A stretch of 64,000 nt of DNA, taken from Tethya wilhelma. Taxonomy: Eukaryota > Porifera > Demospongiae > Tethyida > Tethyidae. The stretch is taken from positions 775,811-839,810 of the forward strand of contig CAXIPT010000015.1 in the NCBI GenBank assembly GCA_964030475.1, written 5' to 3'. Shown here in pieces: positions 1 to 64,000 of the stretch (positions are counted from its first letter, which is position 1; each line of letters begins with the position of its first letter). The notes under the pieces are model-generated. The model had not been told where the DNA came from. It was given only the letters and a program-made list of their open reading frames with translations, and searched no databases. A program made the translations under genes and the position numbers.

Positions 1-447
1 ACATTGTGTACAAAAGAAGAGACCTAGCTATGCAGATAAGTATAGATTAGGTATCGGCCTAGTCTATCCCATGGCACCTTGAAATGGCAAAATAATTCCC
101 AATTGACCTGCCATGCATGGGCCATCAAGGACATCAGCTTACTGAGCTGTAGTCAGTGAGCCTGGCTGCCTAGTGAAACTGACTGTTAAGACAGACTGAA
201 ATTGCATGATTGAATCAGTGGTAATTAAGTTGACTTTTTAACGATTTATATTTCACTGATATGATGTGAAATAAGTATCTGCAGTGTAACTGGTTTTGCA
301 TGACAGGTCACACTCATCATAGTAGTTGCTACTGCTGCTGGCAGCCTGTCAAACAGGGGGTCGATCACAACAGTAAAGTCACTTTCTACTGATAAAAACC
401 ACACCAGCATAGGCCAATATCTAAGCTCAGTACTATTATGCATGATA

Positions 448-655
448 CCGTATAGCGGGAAAGTTTCACAGTGTCAAACTTTCGCGGAAGTCTCTAGTCA
501 AACATTTTTGCAGTTTAACTTTCGCGGATGAGCTGTGCGCAAGCCCATACATATAATACATTTCGAAAATTTTCGCGGATAAAAACTTTCACGGATGGAT
601 CGTGATCCGCGAAAACCGCGAAAGTTAAACCCCGCGAAACTTTCCCGCTATACGG
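448..655. mobile_element. MITE with TA target duplication (CCGTATAGCGGGAAAG termini)
   Basis: Perfect terminal inverted repeats, starting CCGTATAGCGGGAAAGTTTC at the left, with the reverse complement at the right end. Both ends are flanked by TA (446-447 and 656-657), as expected for a Tc1/mariner-type insertion. The interior repeats the motif TTTCGCGG several times in both orientations. There is no coding capacity, so this is a non-autonomous element. The flanking 1-445 contains only short spurious reading frames and I see nothing else there. Confidence 0.85.
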
Positions 656-1773
656 TAGTTCTACAGAGTGCTATTTCACTTGAGTTACTAACCTGGGCAA
701 GCTAAAGATTCAGTGAAACTGGCCCATCACTCTGCCTTTGCTCTGCATGCTGCCCATACTGTGTTTCTAGATAACGCACACCACATGGGGCGTGATCGAT
801 GGGTGCGGTTTAGTAGCCAAAGCGCTCAGAAATGTACAAAAGCCTCAGATCTCAGAAACTACGGCGTTTTGCAAGATTCTACACATCAAATTTCAAGATA
901 ATTTCGATTCATGTTAATGTCAAAAAATTTAATTTTAGTAACAATTTATTAAAACACCACAAGACTTGTAACAGCGAAATGTAATAATTATTACATAAAT
1001 CGACAACCACACGCCCACGTAACACACAGCATGCACAGAGTATACTTTAGTAAGCGCAATGGAGAGCACTAGCACTAGCAGTGTCTCTTATAAGTGCTAT
1101 CAACCATCACTATGAATGCTCCAGGTGTTTTTTCCGCTTGTAAAACACTTTAGGCATGCAAGAGACCATAGCACAGAGACTTACGTACGTATACCCGGTC
1201 GGGAGTAACATGAACACGTCCTTGCCATCCACAAAGGAAAGAATGGGCTTCTCTTATTCTGCTTTCGACTCTGTTTAGCCAGGCAGCTTGTATTTAATAC
1301 AGCTTTCACTTTAATAGCTCATAGTTTTTACACACTCAGCTGATCGATCAGCGCAGTCAGAAAGAAAGCATGGGCGAAATTAAACTTCAATGTGACGTCA
1401 ATGCAATCAACGAATCTGATTGGCAGCGCCAGTACCTGCATGGCGCTGATTACAAGTCTTGTGTGCAATGGTGACCAGACCCCCATTTTCCACAGGGGGG
1501 TCTGGCACGCGAGACTAGTTCTTAACTTCCTAAACCTATTGCAAGTAGAAAGCTTCATAATATATTATTATAATCATTTTACTCTACATGTATCCTGATC
1601 TCAATAATCGTTAAGGTGGTGAGGGAGAAACAGGAGTTGTCAGTGATTCAGAGGCTAATGATTCAATAGAGGATAAACTGTCATTCATGACTCAGCAGGT
1701 ACAGTCTTCTAAAGCCTCTAAGACTTGCCCTATACCAGGCCTATATTCAGAAAAATAATCCTGAAATAATTAA

Positions 1774-2542
1774 GGTGAGAGCCTGATATGTAAAATCATA
1801 TAAATGACATTCAAAGAGTGACAGATATTAAGGTTACGGGTACATTCTGTTATGAATATTTAATGAGTAAGAATAAAAAGTTTCTTTTTGGCAAATTACT
1901 GCAGCAATTTCCTGCCAAATTTTAAACAACAGCTTAGACAGTTATTCTTTTAAACTTTCAGGGCTAAACAGCGAAAAGAAAACTTCACCATGCACTACAC
2001 TCAGAGATACCAACAGAAAGAGTAGCCAGAAATTTTTGCCGTAAGTTTATTTCAAGAGGCAACGTTCCAGATCGACTATGGGAGTGTTAGACACTTATTT
2101 CCAACTCTCTGCAGGGCCAAATCTATTCGGTTGGCTTCTCTTTCTTATAGTATGAAAAAAATGGTAGCTCAAACTTACTTCTTATCGTGATTTTGCAGCA
2201 GAAGCGAAGACAAAAGCTGCCGTTTCTCTGTCTTTAAACATGCTGTCAAATTTCTTTTTAGATCTGGCCCTGTCCACATACAATCCGGTTAAAAAGAGCC
2301 ACTTTTTACGGTCACACGCGGAATACTTTAGAAAAAAACTGACGCCAAAAAATCATGCCAACAGTTTTGCACAAGTTGCGGTTTGCTCCGCACTAAAATA
2401 ACTACGCGTGCTCATTAAAATATTCATGAGCAAACGGTAGCCCGTAACCTTAAACTTTGTTTGGTTTCTTAGTACAACATATCAATTTTTGTACGGACAA
2501 TGCAATTTTGGTGATTTTACATAATCAGGCTCTTTCTCTTAC
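1774..2542. mobile_element. foldback/MITE element, about 770 bp
   Basis: Left arm GAGAGCCTGATATGTAAAAT (near 1,777) matches the reverse complement of the right arm near 2,510-2,540. A second inner inverted stretch (AAGGTTACGGGT...AATATTTAATGAG at 1,831-1,868 against about 2,400-2,455) shows that the arms are roughly 100 bp with a gap. There is no ORF. Between 660 and 1,770 I see only unique-looking AT-rich DNA with a short GT/AC-rich patch. Confidence 0.7.
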
Positions 2543-2933
2543 TATTTTAACATGTGTATTTGTAAGGTGAGAGCTAAGTCACGGAAAGTGGATCACTATC
2601 TTCCAGTGAGAACTTTGACATATGCATGGAGTTCTATGAAAATGAATTAACGAAAATCACTGAGAGTTTTGTAATACTAGTTTGATTTTCCCAAATGTAT
2701 TCTAAAGGTATCCAAATTGCATATTTAATACCTGGTCCAGTAACATTTAGAATGACTGTGGCATAGTGACATAATGATGCATGTGACTGTTACTACTTGT
2801 ATCTTGTAGTATTATGGCGTATTGTGGTACAAAGAGTTTGTGAAAAGACAGCTAGTCTTTGGCATTTTAATTTAAAACTAAATTTCGTGAAACACAATCT
2901 CTAAAATCATTGTATAATTATTGCCAGTGTATC

Positions 2934-3180
2934 ATACGTACGGTAGTACGTATAGTAGGAATGGGCCGAATGTCCCATAGACACAATACAAAATGTTGGT
3001 CACTATAAAAATCTAGTCAAACAAAATGAAACCTTCAAAATTAATTTGCTCAGAGGCTCTTACTGACAGATTACCAACTGCATGCAAGGCCTAAAACTCA
3101 CAAAAACTTTAGGCTCAGCACTCATAGAGAGCGCTAGTGAGAAGCCACCATAGTGCCATTTTTGTTCTCCTAACTTAGTA
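2934..3180 (+). repeat. family B hairpin repeat, copy 1
   Basis: Begins with a perfect hairpin ATACGTAC-GGTA-GTACGTAT (2,934-2,953), followed by TAGTAGGAATGGGCC and TGTCCCAT..ACACAATACAAA. The same start recurs at 8,700, 9,552 and 22,167. This copy and the 22.2-kb copy also share a distal block (GAGAAGCCAC..AGTGC..TTTTGTTCTCC near 3,150), which gives an element of about 250 bp. Non-coding. Confidence 0.75.
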
Positions 3181-3196
3181 ATACGTACTTACGTAC

Positions 3197-3560
3197 GTAC
3201 TTCCTAACTGACTTACTTGAAAAGGATTTCCAGGGAACCAGAATGTGTTGAGCCAACTTTGACAGCACAAAGTAAGTTCTTTTCATGGGTACTACATTCT
3301 TTGATACTCGTTTTCATCATAAATAGGCCTAAACAAATTTAGAAAGCCTTGAAACTTAGTGTATAAATTCATGTACTACAATGCAGCTATCTTTGTAGGT
3401 AGAGTTCAAAGGTCATATTCATGTGGCATTATTATGCGCATGCGCACTAGCCTCTAGTCTAATGAGGTGCATGTAGCTGCCACTCAAGCTTTTTGTAGGG
3501 ACTAACCAGTCTCTGATAGTGTTTCCACACTGTAGTGTTGAAAAAAGTGAATGAACAAGT
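3197..3560 (+). repeat. repeat block always followed by family D (copy 1)
   Basis: Starts CTAACTGACTTACTTGAA and runs to AAAAAAGTGAATGAACAAGT directly before foldback family D. The same block, diverged, lies at 19,486-19,826, also directly before a D copy. The pair therefore behaves as one larger repeat unit. No ORF of note. Confidence 0.65.
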
Positions 3561-3961
3561 AGTAAAAATTTCAAAAAAATAAGTAGTGTAGGAATGGGCA
3601 GTGCGGTAAAAAGTATTGGAACAAGGCTCGGTCTCAGTTTCGGCACATGACTACTTCATTTTTATGCCCAACTCTTGGCCAGCAGTCCAGTTTAAGTTAT
3701 ATACCTGTTTGTTATGGTTTACTCCGTTGCTTAGCCAAGTAATTATAGTTGCTGTAGAAATTGAACCAATACGTGCAATAAGCTATACGTATATGGTACT
3801 ATCAGTGTACAGATTATTGCAACAGGACACTGAAAAATCCATATGAGGGATCAAGAATAAAAATGAAGTAGTCATGTGCCGAAACTGAGACCGTGCCTTG
3901 TTCTAATACTTTTTACCGCACTGCCCATTCCTACACTACTTATTTTTTTGAAATTTTTACT
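3561..3961. mobile_element. foldback family D, full copy
   Basis: Two inverted arms of about 95 bp (3,561-3,655 and about 3,868-3,961) contain GTAGGAATGGGCAGTGCGGT near the tips and CGGCACATGACTAC at the inner ends. The centre is unique. Other D material is at 11,197-11,287 (one arm), 13,073-13,119 (tip only) and 19,827-20,185 (full). Confidence 0.8.
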
Positions 3962-4007
3962 ATAATTATTATGACTTTCTACTTTTTTGTGAAGAAAATT
4001 TCATGAT

Positions 4008-4966
4008 CAGTCTGCACTAAGACCTCACTTTTACCTGATCTGGAATTTGGCAGCTGCCACTACAAACCACAGAACATATGACGAAAGCAGGGTTTACACA
4101 TGCACAGTGTTACGCGGTTTGCAATTAATATGATTATGTGTTTCTATCGTGTAGTACATGTAGCTTTTGTAGTGCAAATTGAATGCCCACATATGACGTC
4201 ACAGCTGGTACTCATAGTGGAGTTTACAGGTGCATTTCTCTACACTGGCAAGGTCTTATCCACAGTGTGTACAGTTACTGCAATACTGGGATGTAAAGAT
4301 CACATGAACAGGAAATGAGATTTGTGGGACAATTTGCATCAGCTTGTCCAGTCTTCTGAAGTTGACCAAGATGGCTACCTCGCTTGTACCTCGTGTGTTT
4401 GGAGAGTTTTGGTGACTGAACCAGAGAGCGTAGAAAAGCCTAGTTTGGTTCTACAATCGCTACAATGATAAAAGTAGCTGTTTTCAACAAAAAGTAAAGG
4501 AGTCCAATGGTGAATTTTTTTCTTATTGGTGTCATAAAAGTGGTAATATTTATCGATTTTTGATACAGTATGTTTTCGATCATAGTAAGTCTAGCTATTG
4601 CTTTCTGTTTTCACTCGAGTGTACTCTTGGAAATAACTAACCTTCTGACAGAAGATGAGGCTTCTGCTGTATTTTGCATCACCTTGTCCAGTGAACTGAA
4701 CATGGCTGTACTGCTCAGCACCCCCCAGGCGCCTACTCCTTTATTAGCAGGGGATTTGAAGTCTAGCCCAGTTTGATGGCATATATATAGGTTTACAAAG
4801 TTTTAAAGAACACGATTTAACAAAAAGGAGCTTCAGAATGACTATCACAAGAAAAATATGAACATTCAAAAAACCTATAAAAATGCAGACATTTTTCTCC
4901 CTATGGTCTAATACAAACCAGACCGGATGCGCGAATCAGGTAAAATTGAGGTCTTAGTGCAGACTG
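4008..4966. mobile_element. non-autonomous DNA transposon, CAGTCT termini, 4-bp TSD
   Basis: Inverted termini CAGTCTGCACTAAGACCTCA at 4,008 and its complement ending at 4,966, about 33 bp with one or two mismatches. The flanks duplicate TGAT (4,004-4,007 and 4,967-4,970). A 68-codon frame at 4,570 starts with a hydrophobic leader-like stretch, but nothing links it to a gene. The CAGTCT start and 4-bp duplication match the element at 13,710-14,686, suggesting one transposase class mobilised both. Confidence 0.75.
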
Positions 4967-5728
4967 TGATAATATATGGTCGATCCTATCACAAATTCAT
5001 GAAAATATTGCGCCACAGAAATTTGGAGCTATAATTATGGTAACTATATAGTTGTTTATGCACACAAAATCAGAATGATGCTGCCCCAGTAGAAGTTTTA
5101 TGGGATGCTACTAAAAGGAGAACAAATTGTAGACTAGGCTACCAAGGAAAGGTAGACAAATAATGATAGATATGTTGTCTTTAAGCTGCAAAACTGACCA
5201 TGCAATTGACATTACCTTAATTGTAACCTGTAGGTTGATGTGAAGTGTATTGCTCCATCCAGTGGAGGTTACTACTACCCTGATCATTTACCAATGTTAG
5301 GTAAATCATTTAGCCCTTCCTTAAATTTCCTCAGTGTACATCAATCTAGCGCTGGCTAATAAATGTTTATAATTATGTGCGGATCAATTGATTGTGCATT
5401 GTAGGTGCCCTTTACAGAGTTCAGCAAGAACAAGTTGACAAAGTAGTTGAACACTCGATTCAAGTACGTAGTCAGGTCAGTTTTGGCACACTTGACTGCC
5501 GCAATAGACACATTAATGCATTTCCATTAATTCACTCTTATGCTAACAGTCAGTTCTCAATGATGACATTGGGCACAAACCTTTGAGTCATGATGATGGA
5601 TCTAGAGGGGAATTGGAAAAGATGAAAACTAGAGAAGAGGGAGACCAAGGTATTAACAAGTTATTGCTGCATGAGTAATTTGAATTTTTTTTTTTTTTTT
5701 TTTTTTTTTTTGAATCTGGAAAGAGAAA

Positions 5729-7760
5729 CACATAAAATGAGAGTGCTAAATTGACACACAAAATGTGTTATCTTAATGTCTCCAGTTTTAGCACAACTAC
5801 ACACGTGCTGATTTTAGTGTGTTAAGTCCAAAAGCGTGCCGATTTGAGTGTGCTAAGCCCAAAATTGTGCTGAATTGTGCTGTGCTAAAAATTTCACTGT
5901 TTCCAATGCCCCCACAAAACTATAAATTTACCTAACTTAAAAATAGTTGTTTTTTATCAAATTTACAACTAAGAAAAATTACTTGATGATAAAAATCAAG
6001 GGTGTGCATGTAACTGTGATACAATGAGTATACATGCAGTGAGTGAGAAATAATTGAAGATTATTACATCATGACATAATATTATGTTAACAATGAACCT
6101 TGATCTTGAGGTTGTCTAATTTTGACAGTTATTGCCAATGCTTTCAGTATATATGGTTTAAATCAGTTCCAGTAAAGTTTCTCTTGATGCAAAAGACCAC
6201 CATTGACAAGCTGTACAATTATATAAGAAGAAATAATATTATGTTATAGTTATTATACACATCTTTCCGTGTGTATGGTAGTATATTACTGCACGAGGGC
6301 ATTATTCCATACACACGGAAAGACGTGTAATAACTGATTTGTAGCCCACAGAAAGCAGTAGACTTCATTGCTAGCTATATGCTAGCTAGTCGTTTACAGG
6401 CTAGCTACTATCATTTACAATTAAACCAGTTTGAAAATGAGAACCCTCGATTACCAGAAGAGCGCTGGATTGAAGGCATGGTTTGTTGAAATTTGACTAG
6501 CTAGTCTAGGCTAGTACGATACAAGCAACTTACAAATCTGTAGCTATATATATAGCTATGGAGTCTCTTGGCAGGCTAGCGAGACTAGCTGGAGCCTTTT
6601 CTGTTCAAAAAAAGCAACGAGAAATTTGAAAATCCACCAGTGAACAAACAAAATGGCAATCGGATTTAGTCGGTGTTTATCATGCACCAAGTCTTTCTCA
6701 ACTGAAGCTTGACTCCAGTGTGGTGAGTATATTCTTGTATACGTACGACTGTAGCAGTTTGGTAGCTAGTTATATAGCTAGAGAAATGCTGTACTCTAAG
6801 TAACCGCAGTACACAAACCACAGTGCAATATCAGTGATATACGCCCTGACCACATGTACCATGCAATATCACATATATACGCACTGTCGGCACTTTGATC
6901 TATATCACAAGTGGGCTACAAAAGACTATTGTAATTTAGCACACAAAGTACATGACACATACATGTGACTATACACACTAAAAAATGCTCACACAACACA
7001 CAAACTTGCTTGCCTATAGTACAAATCGAAGGGAGCACACAACTTAGTTTGAAAGTACTGTACTTGCGGGTGAACAGGCTGTTGTTGTCACTAAGTAGCA
7101 AAATGATTTGAAGCAACAGGGGACAGCTGCAATGCCTGTATGGGGTATAGCTATACTATGGCAGACAATCTATATTTTTTTACCTCAAATATATTGTGTG
7201 AGGATATCACTTTGAAGTTCAATCAATGGGCAAACTGCAGCTGTGTGTGGTAAAATTACCATAGCTAGGTAACCCATACTCAGTGACAAAATGAATAGTT
7301 AATTCAGTTTTCTTACCTCAAACATGGAACTTTGCATGGGTAGCAGGCATTCTTCCTTTTCTAAAAATAAGTTCTTCTAGCCATTCTTTTGCCATTTTAC
7401 GCGCTTCTTAAACCAGTCTTTCAGTGTCTCTCAAAATTTTTCCCAGCAGCTGCTCAGCTAAGTTCAAAAATGAGCTACTGAGCATGCTCAGTTATGATCT
7501 GATATTCAAATGAATGCTCATAAGTATTCATAATTTAGCATAGATTGTGCTAAAATAGCACAAAATAGCACAATTGTGCTATTTTGGCTAATTCTCTCAG
7601 AAAATTGTGCTGTTTTGATGTGCTATTAGGCAAAAAATAATGATTTAACATAAAATCGTGCTGAATTTTGTTGTCAATCAGCACAAAACATGCTTTTTTG
7701 GCACAGTTTTGCTGATTTGACACAGTGATGGTAAGCAAAATAGCACTCTCCTTTTATGTG
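5729..7760. mobile_element. DNA transposon of about 2 kb with dense subterminal GTGCT repeats
   Basis: Inverted ends CACATAAAATGAGAGTGCTA (5,729) and the complement ending at 7,760. Inside each end, within about 200 bp, the motif TTGTGCTA/TAGCACAA and close variants occur many times (5,770-5,895 and 7,545-7,745). Such subterminal arrays are typical transposase-binding regions of CACTA/EnSpm and hAT elements. No transposase ORF is seen, so this is a deletion derivative. A poly-T run (5,685-5,711) abuts the left end. I could not define a target duplication. Confidence 0.65.
6249..6334. mobile_element. tiny palindromic MITE inside the 2-kb element
   Basis: About 28-bp inverted arms (GTTATTATACACATCTTTCC and complement) around a spacer of about 30 bp. 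It lies within the 5,729-7,760 element and is probably a later nested insertion. Confidence 0.6.
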
Positions 7761-7986
7761 AGAGCTAGAGAGAGAACATTTAATTGTTTTGCATGTTCTT
7801 AATTCCTTCTTCCCTATTCAGATTGAGTAAATGTAGGGTTTTTTGTTATATTGTTGTTGTACTCATGAAGTGGTGCACCACATAGTCATCTGACAGATAC
7901 TCATTCTACAGTACCATAAAAATAATATTATTATGCTTTAATAACTATAGTAACTATGGTAACCATCTCTATACCATCACGTACAG

Positions 7987-8248
7987 ATGAATCTACACTG
8001 AGTGTTCAACTTGTATGCGAGGCTCTGACTGACCTCCTGGACTGGCACCAGCTAGGTCTAAAGTTAGGACTGAAAATAATTAAGCTAGATGAAATTAGAA
8101 GAGACTTTTTCCACCTTGGAAATTCTTCTCAGAGAGTTAAAATGATTGATCTGTGGCTACACAATGATCAAGATGCTTCTTGGGAGAAATTATTCACAGC
8201 TCTTGTAAAAATGGATCAGAATGCAATTGCTGATTGTATTAAAAGAAG
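7987..8248 (+). CDS. death-domain exon (partial gene)
   Basis: One exon of a death-fold protein, about 86 residues between an AG acceptor (TACCATCACGTACAG) and a GTATAT donor. It reads LSVQLVCEALTDLLDWHQLG, then KIIKLDEI and SWEKLFTALVKM..ADCI. This fits the six-helix death-domain pattern, with the W of the 'SW..L..AL' segment before the last helix. Death domains assemble signalling complexes in apoptosis and innate immunity. The incoming phase is 1 and the outgoing phase is 2. No phase-matched partner exon is visible nearby, so gene extent and other domains are unknown. It could be a retained exon of a larger gene split by repeats. Confidence 0.7.
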
Positions 8249-8597
8249 GTATATATGTATTAGAAATTGACAAACAAAATTTATCACTGATTATTATTAT
8301 ACATTAATTACTGTAAATCAGTTGACTTTATAATTTGCTTACTATAGATTTTTTAAAATTTTTAATGTTTAAGTTAATTAATGTTGTGGTATGCATTTTA
8401 ATATTAAACTTTTAATGTTATGAAACTTAAGCTTTATAATTATGTTGAATTTTATACAATATGTTGTTCCGTAAAATTTGGGTTTTGTCATTAAGTGAGT
8501 GTTACTGACGTATAATATTATACAAATTACAATTAATCTCACTGTCCACAGCTATATGGGTTGTACACAATGCCCTACAAGTAAATTTACATTGAAT

Positions 8598-8617
8598 CTG
8601 TAGATTTAAATCTACAG
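8598..8617. repeat. perfect 20-bp palindrome
   Basis: CTGTAGATTTAAATCTACAG reads identically on both strands. It is isolated in AT-rich DNA between the death-domain exon and family B copy 2. Function unknown. Confidence 0.6.
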
Positions 8618-8699
8618 CTTCCATCCATGGCAATAGGGCCTAATGGGGAGTGCATGCATGGGAATGGTGATCCTGCATGGCAGGGCATAGCTAGCTATC

Positions 8700-9010
8700 A
8701 TACGTACGGTAGTACGTATAGTAGGAATGGGTCACATGTCTCATAGTATGGCAAGCCAAACATAACAAAACCCCCTACGAAAATTACGACGTCCCCGGAA
8801 GCCGTTCTCAGAACGACCTCCTGACAGAGAGCGCGTTCTACAGCAATAAAGCCTTTCTCAGAACGACCTCCTAACTGAGAGCCCGTTCTACAGCAATAAA
8901 GCCGTTCTCAGAACGACCTCCTAACTGTGAGCCCGTTCTACAGTAATAAAGTCGTTCTCAGAACGACCTCCAAACAGAGCACGTCCTAGAAAATAAAGCC
9001 GCCGTTCAGA
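8700..9010 (+). repeat. family B hairpin copy 2 carrying a 50-bp tandem array
   Basis: Hairpin ATACGTAC-GGTA-GTACGTAT at 8,700-8,719 and the B leader. From 8,801 a 50-bp unit (GCCGTTCTCAGAACGACCTC, then ..GTTCTACAGCAATAAA) is repeated four times with starts at 8,801, 8,851, 8,901 and 8,951. The last copy is shortened. The unit contains the palindrome GTTCTCAGAAC. Non-coding minisatellite within a mobile repeat. Confidence 0.85.
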
Positions 9011-9551
9011 AGGTTCCTGGCCAAATACCGCAAAGGTCAAAGGTTGGTAGATAGGTACGTGCAGGCATAGATACAGTAGATACATAATATAGTGCAGGCA
9101 TAATTATGGTTTTCGAGCGAGCATGCACTTTGAATGATTGCATCATAGAGATACTATCCGGCCCAGCAAACATTCCTAGTAAATCAAGTTACATTCTGAT
9201 CAGATCATTATAATAGTGTTGTTGTTGTTGTTGTTGCTGTTGTTGTTATTATTATTGATGTAACCAGGCAGCCTATAGATCAAATTATTACATGTCTACT
9301 GTTAATTTTAATTCTTAATTATCTATTTAATTTAATTTGTTACCAGTATGTCTCTACCTTAAAATAAATAGCTATAATTATGTTGTGTGCTTTTTCTGCT
9401 CCTCCTGATAGGGTGTTTATTTATGAATATTATTATTATTAGTATATAATGTGAAGTACACGCCACAAGATTGGCACAGAAAAGAACATAAAAAATAGAA
9501 TCATGGTCCTGAGTTCAGTTTAGTCATTCTAATGAGAATGTTTAACTAATC

Positions 9552-10260
9552 ATACGTACGGTAGTACGTATAGTAGGAATGGGCCGACTGTCCCATTGAC
9601 ACAATACGAAATGTTCGGTCGTGCAGAGTATGGCATAAAATGGAAGTTACTGTCTTGCTGTACCATGGTAAAATTTTATGCCAATCCTTGCTTGCTGTAC
9701 CAAGGAAAACTTTTATGCTGATCCTGTCTTGCTGTATAGATAGGCAGCCTTTTATGCCAGGGTCATTGGCATAAACGTCCTCGTGATATATAGCTTTTAG
9801 CAGCACAAAAGATTACTATGGTAAAATTTTATGCCAATATCCTTTAATTGGAGGATCCAACCCTGATGAATATAATTGCAGGAATTTACCCCTGTCTATT
9901 CGTTATCAGATCTTGGCATAATTCTTTGCCATTAATATACTGCTTGAAAATCATACCTTAAAGAGAAAATTTTATGCCAAGCCTATTAATTAAAGGGGTC
10001 AACTCTGATGAATTTAATCAGAGGAATTTACCCATGCACTCTATACTTTCTTAGATATAGACTTTGGCATAATTCTTTGCCTTTAAAACTACTTGCTAGG
10101 ATAATATCATTGAAAGCCAAAATATTATGTCAGTTAATAATTATTAATCCTGATGAACTAATTGGAGGATCTTACCCAATTTAGTAATCTGTATGTATGT
10201 TTAAACACTTTGGCATAATTCTTTCCCTTTTAATACTCAAAAGAGACAGCATTTTGTGCC
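9552..10260 (+). repeat. family B hairpin copy 3 carrying a tandem repeat of about 150 bp
   Basis: Hairpin at 9,552-9,571, then the B leader to about 9,610. It is followed by a run of units marked by TGGCATAATTCTTTGCC (9,914; 10,075; 10,211) and AAAATTTTATGCCA. Units are 135-160 bp long and include GGA(A/T)TTTACCC and CCTGATGAA. The two markers are partly inverted (ATGCCA/TGGCAT), so each unit can fold. No coding potential. Confidence 0.75.
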
Positions 10261-10582
10261 AAAGTTTGCATCATTACAAACATCACTACGAACATCACAT
10301 ATTATATCACCAACTTAAGCATTATCATATTTAGTATTGATTTCATGATTTGATATGCAATAATTATATTGTTGAGTGATCATGCAGGTAATATAATACC
10401 TGGCAAAATTAATACTAATTATCATGACTGATGAGTATACATGTTTACATAATGATGACACTGATGAATACACAAATAACCACAATAATACAAGACAACA
10501 CAATAATCATAATTATAATTTTCAAATTGGAGTTATGTATAATGGAGGCAAGTTACATACCATTGAGAAATTATACTATGAT

Positions 10583-11195
10583 TCATGGTTGTATTAACCG
10601 AACATCAGGATCTGGGAATTGAATAAATGTTTCCTCGTCATCATCATCGAAATGGGCAAGCCAACGTCCTTGTGATACATCAAAATCTGTCAGAGTTCCT
10701 TCATACCACATCGCATCATCATATTTGACAGAGACTCTCTGACCAATTCCACAAAACCCAGCAGGTTTCATTTTCTTAGTTTTGGGTCCAACAGTTGAGC
10801 AAGATTCCTCATCTAAAGTTTGTATCTTACGTTTTTTGCCCTTAAAATTACTCCTCTTATCAGGTGGACCGAATTCTGCACTTTCATCTGCTTTTAACAG
10901 CTTTGCCCGTTGCTGGTTTCTTTTTGCTGCCTGCATGTTTGCGTCTACTTTCTTCAGATTTGTCACGATACGACAAACTACATTCTTGTTCAGCAGCTAT
11001 GTATGCAAGTGCTAAACATTTGTCTTTCTTGTAAACATATTCCATAGCTGTTTTAAGACATGTGGGAGATGATTGCTTGCTGTCTTGGTTAATTCTTTCT
11101 ACACCATTTGTGTCTTTAGGAATTATACTGCAGCTAGCCAGGGTGCTTGAGCTTCTTGAACCGTGAAACATATCACATAACATTTTCAAATGTGG
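10583..11195 (-). pseudogene. transposase-like C-terminus with Tudor-like tail, frameshifted, 5' end lost at N
   Basis: Two overlapping minus-strand frames make one decayed protein. The upstream part (down to 10,884) contains CSIIPKDTNGVERINQDSKQ, reminiscent of the Asn-Gly-x-Glu-Arg segment that follows the catalytic core in MULE-like transposases, then a Lys-rich linker. After a frameshift (10,900-10,966) the frame continues with basic KGKKRKIQ. It ends in a 60-residue domain, VSVKYDDAMWYEGTLTDF..GRWLAHFDDDDEETFIQFPDPDV, which fits a Tudor/chromo-barrel-like fold. The N at 11,196 cuts the N-terminus, and a family D arm follows immediately. Family assignment is inference. Confidence 0.5.
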
Positions 11196-11196
11196 N

Positions 11197-11287
11197 CATG
11201 TGCCGAAATTCAGAGACTTGCCTTGTTTCATTGCTTTTTACCGCACTGCCCATTCCTACACTTCTCATTTTTATAAAATTTTTATTA
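11197..11287. mobile_element. family D, single arm
   Basis: Matches the right arm of the D copies at 3.9 and 20.1 kb (CATGTGCCGAAATTCAGAGA..CCCATTCCTACAC). The other arm is absent within reach because of the N at 11,196. It is adjacent to the transposase-like remnant, which may or may not be a true junction. 11,290-11,740 is AT-rich with nothing recognised. Confidence 0.7.
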
Positions 11288-11744
11288 TACTTGTTATAAT
11301 TATTATAGTAGCTATAGTCCCACATAATAAACCTAAATACTGATGAAGTATGTACAATAATACAGTAGCTGTAATAACCATTACTATAGTCTATTATATT
11401 TATTATTGTGTAAACCGTGTGTCATAAAATGATGAATGTCATATTTGTACTTTATAGATCCTGGACCAGTTAACTTTTAAATAAAATTTAATTTTACTTT
11501 ACTAATAATTAACGTTAACAAGTAGCAAAAGGGTCGAAAATAAGCAGTGTGGCAATGCCACCAAAAGTATTGTAGTGAATTTCAGCACACGCATGACCAA
11601 CACTTATTAATAATTTTCAGTATTAATTGATCCTATAATATTTTGAGAACATAAATGCCTCAGCTTTCCAAACACAAGTGAATTTTGGAATTGATAGCAA
11701 TACTGGAATGTGATTATCCATGTACATGTATGACTGGAGTACAT

Positions 11745-12130
11745 TAGGCCTTGACATAATTTGCTTTTTTTCTTACCTATTTTGCTTTTCTTTTTTGCTC
11801 AATATTTGAGCCCATTTTGCTTTTTATTTTACCTATTTTGCTCAATTAATTGCTTAATTAATAGTGAAGAACTCACTACCCATTACAATTTATTACCATT
11901 TTGGTACACTGCTAGTGTGCATGTAACAGAAAAATTGAATATTTTCAGCTTGAGTGTAAGTGTTCAAGTTTTTAATTATGCACTCATGCAGTCTTACCAA
12001 GAGTGTGGAAATATTCTGCCTATTTTGCCAATTTTGCTTAATTTTTTTGCCCATTTTGCTAGCAAATTGCTCAATTCTTTTCACTACCTATTTTGCTCAA
12101 AATTTTGCTAGCAAATTCTGTCAAGGCCTA
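11745..12130. mobile_element. MITE with TAGGCCTTGACA termini and ATTTTGCT subterminal repeats
   Basis: Left end TAGGCCTTGACATAATTTGC; right end is the near-perfect complement AGCAAATTCTGTCAAGGCCT plus A. The terminal TA on both sides is probably the duplicated target. The motif CC(T/C)ATTTTGCT occurs about eight times near the two ends. The frames covering it are spurious. Confidence 0.75.
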
Positions 12131-12262
12131 GAGTACATACATATCAGTATCTATGACCATATGGTCTGTGAGTTAAATCATTTCCTGTGGGCTGAGAATA
12201 CGTATAACAAGGACAATTATTGAGTTGCAGCACTGGCATAATTTCCAAGAAAATTAATAATT

Positions 12263-12332
12263 ATGAAGAAAGTATTGTTGTCAGTAGTTCTGTCAGTATT
12301 TCTGCTATTGTTGATTGCAGAAGGAAAAGATG
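12263..12332 (+). CDS. signal-peptide exon of a secreted or surface Ig protein
   Basis: An ATG opens MKKVLLSVVLSVFLLLLIAE followed by GKD: two Lys, then a 16-residue hydrophobic core, a classic cleavable signal peptide. It ends in phase 1 at a GTGAGA donor. The next exon at 12,593 begins in the matching phase, giving a joined Val codon. The intron is about 260 bp. This supports the start and shows that the two exons belong to one gene. Confidence 0.75.
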
Positions 12333-12592
12333 GTGAGAGAAAATACACACAATCATAATCATGTTCATTCGGATAGCATAATTTTCTGATTCTAATGCTT
12401 GCCTATTTATTATTCGCAAATAAAATTATTAGACCCCACTTATTACTCTTTTCCCCACTAAAAATAGCTATTATTTAGCACCTCATAACCAGACTGAGTG
12501 ATTCAGTACTATACTATTATCGGCAAATACCCTAGAGATCAAGACTCCATATACTGTCTATTTATTTGTTATTATTTTTTTGCTTTACAAAG

Positions 12593-12846
12593 TGACTGTG
12601 TCCATCACTCCAAGTGGTACAAACACTGCTGGGGAACAATATGTCTTGAATTGTGTGGCTCAAACATCATCATCATTTGCTCCCTCTTATTCATGGATGT
12701 TCAGTAGTGGAGAACTCCTCAATGGTGTAAAAATATTACAGGGTAGCGACTCAAGTAGTCTACAGTTTAATCCGCTAAGAACATCCCATGAAGGGACCTA
12801 CACTTGCACAGCCACAGTAGAGGAATCGATGGATACAAACTCTTTC
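12593..12846 (+). CDS. immunoglobulin-domain exon (gene continues past an N)
   Basis: Follows the signal-peptide exon in phase. It encodes one Ig fold: VTVSITPSG, then YVLNCVAQ (first Cys), YSWMFSSG (core Trp), LQFNPLRTSHEGTYTCTATV (second Cys in the S.EGTYTC motif), about 85 residues. The product would be secreted or a type I surface protein for adhesion or recognition. The frame breaks at the N at 12,847. Sequence after it (ACTACCGCTTGGACATA) has a partial match near 59,500 and may be repeat. The membrane or cytoplasmic part is not found. Confidence 0.75.
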
Positions 12847-13072
12847 CNCTACCGCTTGGACATAACTACTGCACAAACAAAATTTTGTCCGTATATTACT
12901 AAAATTTGTTCGTAAATTGTCCGGTTACCGAACGTTATCGCGAGCTCTGTATATGTACCATAATCACTAACCATAGATCTTCAGCACCTCTTATTATTCT
13001 GCACACTTTACCATGCAAATTGTTCAAATTTGCCTGTAATTTTCGGAAAAATTCATCATGCCTATAGACTTT

Positions 13073-13247
13073 AGTAAAAATTTCAAAAAAATAAGCAGTG
13101 TAGGAATGGGCAGTGCTGTCAAAAAAAAATTCCCAGTATGGTAGTACTGGGTACATATAGGAATGGCACGGATGGCCCATTAGCATAATACAAATATTCA
13201 CGCAAGTAACTCTGCAAAAACTGAGCGCTTGGCACTTAAAGGCTTCT
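13073..13247 (-). mobile_element. truncated family D tip joined to truncated family A hairpin end
   Basis: 13,073-13,119 is the first 47 bp of family D (AAAATTTCAAAAAAATAAGC, then GTAGGAATGGGCAGTG). After A9 comes a family A end: hairpin CCCAGTAT-GGTA-GTACTGGG (13,132-13,151, one mismatch) and the A body to about 13,247, where it stops abruptly. Both pieces are broken by nested insertion or deletion. Confidence 0.7.
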
Positions 13248-13406
13248 CAATAGGAGTGCGGCGAATGTGGGGGTATAATTTTCGGAATAATTGTACCTTT
13301 GAGCATAATGGAGAATAATTGATTTTGGAAGGAATAAACAGGAGAAATGTAGCTAAATTACGAAAATTACTCATGCCTTGGCCTTAGACCTCGTGGAGGG
13401 TCAGAG

Positions 13407-13709
13407 ATGGCCCCGAGTTCGAGTTCAGGTACAGTTAGCATCTTTTGTACAGACGGAGTACAGACAGAGTGCTCTTCAAAGACGACCAGAGAGGGTGTGG
13501 TAAGGGCGTGGCAATTAACTCAAACTGTATGGGTCAAAGGCAAGGATGGTAGTGATCCAGAGACTCTATCTGAAGAATCAAGCGGTAAATCTAGCGATGA
13601 AGCCGTTGAAGCACAAAAGAGGACAAATGATCATATTTACAGTTGTGAGTCTCAAAAATCAGGAATAATAATAGAAATTAAAAGAATAATAAAAAAATTT
13701 GCAGGAATA
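13407..13709 (+). CDS. coding-like stretch interrupted by a transposon (uncertain)
   Basis: An open frame of about 100 codons begins MAPSSSSGTVSIFCTDGVQT and runs through SSGKSSDEAVEAQKRTNDHI. It has balanced codon use, unlike the surrounding AT-rich shadows. It then runs into the element at 13,710, whose insertion accounts for the remainder of the long frame. A Cys near residue 14 and 'HIYSC' could be the cysteines of an Ig-like domain, which would fit the Ig exons upstream, but this is weak. No splice sites were assigned. Confidence 0.3.
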
Positions 13710-14686
13710 CAGTCTACGGAAAGCCCGCGAAAATCCATACATTTTATCGAACATTTTGATTTTGTATTGGGCATATGGGGGATAATGATATTCATGAGTC
13801 TTGGGTTTGGCACAGAGCCAGCTGCTTTTTCAATCAGTCAAAAGTCAATTCTAATGCTAGGAGAAGCTATAGCTTCGAGTTTTCTGGAAGCACAAGGTCA
13901 AGCGCTCTTGGTTAATACCAAATTTACACGTTTTGGCCCAACTGGAGGTAAGTAGCAAGCGTTTCAAAATAGGATAATTCTAGAATTATAGCTAACTTTG
14001 AATTTTGGGCAAATTAGTACTGAGCCTGCTGAGGCCTTAGCACTTGGTTTAAAGTGAAGTTTGATGATTGCACTTTTGATACAGCTAGTTAGAAATTGTG
14101 TGGTGTAAGTAAGATCACTATACAGGCCGTTTGTGTTAAACATACCAAAGGGGGGTTTTAGCATCGCTGCCTACCTGACAGTAGCACATTTGCCACGTTT
14201 TTGGGACCATAGATATGTAGTTTAGCTCTTGTTCTATCATTCTATAAAGTCTGTAGTCGTAAATTGTAGTACTTTTTGACTTAAGAACTCTCTTACTCAG
14301 GACCTGAAATTTTTTTGCACGACTTTGAATTTTGGGCAAATCAGTATTGTACTATTCTGAGACTCCAGACTTGGATATACTCTCCTTTACATTGCTGGCT
14401 ATGTATATTCAAGACTTGGAATGGATTAGGCAAAGCATCAAGAAAAAAACAGGAGTTGAAAATACAGAAAAGTTCACATTCAATATTCTCACTTTGAAGA
14501 GTATACAATAGTGCACGGTAGATTACAATATAGTATGCAAAATATGCGGAAGAATGCGGAAATAGCTTCATGTATAATGATATTCATAAACCACAATGTC
14601 GTCACAACTACGCTTTATGACAGCTGTACATAATATGAATTTCATTTCCTGTAAGTGGGATAAAATTGAGGGCTTTCCGTAGACTG
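13710..14686. mobile_element. DNA transposon family E, full copy with 4-bp TSD
   Basis: Inverted termini CAGTCTACGGAAAGCCC at 13,710 and the complement ending at 14,686. The flanking AATA is duplicated (13,706-13,709 and 14,687-14,690). A second, inverted copy is at 54,684-55,594 with most of the interior conserved. The frames inside are not conserved between copies, so it is non-autonomous. It disrupted the coding-like stretch to its left. Confidence 0.85.
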
Positions 14687-14749
14687 AATAATGACATTGT
14701 GGTTAATTTCAACTAAACGGAATAATGCTCAAATTTTTGAGCACATTAG

Positions 14750-15223
14750 CCTCAAGCCTACTTCTCAAGCTACTAGATATTTAGCTCATTCTCTTTCTTA
14801 AAAGCCTAAAAACATAAAACCATGGCAAAGGTACCAAACTAAAATATGCCAAACCTCCAATTTTCTCCTCCTCCTCCTCTTTCTCCTTCTCAGTCTTCTT
14901 CTTCTTCTTCTCAGTATCGTATTTCGAAGACTGTTCACTTCAGACACTGATTCTTGAACTAACAAACTTGGTAACATTGTCTTCACGTGCTTAATTTTGG
15001 TATCGTGTGCTCGAGCATTAATCAGAAGCTAGCTAGCCTAACGACCTTTTCCATATTTAAATGTGCGCTATTTGGAATATATTGCAAGACTAGTTGCAAG
15101 CAGGTCACCAAGTTCTATCATGTTCTCTCGTTCTCTGTGTTCAGTTCTTTGCTTCTTCTTCAGGTATTTCAGTATGAACTCTGTTCAAAAAAAAAAGTAG
15201 CTGTCAGTAGGGAAGTCAGCTAA
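14750..15223 (-). mobile_element. family A copy lacking its hairpin end
   Basis: Contains the A body in reverse (AAAGCCTAAAAACATAAAAC, CCAAACCTCCAATTTTCTCC, the CTT microsatellite at about 14,867-14,915, TTCTTGAACTAACAAACTTG, CCATATTTAAATGTGCGCTA). The terminal hairpin expected near 14,700 is missing. Confidence 0.7.
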
Positions 15224-15226
15224 ATT

Positions 15227-15475
15227 AGAGTCTCGAGGGCCAGCCCAAAAGGGTCTGGTAACACTCGCATAGCGGTTTTGTTCAAGAGTCCAGGAATTTC
15301 TCGGACCATTTAATTGGCCACAGTGTGTTAGCTATGTAAACTCCAATAGTGGTCCCTATTTGCCGAATAACAGCAAAACCACACTACAATCTGCTGACAG
15401 TGCAGAACAAACTACTGATAGCAGTGTTACCAGACTCTTCCTTTCCCTTGGGAAAAGTCTGGCCCGCGAGACTAG
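15227..15475. mobile_element. MITE with GAGTCTCG..GGCCAG termini
   Basis: Left arm AGTCTCGAGGGCCAGCCCAA..TCTGGTAACACT matches the reverse of the right arm AGTGTTACCAGACTCTTCC..GGCCCGCGAGACT, with a small insertion in one arm. A half-related end (GGTCTGGCACGCGAGACTAG) lies at about 1,499-1,518. Confidence 0.6.
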
Positions 15476-15499
15476 AGGTTCAGGTTGAGTCCGCCAGCA

Positions 15500-15848
15500 T
15501 TGCCGTCATAATCAAGAAGTTTGTGATCATTTTTGGCAATTCACAGCTTGTCACACCTTTTGACATTGGAAATGGCCAAAATTGTCTATCATTTGTATGT
15601 TTTTCTTGAATATTCCTTTCCATGATTGAGATTTCAAATTTTGCAACTCATTCTAAGTTCAGTCCTCTTTCTATTTGCATGATTGTTAGGTATTTGTCAT
15701 ATATTTACCTGCGGCAAATTTCACTTGAAAGAGACAACTCCACTCACTGCTGGCAGATCCAACAACCCTTTACCTTTTTCTAGATTTTCTCCAATTATAA
15801 GAATTTGATGAAAATTGCAACACGTGGTGATGTTGTTTAGAGCCTCAG
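15500..15848 (+). repeat. repeat family F, cut at N
   Basis: Inverted relative to 23,678-24,045, with which it shares nearly all of its sequence (AAGTTTGTGATCATTTTTGG ... CAACACGTGGTGATGTTG). It stops exactly at the N at 15,849, so the junction to the LINE is an assembly join. Confidence 0.65.
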
Positions 15849-15849
15849 N

Positions 15850-16459
15850 TATGATCATCTCAAGGAAGAGACACCTTATCTCACCTCTCCAACCACTTAC
15901 TGTACATGATGATCCCTTGGAAAGAGTCTTCTCATATAAATACCTTGGGATTTGGTTGACTCCCACTTTGAACTAGTCTAGTCATGTCACTGAGGTCTGT
16001 AAAAAAGCACGCTCTCAGCTCGGTATTATAGAAATTTCTACCCAAACCCAGCCACTCTGCTCCAGCTATATATCTCCTATGTCAGACCCCACTTGGAGTA
16101 TGCAGCACCAGTTTGGGACCTCCATTAGGTGGGCCTTATCCAGTCCTTAGAGGCTGTGCAGAAATTTGCCCTGAGAATGTGCACCAAGAGTTGGCACCTT
16201 GACTACAATACTTTGTTGCAAACCTGCAATGTTCCATCACTAGCAGACAGGAGACATCAACTAAAATTGTGCTTCATGTATCAACTCCTGAATGGTAATC
16301 TAACCTTTCCTGATGCACCTGTTGTTAGAAGACCACTGACCGATCACAATCTGCGGAATGCCAGCCCACATCTTCTCACTGAGCCAACCTTCCACTCCTC
16401 TGCATACCAGTTCTCCTTCTTTCCCCACACTACATCTTTGTGGAATCACCTGCCTAATT
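15850..16459 (+). pseudogene. LINE reverse-transcriptase C-terminus (non-LTR retrotransposon), decayed
   Basis: Right after the N, the plus strand encodes the end of a LINE ORF2. There is a segment with FSYKYLGIWL (the 'YLG' motif after the catalytic core), then YISYVRPHLEYAAPVWD, QSLEAVQKFALRMC, LADRRHQLKLCFMYQLLNG and FFPHTTSLWNHLPNS. This order is typical of CR1/RTE/Jockey-type elements in invertebrates. At least one frameshift (about 16,028) and a stop (about 16,126) are visible. The 5' catalytic part (YADD) is missing. The frame runs uninterrupted into the BEL/Pao sequence at about 16,460. Confidence 0.8.
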
Positions 16460-17156
16460 CATCAAGAGAATTAAGGTTAAGAGTGTCAGAACCAAATCAA
16501 AATGACACCTCGTTGCAGTCAAGTGATCTTACCAGAGCACGGGGGTTATGGATTAAAGAATCTCAGTCCATGTTGATGCAAGACAAACACTTTGAGAGCT
16601 GGAAGAAACAATTCAACCTCTTAACAGACTCAGAAATGTATGGAGATGTGGTGGAAGGCTAACAAATGCTCCATTGTCTTACTCTGCCAAACATCCAGTG
16701 ATGCTCAGTAGAGAACACCCTTTCACAGCCCTCGTTGTGCAGAGTGCACACGAAAGAGTGCAACATAATGGTGTGAAGGAAACTCTCACAGAGATTAGAG
16801 CCAAGTACTGGATTGTTAAAGGAAGAAGTCTGGTAAAGATGTTGATCGGCCGATGTGTTCTGTGCCGACGATTCGATGGAAAACCATTTAGTGCTCCTCG
16901 TCCCCCACCACTTCCAGCCTTTCGTGTAAATGAAGCACCACCGTTTGCCTATGCGGCCATCGACTTTGCAAGTCCCCTATACGTTAAGACATATGGTGTA
17001 ACCAAGACTGTAAAATTCTGGATCTGTCTGTACACATGCTGCATTACTCGAGCTATATCCATCTGGACATTGTACCTGACATGTCAACTGCTACCTTATC
17101 CACAGTCTGAAGAGATTCTGTGCCAGATGAGGACTAGATAGTTTCTGACAACGAAG
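16460..17156 (+). pseudogene. BEL/Pao retrotransposon pol: end of RNase H region and integrase, part 1
   Basis: Begins inside pol (LWIKESQ..F.SWKKQFNLL), followed by a +1 frameshift near 16,638. It then has the integrase zinc finger: His in VQSAHERVQHNGVKE, the two Cys in GRCVLCRRFDGKPF. The first catalytic Asp is in YAAIDFASPLYVK. The frame continues to VSDNEAT (second Asp) at 17,156, where a DNA transposon splits it. The element inserts retroviral-like cDNA into chromosomes; this copy is inactive. The LINE tail fused at 16,460 replaces the 5' half of the element. Confidence 0.85.
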
Positions 17157-17163
17157 CAACCTT

Positions 17164-18267
17164 CTAGCCTCGTTCCCAGGCTCTCACCTTTGACCTTACA
17201 CTCACGGTAAGGAAGGAGGTATGACACGAGTGCGCCTTTGCTGAGCTGGCAAGTGGGTGCACGTGATCAACTCTCATTGTGAAGTATTGCGGTCACATGA
17301 TTGGAATGTAATTAACAGACTTGCCAGCTCAGCAAAGGCGCACTCGTGTCGTACCTCTTCTGAGGAAGGATAGAGCCTGGTCGGAAATATATCACGTGAA
17401 TGACGTGGGGATAGACACTAGGGTAGACACGTCCTTTGACCTCTGCAAGCTGTAGCGATTCTGAACTAGCGCTACTACAGTTCATAGATTGATTTAAGCT
17501 GCCCAAACCATGAAAATAAGCAAGGTAAGTACAGTAAAATTACTTACTTTCGAGCTGTTCATGCTAGGCGCTTGTAAAACGGCACAATTGTGGCAGAGGT
17601 CAAAGGTCACGTCTACCTCCGCGTCATCAATGACGAAATTCACGTGATATTTTTGACCAGGCTCTCTCCGGGCTCCCTCTCCGAAAATGAAATGGAAATG
17701 CGGAAAGAAAGAGGGAGCCTGGTATCTAAAATCACGTGTATGACGTCAATTGTTGCTAAAGAATAAATGCGTGGGTGCGGCGGTTAGAATAATGACGTCA
17801 AACTCTTGGTTCTGTGCACAGAAGCAATATTCGCGATCGCTTAGCGCTACGAGCAGCTAAAAAGTTGTAAAGAAAGCTAGTCGCTAATAGTATATTGTCT
17901 ATCAATAGTCTATGGTTATAGTGTATAACTTACTGATCCTCTGCACTACCAATACTTGGTAGAAAATCAGCTCGTGATCGCGCGAGCATTCAAGTTGCCA
18001 GGTCGGCTAATTTGGGACAGTTTGATGCAGACTCAAGCCATAGACAGCCTAATAATACTCTTTCTAACACCGTTTGCTAAGATATCAATCGCCATGCCCA
18101 CGCACACTAATCACCCTTCTACCCCACGTGATTTTAGATACCAGGCTCCCTCTTTCCTTTTCTCTCTCGCTTAATTTCCGGTGGGAGGGAGCCTGGGAAC
18201 GAGGCTAGCTCTCTCCTTCCTTACCGTGAGTGTAAGGTCAAAGGTGAGAGCCTTGGAACGTGGTTAA
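17164..18267. mobile_element. nested DNA transposon/MITE inside the BEL integrase
   Basis: Outer inverted arms of about 55 bp: CTAGCCTCGTTCCCAGGCTC..CTCACCTTTGACC at 17,164 and its imperfect complement ending at 18,267. CAACCTT is duplicated (17,157-17,163 and 18,268-18,274). Removing the element plus one copy of the duplication restores the integrase reading frame across the site. Further inverted pairs lie inside (17,221-17,250/17,325-17,358; about 17,371/17,665; 17,706/18,154). A second perfect 20-bp right end sits at 18,189-18,208. No transposase. Confidence 0.85.
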
Positions 18268-18274
18268 CAACCTT

Positions 18275-19018
18275 TAAGGCTGCAGCACAAGTAATCAAGA
18301 AGATCATGGGCTGCCAGGAAGTAAAGCAATTTTAACATCTCTCCAAGGTTGGAGTAGAATGGAGTTTCAATCTTGAGAAAGCACCCTGGTGGGGTGGTAT
18401 ATTCGAGAGAATGGTCAGATCCACCAAAACGTGTTTGAGAAAAATGATCGACCAAGCTAAGCTGACACATGACGAGCTACTAACAGCAGTCATTGAAATC
18501 GAGGCCATCATTGACTCTCGTCCCCTCTCCCTCGTGTCCTCAGATGACCTCGACAAACCTTTAACCCCATCACACTTGATGATAGGTCGTAGGATTCTCA
18601 GTCTGCCCGATAACCTCAGCTATGAGGAGGACATCAACGACGAGGACTTCGAAATTAATTCAGCTATTCAATTAATTAATCTCAATAGGAGAGCCAAGCA
18701 CTTGAACAATGTGCTCAATCACTTCTGGACATGGTGGAGACGCGAGTACTTACTGGAATTGAGGGACACACACCGATATAGCAAAGGAAGTGCTACAGTC
18801 ACTCCCGTTGCCAAAGGAGATGTAGTCTTGTTGCACGAAGAAAGCCAACCCAAAGGATTCTGGAAGCTGGCCAAGGTAGAAGAGACCATTACTGGCAGCG
18901 ATGGAAAGACTAAAGGTGCAGTGTTAAAGGTTCCTTCTAAGAAAGGCAAAACAACCACACTAAATCGCCCAGTGCAGTTACTGTATCCCCTGAAAGTCAC
19001 TCACTGCCATCAGAAATA
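18275..19018 (+). pseudogene. BEL/Pao integrase, part 2 and C-terminal domain
   Basis: Continues the integrase after the nested insertion (FKAAAQVIKKIMG). There is one in-frame TAA near 18,332, then EKAPWWGGIFERMVRSTK with the catalytic Glu. Next come LTHDELLTAVIEIEAIIDSR, PLTPSHLMIGRR and the C-terminal DUF5641-type region (FWTWWRREYLLELR, GDVVLLHEE, WKLAKVEE). The frame ends at 19,018. A purine-rich tract leads into the LTR at 19,203. Its size and order are as usual for BEL integrases, so only local lesions and the nested element inactivate it. Confidence 0.88.
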
Positions 19019-19202
19019 GCAGACAACTGTGGAGAAACAGCCTACAGTTGACAGGCACCCCAAGACTCACTCAGAGGCATCAGTGACTTCGCAGAAGAAG
19101 AGAAGTGCAGCAATTAAAGCTCAGGAACAGATCAAGGCCTGTTCACTTGCAGAGGAGAACCGATCGGTTGACCACCTTTATAGCGGTCAACGTGGGGGAG
19201 GA

Positions 19203-19485
19203 TGTTGTAGACTAAAAGACTTTCATGTAACACTATTGTGAACGCATAGTAGGATGTAACATATGTCATTGTTATTATCTTAGTCTATTTTTCTGTAATT
19301 TGTGTCCAGCCTTAGGCTGTTATTGTATTGATTCGTATAAAAGAAAAGAGCTAGGGCTGTATTTTCAGTCTCTCAGTCTCTCAAAATTTCTGAGTCAGTT
19401 GTAACAGTATTGTTGTGCAAGAACGCTGCATGCATGCTCAGCCGGAGTTGAATGGTTTTACAGACGCCGACCCCAAATTATTACA
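19203..19485 (+). repeat. 3' LTR of the BEL/Pao element
   Basis: Begins TGTTGTAGACTAAAAGAC directly after the polypurine tract GTGGGGGAGGA (19,192-19,202) and ends ..CCCCAAATTATTACA, giving TG...CA ends, 283 bp. A TATA box TATAAAAG at 19,336-19,343 precedes a CTCAGTCTCTC region, the likely transcript start. The 5' LTR is not in the window because the 5' half is replaced by LINE sequence. Confidence 0.8.
19336..19343 (+). promoter_or_regulatory. LTR TATA box
   Basis: TATAAAAG in the middle of the LTR, in the expected U3 position. It is followed about 25-40 bp later by a pyrimidine-rich stretch. Confidence 0.55.
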
Positions 19486-19826
19486 CTAACTGACTTACTT
19501 GAACACGATTAATTTCCAGACAAACACAAAAGGCATTGAGCCAACTTTGACCATATAGCAGGATTTCATTTCATGCACAGTATGTCCTTTTCGACTTGTT
19601 TGCTGGCGAAAAGGCAGCAAACAAAATCTAGGCAGCTTTGAAACTCAATATAAAATACTGTACTTTTTATTTAGCCTATTGATGTAGGTAAAGGTTGTCA
19701 ATAGACCACGTGGCATGCACATCAAATGTATACTGCTTTTTGTAGAGACTGACTATAGTCTCTGCTGTGTGATTGTCTCCATGTAATTGAGCACCTTAAG
19801 GTGTTTAAAAAAGTGAATGAACAAGT
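19486..19826 (+). repeat. repeat block preceding family D, copy 2
   Basis: Diverged copy of 3,197-3,560 (CTAACTGACTTACTTGAA ... AAAAAAGTGAATGAACAAGT). It starts at the first base after the LTR, so the BEL element may have inserted at the border of this repeat. Confidence 0.6.
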
Positions 19827-20185
19827 AGTAAAAATATGAGAAGTGTAGGAATGGGCAGTGTGGTAAAAAGCATTGAAACAAGGCAAGTCTCTGAATTTCG
19901 GCACATGACTACAGTCATTTTTTGTCCCCAACTCTAGCTCATACATTACTGTGTAACATTCTATATGCTTGTTATATACCTTATCTAATTTAATCAAGTG
20001 GTTGCTTGCATCACTTGATTAAATTGATTCACTTGACTCAATTATCATTAAATGATGGAATTCGAACTTGCAATTGACTCACAAAAATGAAGTAGTCATG
20101 TACCAAAATTCAGAGACTTGCCTTGTTTCATTTCTTTTTAATGCACTGCCCATTCCTACACTTTTCATTTTTGTAAAATTTTTAC
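19827..20185. mobile_element. foldback family D, second full copy
   Basis: Arms 19,827-19,915 and 20,092-20,185 are inverted (GTAGGAATGGGCAGTGTGGT, CGGCACATGACTAC and complements). The spacer includes an AT-rich ATTTAATCAAGTG palindrome region. Confidence 0.8.
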
Positions 20186-20227
20186 TATTGTAATTTAGCA
20201 CTCTCCAGCTTTATTTGGTCACTTCAT

Positions 20228-20600
20228 GTGAAAGACCTAAAGATGTGCACGTTGGACACTCTAAGAAACCATTTTGAACATGAGACACTTGCTAACAAGT
20301 CAATTGTTCCCGAAGAAGAAATATTTCCAAAAGGAAATGAAGGAAGGTGTTGCAATGGAAGAACACCTAAAGGAGATGAAAGAAATTACCAATACAATTG
20401 GTGCAGCTGTATCAGAAGAAGACCAAGTTATAACACTTCTCAGTAGTCTTCCTCCAAGCTATATTCTACCCTCATCACTGCATTGGAATCTCGTGTTGAT
20501 GATCTTAGTTTTGATTTTGTTCAACAATCACTTAATTATCCACAAGGAGCAGAGGCAGAAGAATACAGTAATAATTAACAAAGCCTTTAGACTCATGCAA
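20228..20600 (+). pseudogene. Ty1/Copia-type gag fragment (UBN2-like)
   Basis: The frame from about 20,256 reads LRNHFEHETLANK, then VAMEEHLKEMKEITNTIGAA, then VSEEDQVITLLSSLPPSY. This is the hallmark 'HL..M.....L...G....EED....LL.SLP.SY' of Copia gag (UBN2/Retrotran_gag_2), which forms the virus-like particle. Frameshifts occur at about 20,260 and after 20,460. The zinc knuckle and pol are absent. It is followed by family A sequence (TTTGTTCGTTCAAGAATCAG at 20,609). Confidence 0.75.
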
Positions 20601-21322
20601 GAAACCAAGTTTGTTCGTTCAAGAATCAGCTTCTAATCTCTGAGAAAAGTTTATAGCCAAGATAAAAGAAGAATAATGACTTGACGGAAGAAGTAGGGAT
20701 TCCAGATGGTTGATATGCCAGCACCAAACAGGCTATATCTTTGAAGCCGTTATAGATATATTATATATACAATCAACTAACATCCGCTAATAGCTGGGTA
20801 AATTCTCTACAATTTGAGTACCAAAGAATTTCAGACTAACAAAAATTAGGCCTGTGCGATCGCGTTTTGTTACATACTATTAGGAAGTTTTTATTGTAAA
20901 AATTAAACTGATGCGTAAAATGTGAACAGTTTGAGCTAGTCTAAATCAACTCACACCGGTGACACCGCTATAGCTTGGCCTTACCATATTAGCTATCTTT
21001 TGGTACCAAAATGTTGGGTCTAGTTTCTATATACAGACGCCCTGCAAAATTCAAAAGAATTTTGTGGGGTCAAGAATCCCTGGAAGAAGATGGAGAAATT
21101 GGAGGCTTGGCATATTTTAGTTTGTTACTTTAGCCATGGTTTAAGGCCATGTTTTTGGGCTCATTACAAAGAGAAAGAGCTAAATATAGTAGCTTAAGAA
21201 GCCTTTTAGTGCCAAGCGCTCAGTTTTTGCTGAGTTATTCCCGTGAATGTTTGTATTGCACTAATGGGCCATCTGTGTCATTCGAATCTTAATGTACTCA
21301 TGCAGTACTACCATACTGGGAA
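20601..21322 (+). mobile_element. interrupted family A copy
   Basis: 20,601-20,690 matches the A body upstream of the microsatellite. 21,085-21,322 matches the body downstream (GATGGAGAAATTGGAGGCTT ... ) to a degenerate hairpin (GCAGTACTACCATACTGGG). 20,700-21,060 between them is unrelated and is probably a later insertion. Confidence 0.6.
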
Positions 21323-21561
21323 CAATACACCATTGTAGTTCACAATCAATAGCATATGCTATAGGATTAACTTAGTGGCAGTATATGCGAGTTGACCTTA
21401 TTCTGTGCCATGGATATATACACATTCATTCATATTATTAATAGGATTTTTCTTGTACTCAAACTATGACTCTACCACTCTTAACCCATGTAAGTGGACT
21501 ACTTAAAGTTGAATTATATAATGAGTAATTATTTATAATTTGGACATACGTATATTTATAG

Positions 21562-21784
21562 GTATTTTGCTGTGGTTTAAGAGTTGTTCGTGGTCGTGAC
21601 TGGGACCCAGCGGACAACAGTGATGGAGGGGAGGGTCATGTGGGGACAGTGGTGGAGATATCAGAGCCATTACCAGGTGGAGGGAGAATCGCTATTGTGC
21701 AGTGGGACTGTGGTAACACTGATTATTACCGGTGTGGAGTGGCAGAAAAGTTTGACCTCAGAGTACTGGACAGTATTTCTACTG
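21562..21784 (+). CDS. MIB/HERC2-domain exon
   Basis: A single exon between acceptor TATTTATAG and donor GTGAGC encodes about 74 residues. It reads GLRVVRGRDWDPADNSDGGE, GHVGTVVEI, IAIVQWDCGNTDYYRCG and EKFDLRVLD. This matches the MIB/HERC2 domain (G.RV.RG.DW...D.DGGEGHVGTV...VQWD.G...YR.G...DL.) found in mind-bomb and HERC2 ubiquitin ligases and in many sponge proteins. Both splice phases are compatible with an internal exon. No other exon of this gene could be placed, so the gene is partial or fragmented by repeats. Confidence 0.82.
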
Positions 21785-22166
21785 GTGAGCTGTATATAAT
21801 TTTGTAACAGTCAACAACACCACTTTGCAAATGATTATGAAGTGCTTGCATGCAGGTTAGCTATTCTGGATTATACGAAGAATGTGAGGTCTCCTTATGT
21901 CAGCTAGCTAATTGAAACAGATTTTCAAAAGTGATTCTATGATCATGATTATAGTCTAGCTATCTGTACATACCAAAAAAGTGCAAATAATGAGCTGCCA
22001 CTTCCTATAGGACACAAGCAACGATACTAATGGTTTCAGGATGCATGTGATGAATAAAAATCAGCTAGCCTAGAGTAGAAGGTTATCTATATACAGGGAT
22101 AGCTATAATAATTATGAGGCTATAGCTAGTATAATTCTATACCGTTGCTTGTGAAATTAGGGTATC

Positions 22167-22430
22167 ATACCTACGGTAGTACGTATGAATGGGCCGACTG
22201 TCCCATTGACACAATACAAAAATTAATGTTCACGCTTATAAACTTTCAAGGAAAGAAAGCTAAGCTTTCAAAGGCATTTAATAGCCTCCCACAGACAGTT
22301 TGCTTACTGTATATACCAAGAAAACTGGCAGAAAGTTTCTAGAGCCTTCTGGAGAAAGTGCATGGCGAGAAGCCACAACAGTGCAATTTTGTTCTCCCCT
22401 TTCTTCCTTCCTTCTTAACAGGTATCATCC
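22167..22430 (+). repeat. family B hairpin repeat, copy 4
   Basis: Hairpin ATACCTAC-GGTA-GTACGTAT (22,167-22,186, one mismatch), GAATGGGCCGACTGTCCCAT leader and the distal GAGAAGCCAC..TTTTGTTCTCC block, parallel to copy 1. Confidence 0.7.
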
Positions 22431-22857
22431 CCGGAACGGAGCGGAATTCTTATTATTTTACGGAGCAGAACCAGTCAAATTACACATACACATGCATTTA
22501 CCATATGCCAGCTGTTGTAATTTTGGGCTCAGCTTACCGATCGGAAGGATTAAGTTGTTATATACTCAGCAACTTACTGTATAACAGTGGCTGAAATGGC
22601 CTCAATAAACCTAGCTTGTTGAAGTGTTTAGGAGTCTGAGATAGGCAATATTCTCCTTGACTCCCAGACTGAGATTGAAGTTATCAATTTTGCCACCTTG
22701 TAAACCAAAAGCTAGAGAGATTTACCTTTACAAAGCTGCTAACGTCACTAAGAATGGTCCGTGTATAGTCTGTTTGTGTGTGTGTGATGATAGCTATGAT
22801 TAGATAATTAAGCTATAGTTAGCTATAAATAATAATTTGTGTTAATAAGGCCTAGAG

Positions 22858-23270
22858 CTCGTTTACACAGTAGCGTTTTGGAGTGCGTTTTTGTTTTCTC
22901 TTGGAAAACGACTACGTTTTGATTTGCATTTACACAAGTACGTTTTCCAATGAACTACGTCATACGGCGTCACGTAGAGTGCGCACGTGATAACTTTTGA
23001 ATCAGCAAAAATTTCACAGAGACTCGACTCGTTTTTGAACTAGAAAAACTGAACAAGACTATGAAACTATACTATTTAGACCAAATTAAATGAAGCTCAA
23101 ACGGACGTACTAGCCAGCTTTAAAAGCCAAGCGTTTTTGTTTCCAGTTGCATTTTTGCCGTTTACACGATGAGCAAAAACATATCGTTTTCAAAACGCTC
23201 CACTTTGAATTGCGTTTTCAAACGTTGCGTTTCCGGTTGCGTTTTGGGTGTTTTTGTGTAAACCCAAGCC
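22858..23270. mobile_element. MITE with GCTCGTTTACACA termini and GCGTTTT repeats
   Basis: Left end GCTCGTTTACACAGTAGCGT; right end TTTTGTGTAAACCCAAGC is its imperfect complement. The motif GCGTTTTG/CAAAACGC occurs about ten times near the ends. This matches the look of hAT-like MITEs. No ORF. Confidence 0.6.
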
Positions 23271-23329
23271 GGAAACGCATATAAAAGTAATATGCGTTTC
23301 AAATTTTGTCCACAAGATTGAGACTCATT

Positions 23330-24330
23330 CAGATATTCTATGTATCTGTGGACATAATTCTATCCTTGAGAAAGTCCTCTTGCGCGATCTCCTTCACCAC
23401 AATAATGGGATATGACACAACGTATGTTTCAACTTGGAGATTTTTATGCATATGAAGAAGTTTTCCCTCAAAACGCTCATGTCCTCCTTGAACTGCAAAT
23501 TAGAAGAGCCTTTGATTCAGCAGGTGCCAATTAGTGAGAGCTCAGGACCAAGGTGTGACTATCACTGCTCACTGTACATTAGTAATGCTACCAAGAACCT
23601 TCAAACTGAACTTTCATCCAATTTTGCCGCGCTATAAACTCACTTTTTCTTAACACAATGATTGGCAAAAAGTAAGCTGAGGCTGTAAACAACATCACCA
23701 CGTGTTGCAATTTTTCATTAAATTCTTATAATTGGAGAAAATCTAGAAAAAGGTAAAGGGTTGTTGGATCTGCCAGCTCAGTTGCAATACAATTCAATAC
23801 AGTGAATGGCTAGAGTTGTCTCTTTCAAGTGAAAAATGCCGCGGGAAAATAAGACAAATACCTATCATATTAAGCATCATCAGATAGAAGAAAGACTGAA
23901 CAACTTTAGAATGGGTTGCAAAATTTAAAATATCAATTATGAAAAAAAATATTCAAGAAAAACATACAAATTATAGACAATTATGGTCATTTTCCAATGT
24001 CAAAAGGTGTGATAAGCTGTGAATTTGCAAAAATGATCACAAACTTCTTCATATGTCTCTGCTCACTTTTCGTCGTCACATACTCTTCAATGAATCTCCC
24101 ATCATTCCAGCAGCATTCCTGATACACGAGCGGAAACTCAATGCATGCCATGAACAATTAACTGTTTCGCAAAGTTCTTAAGTGTGTTCCAGCATTGAAC
24201 CAGACCAAGCATCCTCTTGTCACTGATGAAGAAAAGGGAATTGTAAATGCTGTCAATGAAATTCTGTAAAATGTGCTACCACTTCAATGTTGAAACCACC
24301 TAATTAACTTAGCGCGTGCAGAGGATTTAT
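23330..24330 (+). pseudogene. MULE-like transposase remnant, split by family F
   Basis: Coding traces in several frames on the plus strand: LLRDLLHHNNG then LGDFYAYEEVFPQNAHVLLE (23,370-23,520). After family F (23,678-24,045) come LLTFRRHILF..PIIPAAFL, IHERKLNACHE (24,060-24,160), then LNQTKHPLVTDEEKGIVNAV (24,195-24,265). The 'DTTF.LGDFY...FLIH' pattern resembles the start of a MULE-type DDE domain, but catalytic residues cannot be assigned. Several frameshifts and stops make it dead. It could be the same family as the remnant at 10.6-11.2 kb. Confidence 0.4.
23678..24045 (-). repeat. repeat family F, second copy
   Basis: Inverted copy of 15,500-15,848 with one indel around 23,780-23,815. 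It is inserted between two parts of the transposase remnant. Confidence 0.65.
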
Positions 24331-24535
24331 GGTAGTCGTTTTGTGTGGGGCTGTCTGTTTGTTCCATTGAAATCTCAAGAAAGACAGCTCTAGCGACAAA
24401 ACTGATGGTACTTACGTTCATAAATTTGAAGTAATCTTATAGAAATATATTTTTTGCTGTCCAAAACACTGTGGTTGCTGAGATTGAGGCTTTTGTGCTT
24501 CTGTGAGCGCTTTGCTTCGAGTCCACGCCCATTGA

Positions 24536-24635
24536 NNNNNNNNNNNNNNNNNNNNNNNNNNNNNNNNNNNNNNNNNNNNNNNNNNNNNNNNNNNNNNNNN
24601 NNNNNNNNNNNNNNNNNNNNNNNNNNNNNNNNNNN
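24536..24635. other. assembly gap (100 N)
   Basis: Run of N. A family C arm begins immediately after it, so the gap is probably caused by that repeat. Confidence 0.95.
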
Positions 24636-24717
24636 GCCATTCACTCTTGTTTGCTTTCTTTTTTACGATTTGGCCATTCCTATGTTTCATTACATTTTCA
24701 ATGTTTTTTCACTTGTT
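24636..24717. mobile_element. family C, right arm after the gap
   Basis: GCCATTCACTCTTGTTTGCT..ACGATTTGGCCATTCCTATG..CACTTGT matches the C arm. 24,720-25,780 is AT-rich with a few coding-like scraps (ERLYEDPTLYGELY near 25,140) and nothing I can name. Confidence 0.7.
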
Positions 24718-25787
24718 ACATTAGTCCCAAGATATCCGCATGGGGCGGTACAAAGTCCGTATAAAGGTGATTAAATTGGCCAATTATTAGAGCTGTATCC
24801 CTTGGATAAGTGTAGGAGCTTTTATGTACAGAATATTAGCATTAATAGCCAATTAGCATATCACGTGATAGTCACATGACTTCAAAAGTTCCCTGAAAAA
24901 TAGTTGCTTTTACTGTTTAAAGGTAATGCAAACATAATAATAGTATATACTTGTGTTCGTGACAAAAAAATTATGATGCAACTGTTTTAACTACAGTCAT
25001 GCCTTAATACACCTGAGAAGGGAAAGCGTCTTCATGCCATCAGAGGTTTGTGTGCATGCATATAGCTTGATGTTATATACATCTTCATCAAATCGTTTTC
25101 AAGGTGAATTGTAATTACATACAGGATAAACAAATAAGAGGTTATATGAAGATCCAACCCTGTATGGTGAACTCTACAGTCCAGGTGAGAGTATGAGGTG
25201 CAAGATGGAAAAGATCAATGTGAGATGCCGACAGTATCGTCCAAAGAAAGGTTTTCACATCTCACTGGATGTACACTAAACTACCACCTAGTAATTAATG
25301 TTGGCAATTAATCATAAATTACCTAATTTAATGAATGAGGCCATGAATGGTTGTATACAAGCAGCTGATTATTTTAACTACCATTATGGCATTTCAATTG
25401 ATGATACATTAATGACCTTGTACTTGCATGAGTGATCATAATATTGGAGGTTTTATAATAACAACATTGTACAATGCAAATTAAACTTTTGGAATGATAA
25501 TTAATCCCCTAAAATCTTACATGGAAACCTGCAAACAAAAACCAAGTCCACATCAGTAGAAACAAGAATACATTTCGCTTTTGTGTTTGAACATCGACAA
25601 TATCAATCAAACCAGTTTTTTGTACTTTATATAATGGAAGATTAGCTATATAACACTAAATCTCTGCATCGATGCTATTCCATGGTATAGTGAAGTAGGC
25701 ATTGTTCCTTAAAGTAATAGTACTGTAACACTAAACCATAATGAAGTGAGCCGTTTTCTGAATATGAAACAGTGTAACTATTTCTTT

Positions 25788-26009
25788 TTATACCCTTGTG
25801 TAGTTTTTGGAAGTGAACAATTCCACTGCTTTTCTCAAGCGATAGAATGCATAAGCTGTATTTAAACCATGATGAGCAGAGACATAATCTTTACCTGCAC
25901 TTGGCACTTCATTCAAATCGATCGGCTCAGTCGTCCCAAATGCACAAAATGTGGGGTCATCAAGTTCTTGAACCTGTACATTGCGACGTAGACTGGACAT
26001 CAACGACAA
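25788..26009 (-). CDS. unrecognised coding-like frame
   Basis: 73-residue frame, LRRNVQVQELDDPTFCAFGT ... HHGLNTAYAFYRLRKAVELF, with a protein-like composition unlike neighbouring repeat shadows. I do not recognise a family and see no clear splice sites. It may be an exon or a transposon fragment. Confidence 0.25.
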   Translation of the reverse strand: MSLMSSLRRNVQVQELDDPTFCAFGTTEPIDLNEVPSAGKDYVSAHHGLNTAYAFYRLRKAVELFTSKNYTRV

Positions 26010-26084
26010 AAATTAATGTACATTGAATGACATTCCACTGAATTTGAATCAGCTGTACATCATAGCTTTTCTTGGGTAAATCCT

Positions 26085-27087
26085 CTTGCATGGGCTACAT
26101 GTAGTACTCTCTTTCCATGTTGAGTCCCTCATGTTGCCCATAGGAATAATTCTTTACACACTCTGCCAGCCATTCCATCTTGTTTGCCTTCTTTTTACGA
26201 TTTGGCCATTCCTATGTCTCATTACATTTCCAATGTTTTTTTTACTTGTTTGTTCTCATTTTTTTATAATTCTACAAATCACATTCGAGTTTGTGTGTAT
26301 ATGGTAGTTACTTGTACACTAATGATCAGCATGGAGCTCAGGCTGATTAGTACTGAAGTAATCTCAGGAGGCTGAGCTGTATTTAATTGCTTTGTTCATC
26401 TTATAATGAATACTACATAACACATTAGTCTATACACCTCCTAAATATTGAAGACTGAAAGGTTACAGAGAGTCCAGCACAACCAGAAATCTTCAGGTAA
26501 AGCAAGCAGGCAGCGAATATTTGGATTCCAAATAACGCACACTTATCTACCTGGACAAGGGTCGTCAATTTGACTTTTCAAGTAGCTAATGAATTTATGC
26601 ATGATGTAGAAATGAATGGCTGCCATACGGAGAAGCGCTTTTCGCCTTGTATCTAGCCATTCAACGGGAGACTCGAGCACACGATACCAAAAGCACGTGA
26701 AGACAATGGTACCAGGTTTGTTCGTTCATGAATCAGCTTCTGAAAGTGAACAGTCTTCGAGATACGCTGAAATAACATAGAAGAAGAAGAAGAAGAAGAA
26801 GAAGAAGAAGAAGAAGAAGAAGAAGAAGAAGAAGAAGAAGAAGAAGAAGAAGAAGAAGAAGAAGAAGAAGAAAATTGCAGGTTTGGCATATTTTAGTTTG
26901 GTACCTTAGCGATGGTTTTAGGCCATGTTTTTAGGCTTGTTAGAAAGAGAATGAGCTAAATAGTAGCTTTATAAGCCTTTAAGTGCCAAGCGCTCAGTTT
27001 TTGCAGAGTTATTCGCGTGAATATTTGTATTACGCTAATGGGCCATCCGTGCCATTCCTATGTACCCAGTACTAGCGTACTGGGAAT
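26085..27087 (+). mobile_element. composite C-A element, copy 1 (5' end truncated)
   Basis: Starts inside the family C foldback (TGGGCTACATGTAGTACTCT). It runs through a linker (GTTACTTGTACACTAATGAT, CAGGCTGATTAGTACTGAAG), the A body (CCAAATAACGCACACTTATC from about 26,528), a (GAA)n tract at 26,779-26,871, and the A tail. It ends in hairpin CCCAGTAC-TAGC-GTACTGGG (27,065-27,084) plus AAT. The next element begins two bases later. Confidence 0.85.
26779..26871 (+). repeat. (GAA)n microsatellite of about 31 units
   Basis: Uninterrupted AAG/GAA triplets at the fixed internal position of the family A body. Other copies carry 3 to 12 units at the same place (for example 27,905; 30,998; 31,580; 60,395), so the tract has expanded locally in this copy. 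Confidence 0.95.
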
Positions 27088-27088
27088 A

Positions 27089-28158
27089 ACAAGTAAAAAA
27101 AAACATTGGAAATGTAATGAGACATAGGAATGCCAAATCGTAAAAAGAAGGCAAACAAGTTGGAATGGCTGGCAGAGTGTGTGCCGAATTCTTCCTGTGT
27201 GGGCTGCATGTAGTACTCTCTTTCCATGTTGAGTCCCTCATGTTGCCCATAGGAATAATTCTTTACACACTCTGCCAGCCATTCCAACTTGTTTGCCTTC
27301 TTTTTACAATTTGGCATTCCTATGTCTCATTACATTTCCAATGTTTTTTTTTACTTGTTTGTTATAATTTTTTCATAATTCTACTAATCACATTCGAGTT
27401 TGTGTGTATAATTATGGTAGTTACTTGTACACCATCAGCATGGATATTATAAATCTATCATGTCTATGCTCAGGCTGATTAGTAATCTCAGGAGGCTGAG
27501 CTGTATCTACCAAAATTTAATTGCTTTGCTCATCTTATAATGAATACTACATAACACAGTAGTCTATTCACCTCCTAAATATTGAAGACTGAAAGGTTAC
27601 AGAGAGTCCAGCACAACCAGAAATCTTCAGGTAAAGCAAGCAGGCAGCGAATATTTGGATTCCAAATAACGCACACTTATCTACCTGGACAAGGGTCGTC
27701 AATTTGACTTTTCAAGTCGCTTATGAATTTATGCATGATGTATGGCTGCCATACGGAGAAGCGCTTTTCGCCTTGTATCTAGCCATTCAACGGGAGACTC
27801 GAGCACACGATGCCAAAAGCACGTGAAGACAATGGTACCTAGTTTGTTCGTTCAAGAATCAGCTTCTGAAAGTGAACAGTCTTCGAGATACGCTGAAATA
27901 ACATAGAAGAAGAAGAAGAAGAAGAAGAAGAAGAAGAAGGAGAAAATTAAAGGTTTGGCATATTTTAGTTTGGTACCTTAGCGATGGTTTTAGGCCATGT
28001 TTTTAGGCTTGTTAGAAAGAGAATGAGCTAAATAGTAGCTTTATAAGCCTTTTAGTGCCAAGCGCTCAGTTTTTGCAGAGTTATTCACGTGAATATTTGT
28101 ATTACGCTAATGGGCCATCCGTGCCATTCTTATGTACCCAGTACTACCGTACTGGGAA
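27089..28158 (+). mobile_element. composite C-A element, copy 2 (complete)
   Basis: Complete C foldback 27,089-27,358 (arms inverted: ACAAGTAAAAAAAAACATTG .. CAATG..ACTTGT), the linker, A body with short GAA tract, and terminal hairpin CCCAGTAC-TACC-GTACTGGG (28,137-28,156). It is nearly identical to copy 1 over the linker and body and stands head-to-tail with it. 28,160-29,440 holds no recognisable feature beyond AT-rich DNA. Confidence 0.88.
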
Positions 28159-29442
28159 TAACTGCAGCATATGCATACATTCATACTGTTGGTAATACAA
28201 TCTCAACATCATGTTTACAATTACATCATGCACTGAACAGTTACTTTGTATTATGTAATTTGTGTTTACTTTGTAGCATTACTTTGTTTTGTTTAATTTT
28301 AACCGTAACTTTGTACTATTAGTTTCTGTATGGCTTCTGTAAGCCTCACTATTGTTACATTTTCTTTGTCTCTAGTTACAATGCACTTTTTGTTTGTATG
28401 GAGGCTCGCCTTAAAACTTACAGTCTACACTAAGCCCTCGTTTTTACATCACCTACTTCCGGTTTGCAGTTTTAGTATAGTACAGTACATAAGAACGAAG
28501 AGAAATTTGCGATGTTTGACCCATGGTAAGTTTTACTTTCTCAGTTCTCAGACAGAAGGTTTTTACTGGTTCTAGCTTGGTACTTTGTTTGTTAGAATGT
28601 TAAAGAAGATATAAACGCTGTTAAACTCTACCTAGGAGCCAAAACAGTGTCAAAATCAGCGTCAATGTATGAGTGATGTTGAGTGGACCTCGAATGTTTG
28701 GCTCACTGGGCAAGCTGATGCCAAACGGAGCTGAGCCCTGAGTCTCTGCAGGGAGAGTTGCAAAGGATAGAACTACTATTCACACTATAAATCATTGTCA
28801 TACAACTGGTTATATCTGATACATATTGAAGCAAACATAGCCAAAAATAGTAAATTTCACCACACATTTTATACACAAAAAACATAGCTCAAAACAGAAA
28901 AAGTCTACTAAATTATTAGTTTAGGCCTTACTACTGTCACTGAAATTATAGGTGCTCTTCTACTTTCTTCTGTTGAGTAACTATGGGCCATGGAACAGGC
29001 CACCTCCCTGGCGGGTTGCTTTCTTTGTCAACTTCAGCTCTTTGGGCAACTTGATGCCAAGCGTCCTTAAGAGTTCATGTCCTGGTCACATGTTCTGTGT
29101 TTCCTGCTTGTCAATATAGTAGCAATATCCAGGGACAAGACCTTGCTGGTACAGCAAAATCCTTGGTCTAAATGTAGCAAATCTTTCAGAAGACCAGTCT
29201 GGAAAGGCTTGTGATGTCAAAGTTATTGCACGTGGTTACTAGTACAGTACTTATTGAACGCACGTGTACGTGGGTGTGTATAGTACACGTAAAATCATGT
29301 GTACTGTGGTTACAACTTATGGTTAAACTAACACAACATCACAAGACGGTGTGTAGCCTGCTTGATACTGAAGTGAAACACACATCTCAGTCATTTGGAG
29401 GCAGGAGCTGTATCATAAGATTTACTTGTCTTTCTATATGTT

Positions 29443-31241
29443 ACAAGTGAAAAAAACATTGGAAATGTAATGAGGCATAAGAATGGCCAAATTGTAAAAA
29501 AGAAAGCAAACAAGATGGAATGGCTGTTTGAGTGTGTGCAGAATCATTCCTGTGTGGGCTGCATGTAGTACTCTCTTCTCATGCTGAGTCCCTCATGTTG
29601 CCCATAGGAATAATTCTTTACACACTCAAACAGCCATTCCATCTTGTTTGCTTTCTTTTTTACAATTTGGGCATTCCTATGTCTTATTACATTTCCAATG
29701 TTTTTTTCACTTGTTTGTTCTCATTTTTTCATAATTCTACATCACAGTTGAGTTTGTGTGTATATATATATGGTAAAGTCTATTCGCATTCACTTGTTAC
29801 TCAGGAAGTTTGAGGTTTTGTATGTTTACGTAGTATCGCGTCACTACTACGACATACTGCATACTTGAGGTTAATACTATGCGCGCGCACTAGCGGGCAC
29901 GTTGTCGTGGTCATATGGTAAACCAGCTGATAGCTTAGAGTTGTTCTTGAGTTGTTCCTTGGTGAAACTCACTACTGAGTGTTTTGTTGCAATATGACAG
30001 CTTGTGGTAAGATGAATACATGCTTTTTAAATACATTTCAGTACCTGAGCAGTTTGTACTACTATTTAGTAACCGTTTATATACGTAGCTATTGTATCAA
30101 CCATCAAAACAACTTATTTGTCACTATCAAGCTTATTTATTATCCTAGAAGGCTTAATGTTGCTTACCTATGCTTTATCAGAGTAGAAACAGCCAAACAA
30201 ACCGAAGATAGCCCTGAATTCACAGCCATTCTTCTTCCCGGGTATCGCGCGCGTGGCATTTCTTTGCGGTTTTTGGAATCTCTATACTTTACATATTAGA
30301 CATACAGCCAAATCCTTACTGGTAAGGTGTAGACTCTTTTAAATGATACCAGCAGATTGTCCATGAAATTTGCAGTCGAATGGTGTGTAAATTAGCGAAA
30401 TTCGAGAAAATACGGCAGAGTTATAAAGAAATTTCGGACTAACAAGTGAACGCGAATAGACTTTAGTTACTTGTACACTATCAGCATGGATATGCTATAA
30501 TCTTTGCTATCAGTAAAGTGAAGCATCTCAGGACTCGGGAGGCTGGACTCTGAGAGAGAGCTGTATCTTACTGTAACAAAATTTACTTGCTTTGCTCATC
30601 TTCTTATAATGACAATTTTGTAACAAAGTAGTCTTCACCCCCTAAATATTTAAGAGTGCAAGGTACCGGTAACTGGTTACAGAGACTTCAGCACAACCAG
30701 AAATCTTCAGGTAAAACGGGCAGGCAGCGAATATTCGGATTCCAAATAACGCACACTTGTCTTACTGGAAAAGGGTCGTCAACTTGATTTCCAAAGTAGC
30801 AAATGAATTATTACTGAGTATAGAAATGAATGGCTGCCATATGGAGAAGGCGCTTTTCGTCTTGTATCTAAAGACTCGTCTAAAGAGGCGAATAACCGAT
30901 GCAAAAAGCACGTGAAGACCAAGATACCAAGTCTATTCGTTCAAGAATCAGCTTCTGAAAGTGAGCGGTCTGTGAGAAAAGTAGAGCCAAGATAGAAGAA
31001 GAAGAAGAAGAAGAATCAGAAGGAGAAAATTGGAGGTTTGGCATACTTTAGTTTGGTACTTCAGCGATGGTTTTATGCCATGTTTTTGGGCTCATTAGAA
31101 AGAGAAAAAGCTAAATAGTAGCTTAAGAAGCCTTTTAGTACCAAGTACTCAGTTTTTGCAAAGTTATTCGCGTGAATATTTGTATTGCGCTAATGGGCCA
31201 TCCATGCTGTTCCTATGTACCCAGTACTAACGTACTAGGAA
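29443..31241 (+). mobile_element. composite C-A element, copy 3, with a MITE inside
   Basis: C foldback 29,443-29,714, linker interrupted by a TA-MITE (29,776-30,463), linker resumed at GTTACTTGTACACTATCAGC, A body from about 30,740, GAA tract near 30,998, and degenerate hairpin CCCAGTAC-TAAC-GTACTAGG (31,220-31,239). Confidence 0.85.
29776..30463. mobile_element. mariner-type MITE in composite copy 3, TA duplication
   Basis: Inverted termini AAGTCTATTCGCATTCACTT (left) and complement (right), about 24 bp with one mismatch, flanked by TA at 29,774-29,775 and 30,464-30,465. Composite copies 1 and 2 carry the unoccupied site (ATGGTAGTTACTTGTACAC at about 26,299 and 27,413), which fixes the boundaries exactly. 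No transposase ORF. Confidence 0.92.
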
Positions 31242-31242
31242 T

Positions 31243-31821
31243 GATAATCAAAGTCCTGATTCATCTCTGAAGAAGAGCAACCAGGTATCACAAAATAGTT
31301 CCAGGCAACTTCAGTGTATTTAATTCCAAATAACGCACACTTTTGTGTGTGGAAAGGGTCGTCAATTCGAATGTTCTAGAAGCTAATGAATTATTCATGA
31401 GTGTAGAAATTAATGGCGGCCATATGGAGGAGGCGCTTTCCGCCTTGTATCTAGCTACTCAATGAGAGGCGCTAAAAACCGATGGCAAAAGCGACTGTAC
31501 CGGAAGAAACCAAGTTCGTTCGTTCAAGAATCAGCTTCTAAAAGTGAATAGTCTCTGAGAAAAGTTGAGCCTAGATAGAAAAAGAAGAAGAAGAAGAAGA
31601 TGGAGAAAATTGGAGGTTTGACATATTTGTGTTTGTTACTTTAGCATTGTTTTTAGGCCATGTTTTTGGGCTCATTAGAAAGAAAAAGAGTTAAATAGTA
31701 GCTTTAGAAGCCTTTTAGTGCTAAGCGCTCAGTTTTTGCAGAGTTATTCGCGTGAATATTTGTATTGCGCTAATGGGCCATCCGTGCCATTCCTGTGTAC
31801 CCAGTACTACCGTACTGGGAA
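31243..31821 (+). mobile_element. family A element, full body
   Basis: Follows copy 3 directly. ATCAAAGTCCTGATTCATCT starts a longer 5' part also present near 55,750 in inverse. Then CCAAATAACGCACAC, GAA tract (about 31,578-31,597) and hairpin CCCAGTAC-TACC-GTACTGGG (31,800-31,819). No C foldback of its own. Confidence 0.8.
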
Positions 31822-32360
31822 TAGTCCAACAAAAGACCCCAGTTTTAAACACAAAATATCAAGTGGGAAAGTAAATGGACATTTATTGTGGTTACTTTGG
31901 GACCTATAACACACGGGGATTGTAGCATAGCTATATAAACTTTCACTACAAAAATTTCTGCACATTCCATTCACCACTGCTACAGCTAGTACTCACCATA
32001 GAAATCTGAGAACTTGTGATAAAATTCTGACAAAAGAGGTTCTACCTTTTTCAAGTCAGAAACAGTGATAAAATCACTATACAAGATATGCAAAGCAGCA
32101 ACACAAATGATCGTAGTAGCATGATAAAAGTATACCATCCAACACTGGCATGGCAAGAAAAAATATCCATGTGCAATATTCAGATCCTATGATCACGTAT
32201 GCATACACATCCACACAACGTAATATTCACTACCATAGGGCCACGGTATAACACAAAATTACATGACAAAAACTAACCACTTAAAAAATTTAACATGTAC
32301 GCATGGTGATCTTTACCAAGTTGGTGGAAATGGCAAAAATTCAGGAGTGATTTCCCCATA

Positions 32361-32718
32361 GGTGCCAACCTTCAGCTAAAAAATCTCAGGACATTAAAAC
32401 CATGCACGCAAAAATTTTTAACCCCCCATTTTACGTGTCGACACGCCCATTTAATTGCAAAAGTACAAAGTGCAATTATGATCTTAGCGTGGCTAGTGGT
32501 TCAGAAAGAGAAGATTATTGCGTTGTTAGCCTTTTTCGGTAGTTTTAGGACAGTAAAGGCTTACGTAGTTTTTGAGAAAAATGGTTGCATTTTTCTGGGA
32601 AAAGTGCATTTCTGTGTGAAATCCGGGACATTTTAGGTAAATTTGGATTTTCGGGCGGGACACAGGACAGAGGCTTCAAATCCGGGACTGTCCCGGGAGT
32701 TCAGGGACAGTTGGCACC
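32361..32718. mobile_element. MITE with GGTGCCAAC termini, TA duplication
   Basis: GGTGCCAACCTTCAG at the left and ..CAGTTGGCACC at the right, inverted, flanked by TA (32,359-32,360; 32,719-32,720). The right arm contains GGGACTGTCCC..GGGACAG motifs. Non-coding. 31,823-32,350 and 32,725-33,050 show nothing recognisable. Confidence 0.7.
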
Positions 32719-33414
32719 TATGTTTCCCATGCATGCAATCTAAGGTATATGTACATACCTTTTTGATTACACATACAAAAGAAATTAATAGAAGTAACCA
32801 GAGAAAATTTAAGCTCAAATACCAATTACTTTTGCAAGAAGCAGCCTCCAAAGTCTGATTACATTGTCCGTGCAACTACATACAGATTGCAATTTTTGGC
32901 GTTCTTATTAACGCATGGGTTCAAAGGGGAATTTCAAACTCAGTACACTAGGACAAGTGCAAGTTTGCACTGAGCTTCTCACTTTAAGGTAAACTGGTTA
33001 GGGCACATTTAGACCTAGTTCTAGCTTCTTAGCTAAACCAAGAGCACCTATTGTGATGAGATCTTATTGCAATGATATTCGTGTGTGGTTATTTGTGGTG
33101 CTGGAAAAAAGAAGCACCACGATGTTCGCTCTCCTTACCATATTTTTGTGTAGTACCATAGTCTATGTATCTATTGTAATGAGAAGAAGGGCAACTGCCA
33201 CTTATAACCACCTGCTGAAACCGATGTTTCTACACCATGGCATTTTATGTAGTTACACCAACTCTACCTGCCATCTCAATACAGGCTGCTCAGATGAGTG
33301 TACAGCAGTAGAATGTCTGAATTATCTACTACTAATCATGTGACAGCATTCAAAGGTGATAATTAATGACAAATCTATGTATGTGTTTTGTACTATCTCT
33401 GCAGTGCCAACCAT

Positions 33415-33564
33415 GTCTGATATTGAAGGGTTAAAACTACAAGTTGAGCATCTAGTGGCTCTTGTTCAAAAGCTAACATCTGAGTTCAGAGCTGTTAAGG
33501 CTGAACTAGAAGAGTCAAGAGGCGAATTTAATAGTATTCCTGAAACTTTGAATTTAGGATATTA
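33415..33564 (+). CDS. short coiled-coil N-terminus-like frame (uncertain)
   Basis: ATG opens MSDIEGLKLQVEHLVALVQK and continues with heptad-spaced Leu/Val to a stop at 33,563. It resembles the coiled-coil N-terminal exon of many transposon proteins. An acceptor-like CTGCAG lies just upstream. The frame may continue through a GT donor, but no second exon was found. Confidence 0.3.
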
Positions 33565-34329
33565 ATTTTTAGAAGTGGACACTGTCATAGGTAAAAATAG
33601 TATATACAATGGTCGAGTTATTATTCTTCACACTTAGAGGACGATTGTCACGAATCCATGACATAATTACAATTACGTACCACTCCTGGAAGACGATTGT
33701 CACGTTTCCGTGACGCGTATAATTATAATACAAAGCTTAGCGTCTTAGGCATTATTGTCAGCTAGTTGAACAGAGTTACAAAAGCGATGCTATGGTCATA
33801 TAGTCTGCAATAACATAACAAGTACTAAGCCTCTACTAGCTAAGACCATGGAGAAAACGAGAAACTAAAACCAAAAATCGCGATCGCGACTAACGCGACC
33901 ATGACAGACTTATGAGCAAAAAACTAGCAAGCCTAACTGAATCCCAAAAGCGATGGTATAGCCTTATTGCCTAGCTATCCCTGAAGTAATATATAAAGTA
34001 CTAACCTTGGGCTCTATAGGACTCTGGAGAAAACAAGCTACTAAAAGCGATGGTCGTGATCGTGAACTTTGTCGCTTTATGAGCCTATAGCGCCACGCCT
34101 ATTTCAAGGTTTAAGTTGGAAGTTCATATTTAAGTAGGGCAATACATTACCTGTCTGCACAGCTAGTTCAAAGTTCACAGATGCAAGCTTCCTGCCAAAA
34201 AAAGTGAAGTTGCACTTACGCTTGCACGTGTATAAATTTTGTATCCATATTTTGGGTTCAAAGTTCAATAATTTAACCCGTCCGCTAAGTGTTAATGTTA
34301 AACTAGCTAACTTAACAAAATTATATCTC

Positions 34330-35560
34330 CATTAAATAAATCAATTGTCAGGTCGAAACAACATACCATCAAATTCAGTAACATGTGTCTTCTCACAAAC
34401 TCTTATAGTCAATTAATGTTCCTGCATGTATACCAGGTAAAGTTCTGTCTTTCATCTTCCAATTATCTTTGCCAGTAAATTTCGAGTATTCAATGGCTGC
34501 ATTTCTGAGATATAAATTCTTACATGCATTAGCAGCTGAGACAAAGTATCTGCTCCTAACCTGTCTATGAAGTTGACCATTTAAACAATAACAGAAGTAG
34601 GTTTGTTGTTCACCAGATGTAGAAAAAACTTTCATATCAAGAAATTCAGGGAACGATACAACTCCTACACAATACTCTGGAACCCCTCATTCTTCAAAGA
34701 GTTTGCAGAACTCATGGACCAGGGTATCAACCCTATGCTAATTTTGGTTTTTCACAATCATCTTCATCTACAACACCATCAAGAAAAGCCTTTCTTAAAT
34801 TGACTTTTAAATGCATTGAACAAAACGTTTCTATAAAGTCAATAGTCTCCACAGTTGCCGGTCCAAATTTCTGGACATCATTTTCTCGGCACTCTTCAGT
34901 TCTGTAAGTTTGTTGACTCGCTTCTGAGTAGCTTCATAGTCAGATGTAGATGACACAACTAGTGGTTTGGTAATCCTAACATTTTAGCTGTATGTCTTAA
35001 ATGTTCAAACTACCTAGAAAAGATAGTACTATCTGCACAACCATCTTGTAATGCATTTACACTTAAAACCAGGCCACTTGCTACTACTCCACCTAGCTTC
35101 TGGTTTTTGGTGGTGCCATCTGTATTGAGATGTAGCGCTTTACTAGAGAGTTCTGAAATCATTGTTGTTTTATGAGCATCACAAATAGTTTTTAGTTCTT
35201 TTCTCATGTAACTTGCACATGATTGTTTTGGTAGTTTCAATTAATCAACGATGGATTAAAACAAGCTAAAACATGTCATATAATGTTAGTGACTTTGGAA
35301 ACGGGTACTTGCTCTACCAGGAGCTTTCTTATTTCCGCATTATACTTTCTTCAATTTCCTACGATAGATTGTAAGGTACTCTCTACTACGATATCTACAT
35401 CACTCTCAGATGAATTACAGCTGTCAAAATCAGTTGAATCAGCGGGTCTACTTGTAAGGTTACATATTCATCCTTTAGAGAAATATTTTTCACTCTTCAA
35501 CTGAGTAATTCTTTGTCTGGCAGCTTTCAATCTTTGATTCAAGACAGTGTTCTGGTTAGT
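34330..35560 (-). pseudogene. decayed transposase-like gene, family unknown
   Basis: Minus-strand coding traces in order from high to low coordinate: an acidic segment (VDIVVESTLQSI near 35,380); LHLNTDGTTKNQKLGGVV then LVLSVNALQDGCADS (35,040-35,140); SSTSDYEATQKRVNKLTE (34,940); DFIETFCSMHLKVNLRKAFL (34,800); and QQTYFCYCLNGQLHRQVRSR (34,560), ending ..LPGIHAGTLIDYKSL. 'NTDGTT' and 'SSTSD' are good candidates for the first two catalytic Asp of an RNase-H-like transposase. Several frameshifts and stops are present. I recognise the style from invertebrate transposon proteins but cannot name the superfamily. Confidence 0.5.
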
Positions 35561-36003
35561 AACATCTCGTTATGTGGATTTTGTACTCTTTAGTTTACTT
35601 TTCGTCTTTACAAATTTGTTTTTAAGATCAGTACATTCTGTATCTAACTTGCCCAGTAATTTTCTCAAAATCAGTCAAGATACTTCTGGCTAGATGCAAA
35701 TCATATATCATAAGCTTGTGTGAGGAGTGTTCAGATGAGATGATTCTTTCGACAAAAATGGTACATGTTGTCTGGTCTAATCCCCTTCTCCTTTAGACCA
35801 GAATCAATACCACACTACAGCCTACCAATTGTTGTTTTTAAAGCCTTGAAGTTTACTGATGCAGTACCCTATATAATGAAATTGTAGTTATTCTGTCCCC
35901 CAATCTCATACATGGTGGTTTTTGGGCTTCCACTCATGGACAGCAAAAGTATTTCTTTTGTTAGCCCAAAGGTGACCAACTCGTCTGGATACAAGTCCTC
36001 AGT

Positions 36004-36987
36004 ATTCCCAGTACGGTAGTACTGGGTACATAGGAATGGCATGGATGGCCCATTAGCGTATAAATACAAATATTCACGTTAATATATAACTCTGCAAAAA
36101 CTGGGTGCTTGGCTCTTAAAGGCTTCTTAAACTACTATTTAGCTCTTTCTCTTTCTAATGAGTCCTAAAACATGGCCTAAAACCATCGCTAAAGTACCAA
36201 ACTAAAATATGCCAAACCTCCAATTTTCTCGATCTTCTTATTTTTCTTCTACTATCTTTTCTCAGAGACTATTCACTTTTATAAGCTGATTCTTGAACAA
36301 TCAAACTTGGTTTCTTTGGGGACAGTTGCTTTTGCCATCGGTTTTTTGTATCTCTTTTTTAGTCGCTAGATACAAGGTGAAAAGCGCCTTCTCCATGTGG
36401 CGTCCATTAATTTCTAAACATGCATTATTCATTAGCTAGCTAGCCTAACGACCCTTCCATAATTAAGAGCGCGTTAATTGGAATCTATTGCAGCTCTTGA
36501 GTTCTGTGCTATCCTGTCGTTCTCTGTGTTCAGTTCTTCAGTAGGGAAGTTATCATAAGCTAACAATTACACAAATATAATAGACATAAATCATGTTTAG
36601 CCTGGGGGTTCAGAGTTTCAGCTGTCTAAAAGGCATTGAGCTGTTGCCGGGCAAGTTGTCTGCTCTATACTGAAAGATTAAATTCCACTGATATTGTGAA
36701 CAATTATTAAAAACATAGAAGAAACAAGTACAAAAAACATTAGAAATGTACTGCAAACATAGAAATGGCCAAATCGTAAAAAACTGAGCAAACAAGCCAG
36801 GAATGGTTGTCAGATTGAGCGAGTTCATTCCTGTGTCTACAATGTCATTGAGCTCAGTAGGGATATGAACATTAGGTGACACAGTGAAATGAACTCGCTC
36901 AATCTGACATTTATTCCTTGCTTGTTTGATCACTTTTTTATGATTTGGCCATTCCTATGTTTGCATTACATTTCTAATGTTTTTTGT
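36004..36987 (-). mobile_element. composite C-A element, copy 4 (reverse)
   Basis: Hairpin CCCAGTAC-GGTA-GTACTGGG (36,007-36,026), A body in reverse to about 36,500 (ending ..GGAATCTATTGCAG), a different linker (TTCAGTAGGGAAGTTATCAT .. AGCTGTCTAAAAGGC), then the C foldback 36,724-36,987. The linker matches the copy at 60,198-61,212, defining a second subtype. Confidence 0.82.
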
Positions 36988-37389
36988 AGAGTAAGCAATC
37001 AATGCTCGGACGCCATCAATTATCGGACGCTATTCTGACTTACCTGTGGGCGTTGCTGCTTTGAAATTATTACCATTAGACTGCTGGTGAAAATCTACTC
37101 CAGGTTGTGCAAACATCCAGCCCCAGCCCCTTTCTGTAAGGCTTTCTGGCACGATTAAAGGGTGTGTCCGAAATAATCAATAGTCGGCCCAAAAAATCAC
37201 ATCACAGACGGCAGCTCAAAACAACCTGTAAACTTGTGGTAGAGCTACCCAATCTGAAGATTAGAAAGTTCAGTTCTCTTACTATTAATATTCCAAGAGA
37301 GGAGATGATTGCAGGCAGCAGTGTCTTAAACAAAACTGTCATATCATTATTTATATTATTATAACAAATGTATTAATGCAGCCACGGAA

Positions 37390-37881
37390 TAATTAATTCC
37401 TGTGTACTGCAATGGCTGATTTTGCTTTGAACTAATGTCAACTGGAGTTCTCACCGGTTTTACAAGGCGTCATCCATTCTAAATGGCTTTCAGTGTATGG
37501 CATGAATCATGATGTGATTAATTTTGTACTAAAAATTAATCGGATTTTGATTGTTTCACATTGTTTCTGACAGCTTTGTCCAAGTATGACAGTTATGTAC
37601 CTGAATGGGCACATAGAAGATAACAGTAAATTACTCTTGTTTATGTTTGCTATAAGATATCTGGTTGTTAATTAAACCTAAATCATGTGGTTATTGTTAT
37701 TAGATGCTAGTCATTAATTCAGTTTCTTCTTTCACTGTGGTGCTTACAATATTTATTTTGTGCCACAGGAATTAATTATTCATCATGTGATGTTAGCAGC
37801 CATTCCATCGTGTTTGCTCGCTTTTTACGATTTTGCCATTTCTGTGTCTCATTACATTTTCAATGTTTTTTTCACTTGTTT
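37390..37881 (+). mobile_element. long family C variant, right half
   Basis: 37,390-37,780 is an inverted copy of 59,715-60,080 (GACGCCTTGTAAAACC region, ATGATGTGATTAATTTTG, AGTATGACAGTTATGTACCT). It is followed by the C-type end GATGTTAGCAGCCATTCCAT..CACTTGT. The interior is inverted relative to its end when compared with the 59.2-60.2 kb copy. Left end missing. Confidence 0.65.
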
Positions 37882-38178
37882 GCTATAATTTTTTCGTGCA
37901 CATACATAATTATGCACACATTGCAATAATTATTCGCAAGCATACAAATGATAACAACTATTGATATTAGTAATAATAATCATAATAATCATAAAATTAA
38001 TAATCATCATAATAGTACTAGTAATGTCAATAACGATAGCTTACTGTTGATAACATACACATGATTTAATTTAGTTCCTACTAATTATGCTAACTTGTGA
38101 ATTTTCTATCTAAAAATAATGAGAGATTTGCATTAACTGGGTATAATTATGTAAATGTAGAAATGTTCAGAGACTTAC

Positions 38179-38582
38179 TTTTAGGTTAAGGACTATGGTA
38201 TGTGGCCGTGGCCTTTGTACGCGGACGGGTCCACCTCCGCCTCCACCACCGCGGCCACGGCCACGTCCACGTCCAGGTCCTCTAAAGTTATTTGTGCTAT
38301 CATGATGTTGTTCATCTCCACCATCATTCTGAACAACAAACTCTTGGCCATCATTGCCACCTTCCCCATGGCCACCATCACCATCGTTGACACCATTGCC
38401 ACCATCACCATGTGCACCATCACCACCGCCATCACCATGGCCTCCACCATCACCATGTCCACCATTCCCATGGCCTCCGCCATCACCATGTCCACCATTC
38501 CCACGGCCTCTGTCACCACCATGTCCACCATTCCCATGGCCTCCGTCACCACCATTCCCAGCGTTATTAACAGCATTCTCAT
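38179..38582 (-). CDS. Gly/His/Asp-rich and RG-rich exon
   Basis: Exon 3 of three recognisable minus-strand exons (with 38,719-38,847 and 38,902-38,986). Acceptor TTTTAATTTAG, donor GTAAGT. It encodes an Asn/Gly/His/Asp repeat region (units like GGHGNGGHGDGG), an acidic spacer EFVVQNDGGDEQHHD, and then GPGRGRGRGRGGGGGGGPVR, an RGG-type RNA-binding-like tail. Phases join exactly: exon 2 ends in phase 1 and this exon completes an Asp codon. The repeat units explain the CCACCATCACCATG minisatellite. Function is unknown; RG-rich tails often bind RNA. The next exon downstream was not found. Confidence 0.6.
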
Positions 38583-38718
38583 CTAAATTAAAAACATCAA
38601 TAGCAGTCAGATAGGCCTATGCATGCAATGCTTGCTTGGTACTGAGAATTATTAAGTAAAGAAGAACATCATGTACATGTACACAAGTTGTATACTAATG
38701 TCATGCAGGCTGACTTAC

Positions 38719-38847
38719 CATGTTCACCATCCACAACCATGTTTAATAATTCATCGTCTTCAATTCTTTCTATTTCTCTGTCTCTTTCTGGATCAGCTGC
38801 AGTTTGTGTTAAATTTTTAAATTCTTCTACTTCTCTTGCTGTTTGAT
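38719..38847 (-). CDS. acidic/charged exon of the Gly-rich gene
   Basis: Reads DQTAREVEEFKNLTQTAADP then ERDREIERIEDDELLNMVVD up to GEH, between a TCTAGAG acceptor and GTAAGT donor. Helical and charged. It joins the upstream exon in phase 1 (Asp codon) and the downstream Gly-rich exon in phase 1. The exact acceptor could be two bases upstream, but only this choice keeps the frame open. Confidence 0.55.
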
Positions 38848-38901
38848 CTCTAGATATTATAGCTAGTAGATTATACCATGGGCCTAGTTATACAATCATA
38901 C

Positions 38902-38986
38902 CAGTCATTGCATTAAGCTCCTCCATGCCTTTTTCACCAATAATAGTTGAGTAGTAAATTCCCCCCCCCCCTCTTTTATACTGTTG
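38902..38986 (-). CDS. upstream exon of the Gly-rich gene
   Basis: 85-nt exon between acceptor CTACCTAG and donor GTATGA, reading IYYSTIIGEKGMEELNAMT and joining the next exon in phase 1. It includes an 11-base G run encoding Gly, prone to sequencing error, so the 5' boundary is the least certain. No start codon seen; more exons probably lie upstream. Confidence 0.4.
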
Positions 38987-39059
38987 CTAGGTAGGCAGCT
39001 GCATTTTATTTTTACCAATCAGAATTTAAAGTTTTGGTCATCTGTAGGAACATACATTC

Positions 39060-39513
39060 AAGCACATGCAAGCCATTTATCTGCACATGCATCATGTACT
39101 GAACATGAAGTTAGAGATCTGATTAATTAGTATGCCCCTCCCAATGTTTCCACAGTCATGATAAAAATTATTATCAAAAAAAATTGTTCACATTAATTTT
39201 TTTTCTAAACAGAATCAGAATCAGTAACATGAGTCATACAAAAACTGCTTTGTCAAGTTGAGAAAGTATTCTCAATAATAACCACATTGTATTTTGATTG
39301 TATTTTTGTTTCTGTACATTTTACGTACTTGCTAAACTCTTCAGGACCATCTGCTGATGTATGTATGTTTGATTACTTTAGCTAGAGTGCATACTGTTTA
39401 TGCATACAAACCACAGAAAAGTTATTCACAATGCTTCATTTACCAACAGGGATTTTCCCATTTGTTAAACCTCCCTGCATGTCTGTTTAATTTCAGTAGA
39501 TATAATTATGACA

Positions 39514-39583
<70 letters not shown>

Positions 39584-40386
39584 ATGTATGTGTGTGTGTG
39601 TGCAAGAGAGAGAGAGAGAGAGAGATCACTCCTGTCTGCATCAACAGTTTAACAAATAAATGTTTAAGCATTTTCATTCATGATACTCGATCTATGTTGA
39701 ACTGTTGATCCCAGGATGCGGGACGAGGACCCCAGAGTGATATCGCATCCCAAAAANTTCATGCTTGCACGTGCAAGTCATTTATCTGCACATGCATCAT
39801 GTATTGAACATGAAGTTAATTAGTACACCCCTCCCAATTTTCCACAAAACAATCTTGATAAGAATTATCAATATTTTCATATTTTTCCAAACAGAATCAG
39901 TGACATGAGTTGTACAAAAGTGCTTTGTATACAAGAAGGCATTCTCAATAGTAATTGTTGAAATAAATGATGCCACATAAAATTGTGTTATGATTGTATT
40001 TTTGTTCCTGCACATACTAGTTATTAAAATTATCAGTTGTAATACTTTTTACTTGCTACACTGTTCAGGACCATCTGCTGGTGTATGTATTTTTGATGGC
40101 TTTAGTGTGCATACTGTACACCACAGAAAATTATTCATGCATGCTTCACTTACCAAAAGGCACTTTTTATTGAACAAAATTAATTCTATTAATTCTTTCT
40201 ACATGTCTACATTCAATTTCTTTTGGTATACAACTACCGGTGTGTGTATGAGTGTATATATTATGTATGTGTGGAGAGAGAGAGAGAGAGAGAGAGAATC
40301 ATCACTCCTGTCTGCATCAACAGTTGAACTGTTGATCCCAGGATGCGGGACGAGGACCCCAGAGTGGTATCGCATCCCAAAAAAAT
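39060..40386 (+). repeat. tandem duplication (two units of about 650 bp) with GT and GA microsatellites
   Basis: Unit 1 (about 39,060-39,756) and unit 2 (about 39,762-40,386) share order and sequence: ATTTATCTGCACATGCATCA, AACAGAATCAG, CAGGACCATCTGCTG, a (GT)n and (GA)n stretch, and the end ATCCCAGGATGCGGGACGAG..TCGCATCCCAAAAA. An N sits exactly at the unit border (39,757). In unit 1 the (GT)n is long (39,522-39,566); in unit 2 it is short. Confidence 0.8.
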
Positions 40387-40439
40387 TTTGCAGGCCCGGA
40401 GCCTCCTCAGGATGAGTGATACGGCCTGCATGTTGCCGC

Positions 40440-40920
40440 TGAAGGCGGTGACTCAAGCTAGGGGGGTCTGCCCCTCCAGAAAAAATTTGCGTTTTGCATG
40501 TTTTTAGGTAAATTCTGGGGCATTTTGAGGCATATTTCAGTCTTAGTTTCCAGCGCTTCAGTCTTATAGATTTACTGACTTGATTCTGCTGAGATAAGAG
40601 TTATAGTGAGGATGACTGGCTTAGCAGAATACAGTCTGCTCAAGACACAACATTCAAGCGTATTGCTAAGTACATTCAATAAGCTATAGCTACGTAGAAT
40701 AAGTGGGAGTGGCTACCGAAAGAGGGTGTAACAGGTGTGCATTAACAAGAGAATTAAAATGAAAACGACTATGAGCGTGTTGAAAGCTTCTAGTTTACAC
40801 AGCACAAAAAGAGCAGCATGAAAGCAAAGTAAGATCTTTTGAAGCTTAATCTTCAAAATAGGTACGGCCATGGCCGTAGCTACCGCACCTATGCCGCCGG
40901 CCCTGTTTTGTTAGCATTTC
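40440..40920. other. intergenic, repeat-like
   Basis: Contains AGGGGGGTCTGCCCCTCC, the kind of sequence seen at MITE ends, and an imperfect 'GGCCATGGCCGTAGC' stretch. No gene seen. Confidence 0.4.
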
Positions 40921-41215
40921 TCTCAACACAACAGGTCACATAATGAGTTTTGTACCAACACATGCGTATAGTCCATGTATATTAGTGTTTGTGTTCTCTT
41001 TTTTTGTTGTTGTTGGACATGTATCTTTGCCATTTGAGCACATATGATTGATACAGTTTTAGTCCAACAATGAGACAGCACAGTGACACTAATGGACAGC
41101 AGTGTAAAGGGTACCAACATCTATGGACACTGATGTGTAACATTGCTAATGTTGTTGTACATAGACACATACCACACAACCACATGAACATGACCACATG
41201 TGAAACACAAACAGA

Positions 41216-42471
41216 TTACACTGTAGCAGTAAATGGCACATGGAGAGGCACAGGTAGATGCTCAATGTTGGCCAAATTATTATGGTACATCAATGCAGTG
41301 AAATGATCATACAGTAACTGGATACAAATAGGAGGTTCAGCCAACGCTCTTACTCCTGAATTTTGTAGGACAGAGATGTGCTCTGGTGTACCATATATTA
41401 CATGAAAATGACAACCTGGAAGTCCGGAACTGAAACTACATGCCAACTCAGACAATGTCAAGTTCCTGTCATTCAACAGTCTCCAATGAGCATCTCTCCA
41501 GTTAGTGTAGCTGAAGATGGGTCGATTCAGGATCAGTGACATGGCCTGGATGTGGTAGTCCTCACCCCATGCCTTTCTTCTCGCAGCCTTCCTCATGATC
41601 CTGTTGTACTCCTGAGCAACATCAAAGTTATCTATATGAACAGTTGCTTGTGCAATGTACACATGAAACAGTTTTTTGTGTTTAACTAGTGAACATACAG
41701 TCAAAAATCTCAAATCATGCTTGAGACTTTCATCCCCACTCAGCAGTAGAGATATGGCATTGTAAAGACAGTCACCATCTCCAGTAGTGGAGATAGCTTT
41801 TACAACTGTCAACATGGCAGGGTGGATGCTCTTCTCAACAAAACTGATTCTGTTTTGTTGAGTAGTAGTTTGAACATGTACATATGTTTCATTAAACCTT
41901 GTTACGAAAGCATCAATGCTATCACTATGCTCATCAAACCAACCATAAAAGGCTTCTTTGTCAGAACGCCATAGCCTTGAGAGTTCGTACAAGCATGATG
42001 TACTCTGTAAAGTAACAACCTCACTGTTTTCTGATTTTTCCTCCTCATTCTTACTCTCATCTTTGTTCACCTGATCACTGTTGTCAGGCTTCTGTTGAGC
42101 ATCATCACACTGGACAGGCTTCTTTTGAGACTGAGTACTACTGTCCACTGTGGCTACCTGGTCACTACTCAATGCAGGCTTCTCTCCTCTTCATTAGAGG
42201 GAAGTGGTCTTTAGCTGCTTTTTTAGGCGTCGGGTCAGACACCTGTGTACTATCAGCAGGCTTCTTTGCAGGCTTCTCACCCTCACACACATCTCCAGCT
42301 TTTCTTTTGCTGGGTACCCTCTTGGCTGGGGCTTGTTTTAAACTTGTCTTTTTCCTGTTAGAAGAGATTTTCTGTTTAGTGCTGCATTGTTCACCTTGAA
42401 CAGTACCTGTGAGCCTACATTTAGAGCTCTCACTTGTACGAGGAATAGTGTACAGTGGGAGATCTTTTCTG
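41216..42471 (-). pseudogene. Helitron-type protein, C-terminal OTU cysteine-protease domain
   Basis: After the family A insertion the minus-strand frame continues with a Lys/Pro-rich linker (ends about 42,180), shifts frame, and then encodes an intact OTU-like domain in 41,216-42,172. Catalytic ISTTGDGDCLYNAISLLLSG has the D..GDC nucleophile loop, EYNRIMRKAARRKAWGEDYH lies in the middle, and YDHFTALM carries the likely catalytic His. OTU domains are deubiquitinase-fold proteases that are fused or linked to PIF1 in some invertebrate Helitron/Helentron proteins. It is unusual that this part is undamaged while the helicase is broken. Confidence 0.8.
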
Positions 42472-42525
42472 AATGTAGCTCTCAGTCTGTTCACCTCTTT
42501 CAAACATTGGTTAGATACCATTATT

Positions 42526-42749
42526 CCCAGTACGGTAGTACTGGGTACATAGGAATGGCACGGATGGCCCATTAGCGCAATACAAATATTCACTCGAATA
42601 ACCTCTGCAAAAACTGGGCGCTTGGCACTAAAAGGCTTCTCAAGCTACTATTTAGTTCATTCTCTTTCTAACAAGCCCAAAAACATGGCCTAAAACCATC
42701 GCTAAAGTATCTAACTAAAATATGCCAAACCTCCAGTTTTCTCCATCTA
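42526..42749 (-). mobile_element. family A insertion inside the Helitron gene, flanked by a 54-bp duplication
   Basis: Hairpin CCCAGTAC-GGTA-GTACTGGG (42,526-42,545) and the A body in reverse to CCAGTTTTCTCCATCT. It is flanked by a direct duplication of host coding sequence (42,472-42,525 and 42,750-42,803; AATGTAGCTCTCAGTCTGTT..), identical except one C/T. The copy stops just before the GAA-tract position. Confidence 0.9.
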
Positions 42750-42803
42750 AATGTAGCTCTCAGTCTGTTCACCTCTTTTAAACATTGGTTAGATACCATT
42801 ATT

Positions 42804-44238
42804 GAACTTGGGTTGAAAGCTATCAAGTGCAAGCCGGATAGCGAACGAACCCTGGACAGAGCGACATAGGCCATGCCTGCACTGAACACTAGCTCTGTCT
42901 GAAAGGTCAACAATGGCACTGTCCAGAGACAGCCCCTGGCACTTGTGAATAGTGACTGCATAGGCAAAAGTGAGTGGAAACTGTTCTCTGTACACGTACA
43001 GGTTTTTCATTACCATGAACCTATTCTTAACTCTTTCCACCCCGTAAGGTGAACCAACATGATCAAACTGTACAAAAATCTTGTTACGTGTAACAGTTCC
43101 CAGAGCACCATTTACCAGACCACAGTTGGTGTCTATGTTACGACGAAGCATAACACGTGCACCAACTGCCATTTTCACAACATACTCTAGACCTGCTGTT
43201 TTGTTGGAATCAGAGTTTAGTTTTTCCAACTGTTCAATGGCTTTTTTGTCCCACTTGCGTGTGCTCTCAGTTTGATCTACCACATCTATGCACTTTAGCT
43301 CGTGTACAGTGGTGTCTAGCATGCTGAGCATTTCTTTGTTGAATTCATCGCATGCCATTCTAGTGGGAAACAGACATACAGGTGTCTGGCCAGACTGCTG
43401 AAGCTCAAGAAACTTGTCCGACACAGGCACCTGTATGATGCACTGTTTGAGTGCAGCGAGACACTTGTCAGTTGGGCAGCCACGTCTGACACTGTCTAGC
43501 ATCAATGAATACTCTCTGTCACCCTTCTGACGCTCGTTGATGGTGAGCTCATCATAGAGCACACACTCGTTCCAAGTGTTGACGGAAGCTACACACTCAA
43601 GCTTGTAGACTAGGGTTGATTGGGAGATGTTGCTGAAGACTGGTTTACCGTTGACAGGCTGCAATTGGAGGATGTCTCCAACAAACAGCATGTTCATGGA
43701 ACCAAACCACTCACTCCCCCCAAAGAGCTCCTCCAATCTTAGGTGAATGTATGCCAGATTGAGGCTGGAAACCATTGACACTTCGTCAATCACAAACAAC
43801 TTGACACTACGTAGTGTCGCTCTCATTACTTTGACAGATGACTTTGGCAGTGACCAGTAACCAGCTGTCTTGCTGTCGTGTTCAACGGGCAGTTGAAAGA
43901 GTCATTGAAAGGTTACTCCACCCACATTGAAAGGAGCTAAGCCAGTGGGAGCTGTGATGGCACACGTAATGTCCTTGGACGGCCATAGGTCATTCACTAA
44001 AGCTTTGATCGTCTCTACCTCCAACACCACTGATGAACATTCGAAGTGGTTTGAGATCACAGTTGCATCCTCCTGCTTCATGTTGTTTCTGGTGTAGGAG
44101 GTGACTCTTGACGTTCTCGTAGATCCGCCTCTGGTCGACATTCAGCATGTTGACTCTGTCGTCAAGACTCATTCCATCAGAGTTGTTGTTGGTTTTCAAG
44201 TCGATGAGGTCATTCATTGCTGAATTGGCCTCACCCAT
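42804..44238 (-). pseudogene. Helitron-type PIF1 helicase domain, inactivated
   Basis: Minus strand: NVDQRRIYENV (motif entering the helicase), then FISGVGG at about 44,025 where the Walker A GTGKS/T should follow but the frame breaks and the Lys is lost. After it: AITAPTGLAPFNVGG, an in-frame TGA near 43,903, VKLFVIDEVSMVSS (Walker B), and GDILQLQPVNGKPVF. Later motifs include CQGLSLDSAIVDLSDRA; a frameshift near 42,895; and in the next frame GMAYVALSRVRSLSGLHL. PIF1-like SF1B helicases unwind DNA for rolling-circle transposition. At least three lesions make this copy inactive. Confidence 0.85.
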
Positions 44239-44815
44239 CAGTTGAGGTTCCTCATCGTCCTCCTTGTTCTAATGCTCATCTTTTCCATTTTCTTTCTCCT
44301 CGGCACATCTGGCTTCATTGATCTCTTGGATCTTGGCCTGTGCTTGAAGAGCCCTGTGAAGCTTTTCATGGTGAGCCCTGCTGTCATCAGAGACCAACCT
44401 GTTAAAGGCCTCCTCAGCTGTTTCACCATCTTCCAAGAGCTCACTCTCATTTCTGAAAAGAACAAACAGAAGCAAGAGGGAATAGTAGTAGGCCTCCCTT
44501 TGTTCTTCTTGAAGATCTTGTGGTTTGGAAGTCGAAGCTTGGTAATTGTTGAGCATCTTGTACTTCCTCTTCCCATTCTCATCCTTGCCATTGTAGTCGT
44601 ACTTTGACACAAAGTCATACAGGCATACATTCTCCACTGAGTCGGGTCTGTCTGGATAAAAGTCATCCAGCATGTTACCCTCAAAGATCTTGTCACTGTC
44701 TGGATCGACGTTGGCAAGATCTTGTAGGTCTTTGTGGTTCTTGAGTCGACGGCTCCTCTTGTGTGGCATGAGCAACTCAATACGTCTAGTTTGACAGTTC
44801 TGGAGGAACAGGCAA
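44239..44815 (-). pseudogene. Helitron-type protein, segment between N-terminal region and helicase
   Basis: Reads RRIELLMPHKRSRRLKNHKD, SVENVCLYDFVSKYDYNGKD, then YYYSLLLLFVLFRNESELLE, TAEEAFNRLVSDD and an acidic C-end. This segment normally lies after the Helitron_like_N (Rep, HUH nuclease) domain. Here it follows the zinc-ribbon-like region directly through a frameshifted junction near 44,790-44,815, so the Rep domain is absent: an internal deletion of probably over 1 kb. Confidence 0.7.
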
Positions 44816-46630
44816 AACACTCAACCCATTGAGGACACAACGTGGCGGCAACCGATCTTTTCTGATCATTGGCTTACAATAGGTACACATGTAGTTGCTG
44901 GCATTTGGGTTGTTCTCTGTAATGTAGGCTTTCAGTGAAGGCCACACCACAGTACCTAGGTTGTCAGTAAGCTTCACTCTAGATACTGATTTTCTCTGGT
45001 GGAGTCGTTCACATGAACAACAAACATGCTCAGCATGGTCATCAAGCTCTTTCTCGTAGTCAGCTATGGGTTGAGCGTGATTCAGCAGTAGGCTAGTTTC
45101 TAGACCTTCCATGTTAGGGTCGTCTTAATCGTCTGAAGACATTTCGTAAACTTCATCGACCTTGTTACTGAAAAGTTCTTCAAAGTCGTCCCCGATTCTA
45201 GCCACACACAACAGGTATTCTAGATCTCCTTTGGTGAGTGCTTCCTCAAACCTTTTAAGCTCTTTAAAGCTGCGAAGGCAATGATTCAAATTATACATGA
45301 ATGTAGCCAGTTTTGGAAAATGTGTAGACACATGACGCAAGATTCTGAGCTTACTTTGACAATTTGTATCATTTGAACGCAACAGTGGATGTCCACTAAT
45401 TGTGTCGAAATACAGCCGGTCATTTTCTTCATCGTAGTGAGAGAATCGTTCTTGATGGGCGTTTGGATAGCCATCATCACACGTGTACAGATCTTGTTTC
45501 AGTTGATCAATTGGTTTGTCAAACGACTGTCTGAGTGAAACAATTGATTCAACTTAGCTATCAGTTATGGCCTTGCACTCTTCGGTGCATGGCCACATCT
45601 CTCTGGTTTTTTTTTTGCTGTTTCTTTTGATCATCATCATCTGATGACTTTTTGTGTTTATCACTCTTGTTTTTGTTTTTTTGCACAACAGTGATTTCAG
45701 CTACAACACATTGGCCTTTTGAATTTACAGGCAGAGGTTGTTTACGCTTAACCTGTTGGTAAGCTGAGTCATAAAAGTATGGCTTGGTGATTGCAGTGTG
45801 GCAACGATTAAAACCAAAATCTTCTAACTTCTCTATCTTCATTCATTTGATAGACTTGGTGGACTTGCGTAGGAGATTTGTGTACTCTCTACGGTAATCT
45901 AGCAGCACGCTAAACAATTTTTTTGCTGCTACACCACAAACAGCCCTAGCTGAAGCTTTTGAAACATTTGAAACTTTTTTATAAGCTTTCATCAATTTAG
46001 CTCTGATTTGCTTGTTCTGATACATTAGCTCAGCCAGGTTTTTCCTGTGCCTTTCACATTCTACACGTTTAGGCTCAGAAAGGGCATATTTGTCTCGTTT
46101 TTGTGCACAAATAGCTTTCCTTTTTTTATGTAATTGGCTTTCACCTAAGCTTTTTTGGCAGCTGCTTGTCGAGTATAATTTTTTTTAGAAGCTGCCTTTC
46201 TTACCAGAGGGTTTTGTTTATAAGCTTGCCTTGTAGCTGCTTTTTTAGCCATAGGGTTTTGTTTGTAAGCTTGTTTTGAGGCTGCTTTTTTAACACCAGG
46301 GTTTTGTTTGTAAGCTTGTTTCGAGACTGCGTTTTTGGCCATAGGGTATTTATTATAAGCCTTTTTAGAGGCTGCCTTTTTGCTTTTAGGATCTCTTTTA
46401 TAATTGATCCTGGATGCACATTTTTTTCTTTCAGGGTTGTTTGCATATGTCTCTCTAGAATTGGCTTTTTTTGGTTCAGGTTTTTGTGCATAACTTTTTC
46501 TAGAGAATGCTCTCTTGGGCTCAGGTTTTTTTTTCATAATTTTGTTTCGATACGGTTTGCTTTCTTCTAACATTGAGAAGGTAACTGGATTTAGAGTATT
46601 CAAGCATGGCAGCCTTACGTTTGTCAACAT
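44786..46630 (-). pseudogene. Helitron-type protein, N-terminal part with Lys-rich repeats and DUF6570-like region
   Basis: Start MLTNVRLPCLNTLN at 46,630, then about nine copies of a 13-15-residue Lys-rich unit such as KKAASKQAYKQNP (46,500-46,190). Next are basic helical segments (45,843-46,110), acidic and Lys-rich linkers (45,561-45,842, 45,125-45,480), and a Cys-rich stretch HVCCSCERLHQRKSV ... NYMCTYCKPMIRKDRLPPRC ending VLPVPPELSN. The last part fits the DUF6570 zinc-ribbon-like region upstream of Rep in Helitron proteins. Several stops and frameshifts separate the pieces. Confidence 0.65.
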
Positions 46631-46639
46631 TTTTTAAAT

Positions 46640-48400
46640 AGTGTTTATTTTCATTTTCCCTCTCTATTTTCAAATTTGCTATATATTTTTTTTACGCTGA
46701 GCCCGTTTTCGTAGGCATAATGAAGGTGAGCTAAATAAATTGAATACTATACTTTTCAATGTTTTAGTGTTGTAGGGTTAAGAATAGTATTGCTATTTCC
46801 AATTTGCACACTTTTAAGGTCTGGTGAGTAAGGGTTAAGTAAGGTATAACTGTATGCTTTTGTATTATCGTACAGCTGATCACAATACCCTCTATATCCG
46901 GTACCCTGAATTTTAATTTAGCTGTTTGAAGGTTAATATAGCACACAGCTTTATTCGAGGCTGGTGATACTTGGATGAGCAAGTGGTGAGGTATTAAACT
47001 GAGATGTAGATGGATGCAAGTTGGATCCTTCAAGAGTAATCATATTCATAGCAATAGGCAAAATATTAGTTATGAAATAGCAAACCTTTCAGACTGAGCT
47101 TGCTGCAGAGTACACAACTGAATGCAGATGGTTAGAGAGACACCGTTGTGGAAAACCGATATACATGTACCAAAAGAGATACCACTTGTCCACAAACTAG
47201 TTAAACCATGAGTTAGTGGGTGCAGTTTGTACAGTTGTATCTGTACAAGAGTAATTAATTTATTAAGTATATATAAAAAGGCAAAACAATAGTTTATAGC
47301 AAACCTTCGAACTGATAAATGACTTGAAACTTGCTGAAAAGTACTTGAATGAAGCTAGAACTAGGATACAGAACTGCTACTCTAGTATGGGAACAGAAGT
47401 GACACTTGTGACTTGAATCTGAAGTGTGGAAGAAAGCGACATAGGTGCTGCTATGCACGAGTACAAACACTTGAGACTACTTGAACTTGAACTCGAAAGC
47501 CGAGACGCTGCCATGGAAATGGTCGCTAAGCTAATTTTTTCACGTGATTTTATACGCAATCACGTGGAATTTAACTAGAGCGTGCGCGCGAACCCGCGTA
47601 TGTAGCTGCTGTTTTTTAGATGAATAATTCATTTTCCCTGTGAGTGTGGTGGCTACCATACACACTGTAATTTTTTAATTGCTAGAGTAACAAATTTTTT
47701 TGGTTAAAATGATGATTTGAAAATAACACATTCTTTTATTGTTAAAACAACAATTACAAAGACATGTAGTAATTACATTCATAAATGTGTCAATATGGCA
47801 AAATTTTATGTCATATTAGCAGTGAATACTACTAGTATTTTGAATATAATAATGTTGTAGTAACATTGCAACAGATGCTAAATTTGATGTTTAGTATTGT
47901 TAACTTAACAATTATTAACTGCAATTATGAGAGAAAGTTAATGTTGTATAAAACTGCTATTGTAACAAGCATTGCTGTTTTATCTATCACTTTCGTTCCT
48001 TTTACAGGTAACTTTGTTACACCAATAATTATAAGCTATATTCTTTATCAGTACAATTACTTTTGTTGTATTGTCCTATTGTTATGACAAACATTATAAT
48101 TATATGCTTATCATTCTTTGTTTACAATAATTATGATAATTGTCATTATAACATAATATTGTTGTACATATGACAAACATATGTTTATTCAAATTATTAA
48201 GAACTGTTATTGTAACAACAGCATTGCTGTTTTACAAAAATTAAAATGAATCACAGCACTAGTACTAAATATTGTCATGAACAAAAGAATGTTTACAGGC
48301 CCTGAAGTATTAAACAAGAGAACACAGCAGTAGTATAATTATATGTAGCTTAAACGAGAACCTTGCGTACTTAATGTATGCGATTTAGATTGCTTGTTTC
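46640..48400. other. no gene recognised
   Basis: AT-rich. 46,800-47,560 holds only short frames; 47,600-48,300 is rich in ATTGTT/AACAAT stems. The left end of the following two-gene element should lie near 48,300-48,400, but I could not define it. Confidence 0.4.
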
Positions 48401-48416
48401 CAGACCTCGATCCGCG

Positions 48417-48425
48417 TATAAAAGG
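48417..48425 (+). promoter_or_regulatory. TATA box upstream of the ballast-like gene
   Basis: TATAAAAGG in locally GC-richer sequence, about 190 bp upstream of the first ATG I assign (48,604). A short upstream frame beginning AAAATGGCGGCTCG (48,467 on) may be an untranslated-leader uORF or an alternative first exon. Confidence 0.5.
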
Positions 48426-48603
48426 ATGGGGGGCCAGGCCGGAAGTGCTTTGCCATGTGCAATGAAAATGGCGGCTCGATTTGAATCTCTCTTCCAACTC
48501 TCGACTGTATATCACACAGTACATGCTAGAAACGGTTGAACACGGATGCACAAACACACATATATGATCTAAAACACGTGGTATAAAATTTTTTCTGACC
48601 TCT

Positions 48604-48669
48604 ATGGTGAAAAATATGGCATCTCTACCATCTGGCAGTCCAACCACAGATAGCTCCAGGGATATAACA
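48604..48669 (+). CDS. ballast-like gene, exon 1
   Basis: MVKNMASLPSGSPTTDSSRD then IT, ending in phase 0 at GTAAGA. The next exon (48,725) follows a TATATGTAG acceptor in phase 0. Ser/Thr/Pro-rich and probably disordered. The start could also be the second ATG (codon 5). Confidence 0.6.
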
Positions 48670-48724
48670 GTAAGAGCAGAACAAATCCACAAATAGCAAT
48701 AGTAAACATAAAAATTATATGTAG

Positions 48725-48975
48725 GTCAGAGTTGAAAGTGAGGAGTCACCACCAGCTGAGTTTCTGTCTCGCCTTGAGCAGTTCCTGGCAGAAAACCATC
48801 CGCCAGGTTTTAACATCACTGTTACAGTTGCTGGTAGCTCCCCTTTAGATCCACCCTCCCTGCCCTCTCATAGTTCTTTGCCAGATCTAGGTCCTCCCAT
48901 TGACAGCTCATCCCAAGAGCCAGATGGAGATGATGAGGACCTGAATGCAGACGGTACACACAAAAATTGTACACT
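48725..48975 (+). CDS. ballast-like gene, exon 2
   Basis: Encodes AEFLSRLEQFLAENHPPGFN then ITVTVAGSSPLDPP and an acidic Ser/Pro/Asp-rich tail (EPDGDDEDLNAD). Two donors are possible. GTACAC at 48,954 gives phase 1, which does not fit exon 3. GTGAAA at 48,976 gives phase 2, which fits exon 3 exactly and leaves a 64-bp intron. I chose the latter; the weak donor should be tested. Confidence 0.6.
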
Positions 48976-49039
48976 GTGAAACACATAATTTATTCTATTT
49001 ACATATTGTGCAACAGTACCTACCTTAATTGTTCATCAG

Positions 49040-49482
49040 TCACCCGACTGGTTACAAGCACCGTCCAAACTATCCCGTGTACAGAGGGGAAAATCACTGC
49101 CCAGACTGCCTATGCTCTCCATGTGTGGTCAAGATGCCTCCAGACTTCCTTCAAGGATCCAGTGGCCCCCATGAGGGAAATGATGAGAAACGGCACCGGC
49201 TGTACTCCAAGTTCTGGAGGCTCTTGAACAGGCTAGGCGTCTGGGGAGATGAGGAGTACATTCGAAGGAAAGAAATGAGAACAGTTCGTCATGATAAACG
49301 GGACATAATTCCTGCTTGTCTTATAAAGGTATAAGTACAATAATAAAAAACTTAGCTTTTTTCATTTGTCTAATGACATGTTCTTGATAAATCTTGAATA
49401 GGAAATCAGGAGGAGGTATCCTAGCCTGAATGGAGAGTACAGGGACTACAGGTCAACATTTGAAGCTCTAACTTTAGATTAA
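49040..49482 (+). CDS. ballast-like gene, exons 3-4: P2X7 C-terminal (ballast)-like domain
   Basis: Exon 3 (49,040-49,328) and exon 4 (49,402-49,482), phase 0 junction. It reads GENHCPDCLCSPCVVKMPPD (CxxCxCxxC cluster), HRLYSKFWRLLNRLGVWGDE, then RDIIPACLIKEIRRRYPSLN and GEYRDYRSTFEALTLD, stop at 49,480. The ending 'R.IP.C....IR..(F/Y)P...G.Y..(F/Y)' is the signature of the intracellular C-terminal domain of vertebrate P2X7 receptors (P2RX7_C). No ion-channel part is present. The domain also occurs alone in invertebrates. Convergent with the gene at 49,505. Confidence 0.72.
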
Positions 49483-49504
49483 TTAATACACTCACACAAA
49501 GTAT

Positions 49505-51395
49505 CTAATCTTCATCGCTGCTCTCATCTGAGGAGTCTAGAGGCACCAGCAATCCATCATCAGCACCGTCATCCACACCACCACCACCCCATTCACTGTC
49601 GTCACCTTCAGCACCATCATCTAATTCACTGTAATAATAGTTTTTGTACTCACTCACTCACTCTCTCACACACGCACACACACACACACACACGCACACA
49701 CACGCACACACACACACACATTTACATTTTTGTGCATACCTCAGATTGCTTTTGTTGCGTGTAACATAATCAGTCCAGAGGGCATTTACGAATGTGAACT
49801 TCTTCTTGACCAACACCTTCATATCTGTCCGGCGGTCAGGTCTGCGCAAATCTGAAACTTTGCGCGTGCTGGTATACTCCCTATCTACATTCTCATTCTG
49901 CAAACAACATAATATTATAGTAGGTGAATGCTCAATGCTGTACATAAAGTGTAACTTACCCAGTCAAGAAGGGCTAGGTTCATCCTCATCAAGAAAGTCG
50001 GAGTTGAAAAGTGAATCCGCTTCGGAACGTAGGTCAGCAACTGATGGTTGAATGAATCAACCCAGAATGTATCGCGACACTAATAACAAGTGTACACAGG
50101 TTAGTGTTAGAAATTGTGACACAATATTGACCATATCTTACCCTGCAAAAGTCTTCTGCATTGCGAAATATGTATGTCGCCTTCAGATACTCCGTCAAAC
50201 TCACAATGGCTCTTGGATTAGTGAGTTGATCTTTGCTGGGAGTATACTCAACTGTGTGGCAAGATGACGTGGACGGGCAGTGTGTATGAATACCCTATAT
50301 TTGAAAGAACATGTATACTGAAGCAACTTGATCTGAACAAACTATAATCAACTAACTTGGTAGTGATTGGGGATGTTCAGTATGAGTTCTCGAAGTTTAT
50401 CTGGATTTCCCTCACAGTTCTTCATTGCCCAGTATAGATGAATCTTGGTACTTCTCTCTAATGAAAGAACACCATTGTAACACAAAATAAATATTGTATT
50501 TACTCTTACGTTTGTCTGTGAGTTGAGGGAACCAGGTTTTTCCCCTATCTCTAACACGTCCTTGTGAAATCTTTTTCATCTCTTTAGCCACATTCTTGGT
50601 GCCTATGAGCATAGATTTGTATGCAAAATGGTTTGCATGGAGCATACATGATTTGTATACAAAATGGTTTGGATACGTACCATGCCATGTATCATACGAG
50701 TTGGTAAGTCCTAAATCTTTTGTAACATAATTAGAAACTTGTGCTTGAATGTCGTGTGCTACTTCAACAACATGTAGACCTGTAACAATTGTGCACCCAT
50801 GACATTGACCCAAAATATTTCACATCTAACCTCTTTCCATCACTTGAGGAACAACCACCTTGGTACATGCTAGCTCTCGAGTCTGAGCAGTAGCATGATC
50901 TGTCCGGGATATTGTACTAATGCCTAGAATCTTGTGAGTGCTAGATGGACAGAAATAGTTTTAAAATGAGCAATAGTCACAAAGACAATAATAATTGTAC
51001 CTTCCAGACACGCATGGGACAGTAGTATGAAAGGCATTAGCAGTCGAGTCATGACGTGCATCTGTGATCACCCACTGCATGGATACACAGATATAAAACT
51101 ACAATAGTAAGTACGACGTACTGCGCCTTGTATGGGATATTCAGGTGACTTCTTGATTTCTTCCACAGCATTCTCCATACTCTTCATTGCAGCTGAATTC
51201 ACACAGTCAACGTATCCCTTTTGGTAGTACACTATAGACGTTGATATTGATAAAAATTAATCACAGTTTACATATATAACTGAGTACCAACCGTTGCTGA
51301 CATATGAATCTCCAACGACTCCAATCCCGGCAAATTGACTCATGTTTTTGTACTGAGACGGTAGCACACCAGCACAAGTAAAGGCATGGATCATC
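49505..51395 (-). CDS. multi-exon transposase-like gene convergent with the ballast gene (5' end missing)
   Basis: Eleven exons, minus strand: 51,292-51,395; 51,122-51,231; 51,001-51,074; 50,831-50,940; 50,681-50,779; 50,510-50,602; 50,357-50,457; 50,142-50,294; 49,960-50,079; 49,740-49,897; 49,505-49,628. All junctions have GT/AG and matching phases; introns are 47-111 bp; about 415 residues. Landmarks: FAGIGVVGDSYVSN, WVITDARHDSTANAFHTTVP (first Asp candidates), LHVVEVAHDIQAQVSNYV (second), NSYDTWHGTKNVAKEMKK, THCPSTSSCHTVEY, SFNHQLLTYVPKRIHF then LMRMNLALLDW, and an acidic tail DDGLLVPLDSSDESSDED. The D...D...WH..KN layout fits an RNase-H-like DDE/D transposase of a class common in invertebrates and fish that I cannot name. 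No lesion seen. Upstream exons are lost at the N at 51,466. Confidence 0.72.
49669..49720. repeat. (CA)n microsatellite
   Basis: CACA run with CGCACA interruptions inside the last intron of the transposase-like gene. It explains why that intron is longer (111 bp) than the others. Confidence 0.9.
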
Positions 51396-51466
51396 CTATA
51401 TACATATACAGTGATTGCTCTGTCACTAATGCTACATGCACAAAATGCATACTTACTTTTGGTTGN

Positions 51467-51725
51467 ACATTGGAAATGTAATGAGACATAGGAATGGCCA
51501 AATCGTAAAAAAGAAAGCAAACAAGATTGAATGGCTGTATGAGTGTGTAAAGAATTATTCCTATGGGCAACATGAGGGACTCAACATGGTGAGAGAGTAC
51601 TACATGCAGCCCACACAGGAATGATTCTGCGCACACTCAGACAGCCATTCGTTCTTGTTTGCTTTCTTTTTTACGATTTGGCCATTCCTATGTCTCATTA
51701 CATTTTCAATGTTTTTTTCACTTGT
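51467..51725. mobile_element. family C foldback, solo copy
   Basis: Begins right after the N with ACATTGGAAATGTAATGAGA, arms inverted, spacer GGGCAACATGAGGGACTCAA..GCAGCCCACACAGG, ends CACTTGT. Confidence 0.85.
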
Positions 51726-51805
51726 AAAACATTAGCAATTTCATTTTAAGGCATCAGATGCTTGTTGTGTTTTCAACTTACAGCTGACTTTGAGTGCTTT
51801 GCCCA

Positions 51806-51918
51806 CACAGGAATGATTCTGCGCACACTCAAACAGCCATTCAATCTTGTTTGCTTTCTTTTTTACGATTTGGCCATTCCTATGTCTCAATACATTTCCA
51901 ATGTTTTTTTTCACTTGT
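51806..51918. mobile_element. family C, right half
   Basis: CCCACACAGGAATGATTCTG to CACTTGT, duplicating the right half of the copy just upstream. 51,920-52,820 contains no recognised gene. Confidence 0.75.
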
Positions 51919-52829
51919 ATAGTATATTATTATAACATTTACAGAAACCAGTTGAGCCAAACAAAGCAGAACTTTGTCTACTGAGGGAGATGAGTGATAA
52001 AAGTAAAATTGGAGGTATTTAGAAAGTTGATTTGTGAGTTATATTGAGTTTCATTCGTAATTATAATAATTATTATTCAGCTGTAGGTTGCCAAGATGAG
52101 TTGACTGTTTGTAAAGATGTGGCTACAAAGTCTAGTAGCAGCTCAAGTAGTTTCATCAGAAGGCCACCAAGTGAATTGAGAATAATTGGAAACATCTTGA
52201 GAAAAAACATTTCTTTATCCAAAGGACCACATTTTATCCCAAGAAGTAGCTATTGTTATTAAATTATCATGTCACATGTGACAATGTCACATATTTATGT
52301 ATGATCTCAATTGTAACATTACATTGTAAGTAACCAAAGCTATAATAATAACAATAATTAAATTGTTGAGTACAGTTAGATCGAATTGTGTATATATGTA
52401 ATAATAATGTTACTGCATTATGATAATAATTATGAGATTACATACATATAGAGCATAAATTGTTCACCAATTACAAGACATTCATCTTCTCATGGGAATT
52501 TTGAAATATGTGTGATCGTGATGAATTGACAACGGTTGGACAACACTGGCTCTAGACATGGGTAGTACTTCTGTTGGAGAGGAAGTTGCTTCTGAAAATT
52601 CAGGAGTAAGAAGGACATTATTCTCTTCAGGACTGGTTACTTTCTAGGATTGCTCATGGGAGCACAACACATCCATGACTACACATGTGTGCACACATAA
52701 TACATACCATATATACACACAAGTAGTTGTATTATATGATTGGTTACCTCTGTGTTTGTGTCTTTCTTATAGTTGTGGAAGGCAACTTGCTGCCTAAAAT
52801 AATCAGCACATAGGAGAAAAATGCATATT

Positions 52830-53290
52830 CCCAGTACGGTAGTACTGGGTACACAGGAATGGCACGGATGGCCCATTAGCGCAATACAAATATTCACGCG
52901 AATAACTCTGCAAAAACTGAGCGCTTAGCACTAAAAGGCTTCTTAAGCTACTATTTAGCTCTTTCTCTTTCTAATGAGCCCAAAAACATGGCCTAAAACC
53001 ATCGCTAAAGTAACAAACACAAACATGCCAAACCTCCAAATTTCTCCATCTTCTTCTTCTTATTCTTCTATGTTGGCAGGACCTTTCTCAGTGACCGCTC
53101 ACTTTCAGAAGCTGATCCATGAACTAATAAACTTGGTTTCTTTGTCTTCACGTGCTTTTGGCATCGGTTTTTCGTGTCTCTCCTTGAGTGGCAAGATACA
53201 ATGCCTAAAGCGCCCTCTCCATATGGTCGCCATTAATTTCTAAACTCGTTCATTATTCATTAGCTAGCTAGCCGGCCCGCACGTGCACGT
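52830..53290 (-). mobile_element. family A element (reverse), hairpin end intact
   Basis: Hairpin CCCAGTAC-GGTA-GTACTGGG (52,830-52,849) and reverse A body through the CTT tract (about 53,048-53,063) to GCTAGCTAGCC near 53,272. No C foldback adjacent. 53,300-54,600 has no gene I can support. Confidence 0.8.
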
Positions 53291-54267
53291 GAATTGTACC
53301 CGTAGACTTAGCGACCATTTCTATAGCAACACCTCTTCTCAACAAAGTTCTTTTCAACAAAGTTCTGTCTCTTGAATCTGTAGTTGTGTTGTCTTCGCAC
53401 TTACGCAAAGCTAAGTCAAACAATATTCAATTCAACATATTCTCTTTATTAGAAAATAGACCCTAACTAGTAGTAAAAACTGTGGACAGTTTACAGCTCT
53501 CGTTTCAAACATCTCATTATACTATATTAAAAGGTAAGTTCTCTATAGCTAATAATAAATATGATTGCACAGTATAATTATTATTATTGCCTTCCTATAA
53601 CGTAGCTATAAACATCTTACAGTGCTGATAATTAATATTTACAGACCCAACTCAGGCTACTACTACTTTGTTATCCTCAATTGTGATCGTGACAACTGTG
53701 ACACTGTATTGCCACTAACTTATAAATCATCTCAACACTCAATTACATTTATCTACAATAGTGCCGGTCTAATAAGCATCCACACTACTCCATTTACAAG
53801 GTATGGTGAGCTGTTGTACATGATAAGTATATACNTCATCTGGCAAGTCTTTGAGGCTCTTGTCTTTCAATACTGCTATTCTTTCATTTTTCTGATTAGT
53901 GTCTACAAATACAACAGACCTACTAAACTGTTTCATAACCTACCCATCGAGTACTCGCCGGATAGGATTCTGTGATGCCTCAGGATATTACCTCAGACCA
54001 GAAGATGACACATCTGTCAGTGTTGATTTTTCTTGGCTGCAAAGACAAGAGTTGCACCTGTGGGGAAGATCACCATTCCCAGGTTGGAATTACTATCTGC
54101 ACTGTTGCTATTCAAGTTGCTTAACAGCATTCAAATCGCCCTACTATCATTGAGTGAACCATCAGTCTGTTTCACAGACTCCAAGGTGTCACTGTATTTG
54201 AATTCACCATGAGTGGAAACAGTTTGTGGAAAATAGAGTCACTACTATACGAAGCTTGTTTTCCTCT

Positions 54268-54311
54268 GACTGTTGGAGACACTATCCTGGACTGTTGGAG
54301 ACACTATCCTG
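54268..54311 (+). repeat. 22-bp perfect tandem duplication
   Basis: GACTGTTGGAGACACTATCC plus TG, present exactly twice in a row. Recent slippage or duplication in non-coding DNA. Confidence 0.85.
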
Positions 54312-54607
54312 GAACTGAGAACCCAACTGACATTCCATTATGTGCATCTTCACTGTCAGCATCCTCCGTTTGGCTGAATGGCTCCAATGCAAGACTATAG
54401 CAGAGAAAACCGGTGATCAACTGACGTTCTACCAGGTGGAGATGAAACTCAAGTCTCTATTGAACCCTACCATTATGGTCACCACTGTGGAAACCAACAT
54501 TTGGTATTAGTCAAATCATGTGCATAGATAAGTACAGTTCTACTCGTCGCTTGTCCAGAGTGACTGCACTCATTCTGAGAATTTTAAAGAGGCTTATAGT
54601 ATTGAGT

Positions 54608-54660
54608 ACTGTTTTCTCATAGTTATAATGCTAGAACAAAGGCCTGGGAATAAAGTTAGT
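54608..54660 (+). repeat. short repeat end (GCCTGGGAATAAAGTTA)
   Basis: TACTGTTTTCTCATAGTTAT..GCCTGGGAATAAAGTTA recurs at 59,082-59,137. The AATAAA and 3' position resemble the tail of a small retroposon, but no body is defined. Confidence 0.45.
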
Positions 54661-54683
54661 ACTTTGTAAGTATTATTATTAAA

Positions 54684-55594
54684 TAGTCTACGGAAAGCCC
54701 TCAATTTTATTGCACTTACAGGAAATGAAATTCATATTATGTACAGCTGTCATAAAGCGTAGTTGTTACGACATTGTGGTTTATGAATATCATTATACAT
54801 GTAGCCATTTCCGCATATTTTGCATACTATATTTTAATCTACCTTGCACTATTGTATACTTTTCAAAGTGAAAATATTGATTGTGCTGTATTTTTCAACT
54901 CCTATTTTTTCATGATGCTTTGCCTAATCCATTCCAAGTTTTGAATATACATAGCCAGCAATGTAAAGGAGAGTATATCCAAGTCTGGAGTCTCAGAATA
55001 GTACAGTACTGATTTGCCCAAAATTCAAACTCGTGCAAAAAAATTTCAGGTCCTGAGTAAGAGAGTTAATAAGTCAAAAAGCACTACAATTTACAACTAC
55101 AGACTTCATAGAATGATAGAACAAGAGCTAAACTACATATCTATGGTCCCCTAAAATGTGCCAAATGTGCTACTATCAGGTAGGCAAACCCCCCTTTTAT
55201 ATGTTTAACACAAACGGCCTGTATAGTAATCTTACACCACACAATTTCTAACTAGCTGTATCAAAAGTGCAATCATCAAACTTCACTTCAGACCAAGTGC
55301 TAAGGCCTCAGCAGGCTCAGTACTAATTTGCACAAAATTCAAAGTTAACTATAAATCTAGAATTATCTTATTTTGAAACGCTTGCTACTTACCTCCAGTT
55401 GGGCCAAAACGTGGCTTGTGCTTCCAGAAAACTCTAAGCTATAGCTCCATTGGAATTGACCTTTGACTGATTGAAAAAGCAGCTGGCTCTGTGCCAAACC
55501 CTAGACTCATGAATATCATTATCCTCCATATGCCCAATACAAAATCGAAATGTTCGATAAAATGTATGGATTTTCGCGGGCTTTCCGTAGACTG
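54684..55594. mobile_element. DNA transposon family E, second copy
   Basis: Inverted relative to 13,710-14,686, with TAGTCTACGGAAAGCCC at the left and GGGCTTTCCGTAGACTG at the right. The flanking 4-mers do not match, so one border is rearranged. Its right end takes part in a 273-bp direct duplication (55,366-55,638 and 56,237-56,509). Confidence 0.8.
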
Positions 55595-55987
55595 TATTTA
55601 TGTAGGCCTGAATCGTAAGAAGTACACATATTAATCTTCGAATTGACAACCCTTTCCACACACAAAAGTGTGCGTTATTTGGAATTCAAATGCAAGTTGC
55701 TTGGAACTATTTTGTGATATATACCTGGATCCTCTTGCTCTTCTTAATAGGACTTTGATTATCATAACATATAGAAAGGCAAGTAAATCTTATGATACAG
55801 CTCCTGCCTCCAAATCATGCAAATGACTGAGATGTGTGTTACACTTCAGTATCAAGCAGGCTCCGTACACAACTTATACTGAGCAGCCCGGCCACAGTCT
55901 AGCTGGCTTGCCAGACTACTAGCTTAGTAGCTAGCTACACACACCAACTCAATTGTGATTTGTAGAATTATGGAAAAATGAGAACAA

Positions 55988-56237
55988 ACAAGTACAAAAA
56001 ACATTGGAAATGTAATGAAACACAGGAATGGCTAAATCGTAAAAAGAACGCAAACAAGCTGTTAAGAGTGTGTAAGGAATTCTTCCTGTGGGCAAAATAA
56101 GAGACTCAATAAGGAGATTGTTAAATGCAGCCCATACAGGAAGAATTCTGCACACACTCTTAACAGCTTGTTTGCGTTCTTTTTACGATTTTGCCATTCC
56201 TGTGTTTCATTACATTTCCAATGTTTTTTGTACTTGT
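55988..56237. mobile_element. family C foldback between two direct 273-bp repeats
   Basis: ACAAGTACAAAAAACATTGG to ..CAATGTTTTTTGTACTTGT, with long inverted arms. The second copy of the 273-bp duplication starts at its last bases (56,237). Confidence 0.85.
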
Positions 56238-56509
56238 CTTATTTTGAAACGCTTGCTACTTACCTCCAGTTGGGCCAAAACGTGGCTTGTGCTTCCAGAA
56301 AACTCTAAGCTATAGCTCCATTGGAATTGATCTTTGACTGATTGAAAAAGCAGCTGGCTCTGTGTCAAACCCTAGACTCATGAATATCATTATCCTCCAT
56401 ATGCCCAATACAAAATCGAAATGTTCGATAAAATGTATGGATTTTCGCGGGCTTTCCGTAGACTGTATTTATGTAGGCCTGAATCGTAAGAAGTACACAT
56501 ATTAATCTT
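56237..56509 (+). repeat. 273-bp direct duplication, second copy
   Basis: Same length as 55,366-55,638 and differing at only about two positions. It includes the right end of family E plus 44 bp of flank. 56,510-57,470 shows no feature I can name. Confidence 0.85.
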
Positions 56510-57477
56510 ATTATGGTTATAAAGCATTCAGTCAGCCACATTTGGCAAACTCGTCCATAATTGTCTCGTCACTTCCAGGGTAGTTCATTTATGAAATGCA
56601 CGATCCCTCACATTAACCAAGATGACTTATTTATATCTATCAAATCTAAATTACTATCTTATCTTTGGAACAATTTCATTAACCACTTCGACACCGTTTG
56701 CTCATTTCATTACTAATGCCCCTGTGTTCAATTATTATTAAATTAAGTCTCTACATGATCTTTAATCTCTGAACTATAACCTTATTTACCTTCTGTGTAT
56801 GCACTTTTAAGGTACATTCAATGATTATCATATAATCAATTCGCTTGTGTTTGTCACGCAGCATTGCTAGACACTTTCAGCTATAATATGCTGAGAAGAT
56901 TATGATAATAATAATAAGGTAATTGATCAATTATTGGGCATCTGTTTATGGACACAATAGTCCACCCATTCGTTAAATGTTACCAGCAATCTATAAGTAT
57001 ATTTGTGTTTTCAATCATTGGTGGCAACCTCATGCACTCATGCCCAGTGAAATGTTTAAATAAAACTCTTTCAGTCAAGTTAGTGAAAAATGTTCACTTG
57101 GAAAGAAAAGTTGATGTTTTACTCCCTAGGAGTGTTGTACCATTTTTGAGTGTGGTCACATGAACCTGTCATAAATTTTTTATTTACGAAGATGAGTTTT
57201 TAACAGAATGAAGAGTGATACCTTAATCTTGTCTCTCTCTACAGTGAGTAAAGATATAGTTCATGCCTCGGTACATGTAGTGTGTCATAACTAATTCATA
57301 GCCACTTCTTCTAAACCACATACCAGAAAGGAAGTGCTCATGAAAGTGCAGGTGAGTTTAACAATTTAGAAATAGGATGTACAACTGATTTGCGACAAAA
57401 GTCACCATTGACGTCAAAAAATTAAAATATTACTGTAATTACACAAAACTGACAAAATATAGTTTGCTTCTCTGCGT

Positions 57478-58050
57478 ACTTAAGGCCCGGGTCACCTTGA
57501 AAATGATTGAAATTTTGCCTGAATTAAAATTCAAATCTACAGAATTTCAAAAAGCTTTTCCTAATTTCTTTACTATACAACAAATTTATGGCCTTTCATT
57601 TTCATGTTACCAAAATCTCGTTCCAAAATAATGAATATTCATATAAATAATGATCGGTCAATGAAACACCTTAAGCTATGAATAATTAATTAGGCGGAAA
57701 CCTTAGAAGGTTGCTATGGCAACAAAACTTTTTCAGGAGATTACTATTATCATGAACCTCTATAATCTCGATTGGGGTTACCGCTGATCGTATTGTTGAT
57801 AAGATATAGCCGAGAACGAGAGAACGGCAGGTGTGCATTATATGGAAAAAGCTGCATATCTTTTATCCAGATCAGTATTTCTGAACCCCAATTAAGATTT
57901 AGGCATATATTGATAAAAAAAAATATTATACAAAAAATGGTTACCATAGAAACAGGGGAACATTTCCGCCTAATTAATTGTTCATTTTTTGCTGATTCAG
58001 CAAATATGGAACAGTCACATGACCAACTTTTGACTTAAGGATGTTTGGGA
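57478..58050. mobile_element. foldback element (CTTAAGG .. CTTAAGG)
   Basis: TGAATAATTAATTAGGCGGA at 57,679 pairs with TTTCCGCCTAATTAATTGTT at 57,963. The outer CTTAAGG stretches (57,479; 58,035) and TTGCTATGGCAAC/GGTTACCATAG segments are also inverted. No coding sequence. Confidence 0.55.
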
Positions 58051-58145
58051 TATATCCCAAAGAATCTATACCTACATTTCCATGGTTACTAATTAGTTAG
58101 TTTAAAAATTATGACCATTCCGAATATTGATGAGATTATTTTACT

Positions 58146-59031
58146 ACAAGTAGAAAAAACATTAGAAATGTAATGAGAACATAGGAATGGCCAAATCGTA
58201 AAAAGTAAGCAAACAAGATAGGAATGGTGGTCGGATTGAGTGAAGAGTTCATTTTGTGTGTCTCAGTTATGTTCATATCCCTAGCTTAATGACATTGTGG
58301 ACACAGGAATGAACTCTTCTCTCAATCTGACCACCATTCCTATCTTGTTTGCTTACTTTTTACCATTTGGCCATTCCTATGTTCTCATTACATTTCTAAT
58401 GTTTTTTCTACTTGTTTGTTCTATTTTTTTCTGTAATTAATATTTGTATATACCCTAGCAAATTCTCTAAAGCAACTAATGGCTATGGTGGAGTTTTGTA
58501 TCCAGTACATGCAGTGGGAATAGCAGAATCTGCCACGAAATATATGAATTCTAAATAGCGCACACTTGTATATGTGGAAAGGGTCGTCAATTTGATTTTC
58601 AAGTAGCTAATGAATTATAGAAATTAATGGCTGCCATACGGAGAAGGCGCTTTTCGTTTTGTATCTAGCGACTTAGCTAGAGAGACGAATAACCGATGCC
58701 AAAAGCGGTTGAAGACAAAGAAACCAAGTTTATTCGTTCAAGAATCAGCTCCTGAAAGTAAGCGCTCTCAGAGAAAAATGAGCGCAAGATAGAAGAATAA
58801 GAAGAAGAAGATGGAGAAGAATGGAGATTTGGCATAGTTTAGTTTGGTACTTTAGCGATGGTTTTAGGCCATGTTTTTAGGTTTGTTAGAAAGAGAAAGA
58901 GCTAAATAGTAGCTTAAGAAGCCTTTTATGCCAAGGGCTCAGTTTTTGCAGAGTTATTCGCGTGAATATTTGTATTGCGCTAATGGGGCATTTGTGCTAT
59001 TCCTATGTACCCAGTACTACCGTACTGGGAA
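58146..59031 (+). mobile_element. composite C-A element, copy 5
   Basis: C foldback 58,146-58,415, short linker, A body from about 58,545, GAA tract (58,795-58,812) and hairpin CCCAGTAC-TACC-GTACTGGG (59,010-59,029). Confidence 0.85.
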
Positions 59032-59222
59032 TACATTATAAGGTATGCTGTTGACCCAGGCCTTAAGTACACAGAGTTATTATACTGTTTTCTCCTAGTT
59101 ATAATGCTGAAACGAGAGCCTGGGAATAAAGTTACAATACCTAGTACCTTTTGGGTATTTAAAAGTAAGCAAACAAGATAGGAATGGTGGTCAGAATGAG
59201 TGAAAAGTTCATTTCTGTGTTC

Positions 59223-60191
59223 ACAAGTGAAAAAAAACATTGAAAATGTAATGAGACACAGAAATGGCAAAATCGTAAAAAGCGAGCAAACAAGATGGAA
59301 TGGCTGCTAACATCACATGATGAATAATTANCTAGCTTTTAATTTGGCTTCCACTGTCGCCAACAACTCCCGTAAAATCACAATTTCATCATCCTTAGAG
59401 GTACTAGTATTGCCCCCAGTACTATTACCCTCCATTCTAACCTTGCCAGATCTGAGGCTCTCTGCAACAACCGCTTGCTCGCCCAGAGACTGTAATTACC
59501 GCTTGGACATACGACTGAACTTCACTTGCCGCTATATCCACTCTTGGGTACTTGATCCTGGCAGGGTTGCCACATGTAACCGCCATTGCAGGTTAATATT
59601 GGTTATTTATGGATTTAGACAGGATTTTATCAACACTCATTCACTTCAATACTCAACTCATCCAAAACCATGTGCTTATCTCATTATACATTCTATGACA
59701 TCATACTAGTAATATTAAAATCCTGCTACACATGGCACAAAATAAATATTATTGTAAGCACCACAGTAAAAGAAGAAACTGAATTAATGACTAGCATCTA
59801 ATCAATATAACTACATGATTTAGGTTTAACTATTAACCTGATTTCTTATAGCAAACATAAAAAAGAGTAATTTACTGTTATCTTCTATGGGCCCATTCAG
59901 GTACACAACTGTCATACTTGGACAAAGCTGTCAAAAACAATGTGAAACAATCATAATCCGATAAATTCATGCCATACACTGAAAGCCATTTAAAGCATTT
60001 AGAATGGATGACGCCTTGCAAAACAGGTGAGAACTCCAGTTGACATTAGTTCAAAGCAAAATCGGCCATTGCAGTACACAGGAATTAATTATTCATCATG
60101 TGATGTTAGCAGCCATTCCATCTTGTTTGCTCGCTTTTTACGATTTTGCCATTTTTGTCTCTCATTACATTTTAAATTTTTTTTCACTTGT
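59223..60191. mobile_element. long family C variant with interior (possible coding exon)
   Basis: Ends ACAAGTGAAAAAAAACATTG (59,223) and ..TTTTTTTTCACTTGT (60,191). Inner arms ATGGAATGGCTGCTAACATC are inverted at both sides. An N at 59,331 cuts the left part. On the minus strand just right of the N a frame begins MEGNSTGGNTSTSKDDEIVI and continues with a Leu-rich helix to the N, like the N-terminus of a transposon protein. The interior from about 59,715 is shared with 37.4-37.8 kb. Confidence 0.6.
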
Positions 60192-60197
60192 TTTATT

Positions 60198-61212
60198 CCC
60201 AGTACAGTAGTACTGGGTACAAAGGAATGGCACAGATGGCCCATTAGCGCTATACAAATATTCACGCGAATAGCTCTGCAAAAACTGAGCACTTGGTTCA
60301 AAAAGGCTTCTTAAGCTACTATTTAGTTCTTTGGGCCCAAAAACAAGGCCTAAAACCATCGCTAAAGTACCCAACTAAAGTATGCCAAACCTCCATATTC
60401 TTCTTCTTCATCTTCTTCTTCCTCTTCTTCTTCTTCTTTCTTCTTCTATCTTTGCACACCATATCTCAAAGACCATTCACTTTTAGAAGCTGATTCTTGA
60501 ACGAACAACATTGGTTTCTTTGTCTTCAATCGCATTTGCTATTAGTTTTTTGTGCTTCTCTTTGAGTCGCTAGATACAAGGCGAAAAGTGCCTCACCTTA
60601 TGGCGCCGCCATTTTTCTAAACTCATGCATTATTCATAAGCTAGCTAGCTTAACGACCCTTTCCACATTCAAGTGCGCATTATTTGGAATCTATTGCATC
60701 ATGCAGTGCTGTCCTAGATCCTATCCTCTTGTCTCTGTGTTCAGTTCTTCAGTAGGGAAGTCAATAGCTAGCAAGACACACATGTAATTTACACAATTCA
60801 CATTGCCTGCTTGGAGGTATAGATTTTCAGCTGTCTAAAAGGCCGCATTGACCATAGATATCTATATGCATCGACCGTCAAGGCAGGCTATCACAAGTTG
60901 CCAGGCAAGTTCTCTGCTCATACTATATTCCACTGATATTATAAACAATTATTCGAAAAAAAATTGAACAAACAAGGACAAAAAACATTAGAAATGTAAT
61001 GTAAACATAGGAATGACCAAATCGTAAAAAAGCGAGCAAACAAAATAGAAATGGCTGTCAGATTGAGCGAGTTCATTCGTGTGTCTACAATGTGATTGAG
61101 CTCAGTAGGGATATGAACATAGGTGACACAGTGAAATGAACACCTCGCTCAGTCTGACAACCATTCCTATCTTGTTTGCTCGCTTTTTTACGATTTGGCC
61201 ATTCCTATGTTT
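60198..61212 (-). mobile_element. composite C-A element, copy 6 (reverse)
   Basis: Hairpin CCCAGTAC-AGTA-GTACTGGG (60,198-60,217), reverse A body with a CTT tract (60,395-60,445), linker (AGCTGTCTAAAAGGC), then C foldback 60,972-61,212. The linker is the same subtype as copy 4. Confidence 0.82.
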
Positions 61213-61561
61213 ACAAGTGAAAAAAACATTGAAAATGTAATGAGACATAGGAATGGCCAAATCGTCAACAAGAAAGCAAACAAGATGGAATAGCTGTTTG
61301 AGTGTGTGCAGAATCATTCCTGTGTGGGCTGCATGTAGTACTCTCTTCCCATGGTGGGTCCCTCATGTTGCCCATAGGAATAATTCTTTACACACTNTGG
61401 TTTTAGGCCATGTTTTTGGGCTCATTAGAAAGAGAAAGAGCTAAATAGTAGCTTTAGAAGCCTTTTAGTGCTAAGTGCTCAGTTTTTGCAGAGTTATTCA
61501 CGTGAATGGTTGTATTGTGCTATTGGGCCATCCTGTGTACCCAGTACTACCGTACTGGGAA
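61213..61561 (+). mobile_element. family C left part joined through N to family A tail
   Basis: C from 61,213 to the N at 61,397, then the A tail to hairpin CCCAGTAC-TACC-GTACTGGG (61,540-61,559). The N replaces the linker and most of the body, so this is probably a collapsed composite copy. Confidence 0.75.
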
Positions 61562-61589
61562 TAATCAGAACTTCACGTTTCGTCTTGGC

Positions 61590-62186
61590 TTGATTTAAAG
61601 ACAATCTATCAAAGATTATTGACGGAGGAATAGCATAAACAGCTGCACTGGTAAAAGCCATCACAGTAATCTATGCTTTGCTACCACTAGCAAGAAAACT
61701 TGGATTCTTTGACCCAACTTTGGCGACCACTTTTTGACTCTTTAGATTGAGAGGCATCCCCAATTCATCGCAATTAAATATACGAGCAGGTTGGTTAAGC
61801 AGCTGATTCAATGTTAGAGTGTCTTCCAACATATCAAAATAACAATCAATTACCTCTCAATCAGATGCCATCGCTCTCGCAATAGCAACTGCACATGGGA
61901 CTGCAACAAGCAAGGTGACCTGAGGATGGCGCTTACCTCTCCCACCATCCATTGGTAACAGTAGTAACAATTCCTTAACAATCTGTTACACACCTCTTTT
62001 CTTCTTCAAGCATACCCAATTCTAGAAACTCTTCTTCATGCTCAGTCAAGTAAGAGGGAGGACCTAACCACCAAGAGGTAGCTTCCCCAAAACCTTATCA
62101 GAGAAGGTAGAGCTAGGGACATTAAACATCTCCGCTGGGCGGCGTACAGACTGTCCGCGTTTGATAGATTCGATTGCATTTTCCAT
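61590..62186 (-). pseudogene. pogo/Tigger-like transposase relic
   Basis: Minus strand from ATG at 62,186: MENAIESIKRGQSVRRPAEM then FNVPSSTLSDKV, a psq/CENPB-type helix-turn-helix. There follow FGEATSWWLGPPSYLTEHEE, RGKRHPQVTLLVAVPCAVAI and a TGA. Then comes ARIFNCDELGMPLNLKSQKV, where 'F(N)CDE.G' is the first catalytic Asp of DDE_1 transposases; next SKNPSFLASGSKA, a stop, and AAVYAIPPSIIFD. The second and third catalytic residues are not in the window order seen. Inactive copy. Confidence 0.75.
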
Positions 62187-62809
62187 GCTTACCTTAATTG
62201 TCCCAGTTCTTGTACTTGCCCCGAGAGCTAGAGGTCAATGAGGTCTCTTGAGATACATCTTGTGTCCAAATACAGGCTTGTCCTTGGTCTTGATAACTCT
62301 CTGGTGGAGAGGTAAATGAGCACCATCAACCAGCCTGGACGTCATATAAGAGAGAGCTCAGACAACCACGATGCCATTTTACAAAAATAAAAACGGGCTC
62401 ATGTGTGCACGTGCATGTACCCTACGTGCACGTGTGTATGTGTCCTATAAATGATCACGAGAAACCTGATTTGCTTCTTGTGCGACCATTTACTCAGAGT
62501 TGAATGTCCGTGGCCTATAGTTGGAAATTTGTTAGACTGTAGTATGTATAATTTAGGAGCCATGTCCTAAAACCGATAGTTTCATCCGAAAATTCGTACG
62601 CTGTATGAAAATTCACCACAGCGTCTCAAAGGTTGGTCACCTCAAAGCATATTTTGCAGTGCCAGTACAGGTAGTAACTTGCTACAAGTTGGTGCAATTT
62701 ATATAGCAATATCTTCTTCTGTTCGTCTACAACAAGCGTCTGAAAATTGATCGTTTACTCTATTGCACGAGCTGAATTTATGAGTAGGGTAATAAATTAG
62801 GTTTTCCTA

Positions 62810-63126
62810 GACACATGATTGTTTTTGTAGATGAAACTGGTTGTGATACTAGAAACTGCATTCATAGATTTGGCTACTCTCTTTGTGGATTGAGGGCTGA
62901 ATCATGTTCTCTTGTCAAAGAATTTCATCAGTTGCAATTGATTGTAATGGTTAGGTTGAAGTGGATTACATTGTTATGACTTTCAATGGGGATAGATTTT
63001 TGATGTTGTAAGAGTACATGTAACTGATTGCATTTGATGGAGTGAACAGCAGATCAATTGTGATCATGGATAATTGCCCTGTGCATCATGTGCAACCAGT
63101 TAAGGATATGTTTGAAAATGCTGAGA
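62810..63126 (+). pseudogene. Tc1/IS630-like (DDE_3) transposase relic
   Basis: Plus strand: FVDETGCDTRNCIHRFGYSL (first Asp) and CGLRAESCSLV. After frameshifts, FDGVNSRSIVIMDNCPVHHV (second Asp in the 'DN...H' motif) and QPVKDMFENAE. The third acidic residue (in a PPYSPDLNPIE-type motif) is not found. Typical order and spacing for DDE_3 transposases. Decayed. Confidence 0.75.
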
Positions 63127-63257
63127 CATACATTGTTTATGTAAGTTGATCCGCTTTCCAGGTGCAACTGAAGTGCTTGGATTGCTACTAGACGCTTCAG
63201 GAGAAGTGCTGTTTTGCTATAAAAAATCATTTATTGGATCTTGTGATGAGTGCTTCT

Positions 63258-63830
63258 TTAAGTGAAGCATATGACCCCATACTGCTCTGTTGTGAATTTT
63301 GTTGTGTCGTTTCTCCAAATCCTCAACAATTTCATCAACTTCGGCAAGCATGCTACAGTGATTATCATAATTAGTATGTGGAACTTTGGGTTTCGGTTGA
63401 GTTGACTCTTCACTGCAAGTTCGTTTGCCACTTGAGCATTAATTTTACCACAGTCAACAGAATATATCCACAACATGACACTACTATTTTTTAGCAATCT
63501 GTACACATCATACATGTCTCTCAGGTCTTCATTATCATAAATCTAATGCTGCTTGCCTTTAGCTCCATGACCTGGTTCCACATACCTAACTTTGATAGCA
63601 CTTGACTCTATACCTTGGAACATATCACTGAAACTATCTGCGAGAGCAGTTTTTAGATCTTTCATATCCTTGAAGCATTGGAAAACCCGCTACTTCACAC
63701 TCATGATTGTCAGACTTCTTGGTCGGTTTGATTATTATTACTGAGTAACCATTTACAGTACTATAGCCAGTGGCAGCATCATCCAAGTTATATTCGTTCA
63801 AGCGCTGTATAATTAAAGCAAGTGTTTATA
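63258..63830 (-). pseudogene. unrecognised decayed protein, probably transposon-encoded
   Basis: Minus strand, high to low: LNEYNLDDAATGYSTVNGYS, then after a frameshift KDLKTALADSFSDMF and SSAIKVRYVEPGHGAKGKQH, a TAG, then DNEDLRDMYDVYRLLKNSSV and YSVDCGKINAQVANELAVKS. One domain broken by at least two lesions. I do not recognise the family. Confidence 0.4.
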
Positions 63831-63837
63831 GATAATA

Positions 63838-64000
63838 ACAAGTACAAAAAACATTAGAAATGTAATGTTCCCAGTACGGTAGTACTGGGTACATAGGAAT
63901 GGCACGGATGGCCCATTAGCGCAATACAAATATTCACGCGAATAACTCTGCAAAAACTGAGCGCTTGGCACTAAAAGGCTTCTTAAGCTACTATTTAGCC
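63838..64000 (-). mobile_element. family C tip joined to a family A copy running off the window
   Basis: ACAAGTACAAAAAACATTAG then ATG (first 30 bp of family C), then hairpin CCCAGTAC-GGTA-GTACTGGG (63,870-63,889) and the reverse A body to the window edge. Confidence 0.85.

Follow-up and report, generated by a model that had tools for sequence, protein, structure and literature searches.

A putative TTAA-targeting transposon related to Kolobok pairs its transposase gene with a P2X7 ballast-like gene in the sponge Tethya wilhelma

A gene whose end resembles the intracellular tail (ballast) of the P2X7 receptor lies tail-to-tail with a transposase-like gene in the sponge Tethya wilhelma, which raises the question of whether a stand-alone P2X7-tail-like gene can belong to a mobile element. 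The two genes are found in a stretch of 64,000 nucleotides (the window; assembly GCA_964030475.1, contig CAXIPT010000015.1, positions 775,811 to 839,810 of the forward strand), from whose first letter all positions without a prefix are counted. Their stops lie where the initial annotation had placed them, at 49482 (+) and 49505 (-) with 22 bp between, and its proposal that the P2X7-tail-like gene serves a transposon as an accessory gene is supported by the data below. That proposal is not new, since a transposon origin of such a gene was published in 2022: in the sections of that paper compared here, Kojima and Bao (PMC9587614) describe the ballast fold in KolX, a protein of Kol0 Kolobok transposons, propose that P2X7 stems from a fusion with KolX, and record Kol0 in sponges. 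The window gene pair is very probably a single degraded copy of a DNA transposon of the cut-and-paste type that carries two genes, targets TTAA and is related to the Kol0 group of Kolobok.

The plus gene, here called KolX-like, has four exons joined by GT..AG introns, comprises 228 codons and ends at 49482. Exon 1 (48604..48669, +) is followed by exon 2 (48725..48975, +), the 3' border of which was picked to make the frame join and is the least certain border of the gene. Exon 3 (49040..49328, +) contains a CxxCxCxxC motif, a KRHxLYxxFW helix and IIPxC, and exon 4 (49402..49482, +) contributes EIRRRYPSLNGEYRDY and the stop. The end of exon 3 together with exon 4 forms the region matched by the Pfam model P2RX7_C (PF20478). 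The HMM comparison of the 122-residue window core did return this model (E 2.3e-4), but only over profile positions 161-192 and with 21.6 bits, which is under the curated cutoff of 23.5 bits, as are the 19.8 bits of the relative P0001. The P2X7 signature initially read at the end of the gene therefore stands as a C-terminal motif, but the ballast similarity of the window protein is significant only across the last ~30 residues. Structure prediction fared unevenly as well: it gave an RNase-H-like fold for a transposase relative (see below), but the AlphaFold model of P0001, built from a 7-sequence alignment, had a pLDDT of 43 and was discarded.

The conserved residues of the family were read from a set of 40 KolX-like proteins, consisting of the window reading and 39 chosen out of 183 relatives; two of the 40 match P2RX7_C at E 0.01. 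Four cysteines are invariant (C74, C77, C82 and C147, each 40/40) and two are less constant (C79 in 37/40, C95 in 29/40). The family retains the CxCxxC (C77, C79, C82) and the PxC (C147) of the ballast and has lost the CC pair and the sixth canonical cysteine. Of the seven ballast cysteines, the plus gene keeps four, as judged from the spacing, and C74 is an extra invariant cysteine. Residues in and around the nucleotide site of rat P2X7, numbered as in the part of Rump 2020 (PMC7016195) used here, were mapped onto the KolX-like proteins by equal spacing, a mapping of our own. In this mapping R546-H547 corresponds to R105-H/Y106 (R in 38/40; H in 25 and Y in 13), Y550 to Y109 (39/40), F553 to F112 (37/40) and P570-C572 to P145-C147 (39/40 and 40/40), while R578 corresponds to R153, where R stands in 12 and K in 7 rows among the 20 reaching this end; R574 and K583 have no KolX-like counterpart. 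One KolX-like frame (L066, C4:4421750-4422779) has a long RGRGSS repeat N-terminus that was unseen in the other copies read.

Canonical ballast genes occur in the same genome. A P2RX7_C search gave 20 matches at E 0.1, 18 of them above cutoff, and none of these loci coincides with the 49 KolX-like loci (see below). A Kol0-type transposase piece lies tail-to-tail within ~1.5 kb of 13 of the 20 matches, a figure that includes one query piece from locus L044 taken on visual inspection for a transposase C-terminus, and seven have none; since one place is counted twice among the 13, the count becomes 12/19. Same-strand transposase pieces occur in addition at one of the 13. With canonical query pieces alone, 9/20 are paired, one of these being the source element of the pieces. 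This source element, C21:24783-29044, is a complete canonical Kol0 copy that is free of N, adjoins TTAA, has AGGGGGGCTGC ends and encodes a THAP domain; its ends agree at 13/14 positions, a level reached by 0/300 simulations. At L047 (1015-1950) and L058 (979-1758), open frames fuse cysteine-rich CXC-like repeats to a canonical ballast; in Pfam the ballast is clear and CXC gives only a weak match (E 0.046 in L058). A Kol0 transposase piece was sought within 1.5 kb of both and none was found, and the next frame at L047 has a sub-threshold B-box-like match.

Judged from its sequence, the window KolX-like protein is a distant relative of the canonical ballast proteins. One might suppose instead that an unrelated small accessory protein was caught by a Kolobok-type element and that the ballast likeness at its end is convergent. 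This is unlikely, although several features would fit it: the significant alignment is limited to ~30 residues, for three of the seven ballast cysteines there is no fixed counterpart, a new one is invariant, and the last intron seems, in our reading and with no gene model for the comparison, to be placed differently from that of canonical KolX. However, in this genome the canonical Kol0 element holds a seven-cysteine KolX in the same tail-to-tail place, and the spacings of CxCxxC, RHxxYxxF and PxC...R all fit ballast residues as numbered in the part of Rump 2020 used here.

The minus gene is likewise multi-exonic, with 11 exons, ten introns that are all GT..AG, and one open frame down to the stop, as had been annotated. 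Exon 1 in the window (51292..51395, -), which is the fourth exon of fuller copies, is followed on the same strand by exon 2 (51122..51231, -), exon 3 with the first catalytic D in ITDARHDS (51001..51074, -), exon 4 (50831..50940, -), exon 5 with the second catalytic D in VAHD and with DTWH (50681..50779, -), and exon 6 (50510..50602, -). Exon 7 (50357..50457, -) has the first H of a zinc finger near its end and exon 8 (50142..50294, -) has the HxxC....SxC part; exon 9 (49960..50079, -) carries the third catalytic position, exon 10 (49740..49897, -) follows, and the last exon (49505..49628, -) encodes an acidic tail and the stop. A TG/CA microsatellite occupies 49658-49720 in the last intron. 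The gene had been described as intact and free of visible lesions, and neither description holds. Homology to the fuller C21 copy ends at 51465, next to a single N at 51466 that is taken as an assembly join, and the window copy is without the right terminal repeat and without three upstream transposase exons, which are found in the C21:156699, C21:4626 and C4 copies. In addition, the third catalytic residue is D in the window and E in 22/25 aligned relatives; of the remaining rows two have G and one has S, and all three deviate from the family there.

Its sequence places the minus gene among DDE transposases of the Kolobok kind. The DDE core with its C/DxxH signature reads D229, D295, D315xxH318 and E442 in the numbering of the relative P0009, and the zinc finger between DxxH and E (H381, H386, C389, C395) is present in 25/25 relatives. 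The family check that had been suggested for this gene points to a DDE transposase by three routes: a Pfam match to PF20700, an RNase-H-like fold predicted for a transposase relative with ISCth4 as the best structural match, and an hhalign match (E 8.5e-17 over 347 columns) to one hand-joined Kol0 transposase from the same genome. No piggyBac model is among the Pfam matches of the transposase, no THAP domain was matched in the C21 transposase reading of this lineage or in P0009, and PDB sequence searches with the KolX and transposase profiles gave nothing credible. Following Pfam, one could class the enzyme as MuDR, since PF20700 is named Mutator-like transposase and ISCth4 heads the structural matches. 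This assignment is very unlikely, because the alignment to the THAP-bearing Kol0 transposase is full-length and the element ends adjoin TTAA (see below). The target duplications of MuDR are longer than TTAA. The zinc finger between DxxH and E is also a Kolobok trait according to the compared sections of PMC9587614, where it is given for almost all Kolobok lineages but Kolobok1 and, in section 10, denied for MuDR. A THAP domain is usual in Kolobok and not universal, as stated in the part of PMC6004289 consulted.

The Kolobok-kind assignment of the transposase leads to the question of what bounds the element. A TTAA target site at 48350..48353 precedes the left terminal repeat region (48354..48450, +), which starts with ACGAGAACC and whose inner GTATAAAAGG..GGGGCCAGGCC pairs with the right end of the copy on C21. 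When a 1,101-base query was compared with the 124.6-Mb genome, 10 matches were obtained, the window itself included; five others match at 93-98% over nearly the whole query, and of the remaining four, one matches at 80%, another covers 296 bases at 86%, and two are shorter than 85 bases. In five of the six near copies TTAA lies directly 5' of ACGAGAACC, and the sixth is cut by an N. The ends of the left repeat are not symmetrical with the right: ~50 extra bases lie between ACGAGAACC and the inner GTATAAAAGG block at the left and are absent at the C21 right end.

Two copies define both ends. The C21 copy spans 4,018 bp between TTAAs and its ends match. The diverged relative C5:3467992-3471965 is 3,966 bp long, N-free inside, and has TTAA on both sides and ACGAGARGCGGG inverted ends, which agree at 11/14 positions, a level reached by 1/300 first-order Markov simulations. 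The inverted ends and TTAA that might be expected around a mobile gene pair are therefore found at the C5 and C21 elements, and TTAA at both ends of each is the target duplication of Kolobok. Both subfamilies end in ACGAGA..TCTCGT; the Kolobok terminus feature 5'-RR..YY-3' is absent, and the element is for this reason named a Kolobok-like variant and not a member of Kol0. At the C4 locus, complete ends were sought in 4.5 kb and none were found.

The C21 copy has defects of its own. An N lies within its TG repeat, in the intron that bears the microsatellite in the window, and a frame-shifting 7-bp direct duplication, missing from two other copies, rules out the normal joining of exons 3 and 4 of its transposase. 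Its KolX-like gene is probably frameshifted too, as exon 2 matches in frame only in part. Copies of the left half of the C21 flanks were seen at C3, C42 and C1, and copies of the right half at two C4 places, but no place has both, so the flanks may have been joined by assembly. That the pair is a host locus spread by segmental duplication is hardly tenable: the C3 and C21 copies do have ~1 kb of left flank in common, and a search for empty sites gave no joined match for either the C21 or the C5 insertion, but the remaining copies differ in left flank with a shared boundary at TTAA, which rules out such duplication as the main cause, and the C5 element has inverted ends and the minus gene is assigned to the DDE transposases.

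Single N's that resemble joins are recurrent in this assembly. In the window they stand at 11196, 12848, 15849, 39757, 51466, 53835, 59331 and 61397, and others lie inside loci L010-L014 and L027. Because the apparent ends of the element at 51466, in the C3 copy and in the second C12 copy all fall at single N's, truncations in this genome should be read cautiously. Beyond 51466, and outside the element, a palindromic repeat unit occupies 51467..51926; it recurs near several other loci (C1, C5, C12, C69) and is probably a miniature inverted-repeat element.

The two genes form one unit, as their repeated association shows. A search with the KolX-like core gave 68 matches, all of which were taken into the pairing count and which collapse into 49 loci; these include six close copies and are not all independent. 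Among the transposase matches listed, 32/49 loci are tail-to-tail with a related transposase within 8 kb, two are head-to-head, one is on the same strand and 14 have none; the transposase positions comprised those listed among 202 matches and 63/146 rows of a second search, the rest of which fall mostly within places already entered. Since 0.47 pairs in any orientation are expected by chance, the pairing is beyond chance, and the gene pair, as anticipated for a mobile unit, is multi-copy and linked in one orientation. Two scores need a gloss: the C3 copy was counted as having none, yet has a transposase piece, and, of the two head-to-head cases, the one on C12 is the neighbour of a tandem copy. 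Core identities at the 49 loci go down to 36%, arguing that the tail-to-tail layout is old.

Both genes also show signs of constraint. Between the window and C5, dN is 0.34 for KolX (158 codons) and 0.24 for the transposase (344 codons), with dS past the range of the method; a low dN alongside saturated dS in this comparison of subfamilies suggests that both genes are under purifying selection. For close copies, in which there are few changes, dN/dS is 0.38 (window versus C21) and 0.51 (window versus C1) for KolX, and 0.21 and 0.88, respectively, for the transposase.

A mechanism can be sketched from these features. The transposase would bind to the ends of ACGAGA type, cut the element out and integrate it at TTAA, a step that draws on the ends, the TTAA, the catalytic residues in relatives and the RNase-H-like fold predicted for a relative. 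The KolX-like gene runs from the opposite end and meets the transposase gene tail-to-tail. Its product, which appears to share the C-terminal part of the P2X7 ballast, would most likely act in the nucleus alongside the transposase, helping to assemble the complex or to bind ends and target by means of the cysteine knuckle and the guanine-nucleotide-pocket residues. P-element transposase uses GTP, through a built-in domain. By analogy with that domain, and from the pocket residues, it may be guessed that KolX and the reduced KolX-like protein join Kolobok transposition complexes as subunits that supply a guanine-nucleotide function in trans, and that the GDP site of P2X7 is a relic of transposition; this extension is decidedly doubtful. 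If true, the pocket would be the selected core, the window lineage having lost part of the zinc site and kept R-H/Y..Y..F and PxC...R, and the GDP site in the vertebrate P2X7 tail would descend from transposition machinery. In any case the claim of a transposon-derived P2X7 tail, as presented in the compared sections of PMC9587614, gains support from the sponge data, which add a lineage in which the ballast-like protein is poorer in cysteines but keeps residues of the nucleotide pocket. There is thus concrete ground for asking whether KolX binds GTP/GDP and is required in transposition. Invertebrate ZCD and 'P2X7-like' annotations, and the synteny arguments built on them, may partly rest on transposon genes.

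Within the sections of PMC9587614 compared, the AC..GT ends, the tail-to-tail rule, the combination of a Kolobok-type transposase with a reduced KolX and a THAP-less lineage are undescribed, although other parts of the paper, its supplements or Repbase may record the first three; the word 'convergent' has 0 occurrences there, and Rump 2020 (PMC7016195), in the text available, is without any word starting 'transpos'. The best-scoring named relatives of both proteins belong to Halichondria, Ephydatia and Amphimedon; those of corals and a pearl oyster score lower. Compared with known systems, the P element and hAT (Hermes) transposases share the RNase-H-like core and the C/DxxH signature and are unlike the window element in having no KolX; their ends and target also differ. 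A close system is Kol0 with KolX (PMC9587614, sections compared; here C21:24783-29044), which has TTAA, two genes, a homologous DDE core and, in this genome, a transposase tail-to-tail with a ballast-related protein. The canonical Kol0 copy has AG..CT ends, THAP and a seven-cysteine KolX. In the window lineage the ends are AC..GT, THAP was not matched, and spacing identifies four of those seven cysteines beside a new one. A few piggyBac families bear a cysteine-poor KolX-like protein according to the same sections, and they resemble the window element in the TTAA target and in the absence of most of the seven cysteines from this C-terminal protein; the window transposase, in contrast, matches Kol0 and PF20700. 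Finally, the P2X7 ballast and NANOR/ZCD, as described in the part of Rump 2020 (PMC7016195) used here, share with the window protein the C-terminal motif and the spacing of R546, H/Y547, Y550, F553, P570, C572 and R578, whereas the window protein has no channel, a shorter middle and fewer zinc cysteines, and is transposon-borne.
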